This document shows positions 1-64,000 of a stretch of 64,000 bases of DNA, one piece after another. This stretch comes from Chloroflexota bacterium (GTDB taxonomy: Bacteria > Chloroflexota > Dehalococcoidia > Lucifugimonadales > Lucifugimonadaceae), in assembly GCA_002717385.1 (NCBI GenBank), contig PBDR01000030.1, forward strand, positions 1-64,000. Direction: 5' to 3'. Position numbers and translations under genes: made by a program. The notes under the pieces were generated by a model that had not been told where the DNA came from, made no database searches, and saw nothing but the letters and a program-made list of their open reading frames with translations. Positions within the stretch are counted from its first letter, which is position 1. Each line of letters opens with the position of its first letter.

Positions 1-2
1 CT

Positions 3-917
3 TCACCAGGGAATGTTGCAATGGCACATTTGATGGTCTATGGAACCGAAGAACAGAAACAGGAATTCCTTCGACCAATGCTTCAGGGCGAAACAGTAAC
101 CTGGCAGCTATGGACTGAGCCTGAATCAGGAGTAGACCTCGCTTCAATTAAAACTCGAGCAGTAAAAGACGGTGATGATTTTATCTTCACGGGAACAAAG
201 AACTATATATCAGGGATTTTTGAGCCAGACTGGTTGAATATTCTTGTCGTTACAGACCCAGAAGCTCCACGACATGCAAACTTAAGTCAGTTCTACATCC
301 CTGCAGATCTCCCAGGCATTTCATGGCAGTATCAGGACCTTATCGTTAAGGGCGGACAGCACTTTGTGTTCTTCGATCAAGTACGAGTTCCACGAAAATA
401 TCTCATCGGACCTGAAAATGCAGGCTGGAGAGTCACGCAGTCAAGCCTTGAACTCGAACACGGAGCTGAAGGTGGTCTCGAAGCTAGAGGTGGAAACGTT
501 ACCGAACAACTCATTAAGGGTTGGCAAGATGGAAACAGAAGGTCATTGGCCAAAGGAGTCAGTGCTCAGCACCACTTAGTCGACGCACATATAACTGCAA
601 ATATTTCTAGGCTCCTGTCACGAAGAAATTTCTGGATGTTCCACAATAAGATAACACAAACATTTGAAGGTTCTCAGAATCTTTGGTATGGAAGAGAAAC
701 ACGAATTCAGACAGGAAAATCCCATTTGGATCTTCTCGGTCCTTATGCCACAACAACAGACTCACAGTGGGGTCTTGTTGACGGCAAAGTCGAACTTGCC
801 CAACGAGGTGGACATATGTCTACACACGGAGCAGGATCCTATGAGATTGACAAGGTTATTATAGCCAGACGTGTTGGCCTCAGCAGAACTAAAGAGGTTG
901 CAGCTCCTACCCACTAG
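3..917 (+). CDS. acyl-CoA dehydrogenase family protein, 5'-truncated by window edge
   Basis: Frame is open upstream of the listed ATG at 21 (SPGNVAMAHLMVYGTEEQK...); TEPESGVDLASIKTRAVKDGDDFIFTGTKNYISG is typical of the acyl-CoA dehydrogenase middle domain. Confidence 0.88.
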   Translation, partial: SPGNVAMAHLMVYGTEEQKQEFLRPMLQGETVTWQLWTEPESGVDLASIKTRAVKDGDDFIFTGTKNYISGIFEPDWLNILVVTDPEAPRHANLSQFYIPADLPGISWQYQDLIVKGGQHFVFFDQVRVPRKYLIGPENAGWRVTQSSLELEHGAEGGLEARGGNVTEQLIKGWQDGNRRSLAKGVSAQHHLVDAHITANISRLLSRRNFWMFHNKITQTFEGSQNLWYGRETRIQTGKSHLDLLGPYATTTDSQWGLVDGKVELAQRGGHMSTHGAGSYEIDKVIIARRVGLSRTKEVAAPTH

Positions 918-928
918 TTTGATTTTCT

Positions 929-967
929 ACAAAGAGCCAACTGGTTCAAAACCAGTTGGCTCTTTGT
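929..967 (+). terminator. Probable intrinsic terminator, 17-bp perfect stem, 5-nt loop
   Basis: acaaagagccaactggt-tcaaa-accagttggctctttgt just after the stop at 917. Confidence 0.8.
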
Positions 968-1093
968 ACTCATTTTACCTTTGAATTAACTCAATCGAAT
1001 ATTCGATATGAGTCTTTGCTGCGGAATGTATGAATCGTTCCGTGATCCGATAAATTGTAAGTCTAATTAGCTAGCTATTTACGGAGGCATGGT

Positions 1094-2224
1094 ATGGATC
1101 TTTCATTGACCGAAACGCAAACAATGCTAAAAAACTCTGCTAGAGAGTTTCTTGATCGGGAAGCACCTCGTGCACTAATCAAAGAAATGGACGAATCAGA
1201 TTCAGGATTTTCCCCCGAACTGTGGAGTCAGATGTCCGATATGGGTTGGGTAGGATTAGCGCTACCTGAAAAATATGGTGGTGGAGATGGTAATCTCACT
1301 GATGTTGGGGTTTTATTTGAAGAACTAGGATATGCTTGTGTAAGTTCACCATTACACTCATCGGTTTTAATGGCTGGATTAGCTATTCTAGAAGCTGGAT
1401 CAGAAGAACAAAAACAAAATCTACTCCCATCTATAGCAAACGGATCCCGAATTCTTGCTTTTGCAGTCACTGAGCCTGAATATGGTTGGACTCCAGATTA
1501 CGTGAACTTAAAAGCAGACCAATCTGGAGATAACTACATACTTAATGGGACAAAATTATTTGTTCCCGACGCACAAATCGCAGATCAAATAATTGTTTTG
1601 GCACGTACAGCTCCTGGGGAGGAAAAAGGCCTTACAATGTTTCTAGTTGACGGTAATGCAAATGGCCTTTCCAGAAGAGTTCTTCCAGGGTGGACAGGTG
1701 ACAAACAATGCGAACTTAATTTCAATAACGTTGAAATACCTAGCTCATCAATACTAGGCCAAGTAAACGGTGGATGGGCACCATTTGCTTCTGTTTTAGA
1801 TAAAGCAACTGCTGTGATATGTGCATATATGGTAGGAGGGATGCAAAAACTATATGAAATGTCGAATGAATATAGCGTAAACCGAATCCATTTCGGCGTT
1901 CCTATCTCCACATTTCAGAGAGTTCAAGACTATATCATAGATATATTAAACCAAACAGAATCTGCTCGATGGACTACATACGAAGCTTTGTGGAAATTAG
2001 ATGAGGGCCGGAATGATTCAGGAGAGTCAGTATCTATGGCAAAAGCTGTAGCAAGTCAGGGATATCCTCTAAGTGCTCAAGACGCACATCATGTACATGC
2101 TGGCACTGGTGCTGACATGGCCTATGGAATGTACCTATACACCAAAAAATCAAAAAATCTTCACAGCTATCTTGGAGATGCTTCCCATCACAAATCAAGA
2201 ATTGCCCAGCTTCTAAATTTGTAA
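1094..2224 (+). CDS. acyl-CoA dehydrogenase family protein
   Basis: MDLSLTETQTMLKNSAREFLDREAPRALIKEMDESDSGFSPELWSQMSDMGWVGLALPEKYGG; RBS ggagg upstream. Confidence 0.9.
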   Translation: MDLSLTETQTMLKNSAREFLDREAPRALIKEMDESDSGFSPELWSQMSDMGWVGLALPEKYGGGDGNLTDVGVLFEELGYACVSSPLHSSVLMAGLAILEAGSEEQKQNLLPSIANGSRILAFAVTEPEYGWTPDYVNLKADQSGDNYILNGTKLFVPDAQIADQIIVLARTAPGEEKGLTMFLVDGNANGLSRRVLPGWTGDKQCELNFNNVEIPSSSILGQVNGGWAPFASVLDKATAVICAYMVGGMQKLYEMSNEYSVNRIHFGVPISTFQRVQDYIIDILNQTESARWTTYEALWKLDEGRNDSGESVSMAKAVASQGYPLSAQDAHHVHAGTGADMAYGMYLYTKKSKNLHSYLGDASHHKSRIAQLLNL

Positions 2225-2231
2225 ATTAGAG

Positions 2232-2280
2232 GACCCACTGTGATGTTCTTAATCAAGAAACCACGGTGGGTCTTGTTTCT
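2232..2280 (+). terminator. Probable intrinsic terminator
   Basis: gacccactgtg / cacggtgggtc arms (one G-T wobble) followed by T-rich tract, directly after the stop at 2224. Confidence 0.6.
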
Positions 2281-2342
2281 TGTGACAGGATGCTGGAGTT
2301 TCTGGTATATTAATCTGAAAGAGTTTTCTTAACAGGGGAAAA

Positions 2343-2705
2343 ATGAGCAACAGATTAGATGACGAATTAGATCAGATCCTAAGAAATGCAGGTTACGAAG
2401 ACAGTGAAGTTCAGGATGAGCCGAAAAATAATCCGACAAACTACATCCCAAAGATCACTTCTCGTTATTTAATACCAATAACATGCTTGCTTCTATCTTT
2501 CTTTATAATACAAGTAGTTATCCCCACAAGTTTTGTGAATAAAGTAATATTTTGGGGACTTCTGATTGTTTTTGTTGTCTTGTTCAGTGCATATTTATTA
2601 GAGTCTAAAACTTCTGAATTTCAACCAAAATGGAGAGGGAAGCCTGTAGAAAATGTTAAGAATAAAGGACTTATGAATAGGTTTATCGATTTTTTCAGGT
2701 CTTGA
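2343..2705 (+). CDS. Small hypothetical membrane protein with two predicted TM segments
   Basis: 120 aa ORF with hydrophobic segments YLIPITCLLLSFFIIQVVI and VIFWGLLIVFVVLFSAYLL; aggggaaa upstream. Confidence 0.6.
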   Translation: MSNRLDDELDQILRNAGYEDSEVQDEPKNNPTNYIPKITSRYLIPITCLLLSFFIIQVVIPTSFVNKVIFWGLLIVFVVLFSAYLLESKTSEFQPKWRGKPVENVKNKGLMNRFIDFFRS

Positions 2706-2716
2706 AAATCTTTAAA

Positions 2717-3820
2717 CTATAATTCCGGTACTGATTCTACATAAATAGAATTTGTTTTGATAATTAAGTATACATCCTCTCCAATATTCAATCCGAGTTT
2801 ATTTGAAGATTCGTGTGTGATTTCAGACATAATTGAAACCCCATTCGACTCAGCAAGAACGAGAACTGATGTATCCAACGATTTCATATCAGTAATAGAT
2901 GCATTTATTATATTCCTAGCACTTATTCCTTCAACAGGCTTATTAGCTAAAATAACATCCTTAGCGTGTATAGATATGTTAACAACAGATCCTTCAGGCT
3001 GATCAATCAACGGTGTCCATAAAATTAAACCATTTACTGAACTCTTAGTAATACCATTTGAGATAATATTTTCTAACACATTTACTTTTAAAACAGTTTG
3101 TAATTCTTCTTCATCAAAATATTCTTTGTCTTCTAGTTCCCAAAATAATTTCATTAGTTCACCATATCTAGTAGTTTTCCCAGATTTCATAAATAATATA
3201 TAGTCGGCAAATGTTAAAATTTCAGAAAATGAATGCGTGACATATATAATCGGTATATGAAATTGCCTATTCACATCTTGTAAAGTTTTGAGAATATGGT
3301 TTCTAGAAAAATTATCGACTGAAACCAGCGGTTCATCTAATAAAAGTATCTCTGGAAAACTGCATAACGTTCTAGCAAGAGCAACTCTTTGCTTTTCACC
3401 CCCTGATAAGTTTTTAACATCACGATCAACAAGATGGCCAAGGTTAAGTAAATCAACCAACCATTTTGGATCAATACTCATAGTTTCATCTTTTAATTTA
3501 TTGTATCCATAATAAATATTCTCATTCACATTCAAATGAGGAAAAAGTGATGAATCTTGCATAACATAACCTATACTACGTTTTTCAGGAGGGATATCTA
3601 TTTTAAAATCAGAAGAGAATAAAACAGTGTCAAAGGATTTAACCAAACCCGAATCTGGTTTAAATTTACCTGAAATGCAATTAAGTAATGTGGTTTTTCC
3701 TGTTCCAGAAGGTGCAAATATCGCACTTATTCCTCGTTTAAATTGAACATTAGCCTTAAGTTCAAAATTTTCAAATTTTTTTATTAGGGAAACTTCTAAA
3801 ATGTTATCAATAATTTCCAT
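2717..3820 (-). CDS. modC: Molybdate ABC transporter ATP-binding protein
   Basis: Walker A APSGTGKTTLLN, signature LSGGEKQR, Walker B LLLDEPL, C-terminal TOBE-like region; next to modB/modA. Confidence 0.88.
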   Translation of the reverse strand: MEIIDNILEVSLIKKFENFELKANVQFKRGISAIFAPSGTGKTTLLNCISGKFKPDSGLVKSFDTVLFSSDFKIDIPPEKRSIGYVMQDSSLFPHLNVNENIYYGYNKLKDETMSIDPKWLVDLLNLGHLVDRDVKNLSGGEKQRVALARTLCSFPEILLLDEPLVSVDNFSRNHILKTLQDVNRQFHIPIIYVTHSFSEILTFADYILFMKSGKTTRYGELMKLFWELEDKEYFDEEELQTVLKVNVLENIISNGITKSSVNGLILWTPLIDQPEGSVVNISIHAKDVILANKPVEGISARNIINASITDMKSLDTSVLVLAESNGVSIMSEITHESSNKLGLNIGEDVYLIIKTNSIYVESVPEL

Positions 3821-3832
3821 GAATCAACCCAA

Positions 3833-4492
3833 TTAATGATTTATTAATTTTCTATGAACTATTAAAACAAAAAAAGCAAGCACAACAGACAATAATATAT
3901 ACCTAAGAGCAGATTGATCATCGCCAGTCTGCAAACTTGTGAAAATCGCCAAAGGCAAAGTTTGAGTTTTTCCCGGGATATTCCCGGCCACCACAATCGT
4001 AGCACCAAATTCACCAATTGCTCGACCAAAAGCAAGAATTATACCTGCATATATACCTTTGCGAGAAAGTGGCAGGGTAATTTTAAAAAAAGTTAACCAA
4101 TATCCAGTGCCTAAACTTCTAGAAACAAACTCTAAATTCTTATCCACACTCGAAAATGCCACTTCAATCGAACGTATCATTATAGGTAATGATACAATGC
4201 CAGCAGCCAATGAAGCCGCAATCCATGTAAATAATATATCCATTTTCCCAATACCAAACCATCTATCAAGTATTGATCCATCACTAAATAGAAACAACAA
4301 TGCGTATCCGGTAACTACTGGAGGTAGAACTAAAGGCAAGCTTAAAAATGTATCAAACAATGATTTTCCAAAGAATTCTTTTCTGGAAAGAATCCAGCCT
4401 GCAAATAATGCGAATGGAAGACAAACAAGAACTCCCACTCCTGCAACTTGCAAGGATAAAATGAAAATTTGGATCTCTTCACTATATAACAA
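3833..4492 (-). CDS. modB: Molybdate ABC transporter permease
   Basis: EFGATIVVAGNIPGKTQTLPLAIF is the ModB permease signature; multi-TM. Confidence 0.9.
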   Translation of the reverse strand: MLYSEEIQIFILSLQVAGVGVLVCLPFALFAGWILSRKEFFGKSLFDTFLSLPLVLPPVVTGYALLFLFSDGSILDRWFGIGKMDILFTWIAASLAAGIVSLPIMIRSIEVAFSSVDKNLEFVSRSLGTGYWLTFFKITLPLSRKGIYAGIILAFGRAIGEFGATIVVAGNIPGKTQTLPLAIFTSLQTGDDQSALRYILLSVVLAFFVLIVHRKLINH

Positions 4493-4533
4493 CGTTATAC
4501 CTTCATTTTTGAATAAAACTTATGGAACCATCG

Positions 4534-5304
4534 TTAATTAAAATCTTCACTTACTATAAAACCATATTTTGAAAATATTTTTGAGGATTGCTTAGACTTA
4601 AAAACCTCGATCATTTTTTTTACAGAATATTTTTTACTGGAAGTATCCAATATGCTCACGGGATAACGAATTGGCAAGTGAGATTCCTCAGGTATTAAAT
4701 ACAAAAGTTCCAGATCGGCATTAATTACATCCGTTTTATACACTATCCCAACATCAGCATTACCACTTATAACATATTGCAGTGTATCTCTAACATTCAT
4801 TCCGTAAATCAATCTATCTTTCAAAAAAGGTTGTAATTGATAATAATCAAAAAATTGTTGTGCATATAAACCAGATGGTGCAAACCTAGGGTCAGTAACA
4901 GCAATTCGTCTAATTGCCTTATTATTTAAACTTGAATGATCTGATATTTTATATTGGTTTTTTTTTCCAACAATTGCCAATCTATTAGAAATCAAATTAA
5001 ATCTTGACGATTGATAGTTGGTTTGGTTTCTATCAAGAACAATAATAGGGTCAGACCCTGCAGCTATAAATATATCTGGCTTAGCACCTCGAACAATTTG
5101 ATTTGCTAAAAAACCAGAGCCACCATAACTTATTAAAACATCATCAAAGGTTGAACCTGAAGAAGAACTCACTTCATTTAATGCATTCATCATGCTTGAA
5201 GGGGCAAATATTACAATCGACTTATCGCTATTAAAACTACATCCTGCCAGTAGAATTCCGTTACCAAGAATTAACATGAATATTAGTCTTGCAAAACTAT
5301 ACAT
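4534..5304 (-). CDS. modA: Molybdate ABC transporter substrate-binding lipoprotein
   Basis: Lipobox LLAGC; SGSTFDDVLISYGGSGFLANQIVRGAKPDIFIAAG; NADVGIVYKTD. Confidence 0.88.
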   Translation of the reverse strand: MYSFARLIFMLILGNGILLAGCSFNSDKSIVIFAPSSMMNALNEVSSSSGSTFDDVLISYGGSGFLANQIVRGAKPDIFIAAGSDPIIVLDRNQTNYQSSRFNLISNRLAIVGKKNQYKISDHSSLNNKAIRRIAVTDPRFAPSGLYAQQFFDYYQLQPFLKDRLIYGMNVRDTLQYVISGNADVGIVYKTDVINADLELLYLIPEESHLPIRYPVSILDTSSKKYSVKKMIEVFKSKQSSKIFSKYGFIVSEDFN

Positions 5305-5363
5305 ACTAGGACCTCAACAATATCGAGGCTGGATACTCAAACCCTTTTAACGGAGGGATTGTT

Positions 5364-5663
5364 TTACCCACCTAGATTTCGAGGGGCATTGTCAGTTGCT
5401 TCCTTTAATTCATCAAGGTCTTTTCCAACAAAAAAATCATAATTAAGCTTTGTAAAGCTCTCTTCTCCACCAGGAACGTCATCTTCGGCATAAATAGCTG
5501 TTACCGGACAAACAGGTTCACAAGCAGCACAATCAATACACTCATCAGGATTAATAAACATCTGATTGTCATCTTCTGTTGTATAAATACAATCAACAGG
5601 ACACACATCTATACATGCACCATCCTTAAGCCCCACACAAGGAGATGTTATTATATAGGTCAT
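5364..5663 (-). CDS. 7Fe/8Fe ferredoxin; start probably at 5663 rather than 5717
   Basis: MTYIITSPCVGLKDGACIDVCPVDCIY...CIDCAACEPVCPVTAIY. Confidence 0.9.
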   Translation of the reverse strand: MTYIITSPCVGLKDGACIDVCPVDCIYTTEDDNQMFINPDECIDCAACEPVCPVTAIYAEDDVPGGEESFTKLNYDFFVGKDLDELKEATDNAPRNLGG

Positions 5664-5766
5664 ATTTTGAGCCCCCATTCCTAAGTAATTAAAATGATTA
5701 TTAAAGCACATTAACACAGGATTACATAGTTTACCACAAGTACAAAATTAATAAACTTATTAATTT

Positions 5767-6207
5767 TTAAAAACTTATAAATTGTTGGCGTTTTCTAACT
5801 GATAAAGAAACAAACGTTTCAGTGCGCCTAACTCCAGGTATTACACCAACTCTAGTCTTAAGGAAATCTCCTAAATCCCCTGGAGAAGGCAAAATTACCC
5901 AAGCAAACATATCAAATGAACCCGTAGTTACTGATACCCAAGATGACTCCTCTAAATCCATCAGATGACTTGATACTAAATCAAACTTATCTGGATCTAC
6001 TTGTACACCTATTAATGCCTCAGTTTCAAACCCTAAAGCTTCCGGATCCGGAATAACACTAAAACGTATAACTCCATCATTTATTAGTCTCTTCAAACGC
6101 CGTCGAATAGTTCCTTCACTAACACGAATAATTCTTGCGAGTTGAGAATTTGAAGCACGTCCATCTGATTGCAAAGCTTTTACCAATTTTCTATCTAATT
6201 CGTCCAT
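5767..6207 (-). CDS. Lrp/AsnC family transcriptional regulator
   Basis: MDELDRKLVKALQSDGRASNSQLARIIRVSEGTIRRRLKRLINDGVI helix-turn-helix plus RAM-like C-terminal domain. Confidence 0.9.
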   Translation of the reverse strand: MDELDRKLVKALQSDGRASNSQLARIIRVSEGTIRRRLKRLINDGVIRFSVIPDPEALGFETEALIGVQVDPDKFDLVSSHLMDLEESSWVSVTTGSFDMFAWVILPSPGDLGDFLKTRVGVIPGVRRTETFVSLSVRKRQQFISF

Positions 6208-6226
6208 AAAAACACCTAAACAATTA

Positions 6227-8221
6227 TTAATTTATTCGGGACCGACGATTGTTTACAAAATCAACAACTAGATATTCACCTAGTTTTTCTGGAGTAGAAT
6301 AGAATGCTCTTCCTTGATTCATTTTAGTTAGCTTCTCAACAAAATTAATTAAATATTGACTTGCTTCCAACATAAAAGTATTAATCGTTATTCTTTCTCG
6401 AGTACAGAGGTTAACTTGATTAAGAGTTTCTCGAATTGTTTTTGGATGAGGGGGGTAATCAAAAAAAGAATAATTACCTTCCAAATGTGAAGTGGGTTCT
6501 CCATCTGTAATCATAAGAATTTGTTTATTGCTTCCTTTATGTTTTTTCAGCAATTTTCGAGCAAGCATAAATGCGTGATGCATATTTGTTCCTGATGTAG
6601 TAAAATTCCAACTCAACATTGGAACTTCTGTTTCTTTAATTTCAATAGCATAATCAGAAAAACCCACAATATATACGAGATCACGGGGAAACATACCTCT
6701 AATCAATGCAGATAAGGCCAAGGTTGCTTTTTTTGCAGCTTTGAAACTACCAAAATATCCCATTGATCTACTTTGATCTATTAAAATCACTGTAGCTGAT
6801 TTAACAGAATCTTCTCGCTGGATAATTTCAAAATCATCAGAAATTAGTTTAATTGGAATTGAAACTTGATCACGATTTAATGCATTTCTTAAGGTTTTTG
6901 ATATATCAAGGTCTAATGACTCTCCAAATGTAAATGGTTTAGTATAATCAGATGCTTCACCTATCCTTCCGTGCTCCAATAAATCATGACTACCGAAAGT
7001 GTCACGATTCATGTTTCCAAAAACATCTTTCAATGAGTTCTGAGCTATCTTTCTTATTCCTCTAGGGGTTAATTTCAATTCACCGTCCACAATTTGAGCA
7101 TATCCCAATTTTTCAAGTAATGAAGCAATCTCATCCAAATTGCTAATCTCTTCCTTAAAATCAAAGCCCATTATTCTTTCAATACTTTCAAAATCTAAAC
7201 CATCAAGTGAACCCGAATCTAAAGCAGACTGAAGCTGATTCTCAAGATCATGCAAAAGTTCAATCTGCCGCAATGGATCAAAATTTTCTGAGTCCATTTC
7301 ACCTGAAAAATAGTTTTCATCTCTACCTTGAGTACCGTTGGTATCTCTTTGCAAAGCATCAGAAACATCATTACCAAAAACCGATGAGATAACGTCAATT
7401 GCCTGCTGCCATTGTGAACGGGGCATTATAGAACTTAATCGAGTCATATTATTTAAAACTTCAGATGCTTTCCCTTCATAACTAGGAAATCCTTCCTGAG
7501 ATGCTTGTCCGTTTTCATTTCCGTTTTCATTTCCGTTTTCATTTCCGTTTTCATTTCCGTTTTCATTTCCGTTTTCATTAAAATTATTGGAACTATCATC
7601 ACCAGAAATTGATGAGTCATCTGAGTGAATTAGTGAAGAATTTTCCTTAATTTTTTGTTGAAACATATCCAAAATTTTTTGTTGCAAATCTTGCAAAGCT
7701 TTTAATAATTGATCGAAAGCTTTAGATGCAATTTCATCCAAAAAATCATACTTATATAAGTCGTCAATTTTTCCAGAAATCGTTTCAGGAAGATTTTCCA
7801 GAAATTGTTTTCTCTGATCCATCTGATCTATTTGATTTTGATTAGAATCGCCATTACTGGATTCACTACCATTAAAAAGATCTTCATACTCATAAATTTC
7901 CTTTTGATCGTTAATAAAGTTCAATTCCTTATTGAGAATTTCATTTATTTTTTCATTCAAACTATTTCTAATTTCTTCCATCTCATATGGATTGATCATC
8001 TGTTCCTTCCGTTTACGAACCTGATCAATCATCTGACGTAAACCACGGGCATCCGTGCCATCAGGAAATCTCATCCCGTTGTTCATAAGATTTCTCAAAG
8101 AACGTTCAATGTTTCCATTTTCAAGTATCTGATCATATATCGCATCAAGAATTGATTCTTCGTCCAGAACCAAATCTGATATTCTTTCATTCCATTTTGA
8201 ATATATAAATCGCTCTATCAA
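6227..8221 (-). CDS. VWA-domain protein (BchD/ChlD-like C-terminal domain); probable TTG start at 8221 instead of listed 8305
   Basis: MIDAS motif VILIDQSRSMGYFGS, MITDGEPTSHLEG; AGGAG upstream of TTG (caggagagcgtaTTG); the listed ATG lies inside a long hairpin. Confidence 0.75.
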   Translation of the reverse strand: MIERFIYSKWNERISDLVLDEESILDAIYDQILENGNIERSLRNLMNNGMRFPDGTDARGLRQMIDQVRKRKEQMINPYEMEEIRNSLNEKINEILNKELNFINDQKEIYEYEDLFNGSESSNGDSNQNQIDQMDQRKQFLENLPETISGKIDDLYKYDFLDEIASKAFDQLLKALQDLQQKILDMFQQKIKENSSLIHSDDSSISGDDSSNNFNENGNENGNENGNENGNENGNENGQASQEGFPSYEGKASEVLNNMTRLSSIMPRSQWQQAIDVISSVFGNDVSDALQRDTNGTQGRDENYFSGEMDSENFDPLRQIELLHDLENQLQSALDSGSLDGLDFESIERIMGFDFKEEISNLDEIASLLEKLGYAQIVDGELKLTPRGIRKIAQNSLKDVFGNMNRDTFGSHDLLEHGRIGEASDYTKPFTFGESLDLDISKTLRNALNRDQVSIPIKLISDDFEIIQREDSVKSATVILIDQSRSMGYFGSFKAAKKATLALSALIRGMFPRDLVYIVGFSDYAIEIKETEVPMLSWNFTTSGTNMHHAFMLARKLLKKHKGSNKQILMITDGEPTSHLEGNYSFFDYPPHPKTIRETLNQVNLCTRERITINTFMLEASQYLINFVEKLTKMNQGRAFYSTPEKLGEYLVVDFVNNRRSRIN
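7509..7580. repeat. Six tandem copies of 12-bp ccgttttcattt, coding for (ENGN)n
   Basis: Direct reading of 7509-7580; last unit ends in 'a'. Confidence 0.95.
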
Positions 8222-8298
8222 TACGCTCTCCTGACAACGCCTAACAATAATTACGCTAAGTAACAGAAGATTGTCAATGAATAAATATATATTCCAAT

Positions 8299-8348
8299 CA
8301 ACCATCCAATATATTTCATCGCTTGCGATGAAATATATTGGATGGTTA
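8299..8348. promoter_or_regulatory. Long perfect inverted repeat between divergent genes
   Basis: aaccatccaatatatttcatcg (8300-8321) / cgatgaaatatattggatggtt (8326-8347), inner c-g pair extends the stem. Confidence 0.8.
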
Positions 8349-8391
8349 TACTTATAAACGAATTAAAAAATATATGGATTAAATTGATACA

Positions 8392-9864
8392 ATGGAATTA
8401 GAACCAATCATAGGTTTAGAGGTACATACTCAATTGCTTACGAAAAGCAAAATGTTCTGCTTATGCGATGCAAACTATCAGATTGCTGAGCCAAATTCTA
8501 AGGTATGCCCAGTCTGCATGGCATTGCCAGGATCACTACCAGTAATAAACAGACAGGCAATTGAATTTGTAATTATGACTGGCTTAGCATTAAATTGTTC
8601 AATAAACGAGTTCACACAATTTGACCGAAAAAATTATGCATACCCTGACCTAGTTAAAGGCTATCAAATCTCTCAATATGACTTCCCTGTTGCCTACGAA
8701 GGTTTTCTTGAAATAGAAACAGATGATCAGCCCCATAGAATAGGAATTACCCGAGCCCACCTTGAAGAAGACGTTGCAAAAATGCAACACAATAATGACT
8801 CTACTAATGGTCACACGTTAATTGACTTGAATAGATGTGGAATTCCACTAATGGAAATCGTAAGTGAACCTGAGATATCCTCCCCTGAACAAGCTCGCGA
8901 ATATTTGATAAAACTTCAAAATATAGTGAGATACCTAGAAGTCAGCACCGGCGACATGGAAGAAGGAAGTTTTCGTTGTGACGCAAATATTTCTTTAAGA
9001 CCAAAGGGTTCAAAAACACTAGGTACAAAAGTTGAAATTAAAAACATGAACAGCTTTCGTTCAATACACAAAGCATTAACTTTTGAAATTAAAAGACAAA
9101 CCATTGCTATAAATAATAATGAGGTAATCATTCAGGAAACTCGCGGATGGGATGAAGAGAAGGAAATAACCTTCTCGCAAAGATCAAAAGAGTTTGCTCA
9201 TGATTATAGATATTTTCCTGAACCTGATCTTAAACCGATAAAAATATCTAAAGAGCACATAGAAAACCTTAAGTCATCATTACCGGAAATGCCACAAGAG
9301 CGTAGGGATAGACTTATTAAGAACTACAATCTCAGTGAATACAACGCTAAATTAATTACGAGCAACAAGGCTACTGCAGATTATTTTGAGGCTTGTTTGA
9401 CATCTCATAGCTCAAAAAGCTCACAACAAATTGAAATCGCAAAATCAATTGCTAATTGGATTAACACTGAGTTGGCAAAACTTTTAAATCAAACAAACAC
9501 CCCTATTGAAAATATCAAGATTTCACCAAAATCACTTATTAATTTACTAAATTTGATTGAAAAAGGTACAATAAATTCAACACAAGGGAAACAAGTCCTT
9601 GAAAAAATGTTTGATACTGGAAAATCTTCAGAACAAATTGTAGAAGAGGAAAATTTCTCTCAAATCAGTGACCTAGATTCAATCCGATCAATAGTAAAAG
9701 ATATAATTGTTCAACATCCCGATCCAGTACAGGATTATGCAAATGGCAAAGAAAATGCTATAGGATTTTTAGTTGGTCAAGTTATGAAAACTAGCAAAGG
9801 GAAGGCAGATCCAAAAATATCAAAATCTCTGTTAATCGAAGAAATTCTTTCCGGTACAAAATAG
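8392..9864 (+). CDS. gatB: Aspartyl/glutamyl-tRNA(Asn/Gln) amidotransferase subunit B
   Basis: MELEPIIGLEVHTQLLTKSKMFC; VCPVCMALPGSLPVIN; NRCGIPLMEIVSEPEI. Confidence 0.97.
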   Translation: MELEPIIGLEVHTQLLTKSKMFCLCDANYQIAEPNSKVCPVCMALPGSLPVINRQAIEFVIMTGLALNCSINEFTQFDRKNYAYPDLVKGYQISQYDFPVAYEGFLEIETDDQPHRIGITRAHLEEDVAKMQHNNDSTNGHTLIDLNRCGIPLMEIVSEPEISSPEQAREYLIKLQNIVRYLEVSTGDMEEGSFRCDANISLRPKGSKTLGTKVEIKNMNSFRSIHKALTFEIKRQTIAINNNEVIIQETRGWDEEKEITFSQRSKEFAHDYRYFPEPDLKPIKISKEHIENLKSSLPEMPQERRDRLIKNYNLSEYNAKLITSNKATADYFEACLTSHSSKSSQQIEIAKSIANWINTELAKLLNQTNTPIENIKISPKSLINLLNLIEKGTINSTQGKQVLEKMFDTGKSSEQIVEEENFSQISDLDSIRSIVKDIIVQHPDPVQDYANGKENAIGFLVGQVMKTSKGKADPKISKSLLIEEILSGTK

Positions 9865-9874
9865 GAGCTACCTA

Positions 9875-10096
9875 ATGTCAGTATACTTACACATATCTCA
9901 AATAATAGTCTCTGTAATGCTTATAGGAGTTATATTGCTTCAAACCAGAGGAGAGGGTTCCGGAATGTTCGGAGCTGGTGGAGGCAATTTTCGTGTAAGA
10001 ACTGGTATAGACCTACTTTTATTTCGATTGACTATTGCATTAACAATCATATTCATTGTTCTCTCCGTGATTGCGGTTCGCCTGTCTTCATTTTAG
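9875..10096 (+). CDS. secG: Preprotein translocase subunit SecG
   Basis: VMLIGVILLQTRGEGSGMFGAGGGNFRVRTG. Confidence 0.85.
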   Translation: MSVYLHISQIIVSVMLIGVILLQTRGEGSGMFGAGGGNFRVRTGIDLLLFRLTIALTIIFIVLSVIAVRLSSF

Positions 10097-10120
10097 TGCC
10101 CTTATGACATCAAATATTAA

Positions 10121-10903
10121 TCAACCGATTTTCTCCATATAAGAAAATATTTGGTCAACTATGCCGTCCGTGCCTGCAATGACACCATTTTGCAAGGTAT
10201 TATGTGAATTAAAATTTAATTCACATCTATCGAGGTCTTTTACACTCCCACCAAGTATTTCAATTAAATGTACACCAGCTGCAATATCCCACTCATTTTT
10301 TGGTGAAAGACTTATAGCAGCATCCACATATCCAGCAGCAACCAATGCTAACTTGTAAGCTATTGAACCTATAGCAACAAGCCGGAAAGGAGCATTTTCT
10401 AATAAGTGTCCATACCCTTGCCATAAATCTGAACGAGAAATTGCAACGGTTGCCTCTGAAAGATTAGTGCATTTAGATAGAAATATCGGTTGACCATTCA
10501 GAGTTGGAGCAACGTCTTTAGATCCTAAAAATAAACTTCTTGTACTTGGATTGAGAATGCCTGCCGCTATCAGTGATCCATTATCAAAAAGTCCAATTGA
10601 AACTACCCACTCAGGCATTCCGTATATCAGACCTCTTGTGCCATCAATTGGATCCACTATCCAAACTTTACTTTTTTCTAATCTGATGAGATCGTCAAAA
10701 GTTTCTTCTGATAACCATCCCTCATTACCTTCAGGAAGATTTTTTTGTAAAAAATCATTAATCATATGATCAGCATCAGTGACAGGAGTTCCCTTACTAG
10801 ATTGGTATACAGAAATTTTCTTTGATCCTAAATTATCAATTAAATCTTGAACATCTTCTAGGACAGATTTTATGCGTTCTAAATCTCTCATATAAATAAT
10901 CAC
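10121..10903 (-). CDS. Inositol monophosphatase family protein
   Basis: GWLSEETFDD...VWIVDPIDGTRGLIYGMPEWVVSIGL; NEWDIAAGVHLIEILGG. Confidence 0.9.
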   Translation of the reverse strand: MIIYMRDLERIKSVLEDVQDLIDNLGSKKISVYQSSKGTPVTDADHMINDFLQKNLPEGNEGWLSEETFDDLIRLEKSKVWIVDPIDGTRGLIYGMPEWVVSIGLFDNGSLIAAGILNPSTRSLFLGSKDVAPTLNGQPIFLSKCTNLSEATVAISRSDLWQGYGHLLENAPFRLVAIGSIAYKLALVAAGYVDAAISLSPKNEWDIAAGVHLIEILGGSVKDLDRCELNFNSHNTLQNGVIAGTDGIVDQIFSYMEKIG

Positions 10904-10912
10904 TTTTTAAAT

Positions 10913-12292
10913 TTAATGAACAATTTTATCAGTATTAAAATTATTTCCAGGATCGATCATATATTTAATTTCTTTTAATAAATTATTCGTAGATCTCAGT
11001 TCTCTTGAAATTAAATGTCTTAATTTCAATCCTATCCCATGACAATACTCCATAGAGCCACCCATATCTTGAGCAATACTGAGAAGTTCATCAACTAGAA
11101 TAGGAAATTTATTCATTTCTCCATCAACTGTTATATTGTCATCTGAAAACATAAATGAAAAATAATCTGGACGTCCCCATAATGACCATTCGCGAATTAT
11201 CACATCTTGTTTCTCAAGAGTTTTTTTGGCAAATGTATAATAATCAATCACTTTCGACACTGGGATTGTTACATGAAGATAGTCACCAAACCAAGTATTT
11301 TGTTGGGGTTGCGTAGTATCACGAAATTTATATCTAATTGCCGAATCATGGCGATGCTCCCAGAATTCTTTCCCAATTGAATTGGGAAGTTTTAATCCCC
11401 CAGCATTTTTTACGATTTTATGAGTTCGAGTCAACTCAGCCATAACTTGTTCATTAAAACCCATAAAACCTACATGCAGAATTGTTCTTCGAGAATTCTC
11501 AATCGGATCGAATTCTTCGGCAAAATCCATAACTGCAGGAAATAAAGAAATATCATACATATTTTTGATGGCTTCAAATCCATGAATGAAACCATCAAAT
11601 TCATAGCTACGTATCTCAAATATTTCAGGTAGAGGAGGGGTATGAATCTTTGCTTTCGTTATTAAACCCAAGCTTCCTTCACTACCAACAAAAAGATTAG
11701 ATAGATTTGGACCTGAAGATTTTAACAGTCCCTTAGTTTCTATTATTTCTCCATCTGGAAGTACAACTTCTAATCCCAATACTTGCTCACCCATGCTACC
11801 AAATTTACCTGCGAGATATCCCATGCCATTAGTAGATATAGCTCCACCCACACTTGCTATCGGTCTGCTCCAGGGATCATGACCAAGCATCAATCCATGA
11901 TTCCTTAGCTTTTCATCAAATGTATCTAAAATCATTCCTGATCCAACAATTCCTATTTGACTGTCAAAATCTGCATTGAAATAAGAATTCATATTTGCTG
12001 TTGAAATAACAATCCCACCGTGTGTAGTGATAGCAGCACCCATAACGCCTGTTCCAGATCCAAAAGGTGTAACTGGAATAGCATTTTTACAAGCATAAGA
12101 AACAACTTTCGAAACCATTTCTGTGTCATGTGGAAAAACAACAACATCAGGATTAGGAAACTTCGTGAGGTCTAAATTAAAAGCTCTAAATTTGCCTAGA
12201 GCATCTTTTGAATGTTTTTTCAGAATATCTTCTTCAATAGAAATTTCAGATGGAGATAACATTTCATTTAAATCAGAAATCAATGAATTCAT
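10913..12292 (-). CDS. FAD-binding oxidase (GlcD / D-lactate dehydrogenase-like)
   Basis: PVTPFGSGTGVMGAAITTHGGIVISTANMN; ASVGGAISTNGMGYLAGKFGSMGEQVLGLEVVLPDGEII. Confidence 0.88.
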   Translation of the reverse strand: MNSLISDLNEMLSPSEISIEEDILKKHSKDALGKFRAFNLDLTKFPNPDVVVFPHDTEMVSKVVSYACKNAIPVTPFGSGTGVMGAAITTHGGIVISTANMNSYFNADFDSQIGIVGSGMILDTFDEKLRNHGLMLGHDPWSRPIASVGGAISTNGMGYLAGKFGSMGEQVLGLEVVLPDGEIIETKGLLKSSGPNLSNLFVGSEGSLGLITKAKIHTPPLPEIFEIRSYEFDGFIHGFEAIKNMYDISLFPAVMDFAEEFDPIENSRRTILHVGFMGFNEQVMAELTRTHKIVKNAGGLKLPNSIGKEFWEHRHDSAIRYKFRDTTQPQQNTWFGDYLHVTIPVSKVIDYYTFAKKTLEKQDVIIREWSLWGRPDYFSFMFSDDNITVDGEMNKFPILVDELLSIAQDMGGSMEYCHGIGLKLRHLISRELRSTNNLLKEIKYMIDPGNNFNTDKIVH

Positions 12293-13656
12293 GAAGATTT
12301 TAATCGCCAGTCTGTTCCAGACTCGTTATCTTCTAGAATAAAGCCAATCTCAGTCAATGAGTCTCTTATATGATCAGCCATAGAAAAATTCTTATTTACT
12401 CTCATCTCTTTTCTGATTTCCAGCAACAACTCGACAAGAGGTTCAGTTAACCCTGAAACATTTTTCGATTCATCTTCAAGAGTAAGGCCAAATATTTCCG
12501 TCATCTTTTTCAGGTGTTCTTGCCCTTTGTTTATCGAATGATTTTCATCTCTGGATTTATTAATTTCTCGAACCAGATCAAACATTATTCCCAATGCTTT
12601 CGGGGTATTCAAATCTTCCTGCATAGCTTGGCAAAATCTTAAGAAGTATTCTGAGCCGTCAAATACAGAATTTAAATCGTCGGCATTTCTTAAGTTTAAA
12701 GCTCCTTTTATACGATCTAACGCTCTATCTTGTGCGAGTATCCCTTCATTAGAATATGCCAAAGGGCTCCTGTAATGAGAACTTAAAAAAAACAACCTTA
12801 TCGTATCAGGATTTGAAAACTTTAAGGCCTCTTCTACTGTTACCAAATTCCCCAAAGATTTACTCATTTTACTTTCATGAATTTCCAAAAGACCATTATG
12901 CATCCAACATCTTACAAAAGGACTTTCACCACTGAAAGCCTCACTCTGAGCAATTTCATTTTCGTGGTGTGGAAATATTAAATCTTGTCCTCCCCCATGA
13001 ATATCAATTTTACTGCCTAAATATTTTAAAGACATTGCACTGCATTCTATATGCCATCCTGGACGTCCATTTCCCCAAGGGCTTTCCCAAGATGGTTCAC
13101 CCGGTTTTGCCTCTTTCCATAAAACAAAGTCCATAGGGTGTTCTTTATTTATTCCTGGATCAATCCTTGCACCTGCGTTCATCCCTTCTAGGGTTCTTTT
13201 TCCTAGCCTTCCATAATTCGAAAAATTTCTTACTCGGTAGTAAACATCACCACCTGAATCATAGGCATATTCCTTTTCAATTAATCCACTTATCATTTCA
13301 ATAATTGCAGGAATCTCTTCAGTAGCACGGGGATAATAATTTGCTCGAGCAATATTCAACCTATCCATAACATCAAAGTATTCAGCAATTCGTCGCTCGG
13401 CAATTTCTTTTACTGAAGTACCCTCATCGTTTGCAGCTGCGATTAATTTATCATCTATATCTGTAAAATTTTGAACATGCTGTACTGTGAATCCGGAAAA
13501 TTCCAAAAACCGTCTGAGAGTATCAAAATAAACATAACTCATAGCATGGCCAACATGGCTTGAAGAATAGGGAGTAACACCACAAACATACATAGAAATG
13601 GGTTCTAGCGTAGAATCGAAACTAACAACATCTCCCGATAGAGTATTATAAAGCTT
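12289..13656 (-). CDS. cysS: Cysteinyl-tRNA synthetase; start likely at 13656 (listed ORF to 13671)
   Basis: VCGVTPYSSSHVGHAMSYVYFDTLRRFL; GWHIECSAMSLKYLG; SKMSKSLGN. Confidence 0.96.
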   Translation of the reverse strand, partial: KLYNTLSGDVVSFDSTLEPISMYVCGVTPYSSSHVGHAMSYVYFDTLRRFLEFSGFTVQHVQNFTDIDDKLIAAANDEGTSVKEIAERRIAEYFDVMDRLNIARANYYPRATEEIPAIIEMISGLIEKEYAYDSGGDVYYRVRNFSNYGRLGKRTLEGMNAGARIDPGINKEHPMDFVLWKEAKPGEPSWESPWGNGRPGWHIECSAMSLKYLGSKIDIHGGGQDLIFPHHENEIAQSEAFSGESPFVRCWMHNGLLEIHESKMSKSLGNLVTVEEALKFSNPDTIRLFFLSSHYRSPLAYSNEGILAQDRALDRIKGALNLRNADDLNSVFDGSEYFLRFCQAMQEDLNTPKALGIMFDLVREINKSRDENHSINKGQEHLKKMTEIFGLTLEDESKNVSGLTEPLVELLLEIRKEMRVNKNFSMADHIRDSLTEIGFILEDNESGTDWRLKSS

Positions 13657-14128
13657 CATTATTCTCCTCAATTAATATAACCGCTAACGATGCTATCCCT
13701 TCGCCAGAACCAATTACTCCAAGTTTATCATTTGTTTTAGATTTTATATTGACCTGATCATGTTTCAGGCTGAATAAATCAGCTATCGATAAACGAATTG
13801 TATTCATATGTTTCTTAAGTTTAGGTTCTTCAGCAATTATTGTAGCATCTAGGTTTACGATGCTCCATTTTTTATTTACAAGTTCTACAATTTTTCTCAC
13901 AAAATTTTTACTTTCAACATCTTTGTATCGGGAATCAGAAGATGGAAAATATTCTCCTAAATCTCCTAGGCCACTTGCTCCAAGGATTGCATCACAAATA
14001 GCGTGGAGAACAACATCACCATCGCTATGACCTAAAAGTCCTTTTTGATATTCAATTTGAACACCACCAAGAAACAACGGCCTATTTTCAACTAATCTAT
14101 GAATGTCGTACCCAAATCCAACCCTCAT
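13646..14128 (-). CDS. ispF: 2-C-methyl-D-erythritol 2,4-cyclodiphosphate synthase
   Basis: MRVGFGYDIHRLVENRPLFLGGVQI; GLLGHSDGDVVLHAICDAILGA. Confidence 0.96.
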   Translation of the reverse strand: MRVGFGYDIHRLVENRPLFLGGVQIEYQKGLLGHSDGDVVLHAICDAILGASGLGDLGEYFPSSDSRYKDVESKNFVRKIVELVNKKWSIVNLDATIIAEEPKLKKHMNTIRLSIADLFSLKHDQVNIKSKTNDKLGVIGSGEGIASLAVILIEENNEAL

Positions 14129-14829
14129 TAAATTTTCCCTTGTATTCTGTTCATAATGATTGATTCAGCAATTACTAAATCTTCAGGATATGTAATTTTT
14201 GGGTTTAAGTCCGGATTTCTCAAAATTTTTACTTTATTAGAAGAAAGCTCAAGTAAAGTAGCCTCATCTGTAAACATCCCAGAATGAGAAAATTTACCAT
14301 ACGCAGACTTTAAAAGATCCATTCTGAAAACCTGTGGCGTTTGTGCTAAAACCAAAGAATCGCGATTCAATGTTTCTACAATCTCATCCTTTGAATCGAT
14401 CCTTTTCACTGTGTCAGTAGTATTTCCCACAGGTATTGCTGCTCCAACATCTTTCGCTTTTTTAATTACATTTTTTAATAAATCCATAGTTATACATGGT
14501 CGGGCTGCATCATGTATGACAACCCAATCAACATTACAGAGAGCTTGAATACCGATCCAAACAGAATCCATCCGATGAAGACCACCTTTCATAACCTTCC
14601 AATTAGAAGGCCAAGTAGATTCGGAATCTAAAAGTCTCTTCCCATATTCAATATTTTCATTTGAAAGTACCAAAACTAGTTCATCAATTTTTTTATACTT
14701 GGCCATAATATCCAAGGAATAAGCAAGAACAGGTCGATCAATTATTCTGGAAAATATTTTATCTATTCCGTGCATCCTGTTGCTACTTCCTGCACCAACG
14801 ATTATTGCTCCTAACTTGCCATTTATCAT
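14128..14829 (-). CDS. ispD: 2-C-methyl-D-erythritol 4-phosphate cytidylyltransferase
   Basis: GAIIVGAGSSNRMHGIDKIF; VVIHDAARPCI; TDTVKRI...LAQTPQVFRMDLL; abuts ispF. Confidence 0.92.
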   Translation of the reverse strand: MINGKLGAIIVGAGSSNRMHGIDKIFSRIIDRPVLAYSLDIMAKYKKIDELVLVLSNENIEYGKRLLDSESTWPSNWKVMKGGLHRMDSVWIGIQALCNVDWVVIHDAARPCITMDLLKNVIKKAKDVGAAIPVGNTTDTVKRIDSKDEIVETLNRDSLVLAQTPQVFRMDLLKSAYGKFSHSGMFTDEATLLELSSNKVKILRNPDLNPKITYPEDLVIAESIIMNRIQGKI

Positions 14830-15444
14830 TTAAGCTCCAATATTCCTCTCTTGAATACTTAAAGCATATAAATAATCTTCAGGAGTATTAATATCGACTC
14901 TAACAATTGGATCATCTACTTTCATAACATTAATGCGATGCAAGTATTTTTTTACGACACTTCGAATCCCGTGGCTTTTTTCATCAATTTTGGAAATTTC
15001 TTCAAATAATATTTTGTCAAAGATTAATGGATGACCACCTCTACCTTGATAACTTGGATGAGTTATCATTGCTTCTGAGTTTCTATGTAAATTCAGTAAA
15101 TCACGAATTAAATTCGATGGTCTGGGCTGATCGACAGCCAAAAGAATCAAAGTGTCAGCGTCAACAGAAACATTTTCAAGACCCTTGATTATAGAAGTGG
15201 TTTTCCCCCTCCAATAATCAGGATTTTCTATAATGTGCAGTTTCCCTGAATGATTGTTCAATACTGAAAGAAATTCACTAACGTAATGCCCTAATACTAC
15301 AATTATTTCAGATACACCCGCATCTTGAAGGGAACTTATTTGGCTTTCTATCAAAGTATGCCCACCCCAATCAAGTAATCCCTTTGGGGTATGCATGCGA
15401 GAAGATTCTCCAGCTGCTAACAGAATTCCGGAAACGTTACCCAT
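14830..15444 (-). CDS. MocA/MobA-like nucleotidyltransferase (molybdenum cofactor cytidylyltransferase family)
   Basis: VSGILLAAGESSRMHTPKGLLDWGGHTLIE; LLAVDQPRP; abuts xdhC. Confidence 0.85.
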   Translation of the reverse strand: MGNVSGILLAAGESSRMHTPKGLLDWGGHTLIESQISSLQDAGVSEIIVVLGHYVSEFLSVLNNHSGKLHIIENPDYWRGKTTSIIKGLENVSVDADTLILLAVDQPRPSNLIRDLLNLHRNSEAMITHPSYQGRGGHPLIFDKILFEEISKIDEKSHGIRSVVKKYLHRINVMKVDDPIVRVDINTPEDYLYALSIQERNIGA

Positions 15445-15450
15445 ATTACC

Positions 15451-16608
15451 TCATCGTACTAACGCTTGATGGAATCCTCCAACCGGGTTTTGAGGTTTTA
15501 AAGCTTTTTCCTTTGCCTTCTTAAACAAGCGATCACTCATTTTCATCGGACTTCCATCGCCACCAAATCGAAACATTTGAATTTCAGATAGTATACTAAG
15601 AGCAATCTCTTCAGGAGTTCGACCACCGATGCTAAGCCCGACAGGTGCACGAACTGATTTAATGCGTTCTTCAGAAATTCCTTTGCGAAATAACTCTTCA
15701 AAAATCATTAAGCTTTTTCGTTTACTTCCTAACAATCCAACATAACGAGCATCCGTTTTTACTGCAACTTCAGTAGCTAAGTCATCATATTGGTGTCCGC
15801 GCGTAGCAATAATGATGAAACTATTAGAATTAATCGATACTTTATTAACCCAATTTCCATAGGAGCTAACAATGGTTTCTTCTGCCATAGGAAACCGATC
15901 TTTGTTCGAAAATTCTTTTCTGTCGTCAACCACATAAACTTGAAAACCGAAAGGAATCGACAAGTCTGCTAACGCTTTTGATATGTGCCCTCCACCAAGA
16001 AGAAAAAGTTGAGGAGGAGTAGTGAATGCTTCAATGAACACTTCAATACCTTTACCAATTTTTAAGATTGTATTTTTCCCATGAACCATTAGATCATTTG
16101 AAACACTAAGGAGTGCATTATCAATATCAGCATCTCCTAAGCTTTCACTGAGTGTACTATCTGCATATATAAAAACTCGTGATCCGGTTCGAATCGAAGA
16201 ATTTCGAGGAGCTTTGGTAACTGAAGCCATTGCAATTGCAGATCCTCCTTCATAGGCATCTACAATCTTTTCTAAATCTTCAATTATTGCATCCGGCTTA
16301 ATTGGATCGAGAAGAAAATACATTGTGCCACCACAAACTAACCCATCTCGAGCAGCAATATCTTCGTTAAGAAAATAATTTTTATACTGAGCAGGCCCTC
16401 CACTCTGAAGAAGTTCTTTTGCAGCAAACCATATATCTCCTTCTACACATCCGCCTCCTAAGGTTCCCACTCCACTACCATCTTGACGAACAAGTAATTT
16501 AGCACCAGGTTTTTGAGGTGTAGATCCTTTGGTCCCCACTACAGTAGCGATAACACAATTTTGATCTTTTTTTAAAACTTCAAGTGTTTCCTTATATACT
16601 TCATACAT
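15451..16608 (-). CDS. xdhC: XdhC/CoxF family protein
   Basis: VIATVVGTKGSTPQKPGAKLLVRQDGSGVGTLGGGCVEGDIW; YVGLLGSKRKSLMIFEELF. Confidence 0.92.
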   Translation of the reverse strand: MYEVYKETLEVLKKDQNCVIATVVGTKGSTPQKPGAKLLVRQDGSGVGTLGGGCVEGDIWFAAKELLQSGGPAQYKNYFLNEDIAARDGLVCGGTMYFLLDPIKPDAIIEDLEKIVDAYEGGSAIAMASVTKAPRNSSIRTGSRVFIYADSTLSESLGDADIDNALLSVSNDLMVHGKNTILKIGKGIEVFIEAFTTPPQLFLLGGGHISKALADLSIPFGFQVYVVDDRKEFSNKDRFPMAEETIVSSYGNWVNKVSINSNSFIIIATRGHQYDDLATEVAVKTDARYVGLLGSKRKSLMIFEELFRKGISEERIKSVRAPVGLSIGGRTPEEIALSILSEIQMFRFGGDGSPMKMSDRLFKKAKEKALKPQNPVGGFHQALVR

Positions 16609-16749
16609 AAGTTTGATTCTCCAAAATACAACTATTCATTATAATCTCTTGTCCATTAAGTACATTTTAACATGTAAGTAAAGTTTTTCCCCAATAATAT
16701 AAAGTCATAATATAGTATAATCAACAGAACTACATTTTCGGAGGGGATT

Positions 16750-18144
16750 ATGTCAGCAAAAGAGACGCGAATTGAACGTGATTCTATGGGTGAAATGGAG
16801 GTTCCAATTTCTGCTTACTATGGAGCATCAACAATGCGAGCAGTACTAAATTTTCCTATAAGCATTTTGCGATTCTCCAGAGAATTTATTCAAGCTCTAG
16901 CGGTAATAAAAGGTTCAGCTGCTTCAACTAACATTGAATTAGGTATTCTTGATGCAAATATAGGTAATGCAATAAATCAAGCTGCTAAAGAAGTATCAGA
17001 AGGAAGATTTGATACTGAGTTCGTTTTGGACATTTTTCAGACAGGTTCAGGAACTTCAACCAATACAAATGCTAACGAAGTAATTGCAAATCGAGCTACT
17101 GAAATATTAGGTGGAGATCGAGGTGCACGACTTGTTCATCCAAATGACCATGTTAATCTGTGCCAATCATCCAATGATGTAATCCCCAGTGCAATACATA
17201 TAGCTGCAATAACATCAATACAAACTCAACTTATTCCTTCATTAACAGAATTAAAAACCCAGCTTCTAAAAAAATCAGAGGAATTTTGGCCAATAGTAAA
17301 AACTGGAAGAACTCATCTACAAGACGCCACTCCGATTAGACTTGGACAGGAATTTCTTGGGTATGCTGGACAAATAGAACGTGGAATTACAAGAGCTAAT
17401 CATGCTGTTAAAGAACTTTCAGAAATTGCACTGGGAGGAACTGCGGTTGGCACAGGAGTAAATTCTCACCCACAATTTTCTAACTTAACATGCGAAAAAA
17501 TCAGCTCCGCTTTAGATATATCAGTTCATGAAACTGACAATCATTTTCAAGCACAAAACACAATCGACTCCCTTGTAGAAGCAAGTGGATCATTACGAAC
17601 TATAGCTATAAGCATGAATAAAATAGCCAATGATATTCGATTCTTAGGTTCAGGACCCAGAGCTGGTCTAGCAGAAATAACTCTGCCTGAAGTGCAACCT
17701 GGAAGTTCAATCATGCCCGGAAAAGTAAATCCAGTTATTGCTGAATCGTTGATTCAAGTAGTTGCTCATGTAATAGGGAATGATAATACTATTATGTTAT
17801 CAGGACATGGTGGTTATTTTGAGCTCAATATGATGTTTCCAGTAGCTGCACATAATATACTTGAGTCCATTTTTCTGCTTGCTACATCTGCGAATAATTT
17901 TTCAGAACAGTGTGTGAAAGGAATACAAGCAACTGGACAAGGACCAGAAAGTGTCGAAAAGGGATTAATGTTAGGAACCGTATTAACTCCAGCAGTTGGA
18001 TATGATAAAGCCGCTTCAATTGCAAAAGAAGCAGCGGCTACAAATAGGACTATTCGAGAAGTAGCAAAAGAAACAACAGACTTATCAGATTCCGAAATAG
18101 ACAAACTTCTTAATGCAGAAAAAATGACTGAACCCGGGTTATAG
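16750..18144 (+). CDS. fumC: Class II fumarate hydratase
   Basis: TGSGTSTNTNANEVIANRA; HPNDHVNLCQSSNDVIPSAIH; GSSIMPGKVNPV; ggagggg RBS. Confidence 0.92.
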   Translation: MSAKETRIERDSMGEMEVPISAYYGASTMRAVLNFPISILRFSREFIQALAVIKGSAASTNIELGILDANIGNAINQAAKEVSEGRFDTEFVLDIFQTGSGTSTNTNANEVIANRATEILGGDRGARLVHPNDHVNLCQSSNDVIPSAIHIAAITSIQTQLIPSLTELKTQLLKKSEEFWPIVKTGRTHLQDATPIRLGQEFLGYAGQIERGITRANHAVKELSEIALGGTAVGTGVNSHPQFSNLTCEKISSALDISVHETDNHFQAQNTIDSLVEASGSLRTIAISMNKIANDIRFLGSGPRAGLAEITLPEVQPGSSIMPGKVNPVIAESLIQVVAHVIGNDNTIMLSGHGGYFELNMMFPVAAHNILESIFLLATSANNFSEQCVKGIQATGQGPESVEKGLMLGTVLTPAVGYDKAASIAKEAAATNRTIREVAKETTDLSDSEIDKLLNAEKMTEPGL

Positions 18145-18149
18145 TTCTT

Positions 18150-18232
18150 AAATTACGAGATATTATCAATTTAAAGAGTTACCTACTGAGATTTTGGTGC
18201 CAAGATCCAAATTTAGTAATATCTCGTAATTT
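18150..18232. repeat. 16-bp perfect inverted repeat with 51-nt spacer at the fumC 3' end, overlapping the end of the convergent 73-aa ORF
   Basis: aaattacgagatatta (18150-18165) / taatatctcgtaattt (18217-18232). Confidence 0.75.
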
Positions 18233-18400
18233 TATTTTTCTTCCAAGCATTTTCTCTTGATACCATTTATATCTTCTAGATAGATAAAAAGGATCAAACT
18301 TAACTATCAATAAAAACCGTATTAATCCTACTAAAGAATAAATTAAAAGAAACATCGATCCTATGAAGGAAACTCCGTAATTCAATATTCTCAAAATCAT
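18179..18400 (-). CDS. Small predicted membrane protein, 4-bp overlap with thiS
   Basis: ATGA overlap with the upstream thiS stop; hydrophobic N-terminus, basic C-terminus; no family recognised. Confidence 0.55.
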   Translation of the reverse strand: MILRILNYGVSFIGSMFLLIYSLVGLIRFLLIVKFDPFYLSRRYKWYQEKMLGRKIKLRDITKFGSWHQNLSR

Positions 18401-18606
18401 CCACCACCCACTGGTTGAACAATATCCAGAACATCCCCATCATTTACAACAATTGAATCAAATTGTTCTTTGGCAACCACTTCTCCGTTATGAGCAATTG
18501 CTAAATGAGATAAATCTTCAATTCCTAAATAGTCCTTTAAAATATACATTAAATAAGTGTCTTCATCGAATATATGTATCTGAGCATTTATTCCAACTCT
18601 AATCAT
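18397..18606 (-). CDS. thiS: Sulfur carrier protein ThiS
   Basis: Ubiquitin-like MoaD/ThiS with terminal VQPVGGG; next to thiE/thiG. Confidence 0.85.
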   Translation of the reverse strand: MIRVGINAQIHIFDEDTYLMYILKDYLGIEDLSHLAIAHNGEVVAKEQFDSIVVNDGDVLDIVQPVGGG

Positions 18607-18615
18607 CCCGTATTC

Positions 18616-19257
18616 CTATTCAACCGTAAGTTTAGTATTATTTATTAGTTCTGATAGTATATGTGACTCGCCATAAGGATCACTGCTCCCCATTATGGCC
18701 GATATTACTGCTGCACCCATAGCTCCAGAATGAACAACGTCTGCAACATTATATTGATTAATACCACCAATAGCTATTACAGGAAGATCAATTACACTAC
18801 ATGTTCGTTGGATTTCCCCAATACCTATTCCAGCAAAATCTGGATGTGAACGACTCTGAAAAATTGTACCTAGCAATATCAAATCAGCACCGTCTCTTTG
18901 GGCTGTCAAAGCCTCTTCAGTACTATGAACAGACTTGCCAATCCATACATCAGTACCCACCATCATTCTTACCACATTCGTAGGAAGTCCAGTGCTTCCA
19001 AGTTGAACCCCATCAGCTTGACAAGCAATAGCTAAATCAACTCTGTCATTAATAAAAAATAATGCTTTATTTTTTGTTACCTCACGTATTTTCATGGCTA
19101 AGTCATACAATTTTGACGTTGATAAATTTCTTTCACGAAGATGAACCATGTTTACCCCACCATCAATTGCCATAGTTATTTGATCGATGACAGAAAGGGA
19201 TGAGTTAATAGAAGAATCCGTTATCACTGCTAAAAATTTGGTTGATTTGGAAATCAT
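18616..19257 (-). CDS. thiE: Thiamine-phosphate synthase
   Basis: VHLRERNLS; FINDRVDLAIACQADGVQLG; PVIAIGGIN. Confidence 0.93.
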   Translation of the reverse strand: MISKSTKFLAVITDSSINSSLSVIDQITMAIDGGVNMVHLRERNLSTSKLYDLAMKIREVTKNKALFFINDRVDLAIACQADGVQLGSTGLPTNVVRMMVGTDVWIGKSVHSTEEALTAQRDGADLILLGTIFQSRSHPDFAGIGIGEIQRTCSVIDLPVIAIGGINQYNVADVVHSGAMGAAVISAIMGSSDPYGESHILSELINNTKLTVE

Positions 19258-19264
19258 GATTCAC

Positions 19265-20047
19265 CTAATTAATTACCTGAGCAGTAGGGTCTTGAGGACT
19301 ACTAGGAGTTGCATAATCTTTCATGGGAATTCTTCCAGATAAAAAGGATTTGCGTCCTGCTTGAACAGCTAAATTAAACCCCTCTGCCATTAAACCAGGA
19401 TCATTTGCTTGAGCTATCGCAGTATTTACTAAGACAGCAGATGCTCCCATTTCTAAAGCCTGCGCCGCATCTGATGGAACCCCTAAACCTGCATCAATGA
19501 TCACTGGAACATTTGCCTGGGAAATAATTATTTCAATTTCTTCCTTAGTATGAATCCCCTTGCCTGATCCTATCGCTGATCCAAGAGGCATTACGGCAGA
19601 ACATCCAACATCTTGCAATCTTGATGCTAGTACAGGGTCTGCATGCATATACGGAAGAACAATAAATCCATCTTTTACCAAAATTTCAGCAGCTTGAAGA
19701 GTTCCTATAGGGTCAGGTAAAAGATATTTTGAGTCTGGAATCACTTCAAGTTTTACCAAGTTGGAATGAGTTATTTCTCTACCGAGTTTTGCTGCCAAAA
19801 CTGCCTCATCTGCTGTCTTGCTTCCAGCTGTATTTGGTAAAACTACAAATTTTTTCCAGTCAATAACATCTAAAATTGTCTTAACATTTGGGTTATCAAG
19901 AGGAAGTCGTTTAATAGCAACTGTGACAATTTCCGTTGCTGATCGATGTAATGCATCAATCATTTCCTGGTCAGTTCTATAGCGGCCAGTGCCAATGAGT
20001 AATCGAGATTTATACTCTTTTCCAGCAATTACTAAGGAATCAACCAT
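19265..20047 (-). CDS. thiG: Thiazole synthase
   Basis: RLLIGTGRY; LPNTAGSKTADEAV; LPDPIGTLQAAEILVKDGFIVLPYMHADPVLASRLQDVGCSAVMPLGSAIGSG. Confidence 0.95.
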   Translation of the reverse strand: MVDSLVIAGKEYKSRLLIGTGRYRTDQEMIDALHRSATEIVTVAIKRLPLDNPNVKTILDVIDWKKFVVLPNTAGSKTADEAVLAAKLGREITHSNLVKLEVIPDSKYLLPDPIGTLQAAEILVKDGFIVLPYMHADPVLASRLQDVGCSAVMPLGSAIGSGKGIHTKEEIEIIISQANVPVIIDAGLGVPSDAAQALEMGASAVLVNTAIAQANDPGLMAEGFNLAVQAGRKSFLSGRIPMKDYATPSSPQDPTAQVIN

Positions 20048-20228
20048 TAAATACTCCTCTAATTACTCGATGTATCAAAATTAATCCATTTATCTTCGCA
20101 TCCTATAGAGAAAAAGGATTTGAATCAATATACTTGTCACCTAAGATTGTTCCTGTCAGACTTTATATTACATGTCATAATTAAATTTCCACAAGAAATC
20201 CAATGAAATGTAGATTGAGAAAGAAAAA

Positions 20229-20879
20229 ATGAAATTTCCAAATGCAATAGTTTTTGATTTCGATGGGGTTATCCTTGAATCGACCGAAATTAAAACCCAA
20301 GCTTTTGTAGATATCTTTTCGGACGAAACAGATCACCTTGATTCAATCATTAGACATCATTTAGAGAACATGGGAATTTCTCGACATGAAAAATTTCGTT
20401 ATATCTATAAAAACATTCTTAAGAGGGAATTAACACAAGATCATTCTGAAAAACTTGCTCAAATGTTTGCACTATCTGTATGGAAAAATATATTGGATTG
20501 CCCAGAAGTTCCAGGAATAATAGATTTTCTTAAGATGCATTCTAAAAATTGTTTGTTTTTTATTGCCTCTGGAACCCCTGAAGAGGAACTAAAAGAGGTT
20601 GTTAAACAAAGACGCTTAGATAATTATTTTGTTGGAGTATATGGATCTCCAAGATTAAAACCAGAAATAATTCACGATATTGTACAAAAATGGAATTTAA
20701 AAATAAATGAAATGCTTTTTATTGGTGATGCTCTAACTGATCTTAATGCAGCAAGAGAATGCAACATATCATTCGTAGGAAGAATAGCTCCCACTGGAAA
20801 CAATTTTACGAATGAAGATGTAATAACTATAGATGATTTTCGTGAACTTCCCAGTTTTCTTAACAGTTCTGCATCTTGA
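20229..20879 (+). CDS. HAD-superfamily hydrolase (phosphoglycolate phosphatase-like)
   Basis: IVFDFDGVILEST; FIASGTPEEEL; MLFIGDALTDLNAA. Confidence 0.88.
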   Translation: MKFPNAIVFDFDGVILESTEIKTQAFVDIFSDETDHLDSIIRHHLENMGISRHEKFRYIYKNILKRELTQDHSEKLAQMFALSVWKNILDCPEVPGIIDFLKMHSKNCLFFIASGTPEEELKEVVKQRRLDNYFVGVYGSPRLKPEIIHDIVQKWNLKINEMLFIGDALTDLNAARECNISFVGRIAPTGNNFTNEDVITIDDFRELPSFLNSSAS

Positions 20880-20955
20880 AACCTAATATAGCTAATGCTA
20901 AGCTTGTCTAATATTCGTTTAAAGTTAAAACCATAACTCATTGTGAGGTGAACCA

Positions 20956-21249
20956 ATGCAAAAAATCCGAGTGCTTTCTTTCGACCAATCAGACTTTGTG
21001 CATTCTGATGAAACAGTCGAATTAGACCATATTTCATCTCGAACAAAATACACTCTTTTAGTAAAGGATCTAAACAATAATTCCAATGGACCCGGTACAA
21101 CTGGAATAATGATTCCTTTGGATAATCTGCAAGATATTGATATCGGAAATGGTTATTTATCTCTCATTCTATCCAATGATTCAGAGTCACAACAATCATC
21201 AGTTATCCTTAATCTCTCTGAATACATAGAACAGTATAAAAACAAATAA
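20956..21249 (+). CDS. Hypothetical 97-aa protein at the left edge of the glycan locus
   Basis: gaggtgaaccaATG start context; no family recognised. Confidence 0.5.
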   Translation: MQKIRVLSFDQSDFVHSDETVELDHISSRTKYTLLVKDLNNNSNGPGTTGIMIPLDNLQDIDIGNGYLSLILSNDSESQQSSVILNLSEYIEQYKNK

Positions 21250-21284
21250 CAAATTACCATCATTTGAAACTGAGGAGTAAAAAG

Positions 21285-22412
21285 ATGTCATCCAATATAA
21301 ATGTTCCACCGGTACGAGTCGTTTTTGATGAGGACGACAGAAAAAATATTCTAAGTGAAATTGACGCAGTCCTTCAAAGTGGAATGGTAGCTGCAAGCAC
21401 AAAAGTTAAGGAATTTGAGGAATTTTGGGCCGAATATTGTGGTTCGAAACATGCCATAGCTTGTTCTAATGGTGGAGCTGCTCTTGAAGTACTGATGAAA
21501 GCAATGGATATCAAAGGCAAGGATGTATTGGTTCCGACAAATACATTTGTCGCTACCGTAAACGCAGTTATTTTTGCTGGAGGCAATCCAATATTCCTTG
21601 ATCTCGATCCAAACACAATGTGTGTCACATTGGAAGAAATAAAAAATAAAAAAACTGAATCAACTGTTGGAGTGCTTCCGGTTCATATAGGAGGAATTAT
21701 TTCCCCCGAAATGGAAAATATTTCATCCTGGTGCAAAGAAAACAACTTGTGGCTTATAGAGGATGCTGCCCATGCTCACGGATCAGAATTTAATGGAAAA
21801 CGTGCAGGTCAATTTGGACTTGCAGCAGCATATTCGTTTTTTGCAACAAAGGTAATTACTGCAGCTGAAGGGGGAATGATCGTATGTGATGACGATGGTC
21901 TTGCAGAAGCATGCAGAGGTTTAAGAGATTATGGTAAACGATCTCAATGGGAAACGGTTCATACATATTTGAGCTCTAATTATAGAATGAACGAAGTTAC
22001 TGCAGTAATCGGTCATTATCAAGCAAAAAAATTAGATTCATTTCTGCAAGATAGAGACACTGTGGCTGACGAATACAAAAAACACTTGTCTGGCAAAATC
22101 GATCTTATAATGCCATCAGGACGATCAAGCTGGTACAAATTTATGGCTCTTCCTGAAATAGGAATTAGTCAAGACGATATTAGAACAAAATTAAAAGCGC
22201 GCAGTATAAGTCTAGCCGGAGGTGTTTACGATATTCCTGTGCACCTACAACCTGTATTTCAAGAAATGGGATCAGTCCCATCTTTACCGTTATCCGAGGA
22301 TATATGCCCAAGACATATTTGCCTCCCAATATGGGTTGGAATGAGCAACGAACAGGTTGAGCATGTCATATCAAGTCTCATCGAAGTTCTAGAAGAATTA
22401 AAAACAGGTTAA
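21285..22412 (+). CDS. DegT/DnrJ/EryC1/StrS-family PLP aminotransferase (listed ORF starts 21264)
   Basis: GSKHAIACSNGGAALEVLMKAM; LIEDAAHAHGSEFNGKRAGQFGLAAAYSFFATKVITAAEGGMI; AGGAG 8 nt before ATG 21285. Confidence 0.9.
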   Translation: MSSNINVPPVRVVFDEDDRKNILSEIDAVLQSGMVAASTKVKEFEEFWAEYCGSKHAIACSNGGAALEVLMKAMDIKGKDVLVPTNTFVATVNAVIFAGGNPIFLDLDPNTMCVTLEEIKNKKTESTVGVLPVHIGGIISPEMENISSWCKENNLWLIEDAAHAHGSEFNGKRAGQFGLAAAYSFFATKVITAAEGGMIVCDDDGLAEACRGLRDYGKRSQWETVHTYLSSNYRMNEVTAVIGHYQAKKLDSFLQDRDTVADEYKKHLSGKIDLIMPSGRSSWYKFMALPEIGISQDDIRTKLKARSISLAGGVYDIPVHLQPVFQEMGSVPSLPLSEDICPRHICLPIWVGMSNEQVEHVISSLIEVLEELKTG

Positions 22413-22419
22413 AACTTAA

Positions 22420-23238
22420 ATGTCAAATAAAACAATAGTAATAGCTGAAGCTGGTGAAAACCACTGTGGAAACATACAACTTGCATATGATTTAATTGAC
22501 ATGTCGGCTCGGGCAGGATGTGACTATGTTAAATTTCAACTCTATGATGCTGCAAAAGCATCCTCCTCTGATCCAGAAAAAGAATGGTTCAAGAAGGTAG
22601 AAGTTTCTGATGCAATGTGGAACGATTTAATCGATTACTCAAAAAAAGCTGGCATCCTACCATTAGCAACACCATGGGATAAGGAAAAAGCTGAAGTTAT
22701 TCTCAAATCCGGTGCAACAGCCATTAAAATTGCCTCATTTCATATTGTTGACCTTGAATTGTTACAATTCGTAAATGCTAATTTCAATAGAGTATTTTTA
22801 TCAACAGGAATGTCCTCGATTAATGAAATTGAAAGAGCTGTTGAAGCTTTAAAAGATGTCAAAGAACTATTCGTGCTTCATTGCGTATCTGAGTATCCTC
22901 TTCCACCTGAAAACGTGAATTTAAATATCATTTCAACATTACAGAATAAATTTCCAAATGTATCTGGTATAGGGTATTCAGACCATACCATCGGGATATT
23001 TGCTCCAGTTTTGGCAGTTTCTATGGGAGCTAAAGTAATCGAAAAACATATTACTACTGATAAAAATTTAGAAGGAACTGACCATATTTTATCTGCAGAT
23101 GGAACCGAATTACCAGAAATGGTACGTCAAATACGATTGGCTGAAACCATGCTCGGTACAAACGAAAAACAACTCACAGCTTCTGAAAAAGAAAATCAGG
23201 AGTTTCTCCGAGAGCGTTTTCATAATGTGCCTACCTAG
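22420..23238 (+). CDS. NeuB-family nonulosonic acid synthase, short form without SAF domain
   Basis: IVIAEAGENHCGNIQLAYDLID; DYVKFQLYD; ATPWD; IKIASFHIVDLELL; LSTGMSS; LHCVSEYP; GYSDHTIG; IEKHIT. Confidence 0.85.
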   Translation: MSNKTIVIAEAGENHCGNIQLAYDLIDMSARAGCDYVKFQLYDAAKASSSDPEKEWFKKVEVSDAMWNDLIDYSKKAGILPLATPWDKEKAEVILKSGATAIKIASFHIVDLELLQFVNANFNRVFLSTGMSSINEIERAVEALKDVKELFVLHCVSEYPLPPENVNLNIISTLQNKFPNVSGIGYSDHTIGIFAPVLAVSMGAKVIEKHITTDKNLEGTDHILSADGTELPEMVRQIRLAETMLGTNEKQLTASEKENQEFLRERFHNVPT

Positions 23239-23269
23239 TAAAGAAATCAAAGAGTTTTGCAAGTGAGAA

Positions 23270-23983
23270 ATGATTAGTGTAATTATATGCACATACAATT
23301 ATGGACATTACTTGGATAGATGTTTACCAAGCATAATTAATCAATCCATCAACAACGATAATTTCGAAATTATCGTTGTTGATGATGGTTCTGAAGATAA
23401 TACAAGAAAAGTACTTCAGAATTATACAAGCCAAATAAAAATCTTAACTCATCAAAAAAATTTTGGATTAGGAATATCGAGTAATACTGGTATCCTCAAT
23501 TCTTCAGGAGAATATTTTATTAGAGTTGATGCTGACGATGAACTCCTACCTGGTGCTCTTCAAAATTTATCATTGTCACTCAATGATAATTCTATGGCTG
23601 CATTAGCATATGGTGATAGAATTAATTGTGATACTGAGGGAATAACTAAAAAGTTTAAGCATACACATGAAATGAATATTTACGATATAATTGCTCCTGG
23701 GGTTATGTTCCGCACAGCAAGAGTCATTGAAGTTGGACTATACAACAATGTCTACTGGGAAGAACATGATTTGATGGTACGACTATTGAAATATTGGCCA
23801 GCAATTTATCTTCCAGAAAATGTATATAAATACTATATTCATGGAAATAATATGACTTCAAACCCTGTTGCAAGAATTGAGGGCTGGAAAGCTTTAATTA
23901 ATTCTTGGGGAATCGCAGAACTAAGAAAATGGGGACATGAGGACGAAATGGAATCAGTCTATAAACAAATGATGATGGAGTAG
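23270..23983 (+). CDS. Family 2 glycosyltransferase
   Basis: MISVIICTYNYGHYLDRCLPSIINQS...FEIIVVDDGSEDNT; RVDADDELLPGAL. Confidence 0.92.
   Translation: MISVIICTYNYGHYLDRCLPSIINQSINNDNFEIIVVDDGSEDNTRKVLQNYTSQIKILTHQKNFGLGISSNTGILNSSGEYFIRVDADDELLPGALQNLSLSLNDNSMAALAYGDRINCDTEGITKKFKHTHEMNIYDIIAPGVMFRTARVIEVGLYNNVYWEEHDLMVRLLKYWPAIYLPENVYKYYIHGNNMTSNPVARIEGWKALINSWGIAELRKWGHEDEMESVYKQMMME
23347..23384. repeat. 38-bp perfect palindrome inside a glycosyltransferase CDS
   Basis: catcaacaacgataatttcgaaattatcgttgttgatg is its own reverse complement. Confidence 0.95.
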
Positions 23984-23991
23984 TGAAATAT

Positions 23992-24942
23992 ATGAACATA
24001 ACGGTAACAGGTGGAAGTGGATTCATAGGTAGTCATGTAATTGACGCACTTAGAAATGAAGGGCATTCGGTAACCAATATAGATATGGTTGATAGAGGAA
24101 ATGCTGACACCTTTGAAAAAGCAGACATTAGAGATGTTGATCAAATAACTGAGGTGCTTACAAGAAACAAAATTGAAGCAGTTTTTAATCTTGCTGCTGT
24201 TGCAAATGCTAGGCAAGCATTGGACGATCCTATTACTGCAGTAGACATGAATATCAAGGGGGCAGCTGTTGTTCTTGAAGCAGCTAGGCGTGCAAGTGTA
24301 CAACGAGTTGTAATGGCAAGTACTGTATGGTATTTCAACGCTGTTGATCGAAGTATTCCTGAAAACCATACGGGGCCTAAAATACTTGATGAAACCTCTC
24401 AGATATTACCTGAAGGGGGCGGACACATTTATACAACATCGAAAATTGCTGCTGAGCTTTTGTGTCATGATTTTCAAAAACTATATGGACAAGAATTCAC
24501 AATTCTCCGTTTTGGAATACCTTATGGGCCTAGAATGTGGCCGGGATTAGCTCTTCGTGCGTTTATGGATAACGTGTTTTCTGATAAGCCCATACAAATA
24601 TTCGGGGACGGGAGTGCTTTAAGACGCTTTGTCTATGTTGAAGACATAGCCAAAGCACATTGTTTAGCATTATCAGATGCTGCAATTAATCAAACATATA
24701 ACCTTGAAGGTGAACGAGACGTCACAATAAAAGAACTTGCGGAAACAGTTACCAAACATGCAGGAAAAGGAACGATTGAGTATGTCATCGATGCCTCAAG
24801 ACGTGGTGAGCTTGTGATGGATAGTATTGAGATTTCGAACGCTAAAGCTGAACGTGATTTAGGTTGGAAACCAGAAACACAGCTTGACGAAGGGGTAAGA
24901 AGGGCCGTGAACTGGTATCAAAGTGAAGTGCTTAAACAATAA
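23992..24942 (+). CDS. NAD-dependent epimerase/dehydratase (extended SDR); listed ORF starts 23983
   Basis: MNITVTGGSGFIGSHVIDAL; YTTSKIAAELL; LRFGIPYGPRMWPG. Confidence 0.9.
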   Translation: MNITVTGGSGFIGSHVIDALRNEGHSVTNIDMVDRGNADTFEKADIRDVDQITEVLTRNKIEAVFNLAAVANARQALDDPITAVDMNIKGAAVVLEAARRASVQRVVMASTVWYFNAVDRSIPENHTGPKILDETSQILPEGGGHIYTTSKIAAELLCHDFQKLYGQEFTILRFGIPYGPRMWPGLALRAFMDNVFSDKPIQIFGDGSALRRFVYVEDIAKAHCLALSDAAINQTYNLEGERDVTIKELAETVTKHAGKGTIEYVIDASRRGELVMDSIEISNAKAERDLGWKPETQLDEGVRRAVNWYQSEVLKQ

Positions 24943-24969
24943 TTTTTCTTTAACCAAAACAGAGGTCGC

Positions 24970-25899
24970 ATGGTGAAAGCCTTGGTTACAGGTGGTGCAG
25001 GATTCATTGGATCCAACGTAGTTGAATTATTAATTCAGGATGGTTGGGATGTTAATGTACTCGACAATCTGTCCACAGGAAACAAAGAATTGCTTCCACA
25101 ATCCGTTAATTTGATCATTGGTGACATCCGTGACAAAGAAGCTGTCCGTATAGCAGCAAAAGACTGTAGTGTAGTCTTCCATCTTGCAGCATTTATAGTT
25201 GTAGCAGAAAGTCTTACAAAAATTACTGATTGTGTGGATATTAACGTATCCGGAACTGCAAATGTAATAGATGTTTCCGTTAAAGAAGGTATTAAACGAA
25301 TCATTTTTTCTAGTTCCTCAGCAGTTTACGCTGAAACAGCTGTATGTCCTTCACCAGAAACTGCATTATGTAAACCACAAAGTGTTTATGGACAAACTAA
25401 ACTTACAGGTGAGGAATTAATGACCCTTGCTTCTGTAGGATGTGGAATTGAAACCATATCATTGCGTTATTTCAATGTTTATGGTCCTGGCCAATCAGTT
25501 GTGGGTTCCTATCCTTCTGTCATTCCATCATTTATTAGTCGTGCACTCAATAATGAACCTCTTAGAATTTTTGGCGACGGTAATCAAACGAGAGATTTTG
25601 TTTTTGTTCAAGATGTTGCAAATGCAAATGTAAAAGCTGCTGTAGCAAATATGGGTTCTATTAAAACCACAACATGGAATATCGGTTGCGGAATTCCTAC
25701 TCCAATAATCGAACTTGCGAATTCAATAAATTCTATCTGTGGTCAAACTACTGATTCATTAACTTTTGAACCACCACTGCAAGGGGACATATATGAAAGT
25801 TGTGCTGATATACAACTTAGCAAGAAACAAATACCATGGAAGCCAACAATTTCTCTACAAGATGGATTACAGCTAACATATCATGGTTGGAAAGTATAA
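24970..25899 (+). CDS. NAD-dependent epimerase (GalE-like)
   Basis: ALVTGGAGFIGSNVVELLIQDG; SSSSAVYAE; YGQTKLTGEEL; LRYFNVYGPGQ. Confidence 0.9.
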   Translation: MVKALVTGGAGFIGSNVVELLIQDGWDVNVLDNLSTGNKELLPQSVNLIIGDIRDKEAVRIAAKDCSVVFHLAAFIVVAESLTKITDCVDINVSGTANVIDVSVKEGIKRIIFSSSSAVYAETAVCPSPETALCKPQSVYGQTKLTGEELMTLASVGCGIETISLRYFNVYGPGQSVVGSYPSVIPSFISRALNNEPLRIFGDGNQTRDFVFVQDVANANVKAAVANMGSIKTTTWNIGCGIPTPIIELANSINSICGQTTDSLTFEPPLQGDIYESCADIQLSKKQIPWKPTISLQDGLQLTYHGWKV

Positions 25900-25932
25900 T
25901 TTATATGTCATATAAACACTTCAGGAGGTTTT

Positions 25933-26946
25933 GTGGAAAATTCTATTAAAAGTGTATTGGTAATGGGTGGAGCAGGATATCTTGGATCCATGTTAACCGA
26001 ACAGTTGATTAAAGCAGGATTCAAAGTAACCATATTTGACTCCCTGTTATTTACTGATAACCACATTAAAGACCTGATAGAATCTGAACAGTGTGAACTT
26101 ATTCAGGGTGATATCAGAGATTCAAAATCAGTTGGCAAGGCCGTAAAAGAACACGACGCCGTCATACTGCTCTCGGCATTGGTGGGCGAAGGAGCCTGTG
26201 ACAGAGATCCGGACGATACAGTTTCAGTGAATATACTTGGGAGCCAAAATGTAATAGAGGCTTGCCGATATTATAAAACCAAACGATTTATCTTCGCTTC
26301 CACTGATTCCTGTTATGGAATCCAGACTGGAATATTAACCGAACTTAGTGGATTAAACCCAATTTCTCTTTATGCCGAATCAAAAACACTTATCGAACAA
26401 CGAATTTTTACTGCATTTCATGAAGACACTCAAAAAACTATGGGTGTAGCTCGTGAATCTTATCCATGGAATCCCACAATACTTCGCATGGGAACTTTAT
26501 ATGGACTTTCTAGAAGAATGCGTTTTGATCTCGTCGTTAATATATTAACTTGGCAAGCGGCTATGAGTGGCACAATTCCAATATATGGTGGAGACCAATG
26601 GCGACCATTGGTTCATGTACGCGATGCAGCTAAAGCATATTTGGCAGTATTGAATGCCCCTGATGAACTTGTATCAGGCCAAGTATTCAATGTTGGTTCA
26701 AATCCTCAAAATATTCAAATTAAGGATTTGGGAAAAATTATTGCTAAGGAATTTCCTGAAGCACAAACTGAATTCGTTCCCCAATCGCCTGACCTTAGAG
26801 ACTATCATGTGGATTTTTCAAAAATAAACAGTACACTTGGATGGGAAGCAGATTGGACTATAAGCAAAGGAATTAAAGAAATTAAAGAAAGTATACTGAG
26901 CGGTAAATTTGGTAAAGAAATCCTTCCAATTTACAGAAACAGTTGA
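25933..26946 (+). CDS. NAD-dependent epimerase/dehydratase
   Basis: VLVMGGAGYLGSMLTEQLIKAGF; LYAESKTLIEQ; LRMGTLYGLSRRMRFD. Confidence 0.9.
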   Translation: MENSIKSVLVMGGAGYLGSMLTEQLIKAGFKVTIFDSLLFTDNHIKDLIESEQCELIQGDIRDSKSVGKAVKEHDAVILLSALVGEGACDRDPDDTVSVNILGSQNVIEACRYYKTKRFIFASTDSCYGIQTGILTELSGLNPISLYAESKTLIEQRIFTAFHEDTQKTMGVARESYPWNPTILRMGTLYGLSRRMRFDLVVNILTWQAAMSGTIPIYGGDQWRPLVHVRDAAKAYLAVLNAPDELVSGQVFNVGSNPQNIQIKDLGKIIAKEFPEAQTEFVPQSPDLRDYHVDFSKINSTLGWEADWTISKGIKEIKESILSGKFGKEILPIYRNS

Positions 26947-28154
26947 AAATTGAACCAATGGAAGAAACACAACCGATAAATGGAATTCCAACTCGAGCAA
27001 ATTTTCTTCCTTTCTCGCCACCACTTTTAGGTGAAGAAGAAGAAAAGGAAATTATTGACACTTTACGCTCAGGATGGATAACAACTGGACCTAAAACACA
27101 ACAATTTGAAAAGGATTTAGGAGCCTATCTAGGCGTCCCAAATGTTTTGACTGTAAGTTCATGCACTGCAGCATTACATTTATCAATGGTCACACTCAAT
27201 ATTGGCCCTGGTGATGAAGTAATAACTACTCCATATACATTTTCATCAACTGCTCATGTTGTACTCTACGTTGGAGCAAAACCAGTATTTGCTGATATAA
27301 GCCCCGATACATTCAATATCAACCCCAACAATATTGAATCACTTATAACTGATAAAACCAAAGCAATCATAACAATGGATTATGGTGGTCATCCATGTGA
27401 TATTGACCCAATATTGGAAATTGCAAAAAAACACAATCTAAAAGTTGTTGTGGACGCAGCTCATTCAATTGGATCTAAATACAAGAATGAAAAGGTTGGC
27501 AACAAAGGCGATATTGTTTGCTTTAGCTTTTACGCTACAAAAAACCTTGCTACAGGTGAAGGGGGAGCAATGGTCTCGATGGACCCTGAATTGATATCTC
27601 AAGCAAGAATAATGGCAATGTATGGAATAAGTGATGCAAGGCAAATCTGGCAACGATATACTCCAAAAGGATCTTGGTATTACGATGTTCCATTCTTAGG
27701 TTACAAGTATAATTTTACTGACATTCAAGCATCTTTGGGTATTCATCAATTACGAAAATTAGACTATTTCAACCAACGACGAAGAGAAAACGCACAGGTG
27801 TATTATGAAATCTTAGAGAAATGTTCAAATGTTCGCCTGCCTATTGAACGAGCAGATGTATATTCAAATTTCCACCTATTTCCGATTCTGCTAAATCTAG
27901 AATCCCTTTCTATTGATCGAGGAGAATTTATAGACTATCTTCGAGCAGAAAATGTAGGAGTAAGTGTTCTTTGGCCACCATTACCAAATCATACACTTTA
28001 TAGAGAATTGGGATTCAATCTAGAAAATTACCCAGAATCTGAGTACGTTTTCCAACGCATTATCAATGTTCCTGTTTCACCTGCAGCAAGTGTTGATGAT
28101 ATACGTGATGCAGCAACAGCTATTCTCAAAATTTGTAACCACTTTTCCAAATAA
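26943..28154 (+). CDS. DegT/DnrJ/EryC1/StrS-family aminotransferase (possible ATG start at 26958)
   Basis: FSPPLLGEEEEKEIIDTLRSGWITTGPKTQQFE; VVVDAAHSIGSKYKNEKVGNKGDIVCFSFYATKNLATGEGG. Confidence 0.92.
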   Translation: MKIEPMEETQPINGIPTRANFLPFSPPLLGEEEEKEIIDTLRSGWITTGPKTQQFEKDLGAYLGVPNVLTVSSCTAALHLSMVTLNIGPGDEVITTPYTFSSTAHVVLYVGAKPVFADISPDTFNINPNNIESLITDKTKAIITMDYGGHPCDIDPILEIAKKHNLKVVVDAAHSIGSKYKNEKVGNKGDIVCFSFYATKNLATGEGGAMVSMDPELISQARIMAMYGISDARQIWQRYTPKGSWYYDVPFLGYKYNFTDIQASLGIHQLRKLDYFNQRRRENAQVYYEILEKCSNVRLPIERADVYSNFHLFPILLNLESLSIDRGEFIDYLRAENVGVSVLWPPLPNHTLYRELGFNLENYPESEYVFQRIINVPVSPAASVDDIRDAATAILKICNHFSK

Positions 28155-28159
28155 TTCAA

Positions 28160-28912
28160 ATGAAACAACAAAAAGTAATATCTACAATTGAAGCAAGAAT
28201 GGCATCAACTCGCCTACCTGGGAAATCAATGGCATTAATCGTTGGTAAGCCAGCACTTGAATTATTAATAGAAAGATTGCAAAGGGCAAAAGAAGTAGAA
28301 CAAATAATAGTGGCAACTACAATACAACCTGAGGACGATGTAATAGAAGAATTATGTCATCAATTGAACATATCATGTTATCGAGGAAGTTCGGATGATG
28401 TACTTGACCGACTTGTCAGAGCAGCCGAATCGATTAATGGCGACATTATTGCTCAGATTACAGGTGATTGTATTATTACATGTCCAGAAATTACTGATCT
28501 TGCCATACAAACCTTTAAAACTGTAAACTGCGACTATCTTTCAAACTTAATGACCCAAACATATCCACAAGGGGTTGATATTCGAGTATTTAGATTCAAA
28601 GACGTGAAAGAAATTGCTGACTCTCTTGCTATAAACGACCAACCATGCAGAGAACATCCATACCTATATTTTGAAGAACATCCTGAAAAATATGAAATCT
28701 ATCAACTCTTAGCATCTCCCAAGCATTTTCGACCTGAATGGCGACTGGATTTAGACTATGAAAAGGACTTACAATTACTTAGAAAAGTATTCGAAGACAT
28801 TTATCCCAATAATCCACATTTCAATTTGGAGAATTTAATAGAATATCTTGATAATAACCCTGAATTGCAATCAATTAATTCAGGAATGATACGAAAACCG
28901 CTTCGACCATAA
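28160..28912 (+). CDS. SpsF-like cytidylyltransferase family protein
   Basis: VISTIEARMASTRLPGKSMALIVGKPALELLIERLQRAKEVEQIIVATT; CYRGSSDDVLDR. Confidence 0.85.
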   Translation: MKQQKVISTIEARMASTRLPGKSMALIVGKPALELLIERLQRAKEVEQIIVATTIQPEDDVIEELCHQLNISCYRGSSDDVLDRLVRAAESINGDIIAQITGDCIITCPEITDLAIQTFKTVNCDYLSNLMTQTYPQGVDIRVFRFKDVKEIADSLAINDQPCREHPYLYFEEHPEKYEIYQLLASPKHFRPEWRLDLDYEKDLQLLRKVFEDIYPNNPHFNLENLIEYLDNNPELQSINSGMIRKPLRP

Positions 28913-28938
28913 TCATACTTAATAGGGAAGGATAAAAA

Positions 28939-29883
28939 ATGTTAGCAGTTGTAACTGGAGGTTCTGGATTTATAGGTTCACATGTCGTAGATAAACTTCG
29001 GGATCGGGGAATACGTGTAAGAATTTTTGATATGTCTAAACCTCGAAATCGAGATGACGTAGAATATTATCAGGGAAGTTTACTTGATATCGACGCAATA
29101 CAAATGGCATTTTCAGGAGCAGATGCAGTATTCCATTTGGCAGCTATTGCAGATGTAAACGAAGTATTTGAATCCCCTTTAAGGTCTGAAGCAATAAACG
29201 CAAGAGGCACTATCAACGTCCTTGAAGCTGCAAGATGGGCAAAAGTTAAAAGAGTAATATATGGCAGCACTATATGGGTATACAGCGAGGTTGCAGACAG
29301 TGAGGTTGACGAGGATACCCCACTGGGAAGTCCAACACACTTGTATACTTCTACTAAGTTAGTCGGAGAATATTATTGCAAAGCTTATAGTGAACTATAT
29401 GGGCTCGAGACAACTGTTCTCAGATATGGAATACCATATGGTCCACGTAGTAGACCTGCAGGAGTCATACCAATTTTTGTAAGAAGAGCACTTGAAAAAC
29501 AACCGATTACAATTCAGGGTGATGGATTACAGTTTCGAAAATTTATCTATGTAGAAGATGTAGCAGAAGGAAATGCCTTAGCATTAAAGCCTCAAGCAGC
29601 AAATAAAACATATAACCTCGAGGGAAATGAAAAAGTCTCGATTAAAGAATTAGCAGAAATTGTAAAGAGAATTATTGGTGACGTTGATATTCAATATACT
29701 GAAGGACGTCCTGGGGATTTCGAAGGAAAAGAAATTTCTAATCTCCGTGCAGCAACAGATTTAGATTGGCATCCAAAGGTTGGAGTAGAAGAAGGCATCC
29801 GGCGATACATCGAATGGTATAAACAATCAGAAGAAGCAAAAAAAAATCTTTGGACTACCGTAGACAAATCAATATTGGAGTGA
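28939..29883 (+). CDS. NAD-dependent epimerase/dehydratase
   Basis: LAVVTGGSGFIGSHVVDKLRDRG; YTSTKLVGEYYCKAYSELYG; LRYGIPYGPRSRP. Confidence 0.9.
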   Translation: MLAVVTGGSGFIGSHVVDKLRDRGIRVRIFDMSKPRNRDDVEYYQGSLLDIDAIQMAFSGADAVFHLAAIADVNEVFESPLRSEAINARGTINVLEAARWAKVKRVIYGSTIWVYSEVADSEVDEDTPLGSPTHLYTSTKLVGEYYCKAYSELYGLETTVLRYGIPYGPRSRPAGVIPIFVRRALEKQPITIQGDGLQFRKFIYVEDVAEGNALALKPQAANKTYNLEGNEKVSIKELAEIVKRIIGDVDIQYTEGRPGDFEGKEISNLRAATDLDWHPKVGVEEGIRRYIEWYKQSEEAKKNLWTTVDKSILE

Positions 29884-29892
29884 TGTATTAAT

Positions 29893-30900
29893 ATGGACAT
29901 CCAGTATTCACTCTACAACAGCATAATTTCTAAGCCCCCAATATTTATTGCAGAAATTGGAGGAAATCATAATGGAGATGTGGTTTTAGCCCAAAAAATG
30001 ATAGATGCTGCCATTTCATCTGGTGCCCAAATTATAAAATTTCAAACGTATTCAATGTCTGATTTTGTTTCTAAAGATCATATTTCCTATGACGTTTTTG
30101 CTCAAGAAAACCTAACATATGAAGAATTTGCAGGACTAGCAAATTATTGCAAGCAAAAGAATGTAATATTTCTCTCAACCCCATTCGACGAAAAAAGCGT
30201 AGATTTCTTGGACGATCTTGGGATTCCCGCCTTCAAAATAGCATCAGGTGATTTAACCCACATTAAACTTATTCGCTATATAGCGAAAAAAGACAAGCCT
30301 ATTTTTCTTTCTACTGGAGCTTCTACATGGCAAATGATTGATGAAGCGGTAAATAGCATAACAAATTTAACAAACTCCCAACTTGCCTTGCTCCATTGTG
30401 TAGCGGCATATCCTGCACCAGATAACGAAACGAATTTATCACTTATTAATGAATTGCAAAATCGTTACGGTAAAACAACTGGCTTTTCAGATCATAGCTT
30501 AGGGATCGACGTAAGTCTGGCTGCAATTGCACTTGGTGCTCAAATCATTGAAAAACATTTCACTATTGACCGATCATTGCCAGGTGGAGATAACGATATT
30601 TCAATATTGCCAAATGAATTAAAACAAATGATTGATTCTGCAAATCGAATTATCCTAGCAATTGGATCATGTGAAAGAACTCCTACTGACTCAGAAATGG
30701 AAATTGAAAATCTGATCCGAAGAGGCTTAATAGTAACTAAAAGCCTTAAGACTGGAGATGTATTATCATTAGGTGACATATCTGCAGTTCGACCAATAAT
30801 AGGCATCCCAGCCAATGAAATCGATAACATCGTGGGAAAATATATTAACAAAGATCTTAAAGAAATGTCTCCAATTCAATGGGATGATATATCTAATTAA
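29893..30900 (+). CDS. NeuB-family nonulosonic acid synthase with C-terminal SAF domain
   Basis: IFIAEIGGNHNGDVVLAQKMIDAAISSGAQIIKFQTY; FKIASGDLTHIKLI; FSDHSLGIDVSLAAIALGAQIIEKHFTID; RRGLIVTKSLKTGDVLSLGDISAVRPIIGI. Confidence 0.93.
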   Translation: MDIQYSLYNSIISKPPIFIAEIGGNHNGDVVLAQKMIDAAISSGAQIIKFQTYSMSDFVSKDHISYDVFAQENLTYEEFAGLANYCKQKNVIFLSTPFDEKSVDFLDDLGIPAFKIASGDLTHIKLIRYIAKKDKPIFLSTGASTWQMIDEAVNSITNLTNSQLALLHCVAAYPAPDNETNLSLINELQNRYGKTTGFSDHSLGIDVSLAAIALGAQIIEKHFTIDRSLPGGDNDISILPNELKQMIDSANRIILAIGSCERTPTDSEMEIENLIRRGLIVTKSLKTGDVLSLGDISAVRPIIGIPANEIDNIVGKYINKDLKEMSPIQWDDISN

Positions 30901-30979
30901 TAGGAATTAATGAACAAAAAAATTATTTTCAAGGAATCCCAGTTAATAATTATAAAGGAAGGATTCAAAATAGATCTTA

Positions 30980-31765
30980 ATGGTTAAACTATGTGTTCCT
31001 GAAACTGATATTTTTCGCCGAAATAAACATGATCTGTTACCGCTTGTTTCTGGATTATCATTCAAACAACCAAACAATGAAGAGTATCCTGGGAAAGAAT
31101 TGATGCTTGAATGTTCATTAAATATAGGAAGTCCTAATTTCCTATCTGAATTAGCTAACTTAGGATTACTCGAAGCACTAAAAAGCAATCGTTTCACTTC
31201 TTTTGCATGCGATATTGGACCTGCATGGGAAACGTTTATTGAAAACGGCAAATCACCCAACGGCTACCCAAGATATTTACCTGGAACCAATCCATTAAGT
31301 GATGAAAAATATATTGAATTTGGAAAAGATAATATAGCTTTTATAAGAAATAATTTTGATGGGTTAATTAAGGTTGAAAACCTAAACTATTTCGATACCG
31401 GAGCATATGAACGCGTATGCGAACCTGAATTTATTTCAATGATCATTAATGAATTAGATATCGAACTGCTCTTAGATATTGGACACTTAATTATATGTGT
31501 TAAGAATATGAACATACCTCTTGAGTCTTATCTTGATGATATTCCATTAAATACAATTTCAGAAGTTCAAATAAGTGGATCAAATATTGTTAATGGTGTT
31601 TTGGAAGACACGCACGAAATACCTAGTGAAACAGATATGGAAATACTTGATCATATACTTTCTAGGATTAAACCAAAATATCTTACGTTAGAATATTACA
31701 AAAATGATCAGGCACTGATAAAAGGATATAGGGATTTAGAAAAATGGTTACAGAATCGGGAATGA
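30980..31765 (+). CDS. DUF692/MNIO-like TIM-barrel protein (distant)
   Basis: IKVENLNYF...EPEFISMIINELDIELLLDIGHLIICVKNMNIPLESYLDDIPLNTISEVQISGSN...LEDTHEIPSETDMEILDHIL resembles the DUF692 C-terminal half. Confidence 0.5.
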   Translation: MVKLCVPETDIFRRNKHDLLPLVSGLSFKQPNNEEYPGKELMLECSLNIGSPNFLSELANLGLLEALKSNRFTSFACDIGPAWETFIENGKSPNGYPRYLPGTNPLSDEKYIEFGKDNIAFIRNNFDGLIKVENLNYFDTGAYERVCEPEFISMIINELDIELLLDIGHLIICVKNMNIPLESYLDDIPLNTISEVQISGSNIVNGVLEDTHEIPSETDMEILDHILSRIKPKYLTLEYYKNDQALIKGYRDLEKWLQNRE

Positions 31766-31772
31766 AAATCAA

Positions 31773-33413
31773 ATGAAATTTGTTTTTTGTGGTGATAAAG
31801 ATATAGCGGTCTTATGTCTAGAAGAACTTGTTAATCAAGGTGAAGAAATATCTGCAGTATTTGCACTTCCTTCAGGATACTGGAGTCAGATTTCAGAAGA
31901 AGATCAAAAAAATGATTGGTATCAGTCATTAGAAAGATTTGCTAAATCAAAAAATATTCCAACGTATTGCCCAGAAAATATTAATGACAATAAATATGTT
32001 GATATTATTAAAGCTTTAGAACCTGACGTTTTATTTTCGATATCATGGGATCAGATGATAGATGAAACCATTCTCAAAATACCCAAGATTGGGGCGTTCA
32101 ATATGCATGGTTCTTTACTACCTGAAAACCGAGGGCATGCGCCACTTAATTGGTCATTAATAAAAGGGTATACAAACACAGGTGTTACAATGCACAGAAT
32201 GACTAGAAAGGCAGACCAAGGAACAATTGTAAAACAACAACAAGTACCTATCTCATTCACAGATTCTGCCAATCTTTTATATAAAAAACTCGTCAAAGCA
32301 CAATTTTCAGTTTTTAAGAATTTTCTTGAAGACATTCTTACAGATTCAATTACAGAATTTGAACAAAATCATGGTATGAGCACCTACGGGAAAAGGCGAA
32401 AACCTATTGATGGTAACATTGATTGGAATCAATCAGGTTTTGATATATATAACTTTATAAGAGCTTTAGGGAAACCTTATCCAGGAGCATTTACTTATTT
32501 TCGCGGAAAAAAACTTTTTGTATGGAATGCAACACTCTATGAAAATTATTCACAGCAAAGATCTGAAGGAACAATAATTGACTGCATAATTCCAAATACA
32601 ATAAGAGTTCAATGCAATAAAGGTTCAGTTTTACTTACTAATGTCCAGTTTGAAAATGAAAACGCAATGGTTTCTTCAGAATTCCTTAATGCCTTAGAAA
32701 TCAATATTGGAGAAACATTGACCCAGAATAATTCACAGGGTAAGGATACAAAAATTTACGATATGAACATATGGAGACATATGGAATTCTATCAAGGAAG
32801 ACTTACTTCAAGAGTTAGAAATGAAGAACCTGCTTTGGACTGTGAGCTTCAATGTTATGAAATTCTAAAACCTCTATTACAACCTCACATGAAATTATTG
32901 GATGCTGGATGTGGAACTGGATATTACTATCGAACATTACAACCACTGAACATTGATTACTATGGGATTGATAGTTGTCCAGAATTTATACATGCAGGAC
33001 AAAAAGAAATTCATAGATATGGTTTGTCTCCAAAAAAACTTCGCATAATGGATATGGAGGATTTAACTGGTGAGAAATATGACTGTGTAATTGCTATTAA
33101 TTCATTACTTTATTGTTCAAATTACCATGTAGCATTAGACAGACTTCTCAACGCAACATCAAAATACTTACTTATTAGAACTCTTCTAGGAGATTCAACT
33201 ATATATCGATATGAAGAAGATGGATATCTTGATGAAGGTTATAACCATTTAAAATCACATTTTAATATCTATTCCATAAATGAAATGAGCGAGTTTATAT
33301 CAGAACGAGGATTTAAAGTTACACATATAGTCGACCAACACACACAGGACATACCTGAAATGGTCATTGGTAAAATCCATCCCTGGAGAATTCTACTCTG
33401 CGAAAGGGAATAG
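31773..33413 (+). CDS. Fusion: ArnA-type sugar N-formyltransferase + SAM-dependent methyltransferase
   Basis: FNMHGSLLPENRGHAPLNWSLIKGYTNTGVTMHRMTRKADQGTIV (formyltransferase) and MKLLDAGCGTGYYYRTLQPLNIDYYGIDSCPEFI (methyltransferase motif I) in one uninterrupted ORF. Confidence 0.85.
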   Translation: MKFVFCGDKDIAVLCLEELVNQGEEISAVFALPSGYWSQISEEDQKNDWYQSLERFAKSKNIPTYCPENINDNKYVDIIKALEPDVLFSISWDQMIDETILKIPKIGAFNMHGSLLPENRGHAPLNWSLIKGYTNTGVTMHRMTRKADQGTIVKQQQVPISFTDSANLLYKKLVKAQFSVFKNFLEDILTDSITEFEQNHGMSTYGKRRKPIDGNIDWNQSGFDIYNFIRALGKPYPGAFTYFRGKKLFVWNATLYENYSQQRSEGTIIDCIIPNTIRVQCNKGSVLLTNVQFENENAMVSSEFLNALEINIGETLTQNNSQGKDTKIYDMNIWRHMEFYQGRLTSRVRNEEPALDCELQCYEILKPLLQPHMKLLDAGCGTGYYYRTLQPLNIDYYGIDSCPEFIHAGQKEIHRYGLSPKKLRIMDMEDLTGEKYDCVIAINSLLYCSNYHVALDRLLNATSKYLLIRTLLGDSTIYRYEEDGYLDEGYNHLKSHFNIYSINEMSEFISERGFKVTHIVDQHTQDIPEMVIGKIHPWRILLCERE

Positions 33414-33414
33414 G

Positions 33415-34416
33415 ATGTTAAAAAAATTCTTAATCATCGGTCTGGGTTCTATTGGTGAGCGTCATTTAAAAAATTTATTATACTTAGAAGAAAAAAATAT
33501 CGCTGTCCTCAGAACTACTAGTCGAAAACCTAGAACTATAGATGAAGATTCTTATATTACTTTCACTTCAGAAGAGGAAGCTTTTAATTGGAATCCCAAC
33601 GTTGTGCTAATAACAAACCCCACATATCTCCACATCCCTATCGCACTAAAAGCAGCATCGAATAATATCCATCTTTTCATAGATATTCCCCTATCTAATT
33701 CATTAGAAGGAACTGAACAACTAAACCAATACATTCAAGAAAACAAGCTCATAAGCCTGATGGGTTATAATCTTCGATTTCACCCATGTCTTCAATACAT
33801 ACATAAACTTCTCTTAGAAGAAACAATTGGCAAGGTAATATCAGTGCAAGCTGAGTGTGCCAGCTATCTCCCTAACTGGCATCCATGGGAAGACTACAGA
33901 GGCGGTTATTCTGCAGATAAATCCATGGGAGGTGGAGCACTCTTGGCAGCTGGCGTCCATGAACTTGACTATTTCCGATGGATGTTTGGTTCATTTAAAA
34001 GTATTTACGCCACAACTGGTGATAACAAAATACTCAAATTAAAAAATGGGGCTGAAGAATCTATCACTTTAAGCATAGAATTTCAAAACAATATAATTGG
34101 GGAATTGCACTGTGATTTAATTCAACAACCCTATAGCCGTTGGTGTAAAATTATTGGAGAAAAAGGTACTATTTACTGGAATTTTCTGGAAAACAAAGTA
34201 ATGCTTTATCACACAAACAATTCTAGATGGGAAATCGCATCTGATTTTTCTTCAATGGACTATAATGAAACTTACATTAATCAGTTAATTCATTTACGGA
34301 CATGTTTAGAAAATGGAAATCAGAGTATAAATTCTATCGATCAAGGAATTGAAAATCTGGAGGCTGCACTCGCCGCTCACAAATCAGCTGAAACAAAAAA
34401 AATAGTTATGCTATGA
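33415..34416 (+). CDS. Gfo/Idh/MocA-family oxidoreductase (listed ORF starts 33367)
   Basis: MLKKFLIIGLGSIGERHLKNLLYL; DIPLSNSLEG; MGGGALLAAGVHELDYFRWMFG. Confidence 0.9.
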   Translation: MLKKFLIIGLGSIGERHLKNLLYLEEKNIAVLRTTSRKPRTIDEDSYITFTSEEEAFNWNPNVVLITNPTYLHIPIALKAASNNIHLFIDIPLSNSLEGTEQLNQYIQENKLISLMGYNLRFHPCLQYIHKLLLEETIGKVISVQAECASYLPNWHPWEDYRGGYSADKSMGGGALLAAGVHELDYFRWMFGSFKSIYATTGDNKILKLKNGAEESITLSIEFQNNIIGELHCDLIQQPYSRWCKIIGEKGTIYWNFLENKVMLYHTNNSRWEIASDFSSMDYNETYINQLIHLRTCLENGNQSINSIDQGIENLEAALAAHKSAETKKIVML

Positions 34417-35273
34417 ATGGAGGAATTGAATCAATGATCCCACACGAACGAATGATTCAAAAAAAAACAAATGCTCAACTTTTTGATTTATCGGGTCGCG
34501 TTGCAGTAATCACAGGTGCTGCAGGGCAACTCGGACCTGAATATGCAGATTGTTTAAGTGAAGCTGGAGCAGATGTAGTCATTAGTGATATTGCTGCAAG
34601 CAAAAATCGTTCTGAAGAAATTACATCAGATATCAAAAAAAAATATGGGACAAATCCTAAAAGTATCACTATGGATCTTTTTGAAAAGGAATCTATAGAG
34701 CAAGCAGCAAAGGAAATACTAGATTCATATGGAAAAGTAGATATCCTTATTAATAATGCTGCTTATAATCCAATCACCAAAGAAACGCAAGCAGCATTTG
34801 AAAATTATAATTTGGATGCATGGAAAAAAATTCTTGATGTTGATTTAACTGGTGTTTTTCTAACGTGTCAAGTTTTTGGAAAAATAATGCTTGAGCAACA
34901 ATATGGTGTGATCACAAATATCGGTTCAGTGTATGGAATGGTTGGAGCTGATCAAAGGATTTATGGTGAATCGGGCCTCAATTCTGCAGCCGCATATGCT
35001 GCAGCTAAAGGGGGAGTTATTAACTTGACTAGATATTTGGCTGCATACTGGCAAGGAAAAAATATAAGAGTTAACAGCATCTCTCCAGGAGGTGTTTATA
35101 ATCCTGGTGTACAAAATGAGGAATTTCTCAATAACTATATGTACAAAACGATGCTTGGCAGAATGGCAGCACCAAGTGATCTAAGGGGAGCAATGTTGTT
35201 TTTATGTTCGGATGCGTCAGATTTCGTAACAGGCTCAAATTTAGTTGTTGATGCAGGTTGGACTTCTTGGTGA
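34413..35273 (+). CDS. SDR-family oxidoreductase (PtmA-like)
   Basis: GRVAVITGAAGQLGPEYADCLSEAGADVVISD; AAYAAAKGGVINLTRYLAAYW; SPGGVYNP. Confidence 0.9.
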   Translation: MNGGIESMIPHERMIQKKTNAQLFDLSGRVAVITGAAGQLGPEYADCLSEAGADVVISDIAASKNRSEEITSDIKKKYGTNPKSITMDLFEKESIEQAAKEILDSYGKVDILINNAAYNPITKETQAAFENYNLDAWKKILDVDLTGVFLTCQVFGKIMLEQQYGVITNIGSVYGMVGADQRIYGESGLNSAAAYAAAKGGVINLTRYLAAYWQGKNIRVNSISPGGVYNPGVQNEEFLNNYMYKTMLGRMAAPSDLRGAMLFLCSDASDFVTGSNLVVDAGWTSW

Positions 35274-35274
35274 G

Positions 35275-35985
35275 ATGACAAACAAATATAACCATCCAGT
35301 AATAGCAATCGTTCAAGCACGTATGGGTTCGACTAGATTGCCTGGCAAAGTTATGGCTGAAGTAAGTGGAAAACCAGTTATACAATATGTTCTGGAGCGA
35401 CTGAAAAGTGTCAAGAATATTGATGCTATTGTTTTAGCTACATCAATAAAGGATCGTGACAATATACTTTGTGAATTTGCTACTTCACAAAATATATCTT
35501 TTTTTCGCGGGGACGAAACAGATGTACTGAATAGATTTTTTGAAACTAGCATTGCATATCAAGCTCAAACAATTGTTCGGATTTGTGGTGAGGATATTCT
35601 TCTTGACCCAAAAATTGTAGAAAATTTGATTGCTCTTCATTTTGATTCCAATGCGGATTATACATCTAACATTATAGGGAGGTCCTTTCCTGAAGGTCTT
35701 TATGCTGAAGTACTCAGTATAGATACATTACGATCTGTCGCCGGAAAAGCAATTGCAGACGACCATAGAGAACATGTAACAAAATACATTCTAGACAATC
35801 CTGACGAATATCATATTGAACATATTACATCTTATGGGATTTATAAAAAATCTTGGTTAGATATATCAGTTGATACAATTGAGGATTTAGAAAGAATTCG
35901 ATCAATTGCTAAGGTATTATTTCCTAACGGAGAATTTATAACATCTGAGTCTGCATTAGAATTCTTGGTCAAGCAGGATGAATAA
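35275..35985 (+). CDS. SpsF-like cytidylyltransferase family protein (listed ORF starts 35245)
   Basis: PVIAIVQARMGSTRLPGKVMAEVSGKPVIQYVLERLKSVKNIDAIVLATS; FRGDETDVLNRF. Confidence 0.88.
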   Translation: MTNKYNHPVIAIVQARMGSTRLPGKVMAEVSGKPVIQYVLERLKSVKNIDAIVLATSIKDRDNILCEFATSQNISFFRGDETDVLNRFFETSIAYQAQTIVRICGEDILLDPKIVENLIALHFDSNADYTSNIIGRSFPEGLYAEVLSIDTLRSVAGKAIADDHREHVTKYILDNPDEYHIEHITSYGIYKKSWLDISVDTIEDLERIRSIAKVLFPNGEFITSESALEFLVKQDE

Positions 35986-36058
35986 ATATGTGATAATCTT
36001 TTCTTGATTACCATAAACAGATACCCCTATAAAATATGAAAGATGCCGTTGTTTCATA

Positions 36059-37522
36059 ATGTTATTTAAGAAAAAGAAACCTACGATATTACTTCTCATT
36101 GATCAAAGGACAAGAGATGCCAATAGCATACTCTTGGTTTACTATTGGCTAAAACACATGGGCAATAAAGTTTTGCTTGCTAACAAAAGAAACTGGAAAG
36201 GTAAATGGCGAAAATTTAAACCTTCAGTAGTGGCTATGTCATATTCAGACGGTCTTCAAAATGTATTAGAACAAGTTGAAAAAGTTTCATCAATAGTTGT
36301 CATCCCTCAAGAAGGTGCTGTTCCAGATAAAAACTTTGTAGTTAATGAACGATATACAGGTAAAATCTCAGGAATAGGAGCATACACAAAAAATTTACAT
36401 AAACTTTTTCTTTGGGGAACAACAACCGGAAACTGGTTGAAAGAAGAAGAGGTATTTACAGATGATCAAATCTGTATTTCTGGCACACCTCGATTAGATC
36501 CATATATCGCAATAAAACCTCATGAAAATCATTTGAAAAGAAAACAATCAATAGGGTTTGCAATGTCACACCCACGGATTAACACATACAATAAGTTTAC
36601 CCTAATCGATTTAGTATACGAATCCAGATCAAACCAAGAAGAAATTTACTATGGAATAGGAAAAAATATTGAGGATTTTATTTGGTACGATGTATCTATG
36701 CTAAGGGCAGAATTAGACTTACTCGACCTTTGTGCTAACGACCCAAGTATAGCAGTAAATCTCCGCCCTCAAATACACGAGCGCCCAGAAGGATATCAGA
36801 TGGTGAATCGATATTTTCCAAGTGTAAAAATAGGTAACGACGAACTCCTGTGGGAATGGCTAATCAAACAAACCTGTATTGTTACTGCCAATTCAACATC
36901 TGGGATTGAAGCACTTATGTTAGGTCTACCAGTAATCTCAATTATGGAACTCATTTCTAAAGAACGTCGAGATGAACATATGGACGTCTCTATAATAAGT
37001 AATCCTGAATTTCTTGAATATTACTGGAAACCATCAAATCTTGAAGAAGCTTGGAAAATGATACAACTATCTCTTGAAGGAAAATTAGCCCCATCTCCAG
37101 ATCCCGAAGGATTAGCAAAATATCTACACGACTATTATGATTGGCCAAGACAAAAATCAAGCAGTTATGAAATTGCACATGAAATTCACAAAATAGCAAT
37201 TGAAACAAAAACCAGAGATAAGAATGGTAAGTTGCCAGTTTTTGGTCAATTATCCGAACAACAAATAGGAAATGAATATTTTATAGCAGGTATTCCTACA
37301 TTTTTACAAAAAGTTTACAAGAAACTTGGCCATTTAATTCCTATATGGATGATTGATTTTGCTTATGTCTTCTTTGATATAAAAAATAGAAATTTTAAAA
37401 ATTTACAACGTTATCACTTTTACCCATGGCATCGTAAAGATTATAGGAAAGCGAAATATATCTGGAAAATTCTTTGTGCCAAAGAAGCCTCGAAGAATTC
37501 TTCTGGAACTGGAAACAAGTAA
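36059..37522 (+). CDS. Surface carbohydrate biosynthesis protein, possible glycosyltransferase-like fold
   Basis: ILLLIDQRTRDANSILLVYYWLKHMGNKVLLANK; ICISGTPRLDPYI; TANSTSGIEALMLGLPVIS. Confidence 0.65.
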   Translation: MLFKKKKPTILLLIDQRTRDANSILLVYYWLKHMGNKVLLANKRNWKGKWRKFKPSVVAMSYSDGLQNVLEQVEKVSSIVVIPQEGAVPDKNFVVNERYTGKISGIGAYTKNLHKLFLWGTTTGNWLKEEEVFTDDQICISGTPRLDPYIAIKPHENHLKRKQSIGFAMSHPRINTYNKFTLIDLVYESRSNQEEIYYGIGKNIEDFIWYDVSMLRAELDLLDLCANDPSIAVNLRPQIHERPEGYQMVNRYFPSVKIGNDELLWEWLIKQTCIVTANSTSGIEALMLGLPVISIMELISKERRDEHMDVSIISNPEFLEYYWKPSNLEEAWKMIQLSLEGKLAPSPDPEGLAKYLHDYYDWPRQKSSSYEIAHEIHKIAIETKTRDKNGKLPVFGQLSEQQIGNEYFIAGIPTFLQKVYKKLGHLIPIWMIDFAYVFFDIKNRNFKNLQRYHFYPWHRKDYRKAKYIWKILCAKEASKNSSGTGNK

Positions 37523-39333
37523 TGACCTCTGCTCAAAATAAAAATAAAATTTTTCGAAAAGTACCCAACATTATTATTGCATATATGGACATGTCCATTG
37601 GCGGTACAAAAAGAATACTTCTTATTCTTACACTTGGCGTTACTTCAGCTATAACTCAGGGATTTAGTATTGGATTATTGGTTCCAGTACTTGAATTCAT
37701 TGAAGAAAAATCAGAATTAGAACAAACAGGATTTGGTTGGTCAATTATCAATAATACTTACGGATTTTTCAATATTTCTATAAATTTACCCTCTTTATTA
37801 ATTAGTGTTTTTATTTTGGTTTTTACTGCACAATTGCTCGTTTATTTTCAACGATTAACTACAGCTCATTTGCGTGAAGATTTTTGTGCAGCTGTTCGAT
37901 CCAGGCTATTCAATTCCATTGTTCTTGGGGATGTTGCTTTTTTTTCAATTACTAATCGAGGAACGTTAATTAATGCTCTCACTGAAGACACTGAACGTTC
38001 AGGTGTAGCAATTTTCTCTCTCATCGATATGATTGTGCGAATCATATTGGTCACTTGTTATATCATTCTACTATTACTCATTTCATGGCAAACCTCCATT
38101 ACAGGAATATTGGTTATGGCAATCGGCTCTTTTCTTGCACAAGGCCAAATACGGTTATCTCGTAAAATTAATAGCGAAGTAGTTACATATAACGATAACT
38201 TACACGGATTTAGTGTTGAAAAAATTGAAGGGTTACGCGAAGTAAAGCTGAGTAATAATGAACAACAAGAGGCATCAGGGTTTGCTGAAATAGCAACAAA
38301 TCTTGGTAATGCTTTGTATCGATACTTCAGAAGTTTAGCTATGGTCCGATTCATTCTTGAACCTGCTATCGTCGGTGGAGGTTTAATAATCGTATATTTA
38401 GGAATTTCAGTATTTGGTATTTCCTTATCTCAATTAGCAGTTTTCATGTACGTTCTTGTTCGTATGGCACCAGAAGTGCTGAACTTAAATCAACATCGAC
38501 ATCTTTATGCAGGATACGCACAAAGTTTTGAAAATATTCAGTCTCTTAACAATAACATTCACATAAATACAACTATACAAAGTGGTTCTAACAATTTTAC
38601 AGGATTAAAGAAATCAATACGATTTGATAAAGTAAATTTTGCTCATTCAAATTCAGAAAATGTTTTAAAAGATGTTTCAATTGAATATAAGGTTGGAACA
38701 TTCAATGTTATTATAGGTCCTTCAGGAGGAGGAAAATCAACATTAATTGATATTATTGCAAAAATTATTGAACCTAAATCTGGAAGCGTCTTTTTTGATG
38801 AATTACCACTAGATAAATATTCTCTCGAATCTATTCGAAACTCTGTTGGAATTGTAAGTCAAGATATTCTCCTTTTTAATGCCAGTATTCTAGATAACAT
38901 AAGGTATTCAAAACATTATGCATCATATGATGAAGTGATTGAGGCAGCCAAAATGGCAAATGCCCATGAATTTATTAATCAATTAGAAAAAAAATATGAA
39001 ACCATACTTGGTAACAGAGGTCTAACTTTATCAGGTGGCGAAAGACAACGAATATCTCTTGCTAGAACACTATTAAAAAAACCATCCATTCTTCTCTTAG
39101 ATGAAATCACCAGTAGTTTGGATGCAGAATCTGAACGACTTATACAAGAAAGCATCACTAAAGTTGCAGAGGAAACAACTATTCTTTTAGTAACCCACAG
39201 ATTATCAATGGTTAAAAAAGCTGATTCCGTAACTGTTATTGATCGAGGAGAAATAGCACAACACGGACCCCCGGATGAATTATCTAAAAATCCTGGACTC
39301 TTTAGTTATTATAGATCATTACAAGACGACTAA
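37522..39333 (+). CDS. MsbA/PglK-like ABC transporter (fused TM + ATPase); listed ORF starts 37474
   Basis: Six-TM N-terminus; GPSGGGKSTLIDIIAKI, LSGGERQRISLARTLL, LLLDEITSSLD, LVTHRLS. Confidence 0.92.
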   Translation: MTSAQNKNKIFRKVPNIIIAYMDMSIGGTKRILLILTLGVTSAITQGFSIGLLVPVLEFIEEKSELEQTGFGWSIINNTYGFFNISINLPSLLISVFILVFTAQLLVYFQRLTTAHLREDFCAAVRSRLFNSIVLGDVAFFSITNRGTLINALTEDTERSGVAIFSLIDMIVRIILVTCYIILLLLISWQTSITGILVMAIGSFLAQGQIRLSRKINSEVVTYNDNLHGFSVEKIEGLREVKLSNNEQQEASGFAEIATNLGNALYRYFRSLAMVRFILEPAIVGGGLIIVYLGISVFGISLSQLAVFMYVLVRMAPEVLNLNQHRHLYAGYAQSFENIQSLNNNIHINTTIQSGSNNFTGLKKSIRFDKVNFAHSNSENVLKDVSIEYKVGTFNVIIGPSGGGKSTLIDIIAKIIEPKSGSVFFDELPLDKYSLESIRNSVGIVSQDILLFNASILDNIRYSKHYASYDEVIEAAKMANAHEFINQLEKKYETILGNRGLTLSGGERQRISLARTLLKKPSILLLDEITSSLDAESERLIQESITKVAEETTILLVTHRLSMVKKADSVTVIDRGEIAQHGPPDELSKNPGLFSYYRSLQDD

Positions 39334-39466
39334 TGGTAAGTTTCGTTCAATAATTATGATTATTTATCAAAAGAAAAATAAATTTATGTATACTCTGGGT
39401 TGAGAAATTTGATAAAGTTTAATAAATTTAGCGATAATTTATATAATTAATAATTAGGAAAATAAC

Positions 39467-40225
39467 ATGATTTGTGCACTGATGCTTGGTAGAGAAAATA
39501 GTTCTGGGTTTCCTGGTAAAAACACATACCCTCTTTTAGGAAGACCAGTGATGTACTATCCATTAACAGCAGCAATTAATTCAAAACATATTGATAAAGT
39601 TTATGTTTCTACCGATTCGCCAACCATAAAAGGCATAACAAGAGAATACGGATGCGAAGTTATCGATCGGCCACCAGAATTATGTACTGACGAAGCTTTA
39701 GGTGAAGATGCATATGTTCACGGACATAATTATATTAAAGAACTCTTAAAAGAATCCCAGTCAGAACTGGAACTCCTTGTCCTATTAATGTGCAATGCTG
39801 TAACTGTTTCTTCAGAACTTATAGATGAGGGAATTCGAATTCTACTTAGTAGACCTGATCTTGATTCTGCAGTAACCGTATCAAGATATAACATGTGGAG
39901 TCCATTAAGAGCTAGAAAAATTGATGATGCCGGCTTGTTACAACCCTTCGTTCCTTTCGAAACATTCGGAGATCCAGCAACTCTCAATTGTGATCGCGAT
40001 TCACAGGGCGACGTTTATTTTGCTGATATGGGAACTTCGATTGTAAGACCTCATTGCATAGAAAATATTGAAACGGGTTTGCTTCCACAAAAATGGATGG
40101 GAAACAATATATACCCTTTAATACAAACAGGTGGTTTAGACATCGATTACGAATGGCAATTACCTGCTGCTGAACATTGGCTGCGAACGAATGGGCATAC
40201 TGAACCTTTTAAAACCACAGGATGA
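39467..40225 (+). CDS. Acylneuraminate cytidylyltransferase family protein (NeuA-like)
   Basis: ALMLGRENSSGFPGKNTYPLLGRPVMYYPLTAAINSKHIDKVYVSTDSPTI. Confidence 0.88.
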   Translation: MICALMLGRENSSGFPGKNTYPLLGRPVMYYPLTAAINSKHIDKVYVSTDSPTIKGITREYGCEVIDRPPELCTDEALGEDAYVHGHNYIKELLKESQSELELLVLLMCNAVTVSSELIDEGIRILLSRPDLDSAVTVSRYNMWSPLRARKIDDAGLLQPFVPFETFGDPATLNCDRDSQGDVYFADMGTSIVRPHCIENIETGLLPQKWMGNNIYPLIQTGGLDIDYEWQLPAAEHWLRTNGHTEPFKTTG

Positions 40226-40235
40226 TTAATCCATC

Positions 40236-41120
40236 ATGAAAATACTAGTTGCAGGAGGATCAGGATTTATAGGAAGTCATGTAGCAAACATGCTTTCTGA
40301 AACTGGTCATCAAGTTACCATTTTTGACAATACAAGAAGTAAGGAATTACATCAATCTCAATCATTCATTCAGGGGGATATCCTTACATCAAATCTTATG
40401 GAAATCCTCAGTGATCAAGAGATTGTCTACAACTTTGCAGGTTTAGCTAACATAGAAGAATGTTTGGAAAACCCAGTTGAAACTGCGTCAATTAATATCA
40501 TAGGGAACACACGATTACTTGACGCAGCTAGTAAAAACAATTTAAAACGCTTCATATTTGCAAGTACTATTTACGTTTCAGGAAATTCTGGGGGTTATTA
40601 CAGGGTAAGTAAATATGCGAGTGAAATGTATTGCGAAGAATACTTTCAACAAACAGGGTTGCCCTATACAATCTTACGATATGGAACTCTATATGGCCCA
40701 AAAGCTGACAATCGCAATAGTGTTTACAGATACTTAAGTGAAGCATTATTAAATAGAAAAATTGTCTGTTACGCTACTGGAAATGAACTACGTGAATACA
40801 TCCATGTAGATGATGCAAGCAGAGCAAGCATCGATGCGTTGGCAAAAGATTACGAAAATCAAGTAATTCTAATAACTGGACAGCATTCAATGCGTTTTAG
40901 AGATATGCTTGAAATGATTAAAGAAATTGTAGGTCACGATGTTGAAATTGAATATAACCAACCTTCAGATTCTAGTGCCCATTATTCAATCACTCCCTAT
41001 TCATTTAAACCTGCAATTGCTAAAAAATTAATTCAATCCCATTACCTTGACTTGGGGCAAGGTTTGATAGACTGCCTAGAAGAAATACATAGTAATAGAA
41101 AAAAAGAGAATAATTCCTAA
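40236..41120 (+). CDS. NAD-dependent epimerase/dehydratase
   Basis: MKILVAGGSGFIGSHVANMLSETGH; YYRVSKYASEMYCEEY; LRYGTLYGP. Confidence 0.9.
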   Translation: MKILVAGGSGFIGSHVANMLSETGHQVTIFDNTRSKELHQSQSFIQGDILTSNLMEILSDQEIVYNFAGLANIEECLENPVETASINIIGNTRLLDAASKNNLKRFIFASTIYVSGNSGGYYRVSKYASEMYCEEYFQQTGLPYTILRYGTLYGPKADNRNSVYRYLSEALLNRKIVCYATGNELREYIHVDDASRASIDALAKDYENQVILITGQHSMRFRDMLEMIKEIVGHDVEIEYNQPSDSSAHYSITPYSFKPAIAKKLIQSHYLDLGQGLIDCLEEIHSNRKKENNS

Positions 41121-41156
41121 GTATGGGTTCTAATTCGACCCGAAAAGAAAGATCTA

Positions 41157-43007
41157 TTGAATCCTTATTTCTTAATCACATCATCTAGCAATAAAGACAT
41201 ACAACAAGCCCTAAATAAAATAGGGAATCAACCTTTCGATTGGGCATATATTGGTGAAGATGTTAAAAGTGGTCTTTTAATAAACGAGTTAATGCCAACA
41301 TTTTCAAAAAAGCTACATATTGCTGAGATTCTGCAGCAAACGATTAGAGAAATAAAAGAAGATTATGTAGATTATGTAGGACATATCAGCTGTAGAGAAG
41401 ACTCTATGAATTGGTGGTTAAGTTGGTTCTCAGAAAAAAATCCTTTGTTTTCTAAATGTTTCCTTTATCTCAGTCAAACAATGACTGTTATAAAATTATT
41501 GAAAAACCAATCACTTCAAAAAAATCCTCTCCTGCTTATTGTTTCAGAAAATATAGTTCGGAAATGCATCTTTGAAAATCTTACTTCACAGGAAAAATCA
41601 TCAATAAGAGTTTTTGACTCATCAATAAAACCATCTGGAACAAATGTTGCTTTCCAAAATCTAATTAACAAACTAAGGATGTTCTATTTTTTAGGAAGAG
41701 GATTATTTAGAATCTTAATTTCCAAGTATATATTTCATCCAAAAAACAAAATAGATAGCAATACTTATACTACTGTAATTGTAACCTTTATAAGCTCAAA
41801 AAATCTTCGAACAGAAACAAAAGTGTTTGAAGATAATTACTTTCCAAATTTAGCTTCAATTGCTCGCTCTAATGGAAACAAAGTAATCACACTTGGAATT
41901 CCTCTAGCAGGCGTTTCAATAATAAAAATATCAAGATATTTAAGAAAAATATTAGAACCTTTGACCATACCTCATCATTATTTGAACTTCAGCGATATTT
42001 TTAAAGCAAAAAAAAGCATGGATATGTTATGGAAAAATACTAGTAATTTTCCTCTGTTTCATGGGATCAATATGGAACTATTAATTCAACATGACCAATA
42101 CTTAGAAAAACATCATCATAGAAACGCAGAAGCATTTCTTTTTTATGCATTAGTAAAAAGATGGAAAGAATCAGATGTAAAAATTGAAAGAATCATCATG
42201 CCACATGAGGGACATACTTGGGCTAGAGCAATGATTATTGGTATAAAAAAATATATGCCAACTACAAAAATTATTGGCTATCAACATACTTCAATAGGTG
42301 AAACGCAACTAAATTATCTGATATCTCAAAATGAAATTTCAATTGTGCCTATTCCAGACATAACAGTTTCAAGTGGTCCTAAAGCTTACCAAATCTTATC
42401 TGAATCAGGATATTCTCAGTCCCAAATCAAATTAGGTGGAGCTCTGAGATATTCAGATGCTCTGGCTAGAGCAAAATCATCAGTTAGTAATCATAGTAAT
42501 CGACCAATCAATACTATTTTAATAGCTACTTCGATATATCCATCTGAAGCTGCAGAATTACTTATTAAATCAATAAATACTTTCTCAACTAATCAAGAAA
42601 TTACTATGATATACAAACCTCATCCTGCACTTAAATTTAAAAGGATTCTTGAAGAAGCTAATATTAATGCATTACCGTCAAATTTAAAAACAACTGAACA
42701 ATCTTTGCTGGAACTTCTTCCTAACGTAACTGCACTTTTATACACAAGTTCATCAAGTTGTGCAGAAGGTCTCGCAACAAATACGCCATTAATTCATCTT
42801 GTAAGTGAATATGGTTTGGATGAGGATCCACTTGCTTTCATTCCAACAGCAAGAATACCAGTAAGTACTGAAGAACAACTAAGGGAAGCATTTTGTCATA
42901 TACAATCAAATTCATATAAATCAAATCAAACTAATGAAAATACGAATTTAGTATTTCAACTATTGGAAGATATCTCTGATGCAAGCTATACTGTTTTCTT
43001 AGATTAA
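41157..43007 (+). CDS. Surface carbohydrate biosynthesis protein (resembles the TIGR04326 type); TTG start
   Basis: WWLSWFSEKNPLFSKCFLY; IMPHEGHTWARAMIIGIKKYMPTTKIIGYQHT; MIYKPHPAL; YTSSSSCAEGLATNTPLIHL. Confidence 0.65.
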   Translation: MNPYFLITSSSNKDIQQALNKIGNQPFDWAYIGEDVKSGLLINELMPTFSKKLHIAEILQQTIREIKEDYVDYVGHISCREDSMNWWLSWFSEKNPLFSKCFLYLSQTMTVIKLLKNQSLQKNPLLLIVSENIVRKCIFENLTSQEKSSIRVFDSSIKPSGTNVAFQNLINKLRMFYFLGRGLFRILISKYIFHPKNKIDSNTYTTVIVTFISSKNLRTETKVFEDNYFPNLASIARSNGNKVITLGIPLAGVSIIKISRYLRKILEPLTIPHHYLNFSDIFKAKKSMDMLWKNTSNFPLFHGINMELLIQHDQYLEKHHHRNAEAFLFYALVKRWKESDVKIERIIMPHEGHTWARAMIIGIKKYMPTTKIIGYQHTSIGETQLNYLISQNEISIVPIPDITVSSGPKAYQILSESGYSQSQIKLGGALRYSDALARAKSSVSNHSNRPINTILIATSIYPSEAAELLIKSINTFSTNQEITMIYKPHPALKFKRILEEANINALPSNLKTTEQSLLELLPNVTALLYTSSSSCAEGLATNTPLIHLVSEYGLDEDPLAFIPTARIPVSTEEQLREAFCHIQSNSYKSNQTNENTNLVFQLLEDISDASYTVFLD

Positions 43008-43046
43008 CCATCATTATTATCATAAGAAAGCTTACGGACTCATATT

Positions 43047-43814
43047 ATGCAAGTAGTAATTCTCTGTGGCGGTTTTGGCACTAGGCTTGGCGAAGCAACA
43101 GAAACGCGTCCTAAACCTATGATTGAAATCGGCGATTATCCGATTGTGTGGCATATTATGAAAAGTTATTCTCATTTTAATTTTTCTGACTTCATATTGT
43201 GTCTTGGGTACAAAGGTCAAATGATCAAGGATTATTTTTTAAATTACTCACATATAAATAACGACCTGAAATTGGACCTTTCGTCAGGATCAGTAAATAT
43301 TGTTAATACAAATACACCTCTTAATTGGGAAATAACGCTTGCAAATACCGGATTGAATTCAATGACGGGTTCAAGGGTTAAACAAATTGAACACTATATA
43401 GAAGGTCCTGAATTTATGCTTACATATGGTGACGGTGTAACTGACCTAAATATTCAAGAATTAGTAAATTTCCATAGAAGTCACGGTAAAATAGGAACAG
43501 TTACCGCAGTATCTCCTTCTTCTCAATATGGAGAACTTGAGATCAATAATAATCAAGTAGTTTCCTTTCAAGAAAAACCTGATTCTAACTCCTCATTTAT
43601 TTCAGGAGGGTATTTCGTTTTCAATAGAGAGTTTTTTGATTATTTAAGCACTGATGAAAATTGCGTTTTAGAAAAAGAACCACTTGCTAACTTAGCAAAA
43701 GATGGTGAATTAATGGTCTATACTCACAATGGTTTTTGGCAATGCATGGATACTCCACGGGACGTTTCCTATCTGCGAAATCTATGGCAAAACAATCCGG
43801 CATGGAAAAGATAA
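43047..43814 (+). CDS. rfbF: Glucose-1-phosphate cytidylyltransferase
   Basis: MQVVILCGGFGTRLGEATETRPKPMIEIGDYPIVWHIMKSYSHF; MLTYGDGVTDLNI; FWQCMDTPRD. Confidence 0.95.
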   Translation: MQVVILCGGFGTRLGEATETRPKPMIEIGDYPIVWHIMKSYSHFNFSDFILCLGYKGQMIKDYFLNYSHINNDLKLDLSSGSVNIVNTNTPLNWEITLANTGLNSMTGSRVKQIEHYIEGPEFMLTYGDGVTDLNIQELVNFHRSHGKIGTVTAVSPSSQYGELEINNNQVVSFQEKPDSNSSFISGGYFVFNREFFDYLSTDENCVLEKEPLANLAKDGELMVYTHNGFWQCMDTPRDVSYLRNLWQNNPAWKR

Positions 43815-44792
43815 ATGACTAATTACTGGGAAAATCGAAATGTACTTGTAACTGGATGTACTGGCTTTCTGGGTTCATGGCTTTGCGAAGAATTAATAAA
43901 TGCAAAAGCTAATGTTGTAGGAATCATCCGTGACTGGGTTCCAAAGTCTCGATTGCTATCTGAAAATATGACATCTTCTATGACCAGTGTGCGTGCTCCG
44001 ATAGAAGACTTATCCGCTATCGAAAGAACCATCAATGAATACGAAATCGAAACTGTTTTTCATTTAGCCGCCCAGACTATTGTCGGTACTGCAAATCGCG
44101 ATCCAGTCGGAACTTTCGAAACAAACATAAAAGGAACATGGAATCTATTAGAAGCATGCCGCCGAATAGGTTCTGTAAAAAATATCGTAGTAGCTTCAAG
44201 TGATAAAGCGTATGGCATTCAGGAAAATCTCCCCTATGACGAAACAATGAATCTTAATGGCAATTTTCCTTATGACGTATCGAAGGCTTGTACGGATTTA
44301 CTCGCTCAATCGTATTATGCCTCATTCGAACTTCCAGTTTGCATTACTCGATGTGCAAATTTTTATGGAGGAGGGGATCTGAATTTCAATAGGTTGGTAC
44401 CTGGAACAATTATGTCCTTGCTTCGTGGAGAAAATCCTATTATACGCTCAGATGGAAGCTATATTCGAGATTATCTTTATATTAAAGATGCAGCTAGAGC
44501 ATGCATGAAACTTGCTGAAAAAATGGAAACATCTGAGATTAAAGGTGAGGCCTTTAACATTAGTAGTGAAGTCCGATGTAGAGCTGATGAATTAGTTCAT
44601 CACATCACTACAATTATGGGATTAGAAAATCTACAACCAATAATTCAAAATCAAGCTAGTAGAGAAATACCTCATCAATATCTATCATCTAAAAAATCAA
44701 TGGATTTATTGGAATGGAAACCTGCATACTCTCTTGAACAAGGCCTTATCGAGACAATCTATTGGTACGAAAAATTCTATAAGGAGAATTAG
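43815..44792 (+). CDS. rfbG: CDP-glucose 4,6-dehydratase-like extended SDR
   Basis: WENRNVLVTGCTGFLGSWLCEELINAKANVVGIIRD; FHLAAQTIVGTANRDPVGTFETNIKGTWNLLEA; SSDKAYG; adjacent to rfbF. Confidence 0.85.
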   Translation: MTNYWENRNVLVTGCTGFLGSWLCEELINAKANVVGIIRDWVPKSRLLSENMTSSMTSVRAPIEDLSAIERTINEYEIETVFHLAAQTIVGTANRDPVGTFETNIKGTWNLLEACRRIGSVKNIVVASSDKAYGIQENLPYDETMNLNGNFPYDVSKACTDLLAQSYYASFELPVCITRCANFYGGGDLNFNRLVPGTIMSLLRGENPIIRSDGSYIRDYLYIKDAARACMKLAEKMETSEIKGEAFNISSEVRCRADELVHHITTIMGLENLQPIIQNQASREIPHQYLSSKKSMDLLEWKPAYSLEQGLIETIYWYEKFYKEN

Positions 44793-44796
44793 CAAC

Positions 44797-45246
44797 ATGA
44801 TTGAAGGCGTAATCATTACACCTTTAAGGCGTATCCCCGATGAAAGGGGAATGGTGATGCATATGATGAGAAAAACCGATCATCATTTTTCAGAATTTGG
44901 TGAAATCTATTTCTCCACAATATATCCTGGTGTAGTAAAGGGTTGGCATTTACACAAAAAAATGGTTCTGAATTATGCAGTAGTTCACGGGATGATTAAA
45001 CTTGTCTTATATGACGATCGTGAAAATTCTCCAACAAAAAATGAAGTCCAGGAAATATTCTTAGGTGAAGAAAATTATTCTTTGGTTACTATTCCTGCAA
45101 ATGTATGGAACGGTTTCAAAGGAATTGGAACAAAAGATTCTATTGTGGCAAATTGTTCAACTATCCCCCACGACCCAGAAGAAATTGTTCGCATGGATCC
45201 CTTTGAAAATAATATCCCCTACAATTGGAACCTCAAGAACGGATGA
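44797..45246 (+). CDS. dTDP-4-dehydrorhamnose 3,5-epimerase-like (RmlC/cupin) protein; listed ORF starts 44734
   Basis: MIEGVIITPLRRIPDERGMVMHMMR; YPGVVKGWHLHKKM; IPANVWNGFKGI. Confidence 0.85.
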   Translation: MIEGVIITPLRRIPDERGMVMHMMRKTDHHFSEFGEIYFSTIYPGVVKGWHLHKKMVLNYAVVHGMIKLVLYDDRENSPTKNEVQEIFLGEENYSLVTIPANVWNGFKGIGTKDSIVANCSTIPHDPEEIVRMDPFENNIPYNWNLKNG

Positions 45247-45252
45247 AATGAC

Positions 45253-46227
45253 TTGTCAGCGAATCACTCGAAAACGATATTAATAACTGGAGGGCTCGGG
45301 TACCTGGGGGGAAGAATCGCAAATTACATAACTGAAAATGAATCAGAGTACCTACTAAAAATCTCCACCACAAGATCAATCATTAATCAACCAGAATGGT
45401 TGTCAAACGCAGAAATAATCCCCCTAGAGCTTAGTAATGTCGATAAAATAACGAGTTCTCTAGCAGATGTAGAAATTGTAATACATCTGGCAGCAATTAA
45501 TGAAATTGTTTCTGTTGAAAACCCTGAACTCGCTTTTCAGGTTAATACAATAGGAACATATAACTTACTAGAAGGTTGTAGGCGTGCAGGAGTAAAAAAA
45601 TTTATTTATCTATCAACCATTCATGTATACGGTCCTAATGATGGTGAACCTATCACTGAATCATCGATTACAAAACCCATACACCCCTACGCAATAACAC
45701 ATAGAGCAGCCGAAGATATCGTAAACTGGTATCATAATTCGTATGGATTAGAATCACTCGTATTAAGGCTTTCTAATGGCTTTGGGTATCCAATGGATCC
45801 TGATGTAGACAGATGGAGTCTTGTATTCAACGATTTTTGTTATCAGGCAATTAATGATCGTAAAATTCAATTACAGTCAAGTGGCAAACAACACAGGGAC
45901 TTTATAACTATACACGACATATGCAGAGCAATCGCACATTTCCTAAAGTTACATTCTGAGAAATGGGATAATGGGATTTTTAACTTAGGAGGCGAAAACT
46001 CAATGTCAATAATTGATGCAGCTGAACTAGTAAGTAAAGAATATAGCAAACAGTATGGAACTCTTTTAACCATTACAACGGTAAGTGATCAAGGAAAAAC
46101 ATTTCCTAAACCTGTGGTATTTGATATCAGTAAATTGAAGAAAACCGGGTTTACATTACGTAACGATATATCTAATGAAATCCAACAAACTTTTAAAATA
46201 GCAGAATTACGTAAGCAAAATTTTTAG
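45253..46227 (+). CDS. NAD-dependent epimerase/reductase; TTG start
   Basis: KTILITGGLGYLGGRIANYI; STIHVYGPNDGEP; YAITHRAAEDIV. Confidence 0.88.
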   Translation: MSANHSKTILITGGLGYLGGRIANYITENESEYLLKISTTRSIINQPEWLSNAEIIPLELSNVDKITSSLADVEIVIHLAAINEIVSVENPELAFQVNTIGTYNLLEGCRRAGVKKFIYLSTIHVYGPNDGEPITESSITKPIHPYAITHRAAEDIVNWYHNSYGLESLVLRLSNGFGYPMDPDVDRWSLVFNDFCYQAINDRKIQLQSSGKQHRDFITIHDICRAIAHFLKLHSEKWDNGIFNLGGENSMSIIDAAELVSKEYSKQYGTLLTITTVSDQGKTFPKPVVFDISKLKKTGFTLRNDISNEIQQTFKIAELRKQNF

Positions 46228-46230
46228 CAT

Positions 46231-46265
46231 TCTGATGAAATAAAGAAATAGTTGATTTTATCAGA
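46231..46265. terminator. Candidate bidirectional terminator between convergent genes
   Basis: tctgatgaaat / attttatcaga arms (one wobble) between stops at 46227 and 46261. Confidence 0.4.
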
Positions 46266-47634
46266 TTCCCAAGCCGTAATATTCAAATCCACTTTCAGTA
46301 ACAAAATCTCGATCAAGCATATTTCTTCCATCAAAAATTATTGGTGTTTTCATTACTTGAAATAATTTAGACAGATCTTGTTCTTTAAATTGAGGCCAGT
46401 CAGTCAAAATCAAAACACCATTAGAATCCACAGCTGCGTCTATTGGATCACTTGCAAACGAAATTAATTCAGAAGTTCCTATCTGGTTCTTGAATACCGG
46501 CATTGCTAAAGGATCATATAATCGTAATTTCGCATATTCTTCTATCAATTTATTAATTATGTTAATGGCAGGAGAATTTCGAATTTCATCTGTATTAGGT
46601 TTAAACGCCAAACCCCATACAGCAAAACTCATGTCTTTAAGATTTGGTAATGTGTCTTTTATTTGAGATAGATAAACGGTAACTCTGTTATCATTAACTT
46701 TTTGAACCTCTTCCAATATGGAAAAATTAACTCCATTGGTTTTTCCAGAATCAATAAATGAATTCAAATCTTTTGGAAGACACTCCCCTCCATAACCGAT
46801 TCCTGCCTTCAAAAAGTCAGTGCCAATTCTTGGATCAGCCCCTATTGATCTAGATACAGAATCTATATTAGCACCAACTTTTAAGCATAAATCTGAAACC
46901 ATATTTATAAATGAAAGTTTAGTAGCCAAAAAGGAATTAGCAGCATTTTTCGATATTTCAGCGGAACGTGTATCTGTAAAAATCATTAAATCTTGTTCTT
47001 CTTTTCCGATCTTTTGAAATAAAGGCATGTATAAATTAATTATTGTTTCCTTTAAACTCATATCATCTAACCCTACAACAATTCTTTGCGGATTAAAGAA
47101 ATCTTCTATGGCTTTCCCTTCCCGCAAAAATTCAGGTATAACCACAACATCTACAAATTTATCAGCAGATTGAACTTCTTCATTTTCCTTTGGTTGGGAA
47201 AGGATAATGCGAATTTTTTCAGCAGTATTTACGGGGGTTGTACTTTTTTGAATAACAATCTTATAACTTTTTATACTATCTCTTAATTGATATGCTAAAT
47301 TTTCAATTTGTGAAATATCAGCAGAACCATCCTTGTATTCAGGGGTAGCAACACAAATAAACAATATATCTGCTTGATTGACCGCCCAGTTAGAATCTGA
47401 ACTAACAACGAACTTGTCTGATTTCAGATGTTTTTTCAGTAAAGAATCCACTCCATCTTCAAAAAAAGGCACATGTCCTTTAGTTAGAGATTCTACCTTA
47501 CTCCTATCAGAGTCTACACCAATAACATTCCATCCTAAATCTGCAAATCCCAAGGCTGTTGGCAGCCCCACATGGCCTAATCCAAATACGGCAAGCGTCA
47601 TATTGGTTTTATGATTCATATTTATTAATCCCAT
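46261..47634 (-). CDS. UDP-glucose/GDP-mannose dehydrogenase family protein
   Basis: LAVFGLGHVGLPTALGFADLGWNVIGVDSDRSKVESL; GIGYGGECLPKDLNSF; FAVWGLAFKPNTDEIRNSPAINII. Confidence 0.93.
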   Translation of the reverse strand: MGLINMNHKTNMTLAVFGLGHVGLPTALGFADLGWNVIGVDSDRSKVESLTKGHVPFFEDGVDSLLKKHLKSDKFVVSSDSNWAVNQADILFICVATPEYKDGSADISQIENLAYQLRDSIKSYKIVIQKSTTPVNTAEKIRIILSQPKENEEVQSADKFVDVVVIPEFLREGKAIEDFFNPQRIVVGLDDMSLKETIINLYMPLFQKIGKEEQDLMIFTDTRSAEISKNAANSFLATKLSFINMVSDLCLKVGANIDSVSRSIGADPRIGTDFLKAGIGYGGECLPKDLNSFIDSGKTNGVNFSILEEVQKVNDNRVTVYLSQIKDTLPNLKDMSFAVWGLAFKPNTDEIRNSPAINIINKLIEEYAKLRLYDPLAMPVFKNQIGTSELISFASDPIDAAVDSNGVLILTDWPQFKEQDLSKLFQVMKTPIIFDGRNMLDRDFVTESGFEYYGLGI

Positions 47635-47707
47635 ATAGCCATTAATAAACTATCTTTAGAAATTCAATAACCCCGAGCTAAATAATTATCATCTAGAAAA
47701 AAAGCAC

Positions 47708-49282
47708 CTAAGCATCAGGTTCTAATATCACAGCATTAATAGTTTCATTACTAGAAATACATATCCCATCCGTCCAAAGATCATATTCCCATCTATGTCT
47801 TGGACAAATCAAAAACCTCTCTTCTCTGATTTCGCCTTCACTAAGATCTGAACCTTGATGAGGACAATATTTGTCCACAGAATAAAGATTACCACCTGCT
47901 TCTACAACTATGCGATCAGTTCTTTGTTCAAGACCTAATAAATAGTTACACAAATGGTTTACATCTTCAACCTCCATTACTACAAAACCAATAACTAGCG
48001 TTTGATAAACATCAGGTTTTCTATTCATTATTTCCCTAAAGGTTAGCATCATATCTTCCCAAGTTATTCTTCCTGAAACTGCACGAGATAATTGCCAGCC
48101 AGGTACTTTTATCGAATAATAATTTTCATCATAAATCTCTTCAGTCTTTTCTATTTTCTTTGAGAAAAAATCAATTCGAATCCAATCATTTTCAATTTCT
48201 GTAGTTCCAAGATAAAGTGGTCTTGTAATTCGATGATTTAGACTAAAATTCTCAATTTTAGCTTCAAGTATTTGAATAAGGTCAGAAAAAAGCTTGTCTG
48301 GATCTGTAGGAAAATTTTCTTTTTGAAAACGATTGAAATACTCTGCATATTCCTTTGAATATTTATACACATAGTCTTGGAACGATTCGATTCTTTGGCG
48401 TAGATCTAAATCCTTTTTAAAGACTCCAGATTTAACATTAAGCATTTCACCGGGAAGCAATTCATCACATTGGATATTGTCATCTTTAGGATATCGATTC
48501 AAGTATTCCAAAAACTCTGGAGCCCTCGGGAAAGGACTGTCTTCCTGAAAATTGATACCCATAAGATTAGAATCAAGGAAAACCGGAGGTCCTGCAGCCG
48601 CAAGATAATATTGTGGATTTACCTTTGCAATTACTCGAGCAACGTTAGTAAATTTAGAAAATTTTTTACTTCTAGAAATTCTCCTATATTCCTTTTCGTC
48701 ATACTGATAACAAACAGGGTGCCAACTGGCACCTGAAAATTGGCAAGAAAAAACATCAGGTCTGCCCCAACGATCAAGAATCCAAGGTATGCGATCATAT
48801 AACTTGCAATCGTTTATATTTAAAAATGAGCTTTTATCAGATTCAAGTAAGATTCCTGAATCTCTGTTCAGCTCCTGATCATCAACAAAAATAGTTACAG
48901 TGCAACCTTCCAGTGAAATAGATTTGCCATCCTCAAATAGAATGAGGGACTTTGAATTAAAATTTTGTATCCTATCCAATAACTCCGTTCTTCTATATTT
49001 AGGTATAAGAAAAGTTATTTGACTAGTGTCAATATTATTTAAAGTAAACTCATCGAAATGGTCTTTATGCTCATGACTAATGTACAGATAAAATTCTTTG
49101 TCTCTAACTGCAAGTCGATCCTGAACTTCAGAAAGCATATGATGATTTCGCGGGTACTGAAACCAGGAAGAATCAAAGGCACCGAATGGTGATAACCAAG
49201 GGTCCATAATCACTACTGACTTTTCAAGTTCAACCATAAATCCTGCATGACCAAGGGATGTAATTTGCATTAAATACTCCAT
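47708..49282 (-). CDS. MBL-fold + C-terminal Rieske protein, CMAH-like (CMP-N-acetylneuraminate monooxygenase-like); start 49282 or 49270
   Basis: VVIMDPWLSPFGAFDSSW, LYISHEHKDHFDEFTL (HxHxDH), RDSGILLESDKSSFLNINDC; Rieske ligands CPHQG...CPRHRWEYDL. Confidence 0.8.
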   Translation of the reverse strand: MEYLMQITSLGHAGFMVELEKSVVIMDPWLSPFGAFDSSWFQYPRNHHMLSEVQDRLAVRDKEFYLYISHEHKDHFDEFTLNNIDTSQITFLIPKYRRTELLDRIQNFNSKSLILFEDGKSISLEGCTVTIFVDDQELNRDSGILLESDKSSFLNINDCKLYDRIPWILDRWGRPDVFSCQFSGASWHPVCYQYDEKEYRRISRSKKFSKFTNVARVIAKVNPQYYLAAAGPPVFLDSNLMGINFQEDSPFPRAPEFLEYLNRYPKDDNIQCDELLPGEMLNVKSGVFKKDLDLRQRIESFQDYVYKYSKEYAEYFNRFQKENFPTDPDKLFSDLIQILEAKIENFSLNHRITRPLYLGTTEIENDWIRIDFFSKKIEKTEEIYDENYYSIKVPGWQLSRAVSGRITWEDMMLTFREIMNRKPDVYQTLVIGFVVMEVEDVNHLCNYLLGLEQRTDRIVVEAGGNLYSVDKYCPHQGSDLSEGEIREERFLICPRHRWEYDLWTDGICISSNETINAVILEPDA

Positions 49283-49313
49283 AAACTATTATATCTAGTA
49301 TGTGCTTTACTGT

Positions 49314-50309
49314 ATGTTAATTTCAACAAAAGATGAAATTATAGAAAGTATTTTATTGAAAACAAGCAATGAAACTCAGCTAAATAATTCTTACGTTCGT
49401 TTTTTTAGCGTAATAATTCCAGCTTTTAATGCTGAAAAATTTATTTATTCTTGTATAGAAAGCGTACTCAATCAAACATTTCAAGATTTCGAATTAATTA
49501 TTTGTGACAATGCATCTACAGATGGGACAAGTCAAATAATTAAACAGTTCGCAGGACAAATTAAAATAATAACGCTATCAGAAAATATTGGCCCTGCAGG
49601 AGGAAGAAATGCTGGAATTGAAGCATCATCTGGACATTATGTTGCTTTACTAGATGCTGACGATGTTTGGGAGCCTGAAAAATTAGATAAATATTACAAA
49701 TTGATAAAAAAGACAGGAACAAATTTTGTATTTTCAAAATTTTCTGTTTTTTCGGATGACACTTACAAAGGAATGAGTGTGTCTCCAAGGAAAAAAACAA
49801 CCACTTTCCCAATTAAAGACCCATTATTGCTTGTCAAAAATTATGTCCCGTGCTCTTCAGTCACTATAAATCGCGAAATTATAAGTAGTAGACCATTCAA
49901 TGAAGAGGTTAATATTCGAACAACAGAAGATCATTTGTTATGGATCCAATTAAATCAAAATCATACTTTTAGTTATATTGATGAACCTTTAACAAAATAT
50001 CGAATTCATTCAGAACAAAGTACAAATTCTGTTAGAACTCATGCTAGGTACTTTAGATATTTACAAATAGTTGAGGATACGAACCTATTCGAACCTTGGT
50101 ATATAGGATACTGTTGGAAGGTAATAAATGTGCAGCTTACTATTCAAAATCGTCAGTGGATTAAAGTTATTCCAGCACTTTTAAAATTTTTGCTAATATC
50201 AATTAATCCAAGATTTCAAAAAGTATCCTTTGAGCTCATTACAATGACAATACGACGAGGTCTACAAAGTTTGAAAACAATTTCAAAAATAACAAGTTCT
50301 AGTAAATAG
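49314..50309 (+). CDS. Family 2 glycosyltransferase (listed ORF starts 49302)
   Basis: FSVIIPAFNAEKFIYSCIESVLNQTFQDFELIICDNASTDGT; ALLDADDVWEPEKL. Confidence 0.9.
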   Translation: MLISTKDEIIESILLKTSNETQLNNSYVRFFSVIIPAFNAEKFIYSCIESVLNQTFQDFELIICDNASTDGTSQIIKQFAGQIKIITLSENIGPAGGRNAGIEASSGHYVALLDADDVWEPEKLDKYYKLIKKTGTNFVFSKFSVFSDDTYKGMSVSPRKKTTTFPIKDPLLLVKNYVPCSSVTINREIISSRPFNEEVNIRTTEDHLLWIQLNQNHTFSYIDEPLTKYRIHSEQSTNSVRTHARYFRYLQIVEDTNLFEPWYIGYCWKVINVQLTIQNRQWIKVIPALLKFLLISINPRFQKVSFELITMTIRRGLQSLKTISKITSSSK

Positions 50310-50316
50310 CATAATC

Positions 50317-51765
50317 ATGGAATTCGTGAAACTTTTTCAACCATTCTTGATTGCATCAGCTTTAGGATCTTTAGGGCTTCTGACTCTTATGCATATTGCT
50401 GAAAAACCAATTCGAGGTTTATTGTTTTTTCTTATTGCCTTTTATCTTTTCCCAACTAGCTTAGGTTTAACTTCACTCTCATGGTGGATATATATTGCAA
50501 TATTATTCATCACTTTAGTTGGAGCATATACAAGAGAATTAACGTTTCCACTAAAAGACAGGAGATTTCCTAGAATCGCTCTTTCGTCACTAATCATTAT
50601 TTTTCTTTTTATCACTTCAATTATCATCTCTAGCTGGAATCAGCTTGGGGATCCGATATTTTGGTCGCTGTCAAAAGACGCAGAAGCATTTGTAGCAAGA
50701 TCATATTATTTTGCATTCATAACAGGATTTATGATTATTTTTACAGTACCAATAATTTTACGTACTGAAGAACAATTCAATGTATTCATGAAGTTATTTT
50801 TTATTCTCGGATTAATAATAGCTATTTGGGGAATATCAGAACAAATTGCAGGAATCGAATTTTTTGCTGATTTACGAGGTGGCTTAGTTTCACAGCCAAT
50901 ACGACTTAGCACATTGCCCAATGGAAGTGCTACTTCATGTGCAATTTTTTTACTGGTTCCAGGATTAATTGGTGCATATAAATTAGTCTATGACAAAGAA
51001 TCACGATCATTTTTATTAACTTTTACAACTCTTATAATACTTACTGCTCTTGTATGGACATTTGCAAGAGCGGCTTTCATTGGAGCCTTTATGTCCTTAG
51101 GGATATTAGCTCTTGTAGCTCCAATATCAATAAGACTAAAAACAATATTTATGATGATTGGAATAATAGCAATAATTATGGTTTATTTGTTAGGATTCCG
51201 ATTTCCAACAAGCAATGACACATTATTAGCCAATCCTTATCTGTCATGGATGCTTGTCGATACTGATATAGAACGCAGAGAAGATACAACTTTCAACCCA
51301 ATAGACGCCACTGATCTTTATGGAAGATTAGGACGATGGGAACTTGCTTTGGCAACAATGAACGATAGCCCAATTATAGGATTTGGTTTGGGAACAAATG
51401 TTCGAGAAGTAAATATTCGTCGATCAATCGGAATAGCAGGTGGTATCGGTAGTATGTTCAGTAGTAATCACAATTCATACATAGACATTGGTATAGATTT
51501 GGGAATAGTTGGAATTTCAATCCTATGGTTAATGATATTATGGACTTTTAAAAATTTTATAACTGCCTTTTCGGAAGCCAAGAAAAATAATTTTACTTCT
51601 CTCAAGTTTAACTCAATGATTTTATCTTTAATTTTGCCAGCAATTATCGTTACTTATTCTTTTAATAGTGATCGTGGAGTTCCTTTCATATTTTTGGCCT
51701 TTGCTCTGTCAATATCACTTCTTAACATCACAAAAGAGAACAGTTTAAACAATGCTCAATTATAA
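50317..51765 (+). CDS. O-antigen ligase/polymerase family membrane protein (Wzy-like)
   Basis: Multi-TM; LYGRLGRWELALATMNDSPIIGFGLGTNVREV...SSNHNSYIDIGIDLGIVG. Confidence 0.85.
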   Translation: MEFVKLFQPFLIASALGSLGLLTLMHIAEKPIRGLLFFLIAFYLFPTSLGLTSLSWWIYIAILFITLVGAYTRELTFPLKDRRFPRIALSSLIIIFLFITSIIISSWNQLGDPIFWSLSKDAEAFVARSYYFAFITGFMIIFTVPIILRTEEQFNVFMKLFFILGLIIAIWGISEQIAGIEFFADLRGGLVSQPIRLSTLPNGSATSCAIFLLVPGLIGAYKLVYDKESRSFLLTFTTLIILTALVWTFARAAFIGAFMSLGILALVAPISIRLKTIFMMIGIIAIIMVYLLGFRFPTSNDTLLANPYLSWMLVDTDIERREDTTFNPIDATDLYGRLGRWELALATMNDSPIIGFGLGTNVREVNIRRSIGIAGGIGSMFSSNHNSYIDIGIDLGIVGISILWLMILWTFKNFITAFSEAKKNNFTSLKFNSMILSLILPAIIVTYSFNSDRGVPFIFLAFALSISLLNITKENSLNNAQL

Positions 51766-51819
51766 AGCAGAAATAACATATACTAATATGGGTCAAAATC
51801 ACTAAATGGAACCATTATT

Positions 51820-52941
51820 ATGAAAATTTTATACGTTACAACTGGAGGAGCTCCGAAGGATCAGGATTTCCTAAAAGGAATATTGGATTCCGGACATGAA
51901 TTACATTATGTAACTATGCGTAAAATTGGGTTAGATTTTTCACTGGAAAGAGCACACAATTATTGCTTGGATGATGAAATTGTTCGAGAAGATTCATGGA
52001 TAAAAACAACAATATTCAAACATTTGCTTACATTTCTTAAATTTCGAAAATTAGTTAAAACAATCCAACCCGATATCATTCACGCTGGGGTTGTACAAGG
52101 TCCCGGATTAATGGCTGTCGCTTCAGGTTTTAAACATATATTACTTATGCCATGGGGTTCAGATATTCTTATACATCCTAAACGAAGCCTACTATTTCGA
52201 TTGATCACAAGCTTCGTGCTAAAAAAAGCAGCGTTGATTACATGTGATGCTGAAACCGTAAAAAACGAAATTATTAATATTGCAAAAATTCCAGAGGAAC
52301 GAATCAAGGTAATCCCATGGGGTGTTAATATAGAAAATTTCAAGGAAAATCAAGACAATCGTATTGCTGTACGTAATGAACTTGGATTAACGAATCAAAA
52401 CTTGGTGCTTATAATGACGCGTTGGTTCCGACCAGTGTATGCAATCGAAGATTTTTTATCCGCACTACCTGAAATCATTCACAATAATCCCAAAGTTATA
52501 GCTATATTGGCTGGTTCAGGTCCATTGGAAAATTATCTTCGCCAACTGACAATAGAACTTGAGATCGATAAAAATGTTATTTTTCTTGGATCAATAACTA
52601 ACGCAAATTTACCTAGGTATTTAAATGCAGCTGACTTATATGTAAGCACCTCACTAAGTGATGGAACATCTATATCTCTTCTTGAAGCTATGTCCTGTGA
52701 ATTGCCTGTAATCGTCACTGATATTAAAGCGAACACTGAGTGGATAGAAGACAATATAAACGGATATATCGCTCCACCAGGAAATCCAAAATTATTATCA
52801 AGTAAAATCACTTTGGCAATAAACAATGAGTTAGCATGGAAAGAAATGGGGAAAAGCAATCGTTTATTGGTTATAAATAAAGCAAATTGGAAAAACAATT
52901 TTGATGAAATTGAATCCTTATACCATCAAATAAAACAATAA
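51820..52941 (+). CDS. Family 4 glycosyltransferase
   Basis: VIPWGVNIENFK; LTRWFRPVYAIEDFLSALPEI; ADLYVSTSLSDGTSISLLEAMSCELPVIVTDI. Confidence 0.93.
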   Translation: MKILYVTTGGAPKDQDFLKGILDSGHELHYVTMRKIGLDFSLERAHNYCLDDEIVREDSWIKTTIFKHLLTFLKFRKLVKTIQPDIIHAGVVQGPGLMAVASGFKHILLMPWGSDILIHPKRSLLFRLITSFVLKKAALITCDAETVKNEIINIAKIPEERIKVIPWGVNIENFKENQDNRIAVRNELGLTNQNLVLIMTRWFRPVYAIEDFLSALPEIIHNNPKVIAILAGSGPLENYLRQLTIELEIDKNVIFLGSITNANLPRYLNAADLYVSTSLSDGTSISLLEAMSCELPVIVTDIKANTEWIEDNINGYIAPPGNPKLLSSKITLAINNELAWKEMGKSNRLLVINKANWKNNFDEIESLYHQIKQ

Positions 52942-52945
52942 CTTA

Positions 52946-54628
52946 CTACTCATTTCCATCATTTATTTCATAAAATTCATTCGTAACGAAAATGTCTTGT
53001 CGAGGTTTATGAAAATACGGATGACTCCAAGAACTTGGTCTGTAAATTATATTTACTTTATTTTGGTCAAACCAACTGACATTGCGATAACCCTCTCTAA
53101 TCATTTCCTTAGAAGTCATTATTCTTTCATAGGAATCAAACCAAACATCACTTGAATTTGAATAGGTGTATTTCCCAGACATAGTAGAAATTGCCAGGCT
53201 ATATACAGGATCAACTAAAATTCTTCCATCACGAAGAGGCAAACATAACCCTTCACTCCAACGACTTACTCTACAACCATCATAATCATCTCCTACATGA
53301 TTTCTTATCCATAGTGCGTCGTTATAATGTTTGTCTGTCACCATCCTATAAAATGATTCATCCATTCTTTGCTCTACCCCACGAAAAAGAACTAAAACTA
53401 TCAATATCAATGCACTAAAACGACCAAAATACTTAACTCCGTTAATGGCTCCTGGTCTTAACGAAGCTTTCATGTTGTTACTGATTTGATAATTTCGCAA
53501 CGCAAAGAGAAAATATGCCCCCCCAAAAACCATAAGAATCATTAAAAAGTGCCATCCGCGTCTTGCTAGAACCTGATGAGAAAGAAAAATTCCTTCTATA
53601 TGTAAAAACATTAGAAAGAAAATTCCAATTGCAGAAAAAACTAAAGCATTCAGCTTCCAATCTTTGGACATAGTCAGAATCAATACACTGAATAAAAACA
53701 ATAACGTAGGAAAAATTCCATATAGTAAGAATATTTCTTGATAAATTGGATTATGCACTTCGGCAGTATCCGCAAAAAGAATTGAATTAATAGCCCTGAA
53801 ATCAGTGAAATTTTCCATGTTGCCAGTCCATTTTAAAAATGCCAGCCACCCAATTCCAGGTAAAGATCCAAGAGCTAAAATTCGAGCAAGGCGATTACTC
53901 CAAAATCCTGGGCCATTAAGAATAAATATTATCGAGTGTATTCCAAGGATGAATGTCAAATAGAAGGTGCTTGCAGGATGAGTTAGCATAACATAGACCA
54001 TTAAAAGCCATAGGAACGGAATTGAACGATATGAAAATTCAAAATCATGACAAATCTTAAGTAAAATTGGAACCATAAACATTCCCCATGCAACAGGAAC
54101 TAAAAACCCCAATCCTAATAAACCATTCGTCGTTGGAAGAAGAGCTGCGAGAAATGCAGCTTCATAACCCCATTTCTTTATTCCACCTATGAAAAAACAT
54201 GCAAAGACAAAGATCAATGAAAAAAATGTGGGGCCAAGACGAAAAATTGTCATCCATTCTATCCCTGAAATCATCTGAAACTGAGATAGAAATATATGGA
54301 ATCCAGCTTCTCTATGCCTGGTAACAATTCCATCACTATCATTATTTGCCCATTCACCACCTCCGTACAATGGGTGTGAATACAATGTCAATCCAACATA
54401 TTGCATTTCTTGGCTATGGTTATAGTGAACCCATTCATCAATATGTACGGGATACAAGAAATCGCGGTGAGGTAAATTTGCAAGAAATATGGTGAAAATA
54501 ATAAGAATTCCAAAAAGAATTACTTTTACATGGGATTTTTTCGATTCAAGGCTATAAATTTGTTGTGATAAATAATTATATATAGTTTTTATTTTTAGGA
54601 TTTTGCAAAAAACATATAGCATCTTCAT
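52946..54628 (-). CDS. Polytopic membrane protein, candidate GT-C-fold glycosyltransferase
   Basis: First extracytoplasmic loop HRDFLYPVHIDEWVHYNHSQEMQ; ~10+ TM segments; soluble C-terminal region. Confidence 0.6.
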   Translation of the reverse strand: MKMLYVFCKILKIKTIYNYLSQQIYSLESKKSHVKVILFGILIIFTIFLANLPHRDFLYPVHIDEWVHYNHSQEMQYVGLTLYSHPLYGGGEWANNDSDGIVTRHREAGFHIFLSQFQMISGIEWMTIFRLGPTFFSLIFVFACFFIGGIKKWGYEAAFLAALLPTTNGLLGLGFLVPVAWGMFMVPILLKICHDFEFSYRSIPFLWLLMVYVMLTHPASTFYLTFILGIHSIIFILNGPGFWSNRLARILALGSLPGIGWLAFLKWTGNMENFTDFRAINSILFADTAEVHNPIYQEIFLLYGIFPTLLFLFSVLILTMSKDWKLNALVFSAIGIFFLMFLHIEGIFLSHQVLARRGWHFLMILMVFGGAYFLFALRNYQISNNMKASLRPGAINGVKYFGRFSALILIVLVLFRGVEQRMDESFYRMVTDKHYNDALWIRNHVGDDYDGCRVSRWSEGLCLPLRDGRILVDPVYSLAISTMSGKYTYSNSSDVWFDSYERIMTSKEMIREGYRNVSWFDQNKVNIIYRPSSWSHPYFHKPRQDIFVTNEFYEINDGNE

Positions 54629-55464
54629 ATTCGCACCCAGAAATATATTGAACTAATAGCATCATTTTGAATTTCTTCCTTTAAAAGAAATTCAAGTTTT
54701 TGCCATCTAATCATCTCAGGATAATTATCCACTGGCTTATCAAGTATGACTTTATGAATCCATTCATGTTCACTTTTAAGAATTGGAGATTCTATCGATT
54801 GAATGACAGTATCTCCTAAAATTATCTCAACTATAAAATCCTGATTTTTCGCAGTATTATTTGATACGCCAAGCAAAAATTCAATTTTATTATTGTCAGT
54901 AAATTCCGATGGTAAAGAATCGACCTTCCCATCCAAACCAACAACATGAATTTGGGATGATAGAGGATCTGAAGAAGGAGAAAGGATAAACATTGTCATG
55001 GCGATAACTACTATAGATGTAATTCCGATAGTAATTCTTTGAGAAAAAGGTATCTCTCGAAGCAAATTTATCCCGTCTTGATAGTTGAAAAAGTCAATTT
55101 TATGCCATAGACGTAACGAATAAATACCTAAAGAAAAAAATAATATAAAAATCCCAATAAAAGTAAAAAAAGACTCACTAGACATCTTCCAAGGAAGCAA
55201 TTGACTTCCAAGAACAAAACCAATGATTCCTACAATAGCGATACTTAGGGGAAAGCTTAATAATATTCTTAAGGAAAAGGAAATGTCTTTCTTAGAAAGA
55301 AATACCAGACAAAGCAGAAGATATCCAGGAACAAAACAATATAATAGAACACCAGATAGAGCCTGAATAAATTGAATTGAAAAATTATAGTAGTTGATTA
55401 CCGAAGTTGCATATACTAAACCACACAAAAGAAGATCATGACCAAGCAAAGAATTTTTACTCAT
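54625..55464 (-). CDS. DUF1616-like membrane protein (listed ORF to 55491)
   Basis: ALSGVLLYCFVPGYLLLCLVFLSKKDISFSLRILLSFPLSIAIVGIIGFVLG; 4-bp overlap with downstream GT-C candidate. Confidence 0.6.
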   Translation of the reverse strand: MSKNSLLGHDLLLCGLVYATSVINYYNFSIQFIQALSGVLLYCFVPGYLLLCLVFLSKKDISFSLRILLSFPLSIAIVGIIGFVLGSQLLPWKMSSESFFTFIGIFILFFSLGIYSLRLWHKIDFFNYQDGINLLREIPFSQRITIGITSIVVIAMTMFILSPSSDPLSSQIHVVGLDGKVDSLPSEFTDNNKIEFLLGVSNNTAKNQDFIVEIILGDTVIQSIESPILKSEHEWIHKVILDKPVDNYPEMIRWQKLEFLLKEEIQNDAISSIYFWVRI

Positions 55465-55549
55465 GAAAAGGAGCTCTCTTGTGCTACGCAAAGATGTCCC
55501 CTTTCATTATTAAATTCCTGAATTCACACTGCCAAGGAAGTTACAATTG

Positions 55550-57343
55550 TCAGCTTTGTTTTCGAGAGAAAATCCTGGAATCCTGTATATACTGTAAGAG
55601 AAAAGCCATAGCTACACTTAACATCAAACTTATCACACCAGTAAAAATAAGAGTTGATCTTCTGGCAGGACCTATAGGAATTTGTGGCTCGATTGCAGAT
55701 TCAACTATTCTTATAGAGCCTTCTTGTTCGGATTTGGCAATTCTAGCAGCTTGGCGTGCTGTTGCTATAGCATCGAATGAAGCTCCAATTGTAGATATTT
55801 CCTTTTCTAACTTAGCTATATAAACTTCAGCGGTCAAAAGATTCGATTCGTCTGTTTCAAGTGATGCTTTATTGATGTCATATGAACTTCTCAATGCTTC
55901 CACTTGTGCTTGAAGATCAAGTACAAGGTATTTAAGATTCTTTTGACGTTCTACGGTAAGATCATATCTTTGTAATTCAGCTAGATAAGATAACTGAGAA
56001 GATCGCAATTGTTGCTGTATAATCGGTAATTCAACTAATAAAATATTGTTCAATTCTAATTCAGAATTTAATAAAGATTTTTTATTAACTATAAGCTCTG
56101 ATTTTAGATTACTAATTTCTTCTGTAAGTCCAGATATAAGAACGTTTGTTTTACTTAATTCATCAGAAAGAGATACATATACTTCGTTTATTTCTTCTGT
56201 AGAAATACCTAGATCTCGAATCTGATTCCAAGTTGATGCATTCGGATCAAGTCCAAGTTGTTGTCGTAAAGTCGCATCATCAATAGCTTTAACTAACAAA
56301 ATCGATTGGTTTTGTTTTGATAACTCTGTACTCAGTTCTATTTTTCTGGCAGAAGCTACGACTAATTCTTGTTCAGCAATAACCAATCTTTGGGTATCTT
56401 GAAGAATTTGTTCTTTAATTTGAATCAAGTCATTTTCTCTTTGAGTTACGTAATTGGTATTGATATATTCATTATGAATTTTCTGATTGGTTAAATATGC
56501 ATTTCGGGTAGAAAGATCCAACATGCCTTGTTCAGAAATATTTTGATTATTCATCAATAGTTCGTTAGTAAACCCTATCCATTCACCATTGTATGATCGA
56601 TCTTTTATTTCTTCATTAACAGCTTTTAATTCTATTTTCGAAAGAGAAAGCTCATTGGTTTTATCACGTAATGACTCATTAACTTCTAAAAACTTATTCC
56701 TACTTGACTTCAGTGTTTCTGTGAGCAAAACAATTGGGTATTGTTTTTTATATTTTGTTAAATCGCTAAGAAGTGAATTATAGGTATTTTTTGCATCATT
56801 GTATTGGGAATCCAAAAAAGTAAATGACTTTGCTGTTTCAGAAGTAAACAAAGTTGCATTCCGTTTTTCAAAATTTTTCGCCCAAGAATCAGCTATGTCT
56901 TTTAATTGCTTTGGAGATTCACCTTTTACAGTCATTCTTAAAATCGGTATCCGAACATACTGAGATCCAACACCCGTTGATTCATAAGAAGCTTCCATCA
57001 TGGCTTCAAGAGATTCAACCGAAAGTGGTTGGCCGGTTTCTTCATCTTTCAAATTAAGTTCATTTATGATATCAGTTAGTAAATCTCCGCTTCTTGCAAG
57101 TGTAGTTAACGTCTCTACAGAAAGTTCAGGAAAATTAACCTCAGGAGAACCTTCTTCAGTAGAAATTACTCGGGAACCTACAGGAACAACTATAAGGAGT
57201 CTTGACTGTGCTTCATACAAATTAGCCTGATTAAGTACTATCAAAAGAGCAATTACTGATACTGAACCAGTAATCATCACGATCAACCACCACTTACGTA
57301 AAAGAATAGCTAGATATTCTTGTTTAAAAGAATTTTCGGTCAT
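55550..57343 (-). CDS. Wzz/chain-length-determinant-like coiled-coil protein
   Basis: N-terminal TM WWLIVMITGSVSVIALLIVL, long coiled-coil, C-terminal PIGPARRSTLIFTGVISLMLSVAMAFLLQYIQD. Confidence 0.85.
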   Translation of the reverse strand: MTENSFKQEYLAILLRKWWLIVMITGSVSVIALLIVLNQANLYEAQSRLLIVVPVGSRVISTEEGSPEVNFPELSVETLTTLARSGDLLTDIINELNLKDEETGQPLSVESLEAMMEASYESTGVGSQYVRIPILRMTVKGESPKQLKDIADSWAKNFEKRNATLFTSETAKSFTFLDSQYNDAKNTYNSLLSDLTKYKKQYPIVLLTETLKSSRNKFLEVNESLRDKTNELSLSKIELKAVNEEIKDRSYNGEWIGFTNELLMNNQNISEQGMLDLSTRNAYLTNQKIHNEYINTNYVTQRENDLIQIKEQILQDTQRLVIAEQELVVASARKIELSTELSKQNQSILLVKAIDDATLRQQLGLDPNASTWNQIRDLGISTEEINEVYVSLSDELSKTNVLISGLTEEISNLKSELIVNKKSLLNSELELNNILLVELPIIQQQLRSSQLSYLAELQRYDLTVERQKNLKYLVLDLQAQVEALRSSYDINKASLETDESNLLTAEVYIAKLEKEISTIGASFDAIATARQAARIAKSEQEGSIRIVESAIEPQIPIGPARRSTLIFTGVISLMLSVAMAFLLQYIQDSRIFSRKQS

Positions 57344-57466
57344 AATGTTTCCTTACATTTTCAATACAAACCAAGTGAGTCTTTATTTAACTTTATAGTA
57401 TTACTTAACACTTCATACAAAATACAATAAAGTATAGTATATCAGTTGGAGGATTTGTATCAATTA

Positions 57467-58090
57467 ATGGATCAAAAAGAACTTGATAATCACAAAACCC
57501 CTTCATATAAACGCCCATTGGACATATCAATACTTCTTTTGACACATATACCATTATTTCCCATCTGGCTTTTACTATGGACGATAATACCATTATGTAT
57601 ACTCCTCGATAGTGGAAGGCCTATATTCTATAGAATGAAAAAGGTAGGAAAGAATGGGAATGTTATCTCAGTTTTTAAGTTCAGAACAATGATCGTTGAT
57701 GCAGACAAGAGTGAAATACCTTACACCTTAATAAACGACGAACGTATTACAAAATTCGGAAAAGTTTTAAGAAAAACCGCATTGGATGAATTGCCACAAC
57801 TTATCAATATTCTTCGTGGCGAAATGAGTTTTGTTGGGATACGCCCTTTTAGTCCTCGTGCTCATCAAGCAGCTGAAGAAGAAACTCCCGGATGGTCAAA
57901 ACGCCTAGTCGCATTACCAGGTCTCACCTCAGCAATGTCCGTATGGTCTAATCCGGATAACCAACAAGAACGACTTGAAATGGATTTATATTACATACGA
58001 AATCAAAGCTTCTTCTTAGATCTGAAAATCTTTTTTCTATCTATTCTCATTGCTTTCAAAATGGGATGGGAAAAGAAACGAAAAAATTAA
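57467..58090 (+). CDS. Undecaprenyl-phosphate sugar-phosphotransferase (short PglC-like monotopic form); listed ORF starts 57446
   Basis: RPIFYRMKKVGKNGNVISVFKFRTMIVDA; LRKTALDELPQLINILRGEMSFVGIRPF. Confidence 0.93.
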   Translation: MDQKELDNHKTPSYKRPLDISILLLTHIPLFPIWLLLWTIIPLCILLDSGRPIFYRMKKVGKNGNVISVFKFRTMIVDADKSEIPYTLINDERITKFGKVLRKTALDELPQLINILRGEMSFVGIRPFSPRAHQAAEEETPGWSKRLVALPGLTSAMSVWSNPDNQQERLEMDLYYIRNQSFFLDLKIFFLSILIAFKMGWEKKRKN

Positions 58091-58191
58091 ACTCTTATTC
58101 ATATTCATAATTACTACACATAGTTAATTTGCTGCATCTATTCCTCATGATAGAATATTACAAAATCAGATTTTAAAATTGGGTAAGAATT

Positions 58192-59538
58192 ATGAACGCC
58201 GCATCTAACTTCACTAACAATAAAATAAGTATAATAGGTTTAGGTTACGTTGGTTTGCCTCTTGCGATTGCTTTCTCCAAAACCATGAATGTAGTCGGGT
58301 TTGATATCAGTACCACTCGGATCAACGAATTGAAAAACGGCTTCGATAACAAAAATGAATCTTCCAAAGAGGAACTTCTGCACCCTAACCTTTCATTTAC
58401 AAACGTCTCAAATGATTTATTGGGATCCGATTGTTATATTATTGCCGTGCCAACTCCAATAGATAATACCTTTAATCCAGACTTAACTAATTTACTTGAT
58501 GCAAGTAAATTAGTCGGTGAAAACCTGAAGGCCAGTTTCAAAAAAAACAATTCCGCCACTATACCACTAATTATTTATGAATCAACGGTTTTTCCAGGAT
58601 GTACAGAAGAAGAATGCATTCCTGTCATCGATAAAGAATCCGGTTTGGAAAATGGAAAGGATTTTAAAGTCGGTTACTCTCCTGAAAGAGTTAATCCCGG
58701 GGACCCAGACCACCTCTTACAAAATATAAAAAAAGTTATCTCTGGCCAAGACCATGAAACAGTAGTACGAATATCTGCTTTATATGAAACAATTTTAGAA
58801 GCAGGAATACATATAGCCCCTAATATAAAAACTGCCGAAGCGGTAAAGCTTATAGAAAATGTTCAACGAGATGTGAATATAGCTTTCATTAATGAAATGG
58901 CCATTTTTCTACAAAACCTCAATATTCAAACAAGTGACGTAATGGATGCTGCAAAAACAAAATGGAATTACCTAGATTTTGAACCTGGTCTTGTCGGAGG
59001 ACACTGCATACCCGTAGACCCTCATTATCTTAATTTTAAGGCAACATCAGTAGGGGCACGTTCATCCTTAGTAGATGCTAGCCGTATAATAAATGACAGT
59101 ATGGGCCCCTATGTGGCTCGTAAGACTTTAAGTTTTCTAGGCACTAACGAGTCAAATTATGCTCCCGCTTCTTATGAAATACTGATCTTGGGAGCAACTT
59201 TTAAGGGAAACGTTACTGACCTGAGGAACTCTTCAGTCATTAAAATCGTTGAAGAATTAGAGAAGTTAAACTGCAGAGTTTCAGTTTTCGACCCATTAGT
59301 AGAAAAAAAGATGTTAAATGAAAGTGGACTGCCTGGAATTAATGATCCATTTCTGGACGATAAAAAATACAATGCAGTTATTATTGCAGTTTCGCACGAT
59401 TTTTTTAAAAATGTACCTTTGGAATCCTATGTTCAATTGCTTGATGCAAAAATAGGCACTTCGGTTATAACAGATGTTAAAAGAATACTTAATTGGAAGA
59501 AAGATGGATTTCCAGATGTTACATACTGGACTCTTTAA
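58192..59538 (+). CDS. Nucleotide-sugar dehydrogenase (TviB/WbpA-like)
   Basis: ISIIGLGYVGLPLAIAFSKTMNVVGFDIS; VYESTVFPGCTEEECIPV; GFSPERVNPGD-like GYSPERVNPGDPDH; VGGHCIPVDPHYL. Confidence 0.95.
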   Translation: MNAASNFTNNKISIIGLGYVGLPLAIAFSKTMNVVGFDISTTRINELKNGFDNKNESSKEELLHPNLSFTNVSNDLLGSDCYIIAVPTPIDNTFNPDLTNLLDASKLVGENLKASFKKNNSATIPLIIYESTVFPGCTEEECIPVIDKESGLENGKDFKVGYSPERVNPGDPDHLLQNIKKVISGQDHETVVRISALYETILEAGIHIAPNIKTAEAVKLIENVQRDVNIAFINEMAIFLQNLNIQTSDVMDAAKTKWNYLDFEPGLVGGHCIPVDPHYLNFKATSVGARSSLVDASRIINDSMGPYVARKTLSFLGTNESNYAPASYEILILGATFKGNVTDLRNSSVIKIVEELEKLNCRVSVFDPLVEKKMLNESGLPGINDPFLDDKKYNAVIIAVSHDFFKNVPLESYVQLLDAKIGTSVITDVKRILNWKKDGFPDVTYWTL

Positions 59539-59559
59539 AAATTGATATAGGTCTATCAA

Positions 59560-60753
59560 ATGGAAAACAATACAGTTAAACAGGCAATTGTCTTAGCAGC
59601 AGGTAGGGGTGAACGTCTTTACCCTTTAACAACACTACGTCCGAAAGTTATGCTTCCAATTGGAAATAAACCCATTCTTCAATATGTTGTTGAAGCATTG
59701 GTAGCAAATGATATCAGAAACATTGTTATTGTCGTTGGATATCAACAAGAAAAAGTTCAAGATTATTTTATGTCAGGTGATAATTTTGGTGCAAGCATAC
59801 AATATGTAATGCAGACTAAACAGTTAGGAACCGGAAGTGCACTATTAGCTGCCTCGAATCATCTCGAAAACCAATTTCTAGTCGTGCAAGGACACAACTG
59901 GATGGCAGCAGATACAATAAAAGACCTCTTGTCGGCAAATATGCCCACAATTTTAGTAACAAATAAAGCTCAAGGGCATACTCGCCACCGATCAGTAAGT
60001 GTTCAAGACGGAAAGGTTATGTCTTTTCTCGAATCCCCAACTGGCACCATAACTCCATGGGTTAACACAGGAACGTATTTACTAGATAAATCTATTGTAG
60101 AACATCTTGAAACTGAATTAGATTTACCAGATGCAATAAACAATTTGATTAATACTGGAGCTATAATTAATGCACAACCTGCAAGTGGGATTTGGGGAGA
60201 TGCAGTTTATCCATGGGATCTCCACACATTAAACGGATTAGCATTATCAGATATGAATGACACCACTCCTGGTAATTTAGAACAAGGAGTAGTGATTAAA
60301 GGATCAGTAAAAATCGGGAAGGATTCAATAATACGAGCAAATTCATACATTGTTGGACCCGTAACTATTGGTGAAGGGTGCGAAATAGGACCTTCAGTGA
60401 CTATTTTTCCTTATACAAGCATCGGAAACAATGTTGTTATTGAACCTTTTACATATATCAGAAACTGTATAATTGGGAATTCAGTTCATATCGGTACACA
60501 TTCTCATCTCACCGACTCAGTAACTGCAGATGCAATAACCCTCGGCCCAAGATTTACTGCAAAGTCTGATTTTGCATCAGTAGTAAATGATGACCATTTA
60601 ACCGATATAACTACAGGATGTGTAATAGGCGACAACGTCAGTATCGGAGCAAATGTTTCAATAAAAGCTGGGGTTCTTCTTGGACAAGGTACAAAAATTC
60701 GTGAAGGCAATACGGTAGCAGAAGACATCCCAGAATTAAGTAATATTATTTGA
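59560..60753 (+). CDS. Sugar-1-phosphate nucleotidylyltransferase with left-handed beta-helix (GlmU-like)
   Basis: AIVLAAGRGERLYPLTTLRPKVMLPIGNKPILQYVVEALV; hexapeptide repeats IGEGCEIGPSVTIFPYTSIGNNVVIEPFTYI. Confidence 0.9.
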   Translation: MENNTVKQAIVLAAGRGERLYPLTTLRPKVMLPIGNKPILQYVVEALVANDIRNIVIVVGYQQEKVQDYFMSGDNFGASIQYVMQTKQLGTGSALLAASNHLENQFLVVQGHNWMAADTIKDLLSANMPTILVTNKAQGHTRHRSVSVQDGKVMSFLESPTGTITPWVNTGTYLLDKSIVEHLETELDLPDAINNLINTGAIINAQPASGIWGDAVYPWDLHTLNGLALSDMNDTTPGNLEQGVVIKGSVKIGKDSIIRANSYIVGPVTIGEGCEIGPSVTIFPYTSIGNNVVIEPFTYIRNCIIGNSVHIGTHSHLTDSVTADAITLGPRFTAKSDFASVVNDDHLTDITTGCVIGDNVSIGANVSIKAGVLLGQGTKIREGNTVAEDIPELSNII

Positions 60754-60762
60754 GATAATCTA

Positions 60763-62556
60763 ATGTGTGGAATAGTAGGATATACAGGTTATAAAAAAGC
60801 CCATTCAATAATATTGAATGGGCTAGAACGCCTTGAATATCGCGGGTACGACTCTTGCGGGATTGCCCTTCCTGGCAAAAAAGCTATAAAGGTTGAAAAA
60901 CAACTAGGATTTGTAGAAGGTCTAAAAACTAAAAAACAATATTCTGGTTTCTATGGAATAGGACACACCCGATGGGCTACTGTTGGCAAACCAACAGTAG
61001 AGAATGCTCATCCTTTTACTGATTGTTCTGGTAATATAGCAATCGTTCATAATGGTGATATAGATAATTTCATATCCATTCGAGAAAAATTGATGAATGA
61101 AGGACATCAATTTTCCTCAGATACTGACAGTGAAATTATAGCCCATTTAATTGAATCCTATGATACTCATACACTTCCAGAAAGTGTAGCAAAAGCGATT
61201 TCAGAATTAAACGGCTCGTATGCCCTTGCTGTCCTAAGTCAACATACAAATCAACTTGTTGTCGCTCGACAAAGCAGCCCGTTGGTAATAGGAATAGGAA
61301 ACAATGAGCAATATATAGCCTCTGATGTCCCTGCTATAGCTGAAAAAACTTCTAATGTTATTTTTCTTGAGGACGGTGATATCGCATTATTATCTCCTGA
61401 AAAACCAGAAATACTCCATAATGAGGTTCCAATACAACGTTCTGTTCACAACATACCGTGGGTTTCTCATGAATTAGGTAAAGCAGGATATAAACACCAT
61501 TTCCTTAAAGAAGTACACGAACAACCACGCGTTTTGAGAGACACTATGTCAGGAAGAATTTCAAATGTCACTCCAGGGGTTTCACGGCATCCAAGTCTTA
61601 TAAAACATAAAAACCCAGACAATATATTTATCTCTGCATGTGGTTCAGCTTATCATGCAGCATTAATCGGAAAACATTTTTGGTCCAATTTCACTTCATC
61701 TTCCATAAATGTAGAAATAGCTTCTGAAATTGATTCGCTAAAAAATGTAAACGAATCTGATTGGGGAATTTTTATTAGTCAATCAGGAGAAACTGCTGAC
61801 ACAATTACCGCTGCAGGTATTGCGAAAAATGCTGGGTATACCACCATAGGTCTAACAAATACTCCAAATAGTAGTTTAACTCGATTAGTTGAATCTTCAA
61901 TTGAAACAAAAGCAACCCCGCCTGAAACAAGTGTTGGCGCATCAAAAACTTTCATATCTCAAGTGATGGAACTTTATCTTCTAGCACTTTCTTCCTCCCC
62001 AGTTCCTGTCAATCAATTATATTCATTACTTAATGAACTGCGATCCTTGTCTGAGAAAGCACAACGTACATTGGCAATGAAATCTACGTTTGAAGAGGCT
62101 GGCAAGTGGCTGGCAAAGTATGACAACTCATATCTTATTGCAAAGGGAATTAATTATCCCGTTGCCTTAGAAGGAGCATTAAAACTCAAAGAATTAGCCT
62201 ATCTACATGCCGAAGCATTTCCTGCAGGAGAATTAAAACATGGGCCTTTTGCAATGCTTACCGAATCAACTCCTGTTATAGCCATAGTTCCAGATGATTC
62301 TCATCAACCAAGAATGTTGACAGCCATAAAGGAAATAAAATCTCGCGGCGCTCCAATAATCGCGATAACAAATGGTGATATTTCAACCATCTCGCCTATA
62401 GCAGATATTGCAATTAATGTACCTTCATCAGACTCAATGTTTATGCCAATTATAAATACTATTGCATTACAATTGATTGCATACTACTGCGCTGATACAA
62501 GAGAATGTCCAATTGATAGACCTCGAAATCTAGCTAAAAGTGTCACTGTTCATTAA
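60763..62556 (+). CDS. glmS: Glutamine-fructose-6-phosphate aminotransferase
   Basis: MCGIVGYTGYKKAHSIILNGLERLEYRGYDSCGIA; GHTRWATVGKPTVENAHPF; SQSGETADT; ends AKSVTVH. Confidence 0.97.
   Translation: MCGIVGYTGYKKAHSIILNGLERLEYRGYDSCGIALPGKKAIKVEKQLGFVEGLKTKKQYSGFYGIGHTRWATVGKPTVENAHPFTDCSGNIAIVHNGDIDNFISIREKLMNEGHQFSSDTDSEIIAHLIESYDTHTLPESVAKAISELNGSYALAVLSQHTNQLVVARQSSPLVIGIGNNEQYIASDVPAIAEKTSNVIFLEDGDIALLSPEKPEILHNEVPIQRSVHNIPWVSHELGKAGYKHHFLKEVHEQPRVLRDTMSGRISNVTPGVSRHPSLIKHKNPDNIFISACGSAYHAALIGKHFWSNFTSSSINVEIASEIDSLKNVNESDWGIFISQSGETADTITAAGIAKNAGYTTIGLTNTPNSSLTRLVESSIETKATPPETSVGASKTFISQVMELYLLALSSSPVPVNQLYSLLNELRSLSEKAQRTLAMKSTFEEAGKWLAKYDNSYLIAKGINYPVALEGALKLKELAYLHAEAFPAGELKHGPFAMLTESTPVIAIVPDDSHQPRMLTAIKEIKSRGAPIIAITNGDISTISPIADIAINVPSSDSMFMPIINTIALQLIAYYCADTRECPIDRPRNLAKSVTVH
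60798..60824. repeat. Intragenic hairpin, 12-bp perfect stem, 3-nt loop, near glmS start
   Basis: agcccattcaat-aat-attgaatgggct. Confidence 0.85.
60977..61000. repeat. Intragenic hairpin, 10-bp perfect stem, 4-nt loop, in glmS
   Basis: ctactgttgg-caaa-ccaacagtag. Confidence 0.85.
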
Positions 62557-62586
62557 ATAGAACATTGATGGATACAGGATAAACAT

Positions 62587-64000
62587 TTGGAAGGATTTGA
62601 TAATAAAACCTATGTATTGGTTAATAATGACCAAGATGTAAAACTCTTAGCAAATTATATTAATCTTGCAAATTATCAAATTGTAACAACTGGTCCGTAT
62701 GCAAGTTATGAATTAGATAAAAATAATTTATCATATCTATCAATAGATTCTTTCCATGATAGAGAAAATTTTGGCTTGGAAATAAACGAAGAATCCAATT
62801 CAAAATTTATAAAAATTACCTCTTATATAGATAATTATTTATCTCAAATGGGATTTGGTGGCAAAACACTTGAATACTTTGAATATCACTTACGTTCACT
62901 ACTTGACACAATTTTAGGAAGAATATTACTTCTCAAAGAATTTGGTGAAAAAACAAAACCAGAAAAAATTGTTTATCTGAAAAACTCTATAGAAATACCT
63001 TCAGATTTCAGTTTTCCTATCAATGATTTCTGGAGTCCATTTATAGACGTATACACCAAAGAATATGGAATTTCATCAGAAGTCTTCAACAATAAAACCG
63101 GATTAAATGGAAAACCTGTACAAGCAATTCCTTTTGAACATTCACTACTAAAAACAAATCTAATGAATTGGGTAGTGTCTCTTAAAACATTGGGGGTTAA
63201 AAAAAGCATTATTAATCAATTCCGTAAAAAAAACTTACTCATGGTAGGTGGTATTTATGAATGGAGTAACACCCTTTTAACGTTATTTTCTTCAGGAGCA
63301 GGAATTTCATTTGAACGATTTCCCTACCTTAAGAGAAATTCCTATCTAGAATATTTAAAAGCTTGGACGGAGATGAAAAAATCACTCATAACAGACCAAG
63401 ATTTTACTTCGTTATTCACATTTCACAAAGTAAATATTTTTCCGATTTTAAGTCCATATATCGATCAAATGATTGCATCATCGTTGGCATACGAATCTTC
63501 ATTCACAAATAAAAGTACGTACAAAGGGGTATTATTTTCATACATCAATAACGGTGCTGTGTGGAAAAAAATTAAGCACCTGCGAACATCTGGAACAAAA
63601 TCATTCGTTTGGCCACATGGACAAGCCGGAATCTGGTATAACATCAAAAGTGAAGGGCCTCAATTAAATCTCGAGACCGATTACTTCCTAGCATACGGAA
63701 AAGGAACTGAGGATACAATAAAGCCATTTACTGAAAAAAATGGAATTTCAACTGTTCCCATTGGATCTTCAAGGCTTGATACGCTTATCAGTTCAAATGA
63801 AAACCAAGTGGGAGAAAATATACTATATGTAACTACAAACTATTTTGGACCTACTCTAAGATATTACTGGAGTCCAGTTTGGTCAGATCTTTATCAATAT
63901 GAATGGCAAAAAAAAATTCTTTCATACCTTGCCAGCTTACATAAAGAAAAAATAATTTTTAAACATCATCCTAGTCAGAAACGATATGCAAACTTTCCAC
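62587..64000 (+). CDS. Surface carbohydrate biosynthesis-type protein, 3'-truncated by window edge; TTG start; missing from ORF track
   Basis: Uninterrupted frame from TTG 62587 (agga upstream) to window end: (M)EGFDNKTYVLVNNDQDVKLLANYINLANYQIVTTGPYASYELDKNNLSYLSIDSF...FVWPHGQAGIWYNIKSEGPQL...IIFKHHPSQKRYANFP. Confidence 0.75.
   Translation, partial: MEGFDNKTYVLVNNDQDVKLLANYINLANYQIVTTGPYASYELDKNNLSYLSIDSFHDRENFGLEINEESNSKFIKITSYIDNYLSQMGFGGKTLEYFEYHLRSLLDTILGRILLLKEFGEKTKPEKIVYLKNSIEIPSDFSFPINDFWSPFIDVYTKEYGISSEVFNNKTGLNGKPVQAIPFEHSLLKTNLMNWVVSLKTLGVKKSIINQFRKKNLLMVGGIYEWSNTLLTLFSSGAGISFERFPYLKRNSYLEYLKAWTEMKKSLITDQDFTSLFTFHKVNIFPILSPYIDQMIASSLAYESSFTNKSTYKGVLFSYINNGAVWKKIKHLRTSGTKSFVWPHGQAGIWYNIKSEGPQLNLETDYFLAYGKGTEDTIKPFTEKNGISTVPIGSSRLDTLISSNENQVGENILYVTTNYFGPTLRYYWSPVWSDLYQYEWQKKILSYLASLHKEKIIFKHHPSQKRYANFP

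Follow-up and report, generated by a model that had tools for sequence, protein, structure and literature searches.

A predicted MBL-Rieske hydroxylase of the NamH/CMAH type in a putative surface-glycan locus of a Chloroflexota bacterium

The locus described here raises a key question: what does a protein that joins a metallo-beta-lactamase (MBL) fold and a Rieske domain in one chain do among the sugar-nucleotide genes of a Chloroflexota bacterium, and on which sugar would it act? The window, i.e., the whole stretch of 64,000 nucleotides that was analysed, carries the gene as a single 524-aa open reading frame from 49282 to 47708 on the minus strand. Plus-strand reading of the same interval was ruled out by 28 stops, and alignment of the homologous family suggests that Met5 is the true translation start. 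The first-pass annotation had described the product as a CMAH-like protein with reversed domain order and, from surrounding NeuB/NeuA genes, had proposed a hydroxylase of CMP-nonulosonates or another nucleotide sugar. The features of the locus are presented in Table 1.

Table 1 Features of the MBL-Rieske gene and its locus (positions of the window)
Feature	Position	Strand	Evidence
NeuB-family nonulosonate synthase 1 (predicted)	22420..23238	+	TIGR03569 E 1e-71, under equivalog cut-off
NeuB-family nonulosonate synthase 2 (predicted)	29893..30900	+	TIGR03569 E 1e-95, TIGR03586 E 2e-84, both under equivalog cut-off
PseF/NeuA-like CMP-sugar cytidylyltransferase	39467..40225	+	TIGR03584 E 2e-17, under equivalog cut-off
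rfbF	43047-43814	+	TIGR02623 321 bits, over cut-off
rfbG-like CDP-glucose 4,6-dehydratase	43815-44792	+	TIGR02622 204 bits, under cut-off
Cupin-type isomerase	44734-45246	+	within 43047..46227 module
SDR epimerase	45253-46227	+	within 43047..46227 module
Nucleotide-sugar 6-dehydrogenase (UDP-glucose dehydrogenase/TuaD-like)	46261..47634	-	TIGR03026 399 bits vs cut-off 190
MBL-Rieske protein, predicted NamH/CMAH-type sugar-nucleotide N-acetyl hydroxylase	47708..49282	-	524 aa, likely start Met5
Rieske [2Fe-2S] domain, C-terminal, residues 457-510	47753..47914	-	PF00355
Central region, ~residues 315-455, colinear with SCP2-like domain of Rv3818/NamH	47918..48340	-	full-length NamH-only profile alignment
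MBL-fold domain, N-terminal, ~residues 5-290	48413..49270	-	Pfam Lactamase_B_3, profile matches, Foldseek
HEHKDHFD metal motif (H70, H72, D74, H75, D77)	49052..49075	-	conservation among homologs

The Rieske domain was recognised by Pfam with an E-value of 8e-11 (42 bits versus a cut-off of 20), and the ligand set, which had been read as complete from the letters, is so: C473-P-H475-x17-C493-P-R-H496 (CPH-x17-CPRH) agrees with the CxH-x15-17-CxxH Rieske pattern, and all four ligands are present in 112 of the 113 Rieske-bearing homologs. The MBL match (PF13483, residues 6-98, E 1e-4, 22.4 bits) is under the cut-off of 24 for the window protein alone and over the cut-off in its nearest relatives. 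The N-terminal MBL fold, proposed originally from the HEHKDH motif, was confirmed by an AF2 model and Foldseek. The model (pLDDT 92.9, pTM 0.92) was built with an alignment of 21 related sequences, two plasmid sequences being left out. Both Pfam and the model place the MBL domain at the N-terminus and the Rieske domain at the C-terminus of one chain, and this combination is real and well beyond chance.

Mycobacterial NamH is Rv3818, a UDP-MurNAc hydroxylase that converts the N-acetyl to the N-glycolyl group. A homolog from Mycobacterium triplex was treated as NamH on the basis of its length (516 aa), its SCP2_Rv3818 domain and its flanking genes, whose arrangement we take to be the Rv3813c-Rv3819 order. 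A profile made from the NamH clade only covers residues 5-513 of the window protein colinearly, with an i-E-value of 4e-66 (Z set to 1e6), at an identity to NamH of ~25%. The SCP2_Rv3818 domain (PF25451), which lies between the MBL and Rieske domains, was matched in 15 of 21 relatives and not in the window protein, the middle region of which gave no significant match to the NamH profile when searched alone but aligns colinearly as part of the full-length match. In the window clade, this central domain is too diverged to be recognised by itself. As for the domain order, it is opposite to that of vertebrate CMAH, in which the Rieske domain is N-terminal, as the first-pass annotation had it, and the beta-lactamase-like domain C-terminal (PMC8227644). 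However, NamH already has an N-terminal UlaG domain and a C-terminal Rieske domain (PMC10050696), and the same order was seen in the 113 homologs collected; therefore, the order of the window protein is not a new permutation, and its novelty was rejected.

In the tree, the window protein groups with a Bacteroidota MAG protein (L036, ~44-45% identity) and a Paenibacillus rigui protein (L037, 42%) with a support of 99/96, and a Ramlibacter protein (L038, 31%) joins this clade with a support of 100/100. The NamH side forms a separate clade of 18 rows (100/99), and the window protein lies outside it. The architecture is known, and the window protein belongs to a branch apart from NamH; we know of no characterised member of its own clade. 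If the protein were a NamH orthologue that modifies UDP-MurNAc for peptidoglycan, the shared domain order and full-length homology would be expected, but this reading is highly improbable, because it conflicts with the tree and with the gene content of the host. The genome that carries the window, 86% complete, yielded no MurB (the control search was positive in 10 of 14 reference genomes), and the only protein of the Mur ligase family found there is FolC. Judging from these searches, the Chloroflexota host seems to be without peptidoglycan and UDP-MurNAc is an unlikely substrate; NamH orthology was rejected. In plasmids of Rhodococcus ruber and Nocardia (L031:4751-7551, L033:740-7554), NamH-type genes lie near extra murB copies, adjacent and divergent in the Rhodococcus plasmid; this proximity suits the known function of NamH, UDP-MurNAc hydroxylation.

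Another important question is to which MBL proteins the N-terminal domain is related. Residues H70, H72, D74, H75, D141 and D158 are invariant in all 131 homologs, and D77 is invariant in alignment A2. D134, which aligns with CmlA residue 377, varies across homologs, and no conserved His was found in the segment of the 131 homologs aligned with this residue; the metal ligands were assigned by sequence alignment. Profile searches among solved structures placed FrsH (E 2e-12) and CmlA (E 4e-10) nearest, with hydrolases weaker, and Foldseek likewise gave FrsH as the nearest fold (E 2.6e-12), followed closely by UPF0173 and NAPE-PLD hydrolases. The UlaG/UPF0173/NAPE-PLD subgroup was thus also matched, but FrsH and CmlA were nearer. 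The BFVD fold search returned generic MBL proteins only, and the searches of solved structures found no full-length relative of CMAH. The profiles and the model support a grouping of the MBL domain with MBL-fold oxygenases, nearest to the diiron enzymes FrsH and CmlA. Together with the NamH-profile match, this bears out the proposed kinship to CMAH-type hydroxylases and supports the placement of the window protein in the NamH/CMAH-type group; in the literature, CMAH and NamH are regarded as distant homologs (PMC6481270).

The best explanation, to which we give a probability of roughly 0.6, is that the window protein is a Rieske-coupled MBL-fold non-heme iron monooxygenase of the NamH/CMAH type that hydroxylates the N-acetyl group of a sugar nucleotide for a surface glycan. 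We infer that electrons from a reductase would pass through the Rieske [2Fe-2S] cluster to an iron site in the MBL domain, formed by H70, H72, D74, H75, D158 and a nearby carboxylate, where O2 would be activated. The methyl of the N-acetyl group on a nucleotide-activated sugar would be hydroxylated at this site, and the product would be an N-glycolyl sugar bound for the surface glycan of the cell. To our knowledge, the characterised MBL-Rieske enzymes are NamH and CMAH, both acting on N-acetyl. The sugar-nucleotide gene context of the locus supports this explanation; counted against it is the CDP-glucose/methyltransferase cluster of the Paenibacillus relative, which need not contain an N-acetyl sugar.

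By its gene content, the window locus probably makes a surface glycan. Two NeuB-family synthases occur in it along with several CMP-sugar cytidylyltransferases, all 7 to 25 kb from the MBL-Rieske gene and none over an equivalog cut-off, and from 21 to 46 kb it is otherwise on the plus strand; the MBL-Rieske gene and the dehydrogenase that follows it 73 bp downstream form a minus-strand pair, likely on one transcript. The best PDB matches of the dehydrogenase are UDP-glucose dehydrogenases. This dehydrogenase and, on the opposite strand, the rfbF/rfbG CDP-glucose module are the nearest neighbours of the MBL-Rieske gene. The NeuB/NeuA surroundings noted at first are thus present at some distance, the PseF-like gene lying 7.5 kb from the MBL-Rieske gene and the NeuB-family synthases ~17 and ~24 kb from it, on the opposite strand. 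A promoter scan was uninformative, with 17 candidates versus 17.4 expected, and GC near the gene (~0.33) is like that of the remainder of the locus, therefore giving no island signal. Two genes in the cluster of the second NeuB-family synthase are of separate interest: 30980-31765 encodes a TIM-barrel protein with a weak match to the ApyH multinuclear iron oxidative enzyme (65 bits versus a cut-off of 400), and in 31773-33413 a sugar formyltransferase-like domain is fused to an apparent SAM methyltransferase-like C-terminal half.

Surveys of relatives provided a broader view of the neighbourhoods. No NeuB or NeuA was found near the homologs in any of 80 cellular loci, with flanks of up to 10 kb and many short contigs; judged over the same 10 kb, the window would itself yield the PseF-like gene alone. 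NeuB was undetected in the genomes of six of the eight cellular relatives tested (L036, L038, L003, L004, L017 and L039), two of which are among the three nearest relatives of the window protein (L036 and L038); it is present in P. rigui (on a different contig from the homolog), Kribbella and two viral contigs. Consistent linkage of the homologs to neuB/neuA, as might be expected from the first-pass annotation, was accordingly not found in cellular loci, but several viral contigs of marine type do show linkage. In L119 and L122, Rieske-bearing homologs lie ~4-8 kb from neuB/neuA. As a separate observation, four viral contigs (L119, L120, L122 and L127) encode a full MBL-Rieske protein ~26-30% identical to the window protein amid long sugar-nucleotide runs including DegT, SDR, NeuB, CMP-transferases and glycosyltransferases. 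Three other viral homologs of ~410-420 aa without a Rieske domain (L133:7995-9248, L135:8001-9263 and L137:3412-4635) are located immediately 3' of neuB, with a 4-bp overlap in L135, and terminase-like genes occur near some of them; these proteins may represent a phage enzyme that modifies nonulosonates and belongs to the same MBL group. Haloarchaeal homologs without Rieske were also detected (L034, L035 and L097), and that of L034 lies ~5 kb from polysaccharide-cluster genes for a nucleotide-sugar dehydrogenase, Gfo/Idh and DegT.

Which sugar nucleotide, then, would be hydroxylated? Of the candidates, a UDP-N-acetylhexosamine(uronate) or a CMP-nonulosonate made by the same locus is the likeliest. 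That the enzyme is paired with the adjacent dehydrogenase and acts on a UDP-N-acetylhexosamine or uronate can be proposed tentatively: the isolated minus-strand pair is consistent with it, as are the surroundings of the haloarchaeal L034 homolog and the Ramlibacter cluster, in which the gene directly follows an amidotransferase-like gene and is accompanied by genes for a WecC/VipA-type dehydrogenase, Gfo/Idh, an acyltransferase and an aminotransferase, a set that we read as a UDP-GlcNAc3NAcA pathway. However, the dehydrogenase of the window resembles a UDP-glucose dehydrogenase more than a UDP-HexNAc one, and the gene pair was not seen in the Paenibacillus and Bacteroidota relatives, the latter having uninformative surroundings in two genomes. 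Hydroxylation of the N-acetyl group of a CMP-nonulosonate (CMP-Leg, CMP-Pse or CMP-Neu type), which would make the protein a bacterial counterpart of CMAH in function, is a more doubtful proposition. It stays in consideration because the locus has NeuB-type genes along with CMP-sugar cytidylyltransferases and some viral homologs lie beside neuB (near neuB/neuA in L119 and L122, right behind neuB in L133, L135 and L137), but the distance and opposite strand of the NeuB genes, the 80 cellular loci and the relatives with no detectable NeuB argue against it. The nonulosonate substrate proposed at first is therefore weakly supported and is not our default reading.

It is also conceivable, and rather unlikely, that the oxygenase acts on another methyl or CH of a sugar, e.g., the 6-deoxy or C-methyl of a CDP-sugar, instead of N-acetyl. 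CmlA and FrsH have amino acids as substrates and their hydroxylation is not on N-acetyl groups; therefore, the MBL oxygenase fold is versatile. An rfbF/rfbG pair, moreover, is found near the window gene and flanks that of the 42% identical Paenibacillus relative. Against this, the CDP-glucose genes are not common to the Bacteroidota (L036) or Ramlibacter (L038) relatives, and both NamH and CMAH act on nucleotide-sugar N-acetyl groups (PMC6481270).

Homologs are widespread in Actinomycetota, including Mycobacterium, Nocardia and Rhodococcus, and occur in 36 of 399 sampled Chloroflexota genomes, and the ones whose full sequence was read share the domain order. Within the class to which the window belongs, a match at an E-value of 1e-20 or better was obtained in only 3 of 393 genomes, the window genome included, which points to horizontal acquisition of the gene. 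A survey of Paenibacillaceae for further close relatives yielded one genome of 106, the starting genome itself, and phage records searched for homologs gave no match.

According to a review, reports of N-glycolyl groups are almost confined to Neu5Gc and N-glycolylmuramic acid (PMC6481270). A NamH-type enzyme outside peptidoglycan synthesis would suggest overlooked N-glycolylation of other surface sugars in bacteria and possibly viruses. The MBL-Rieske family also offers bacterial proteins for studying the cooperation of the MBL iron site and the Rieske cluster, which is relevant to CMAH. The more specific proposal, a NamH-type CMP-nonulosonate hydroxylase that would supply a Chloroflexota bacterium without peptidoglycan with N-glycolyl sugars of the legionaminic/pseudaminic type, is improbable on present evidence; if true, it would provide an N-glycolyl nonulosonate route outside the CMAH lineage.

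Among known systems, NamH (Rv3818/MSMEG_6410) has its domain order, its metal and cluster ligand motifs and nearly its length (516 versus 524 aa) in common with the window protein, which differs in its low identity, its separate clade, the unrecognised SCP2_Rv3818 domain and, unlike the NamH setting, a host with no detected MurB or Mur ligases. The diiron MBL-fold beta-hydroxylases CmlA and FrsH (PDB 4jo0, 5kil and 8a90) are the nearest solved structures to the MBL domain and share the HxHxDH motif and an Asp near position 158; they have no Rieske domain and a different N-terminal domain, and in the family of the window protein the carboxylate at the position of CmlA residue 377 is variable. 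The UlaG, UPF0173 and NAPE-PLD proteins (Lactamase_B_2 and B_3) belong to the same MBL subgroup according to Pfam and Foldseek, but they are hydrolases without Rieske and their profile matches are weaker than those of CmlA and FrsH. Vertebrate CMAH, the CMP-Neu5Ac hydroxylase, was compared by its published description only: its order is reversed, but it combines the same two modules, Rieske and MBL-like, and the window protein likely performs the same chemistry.
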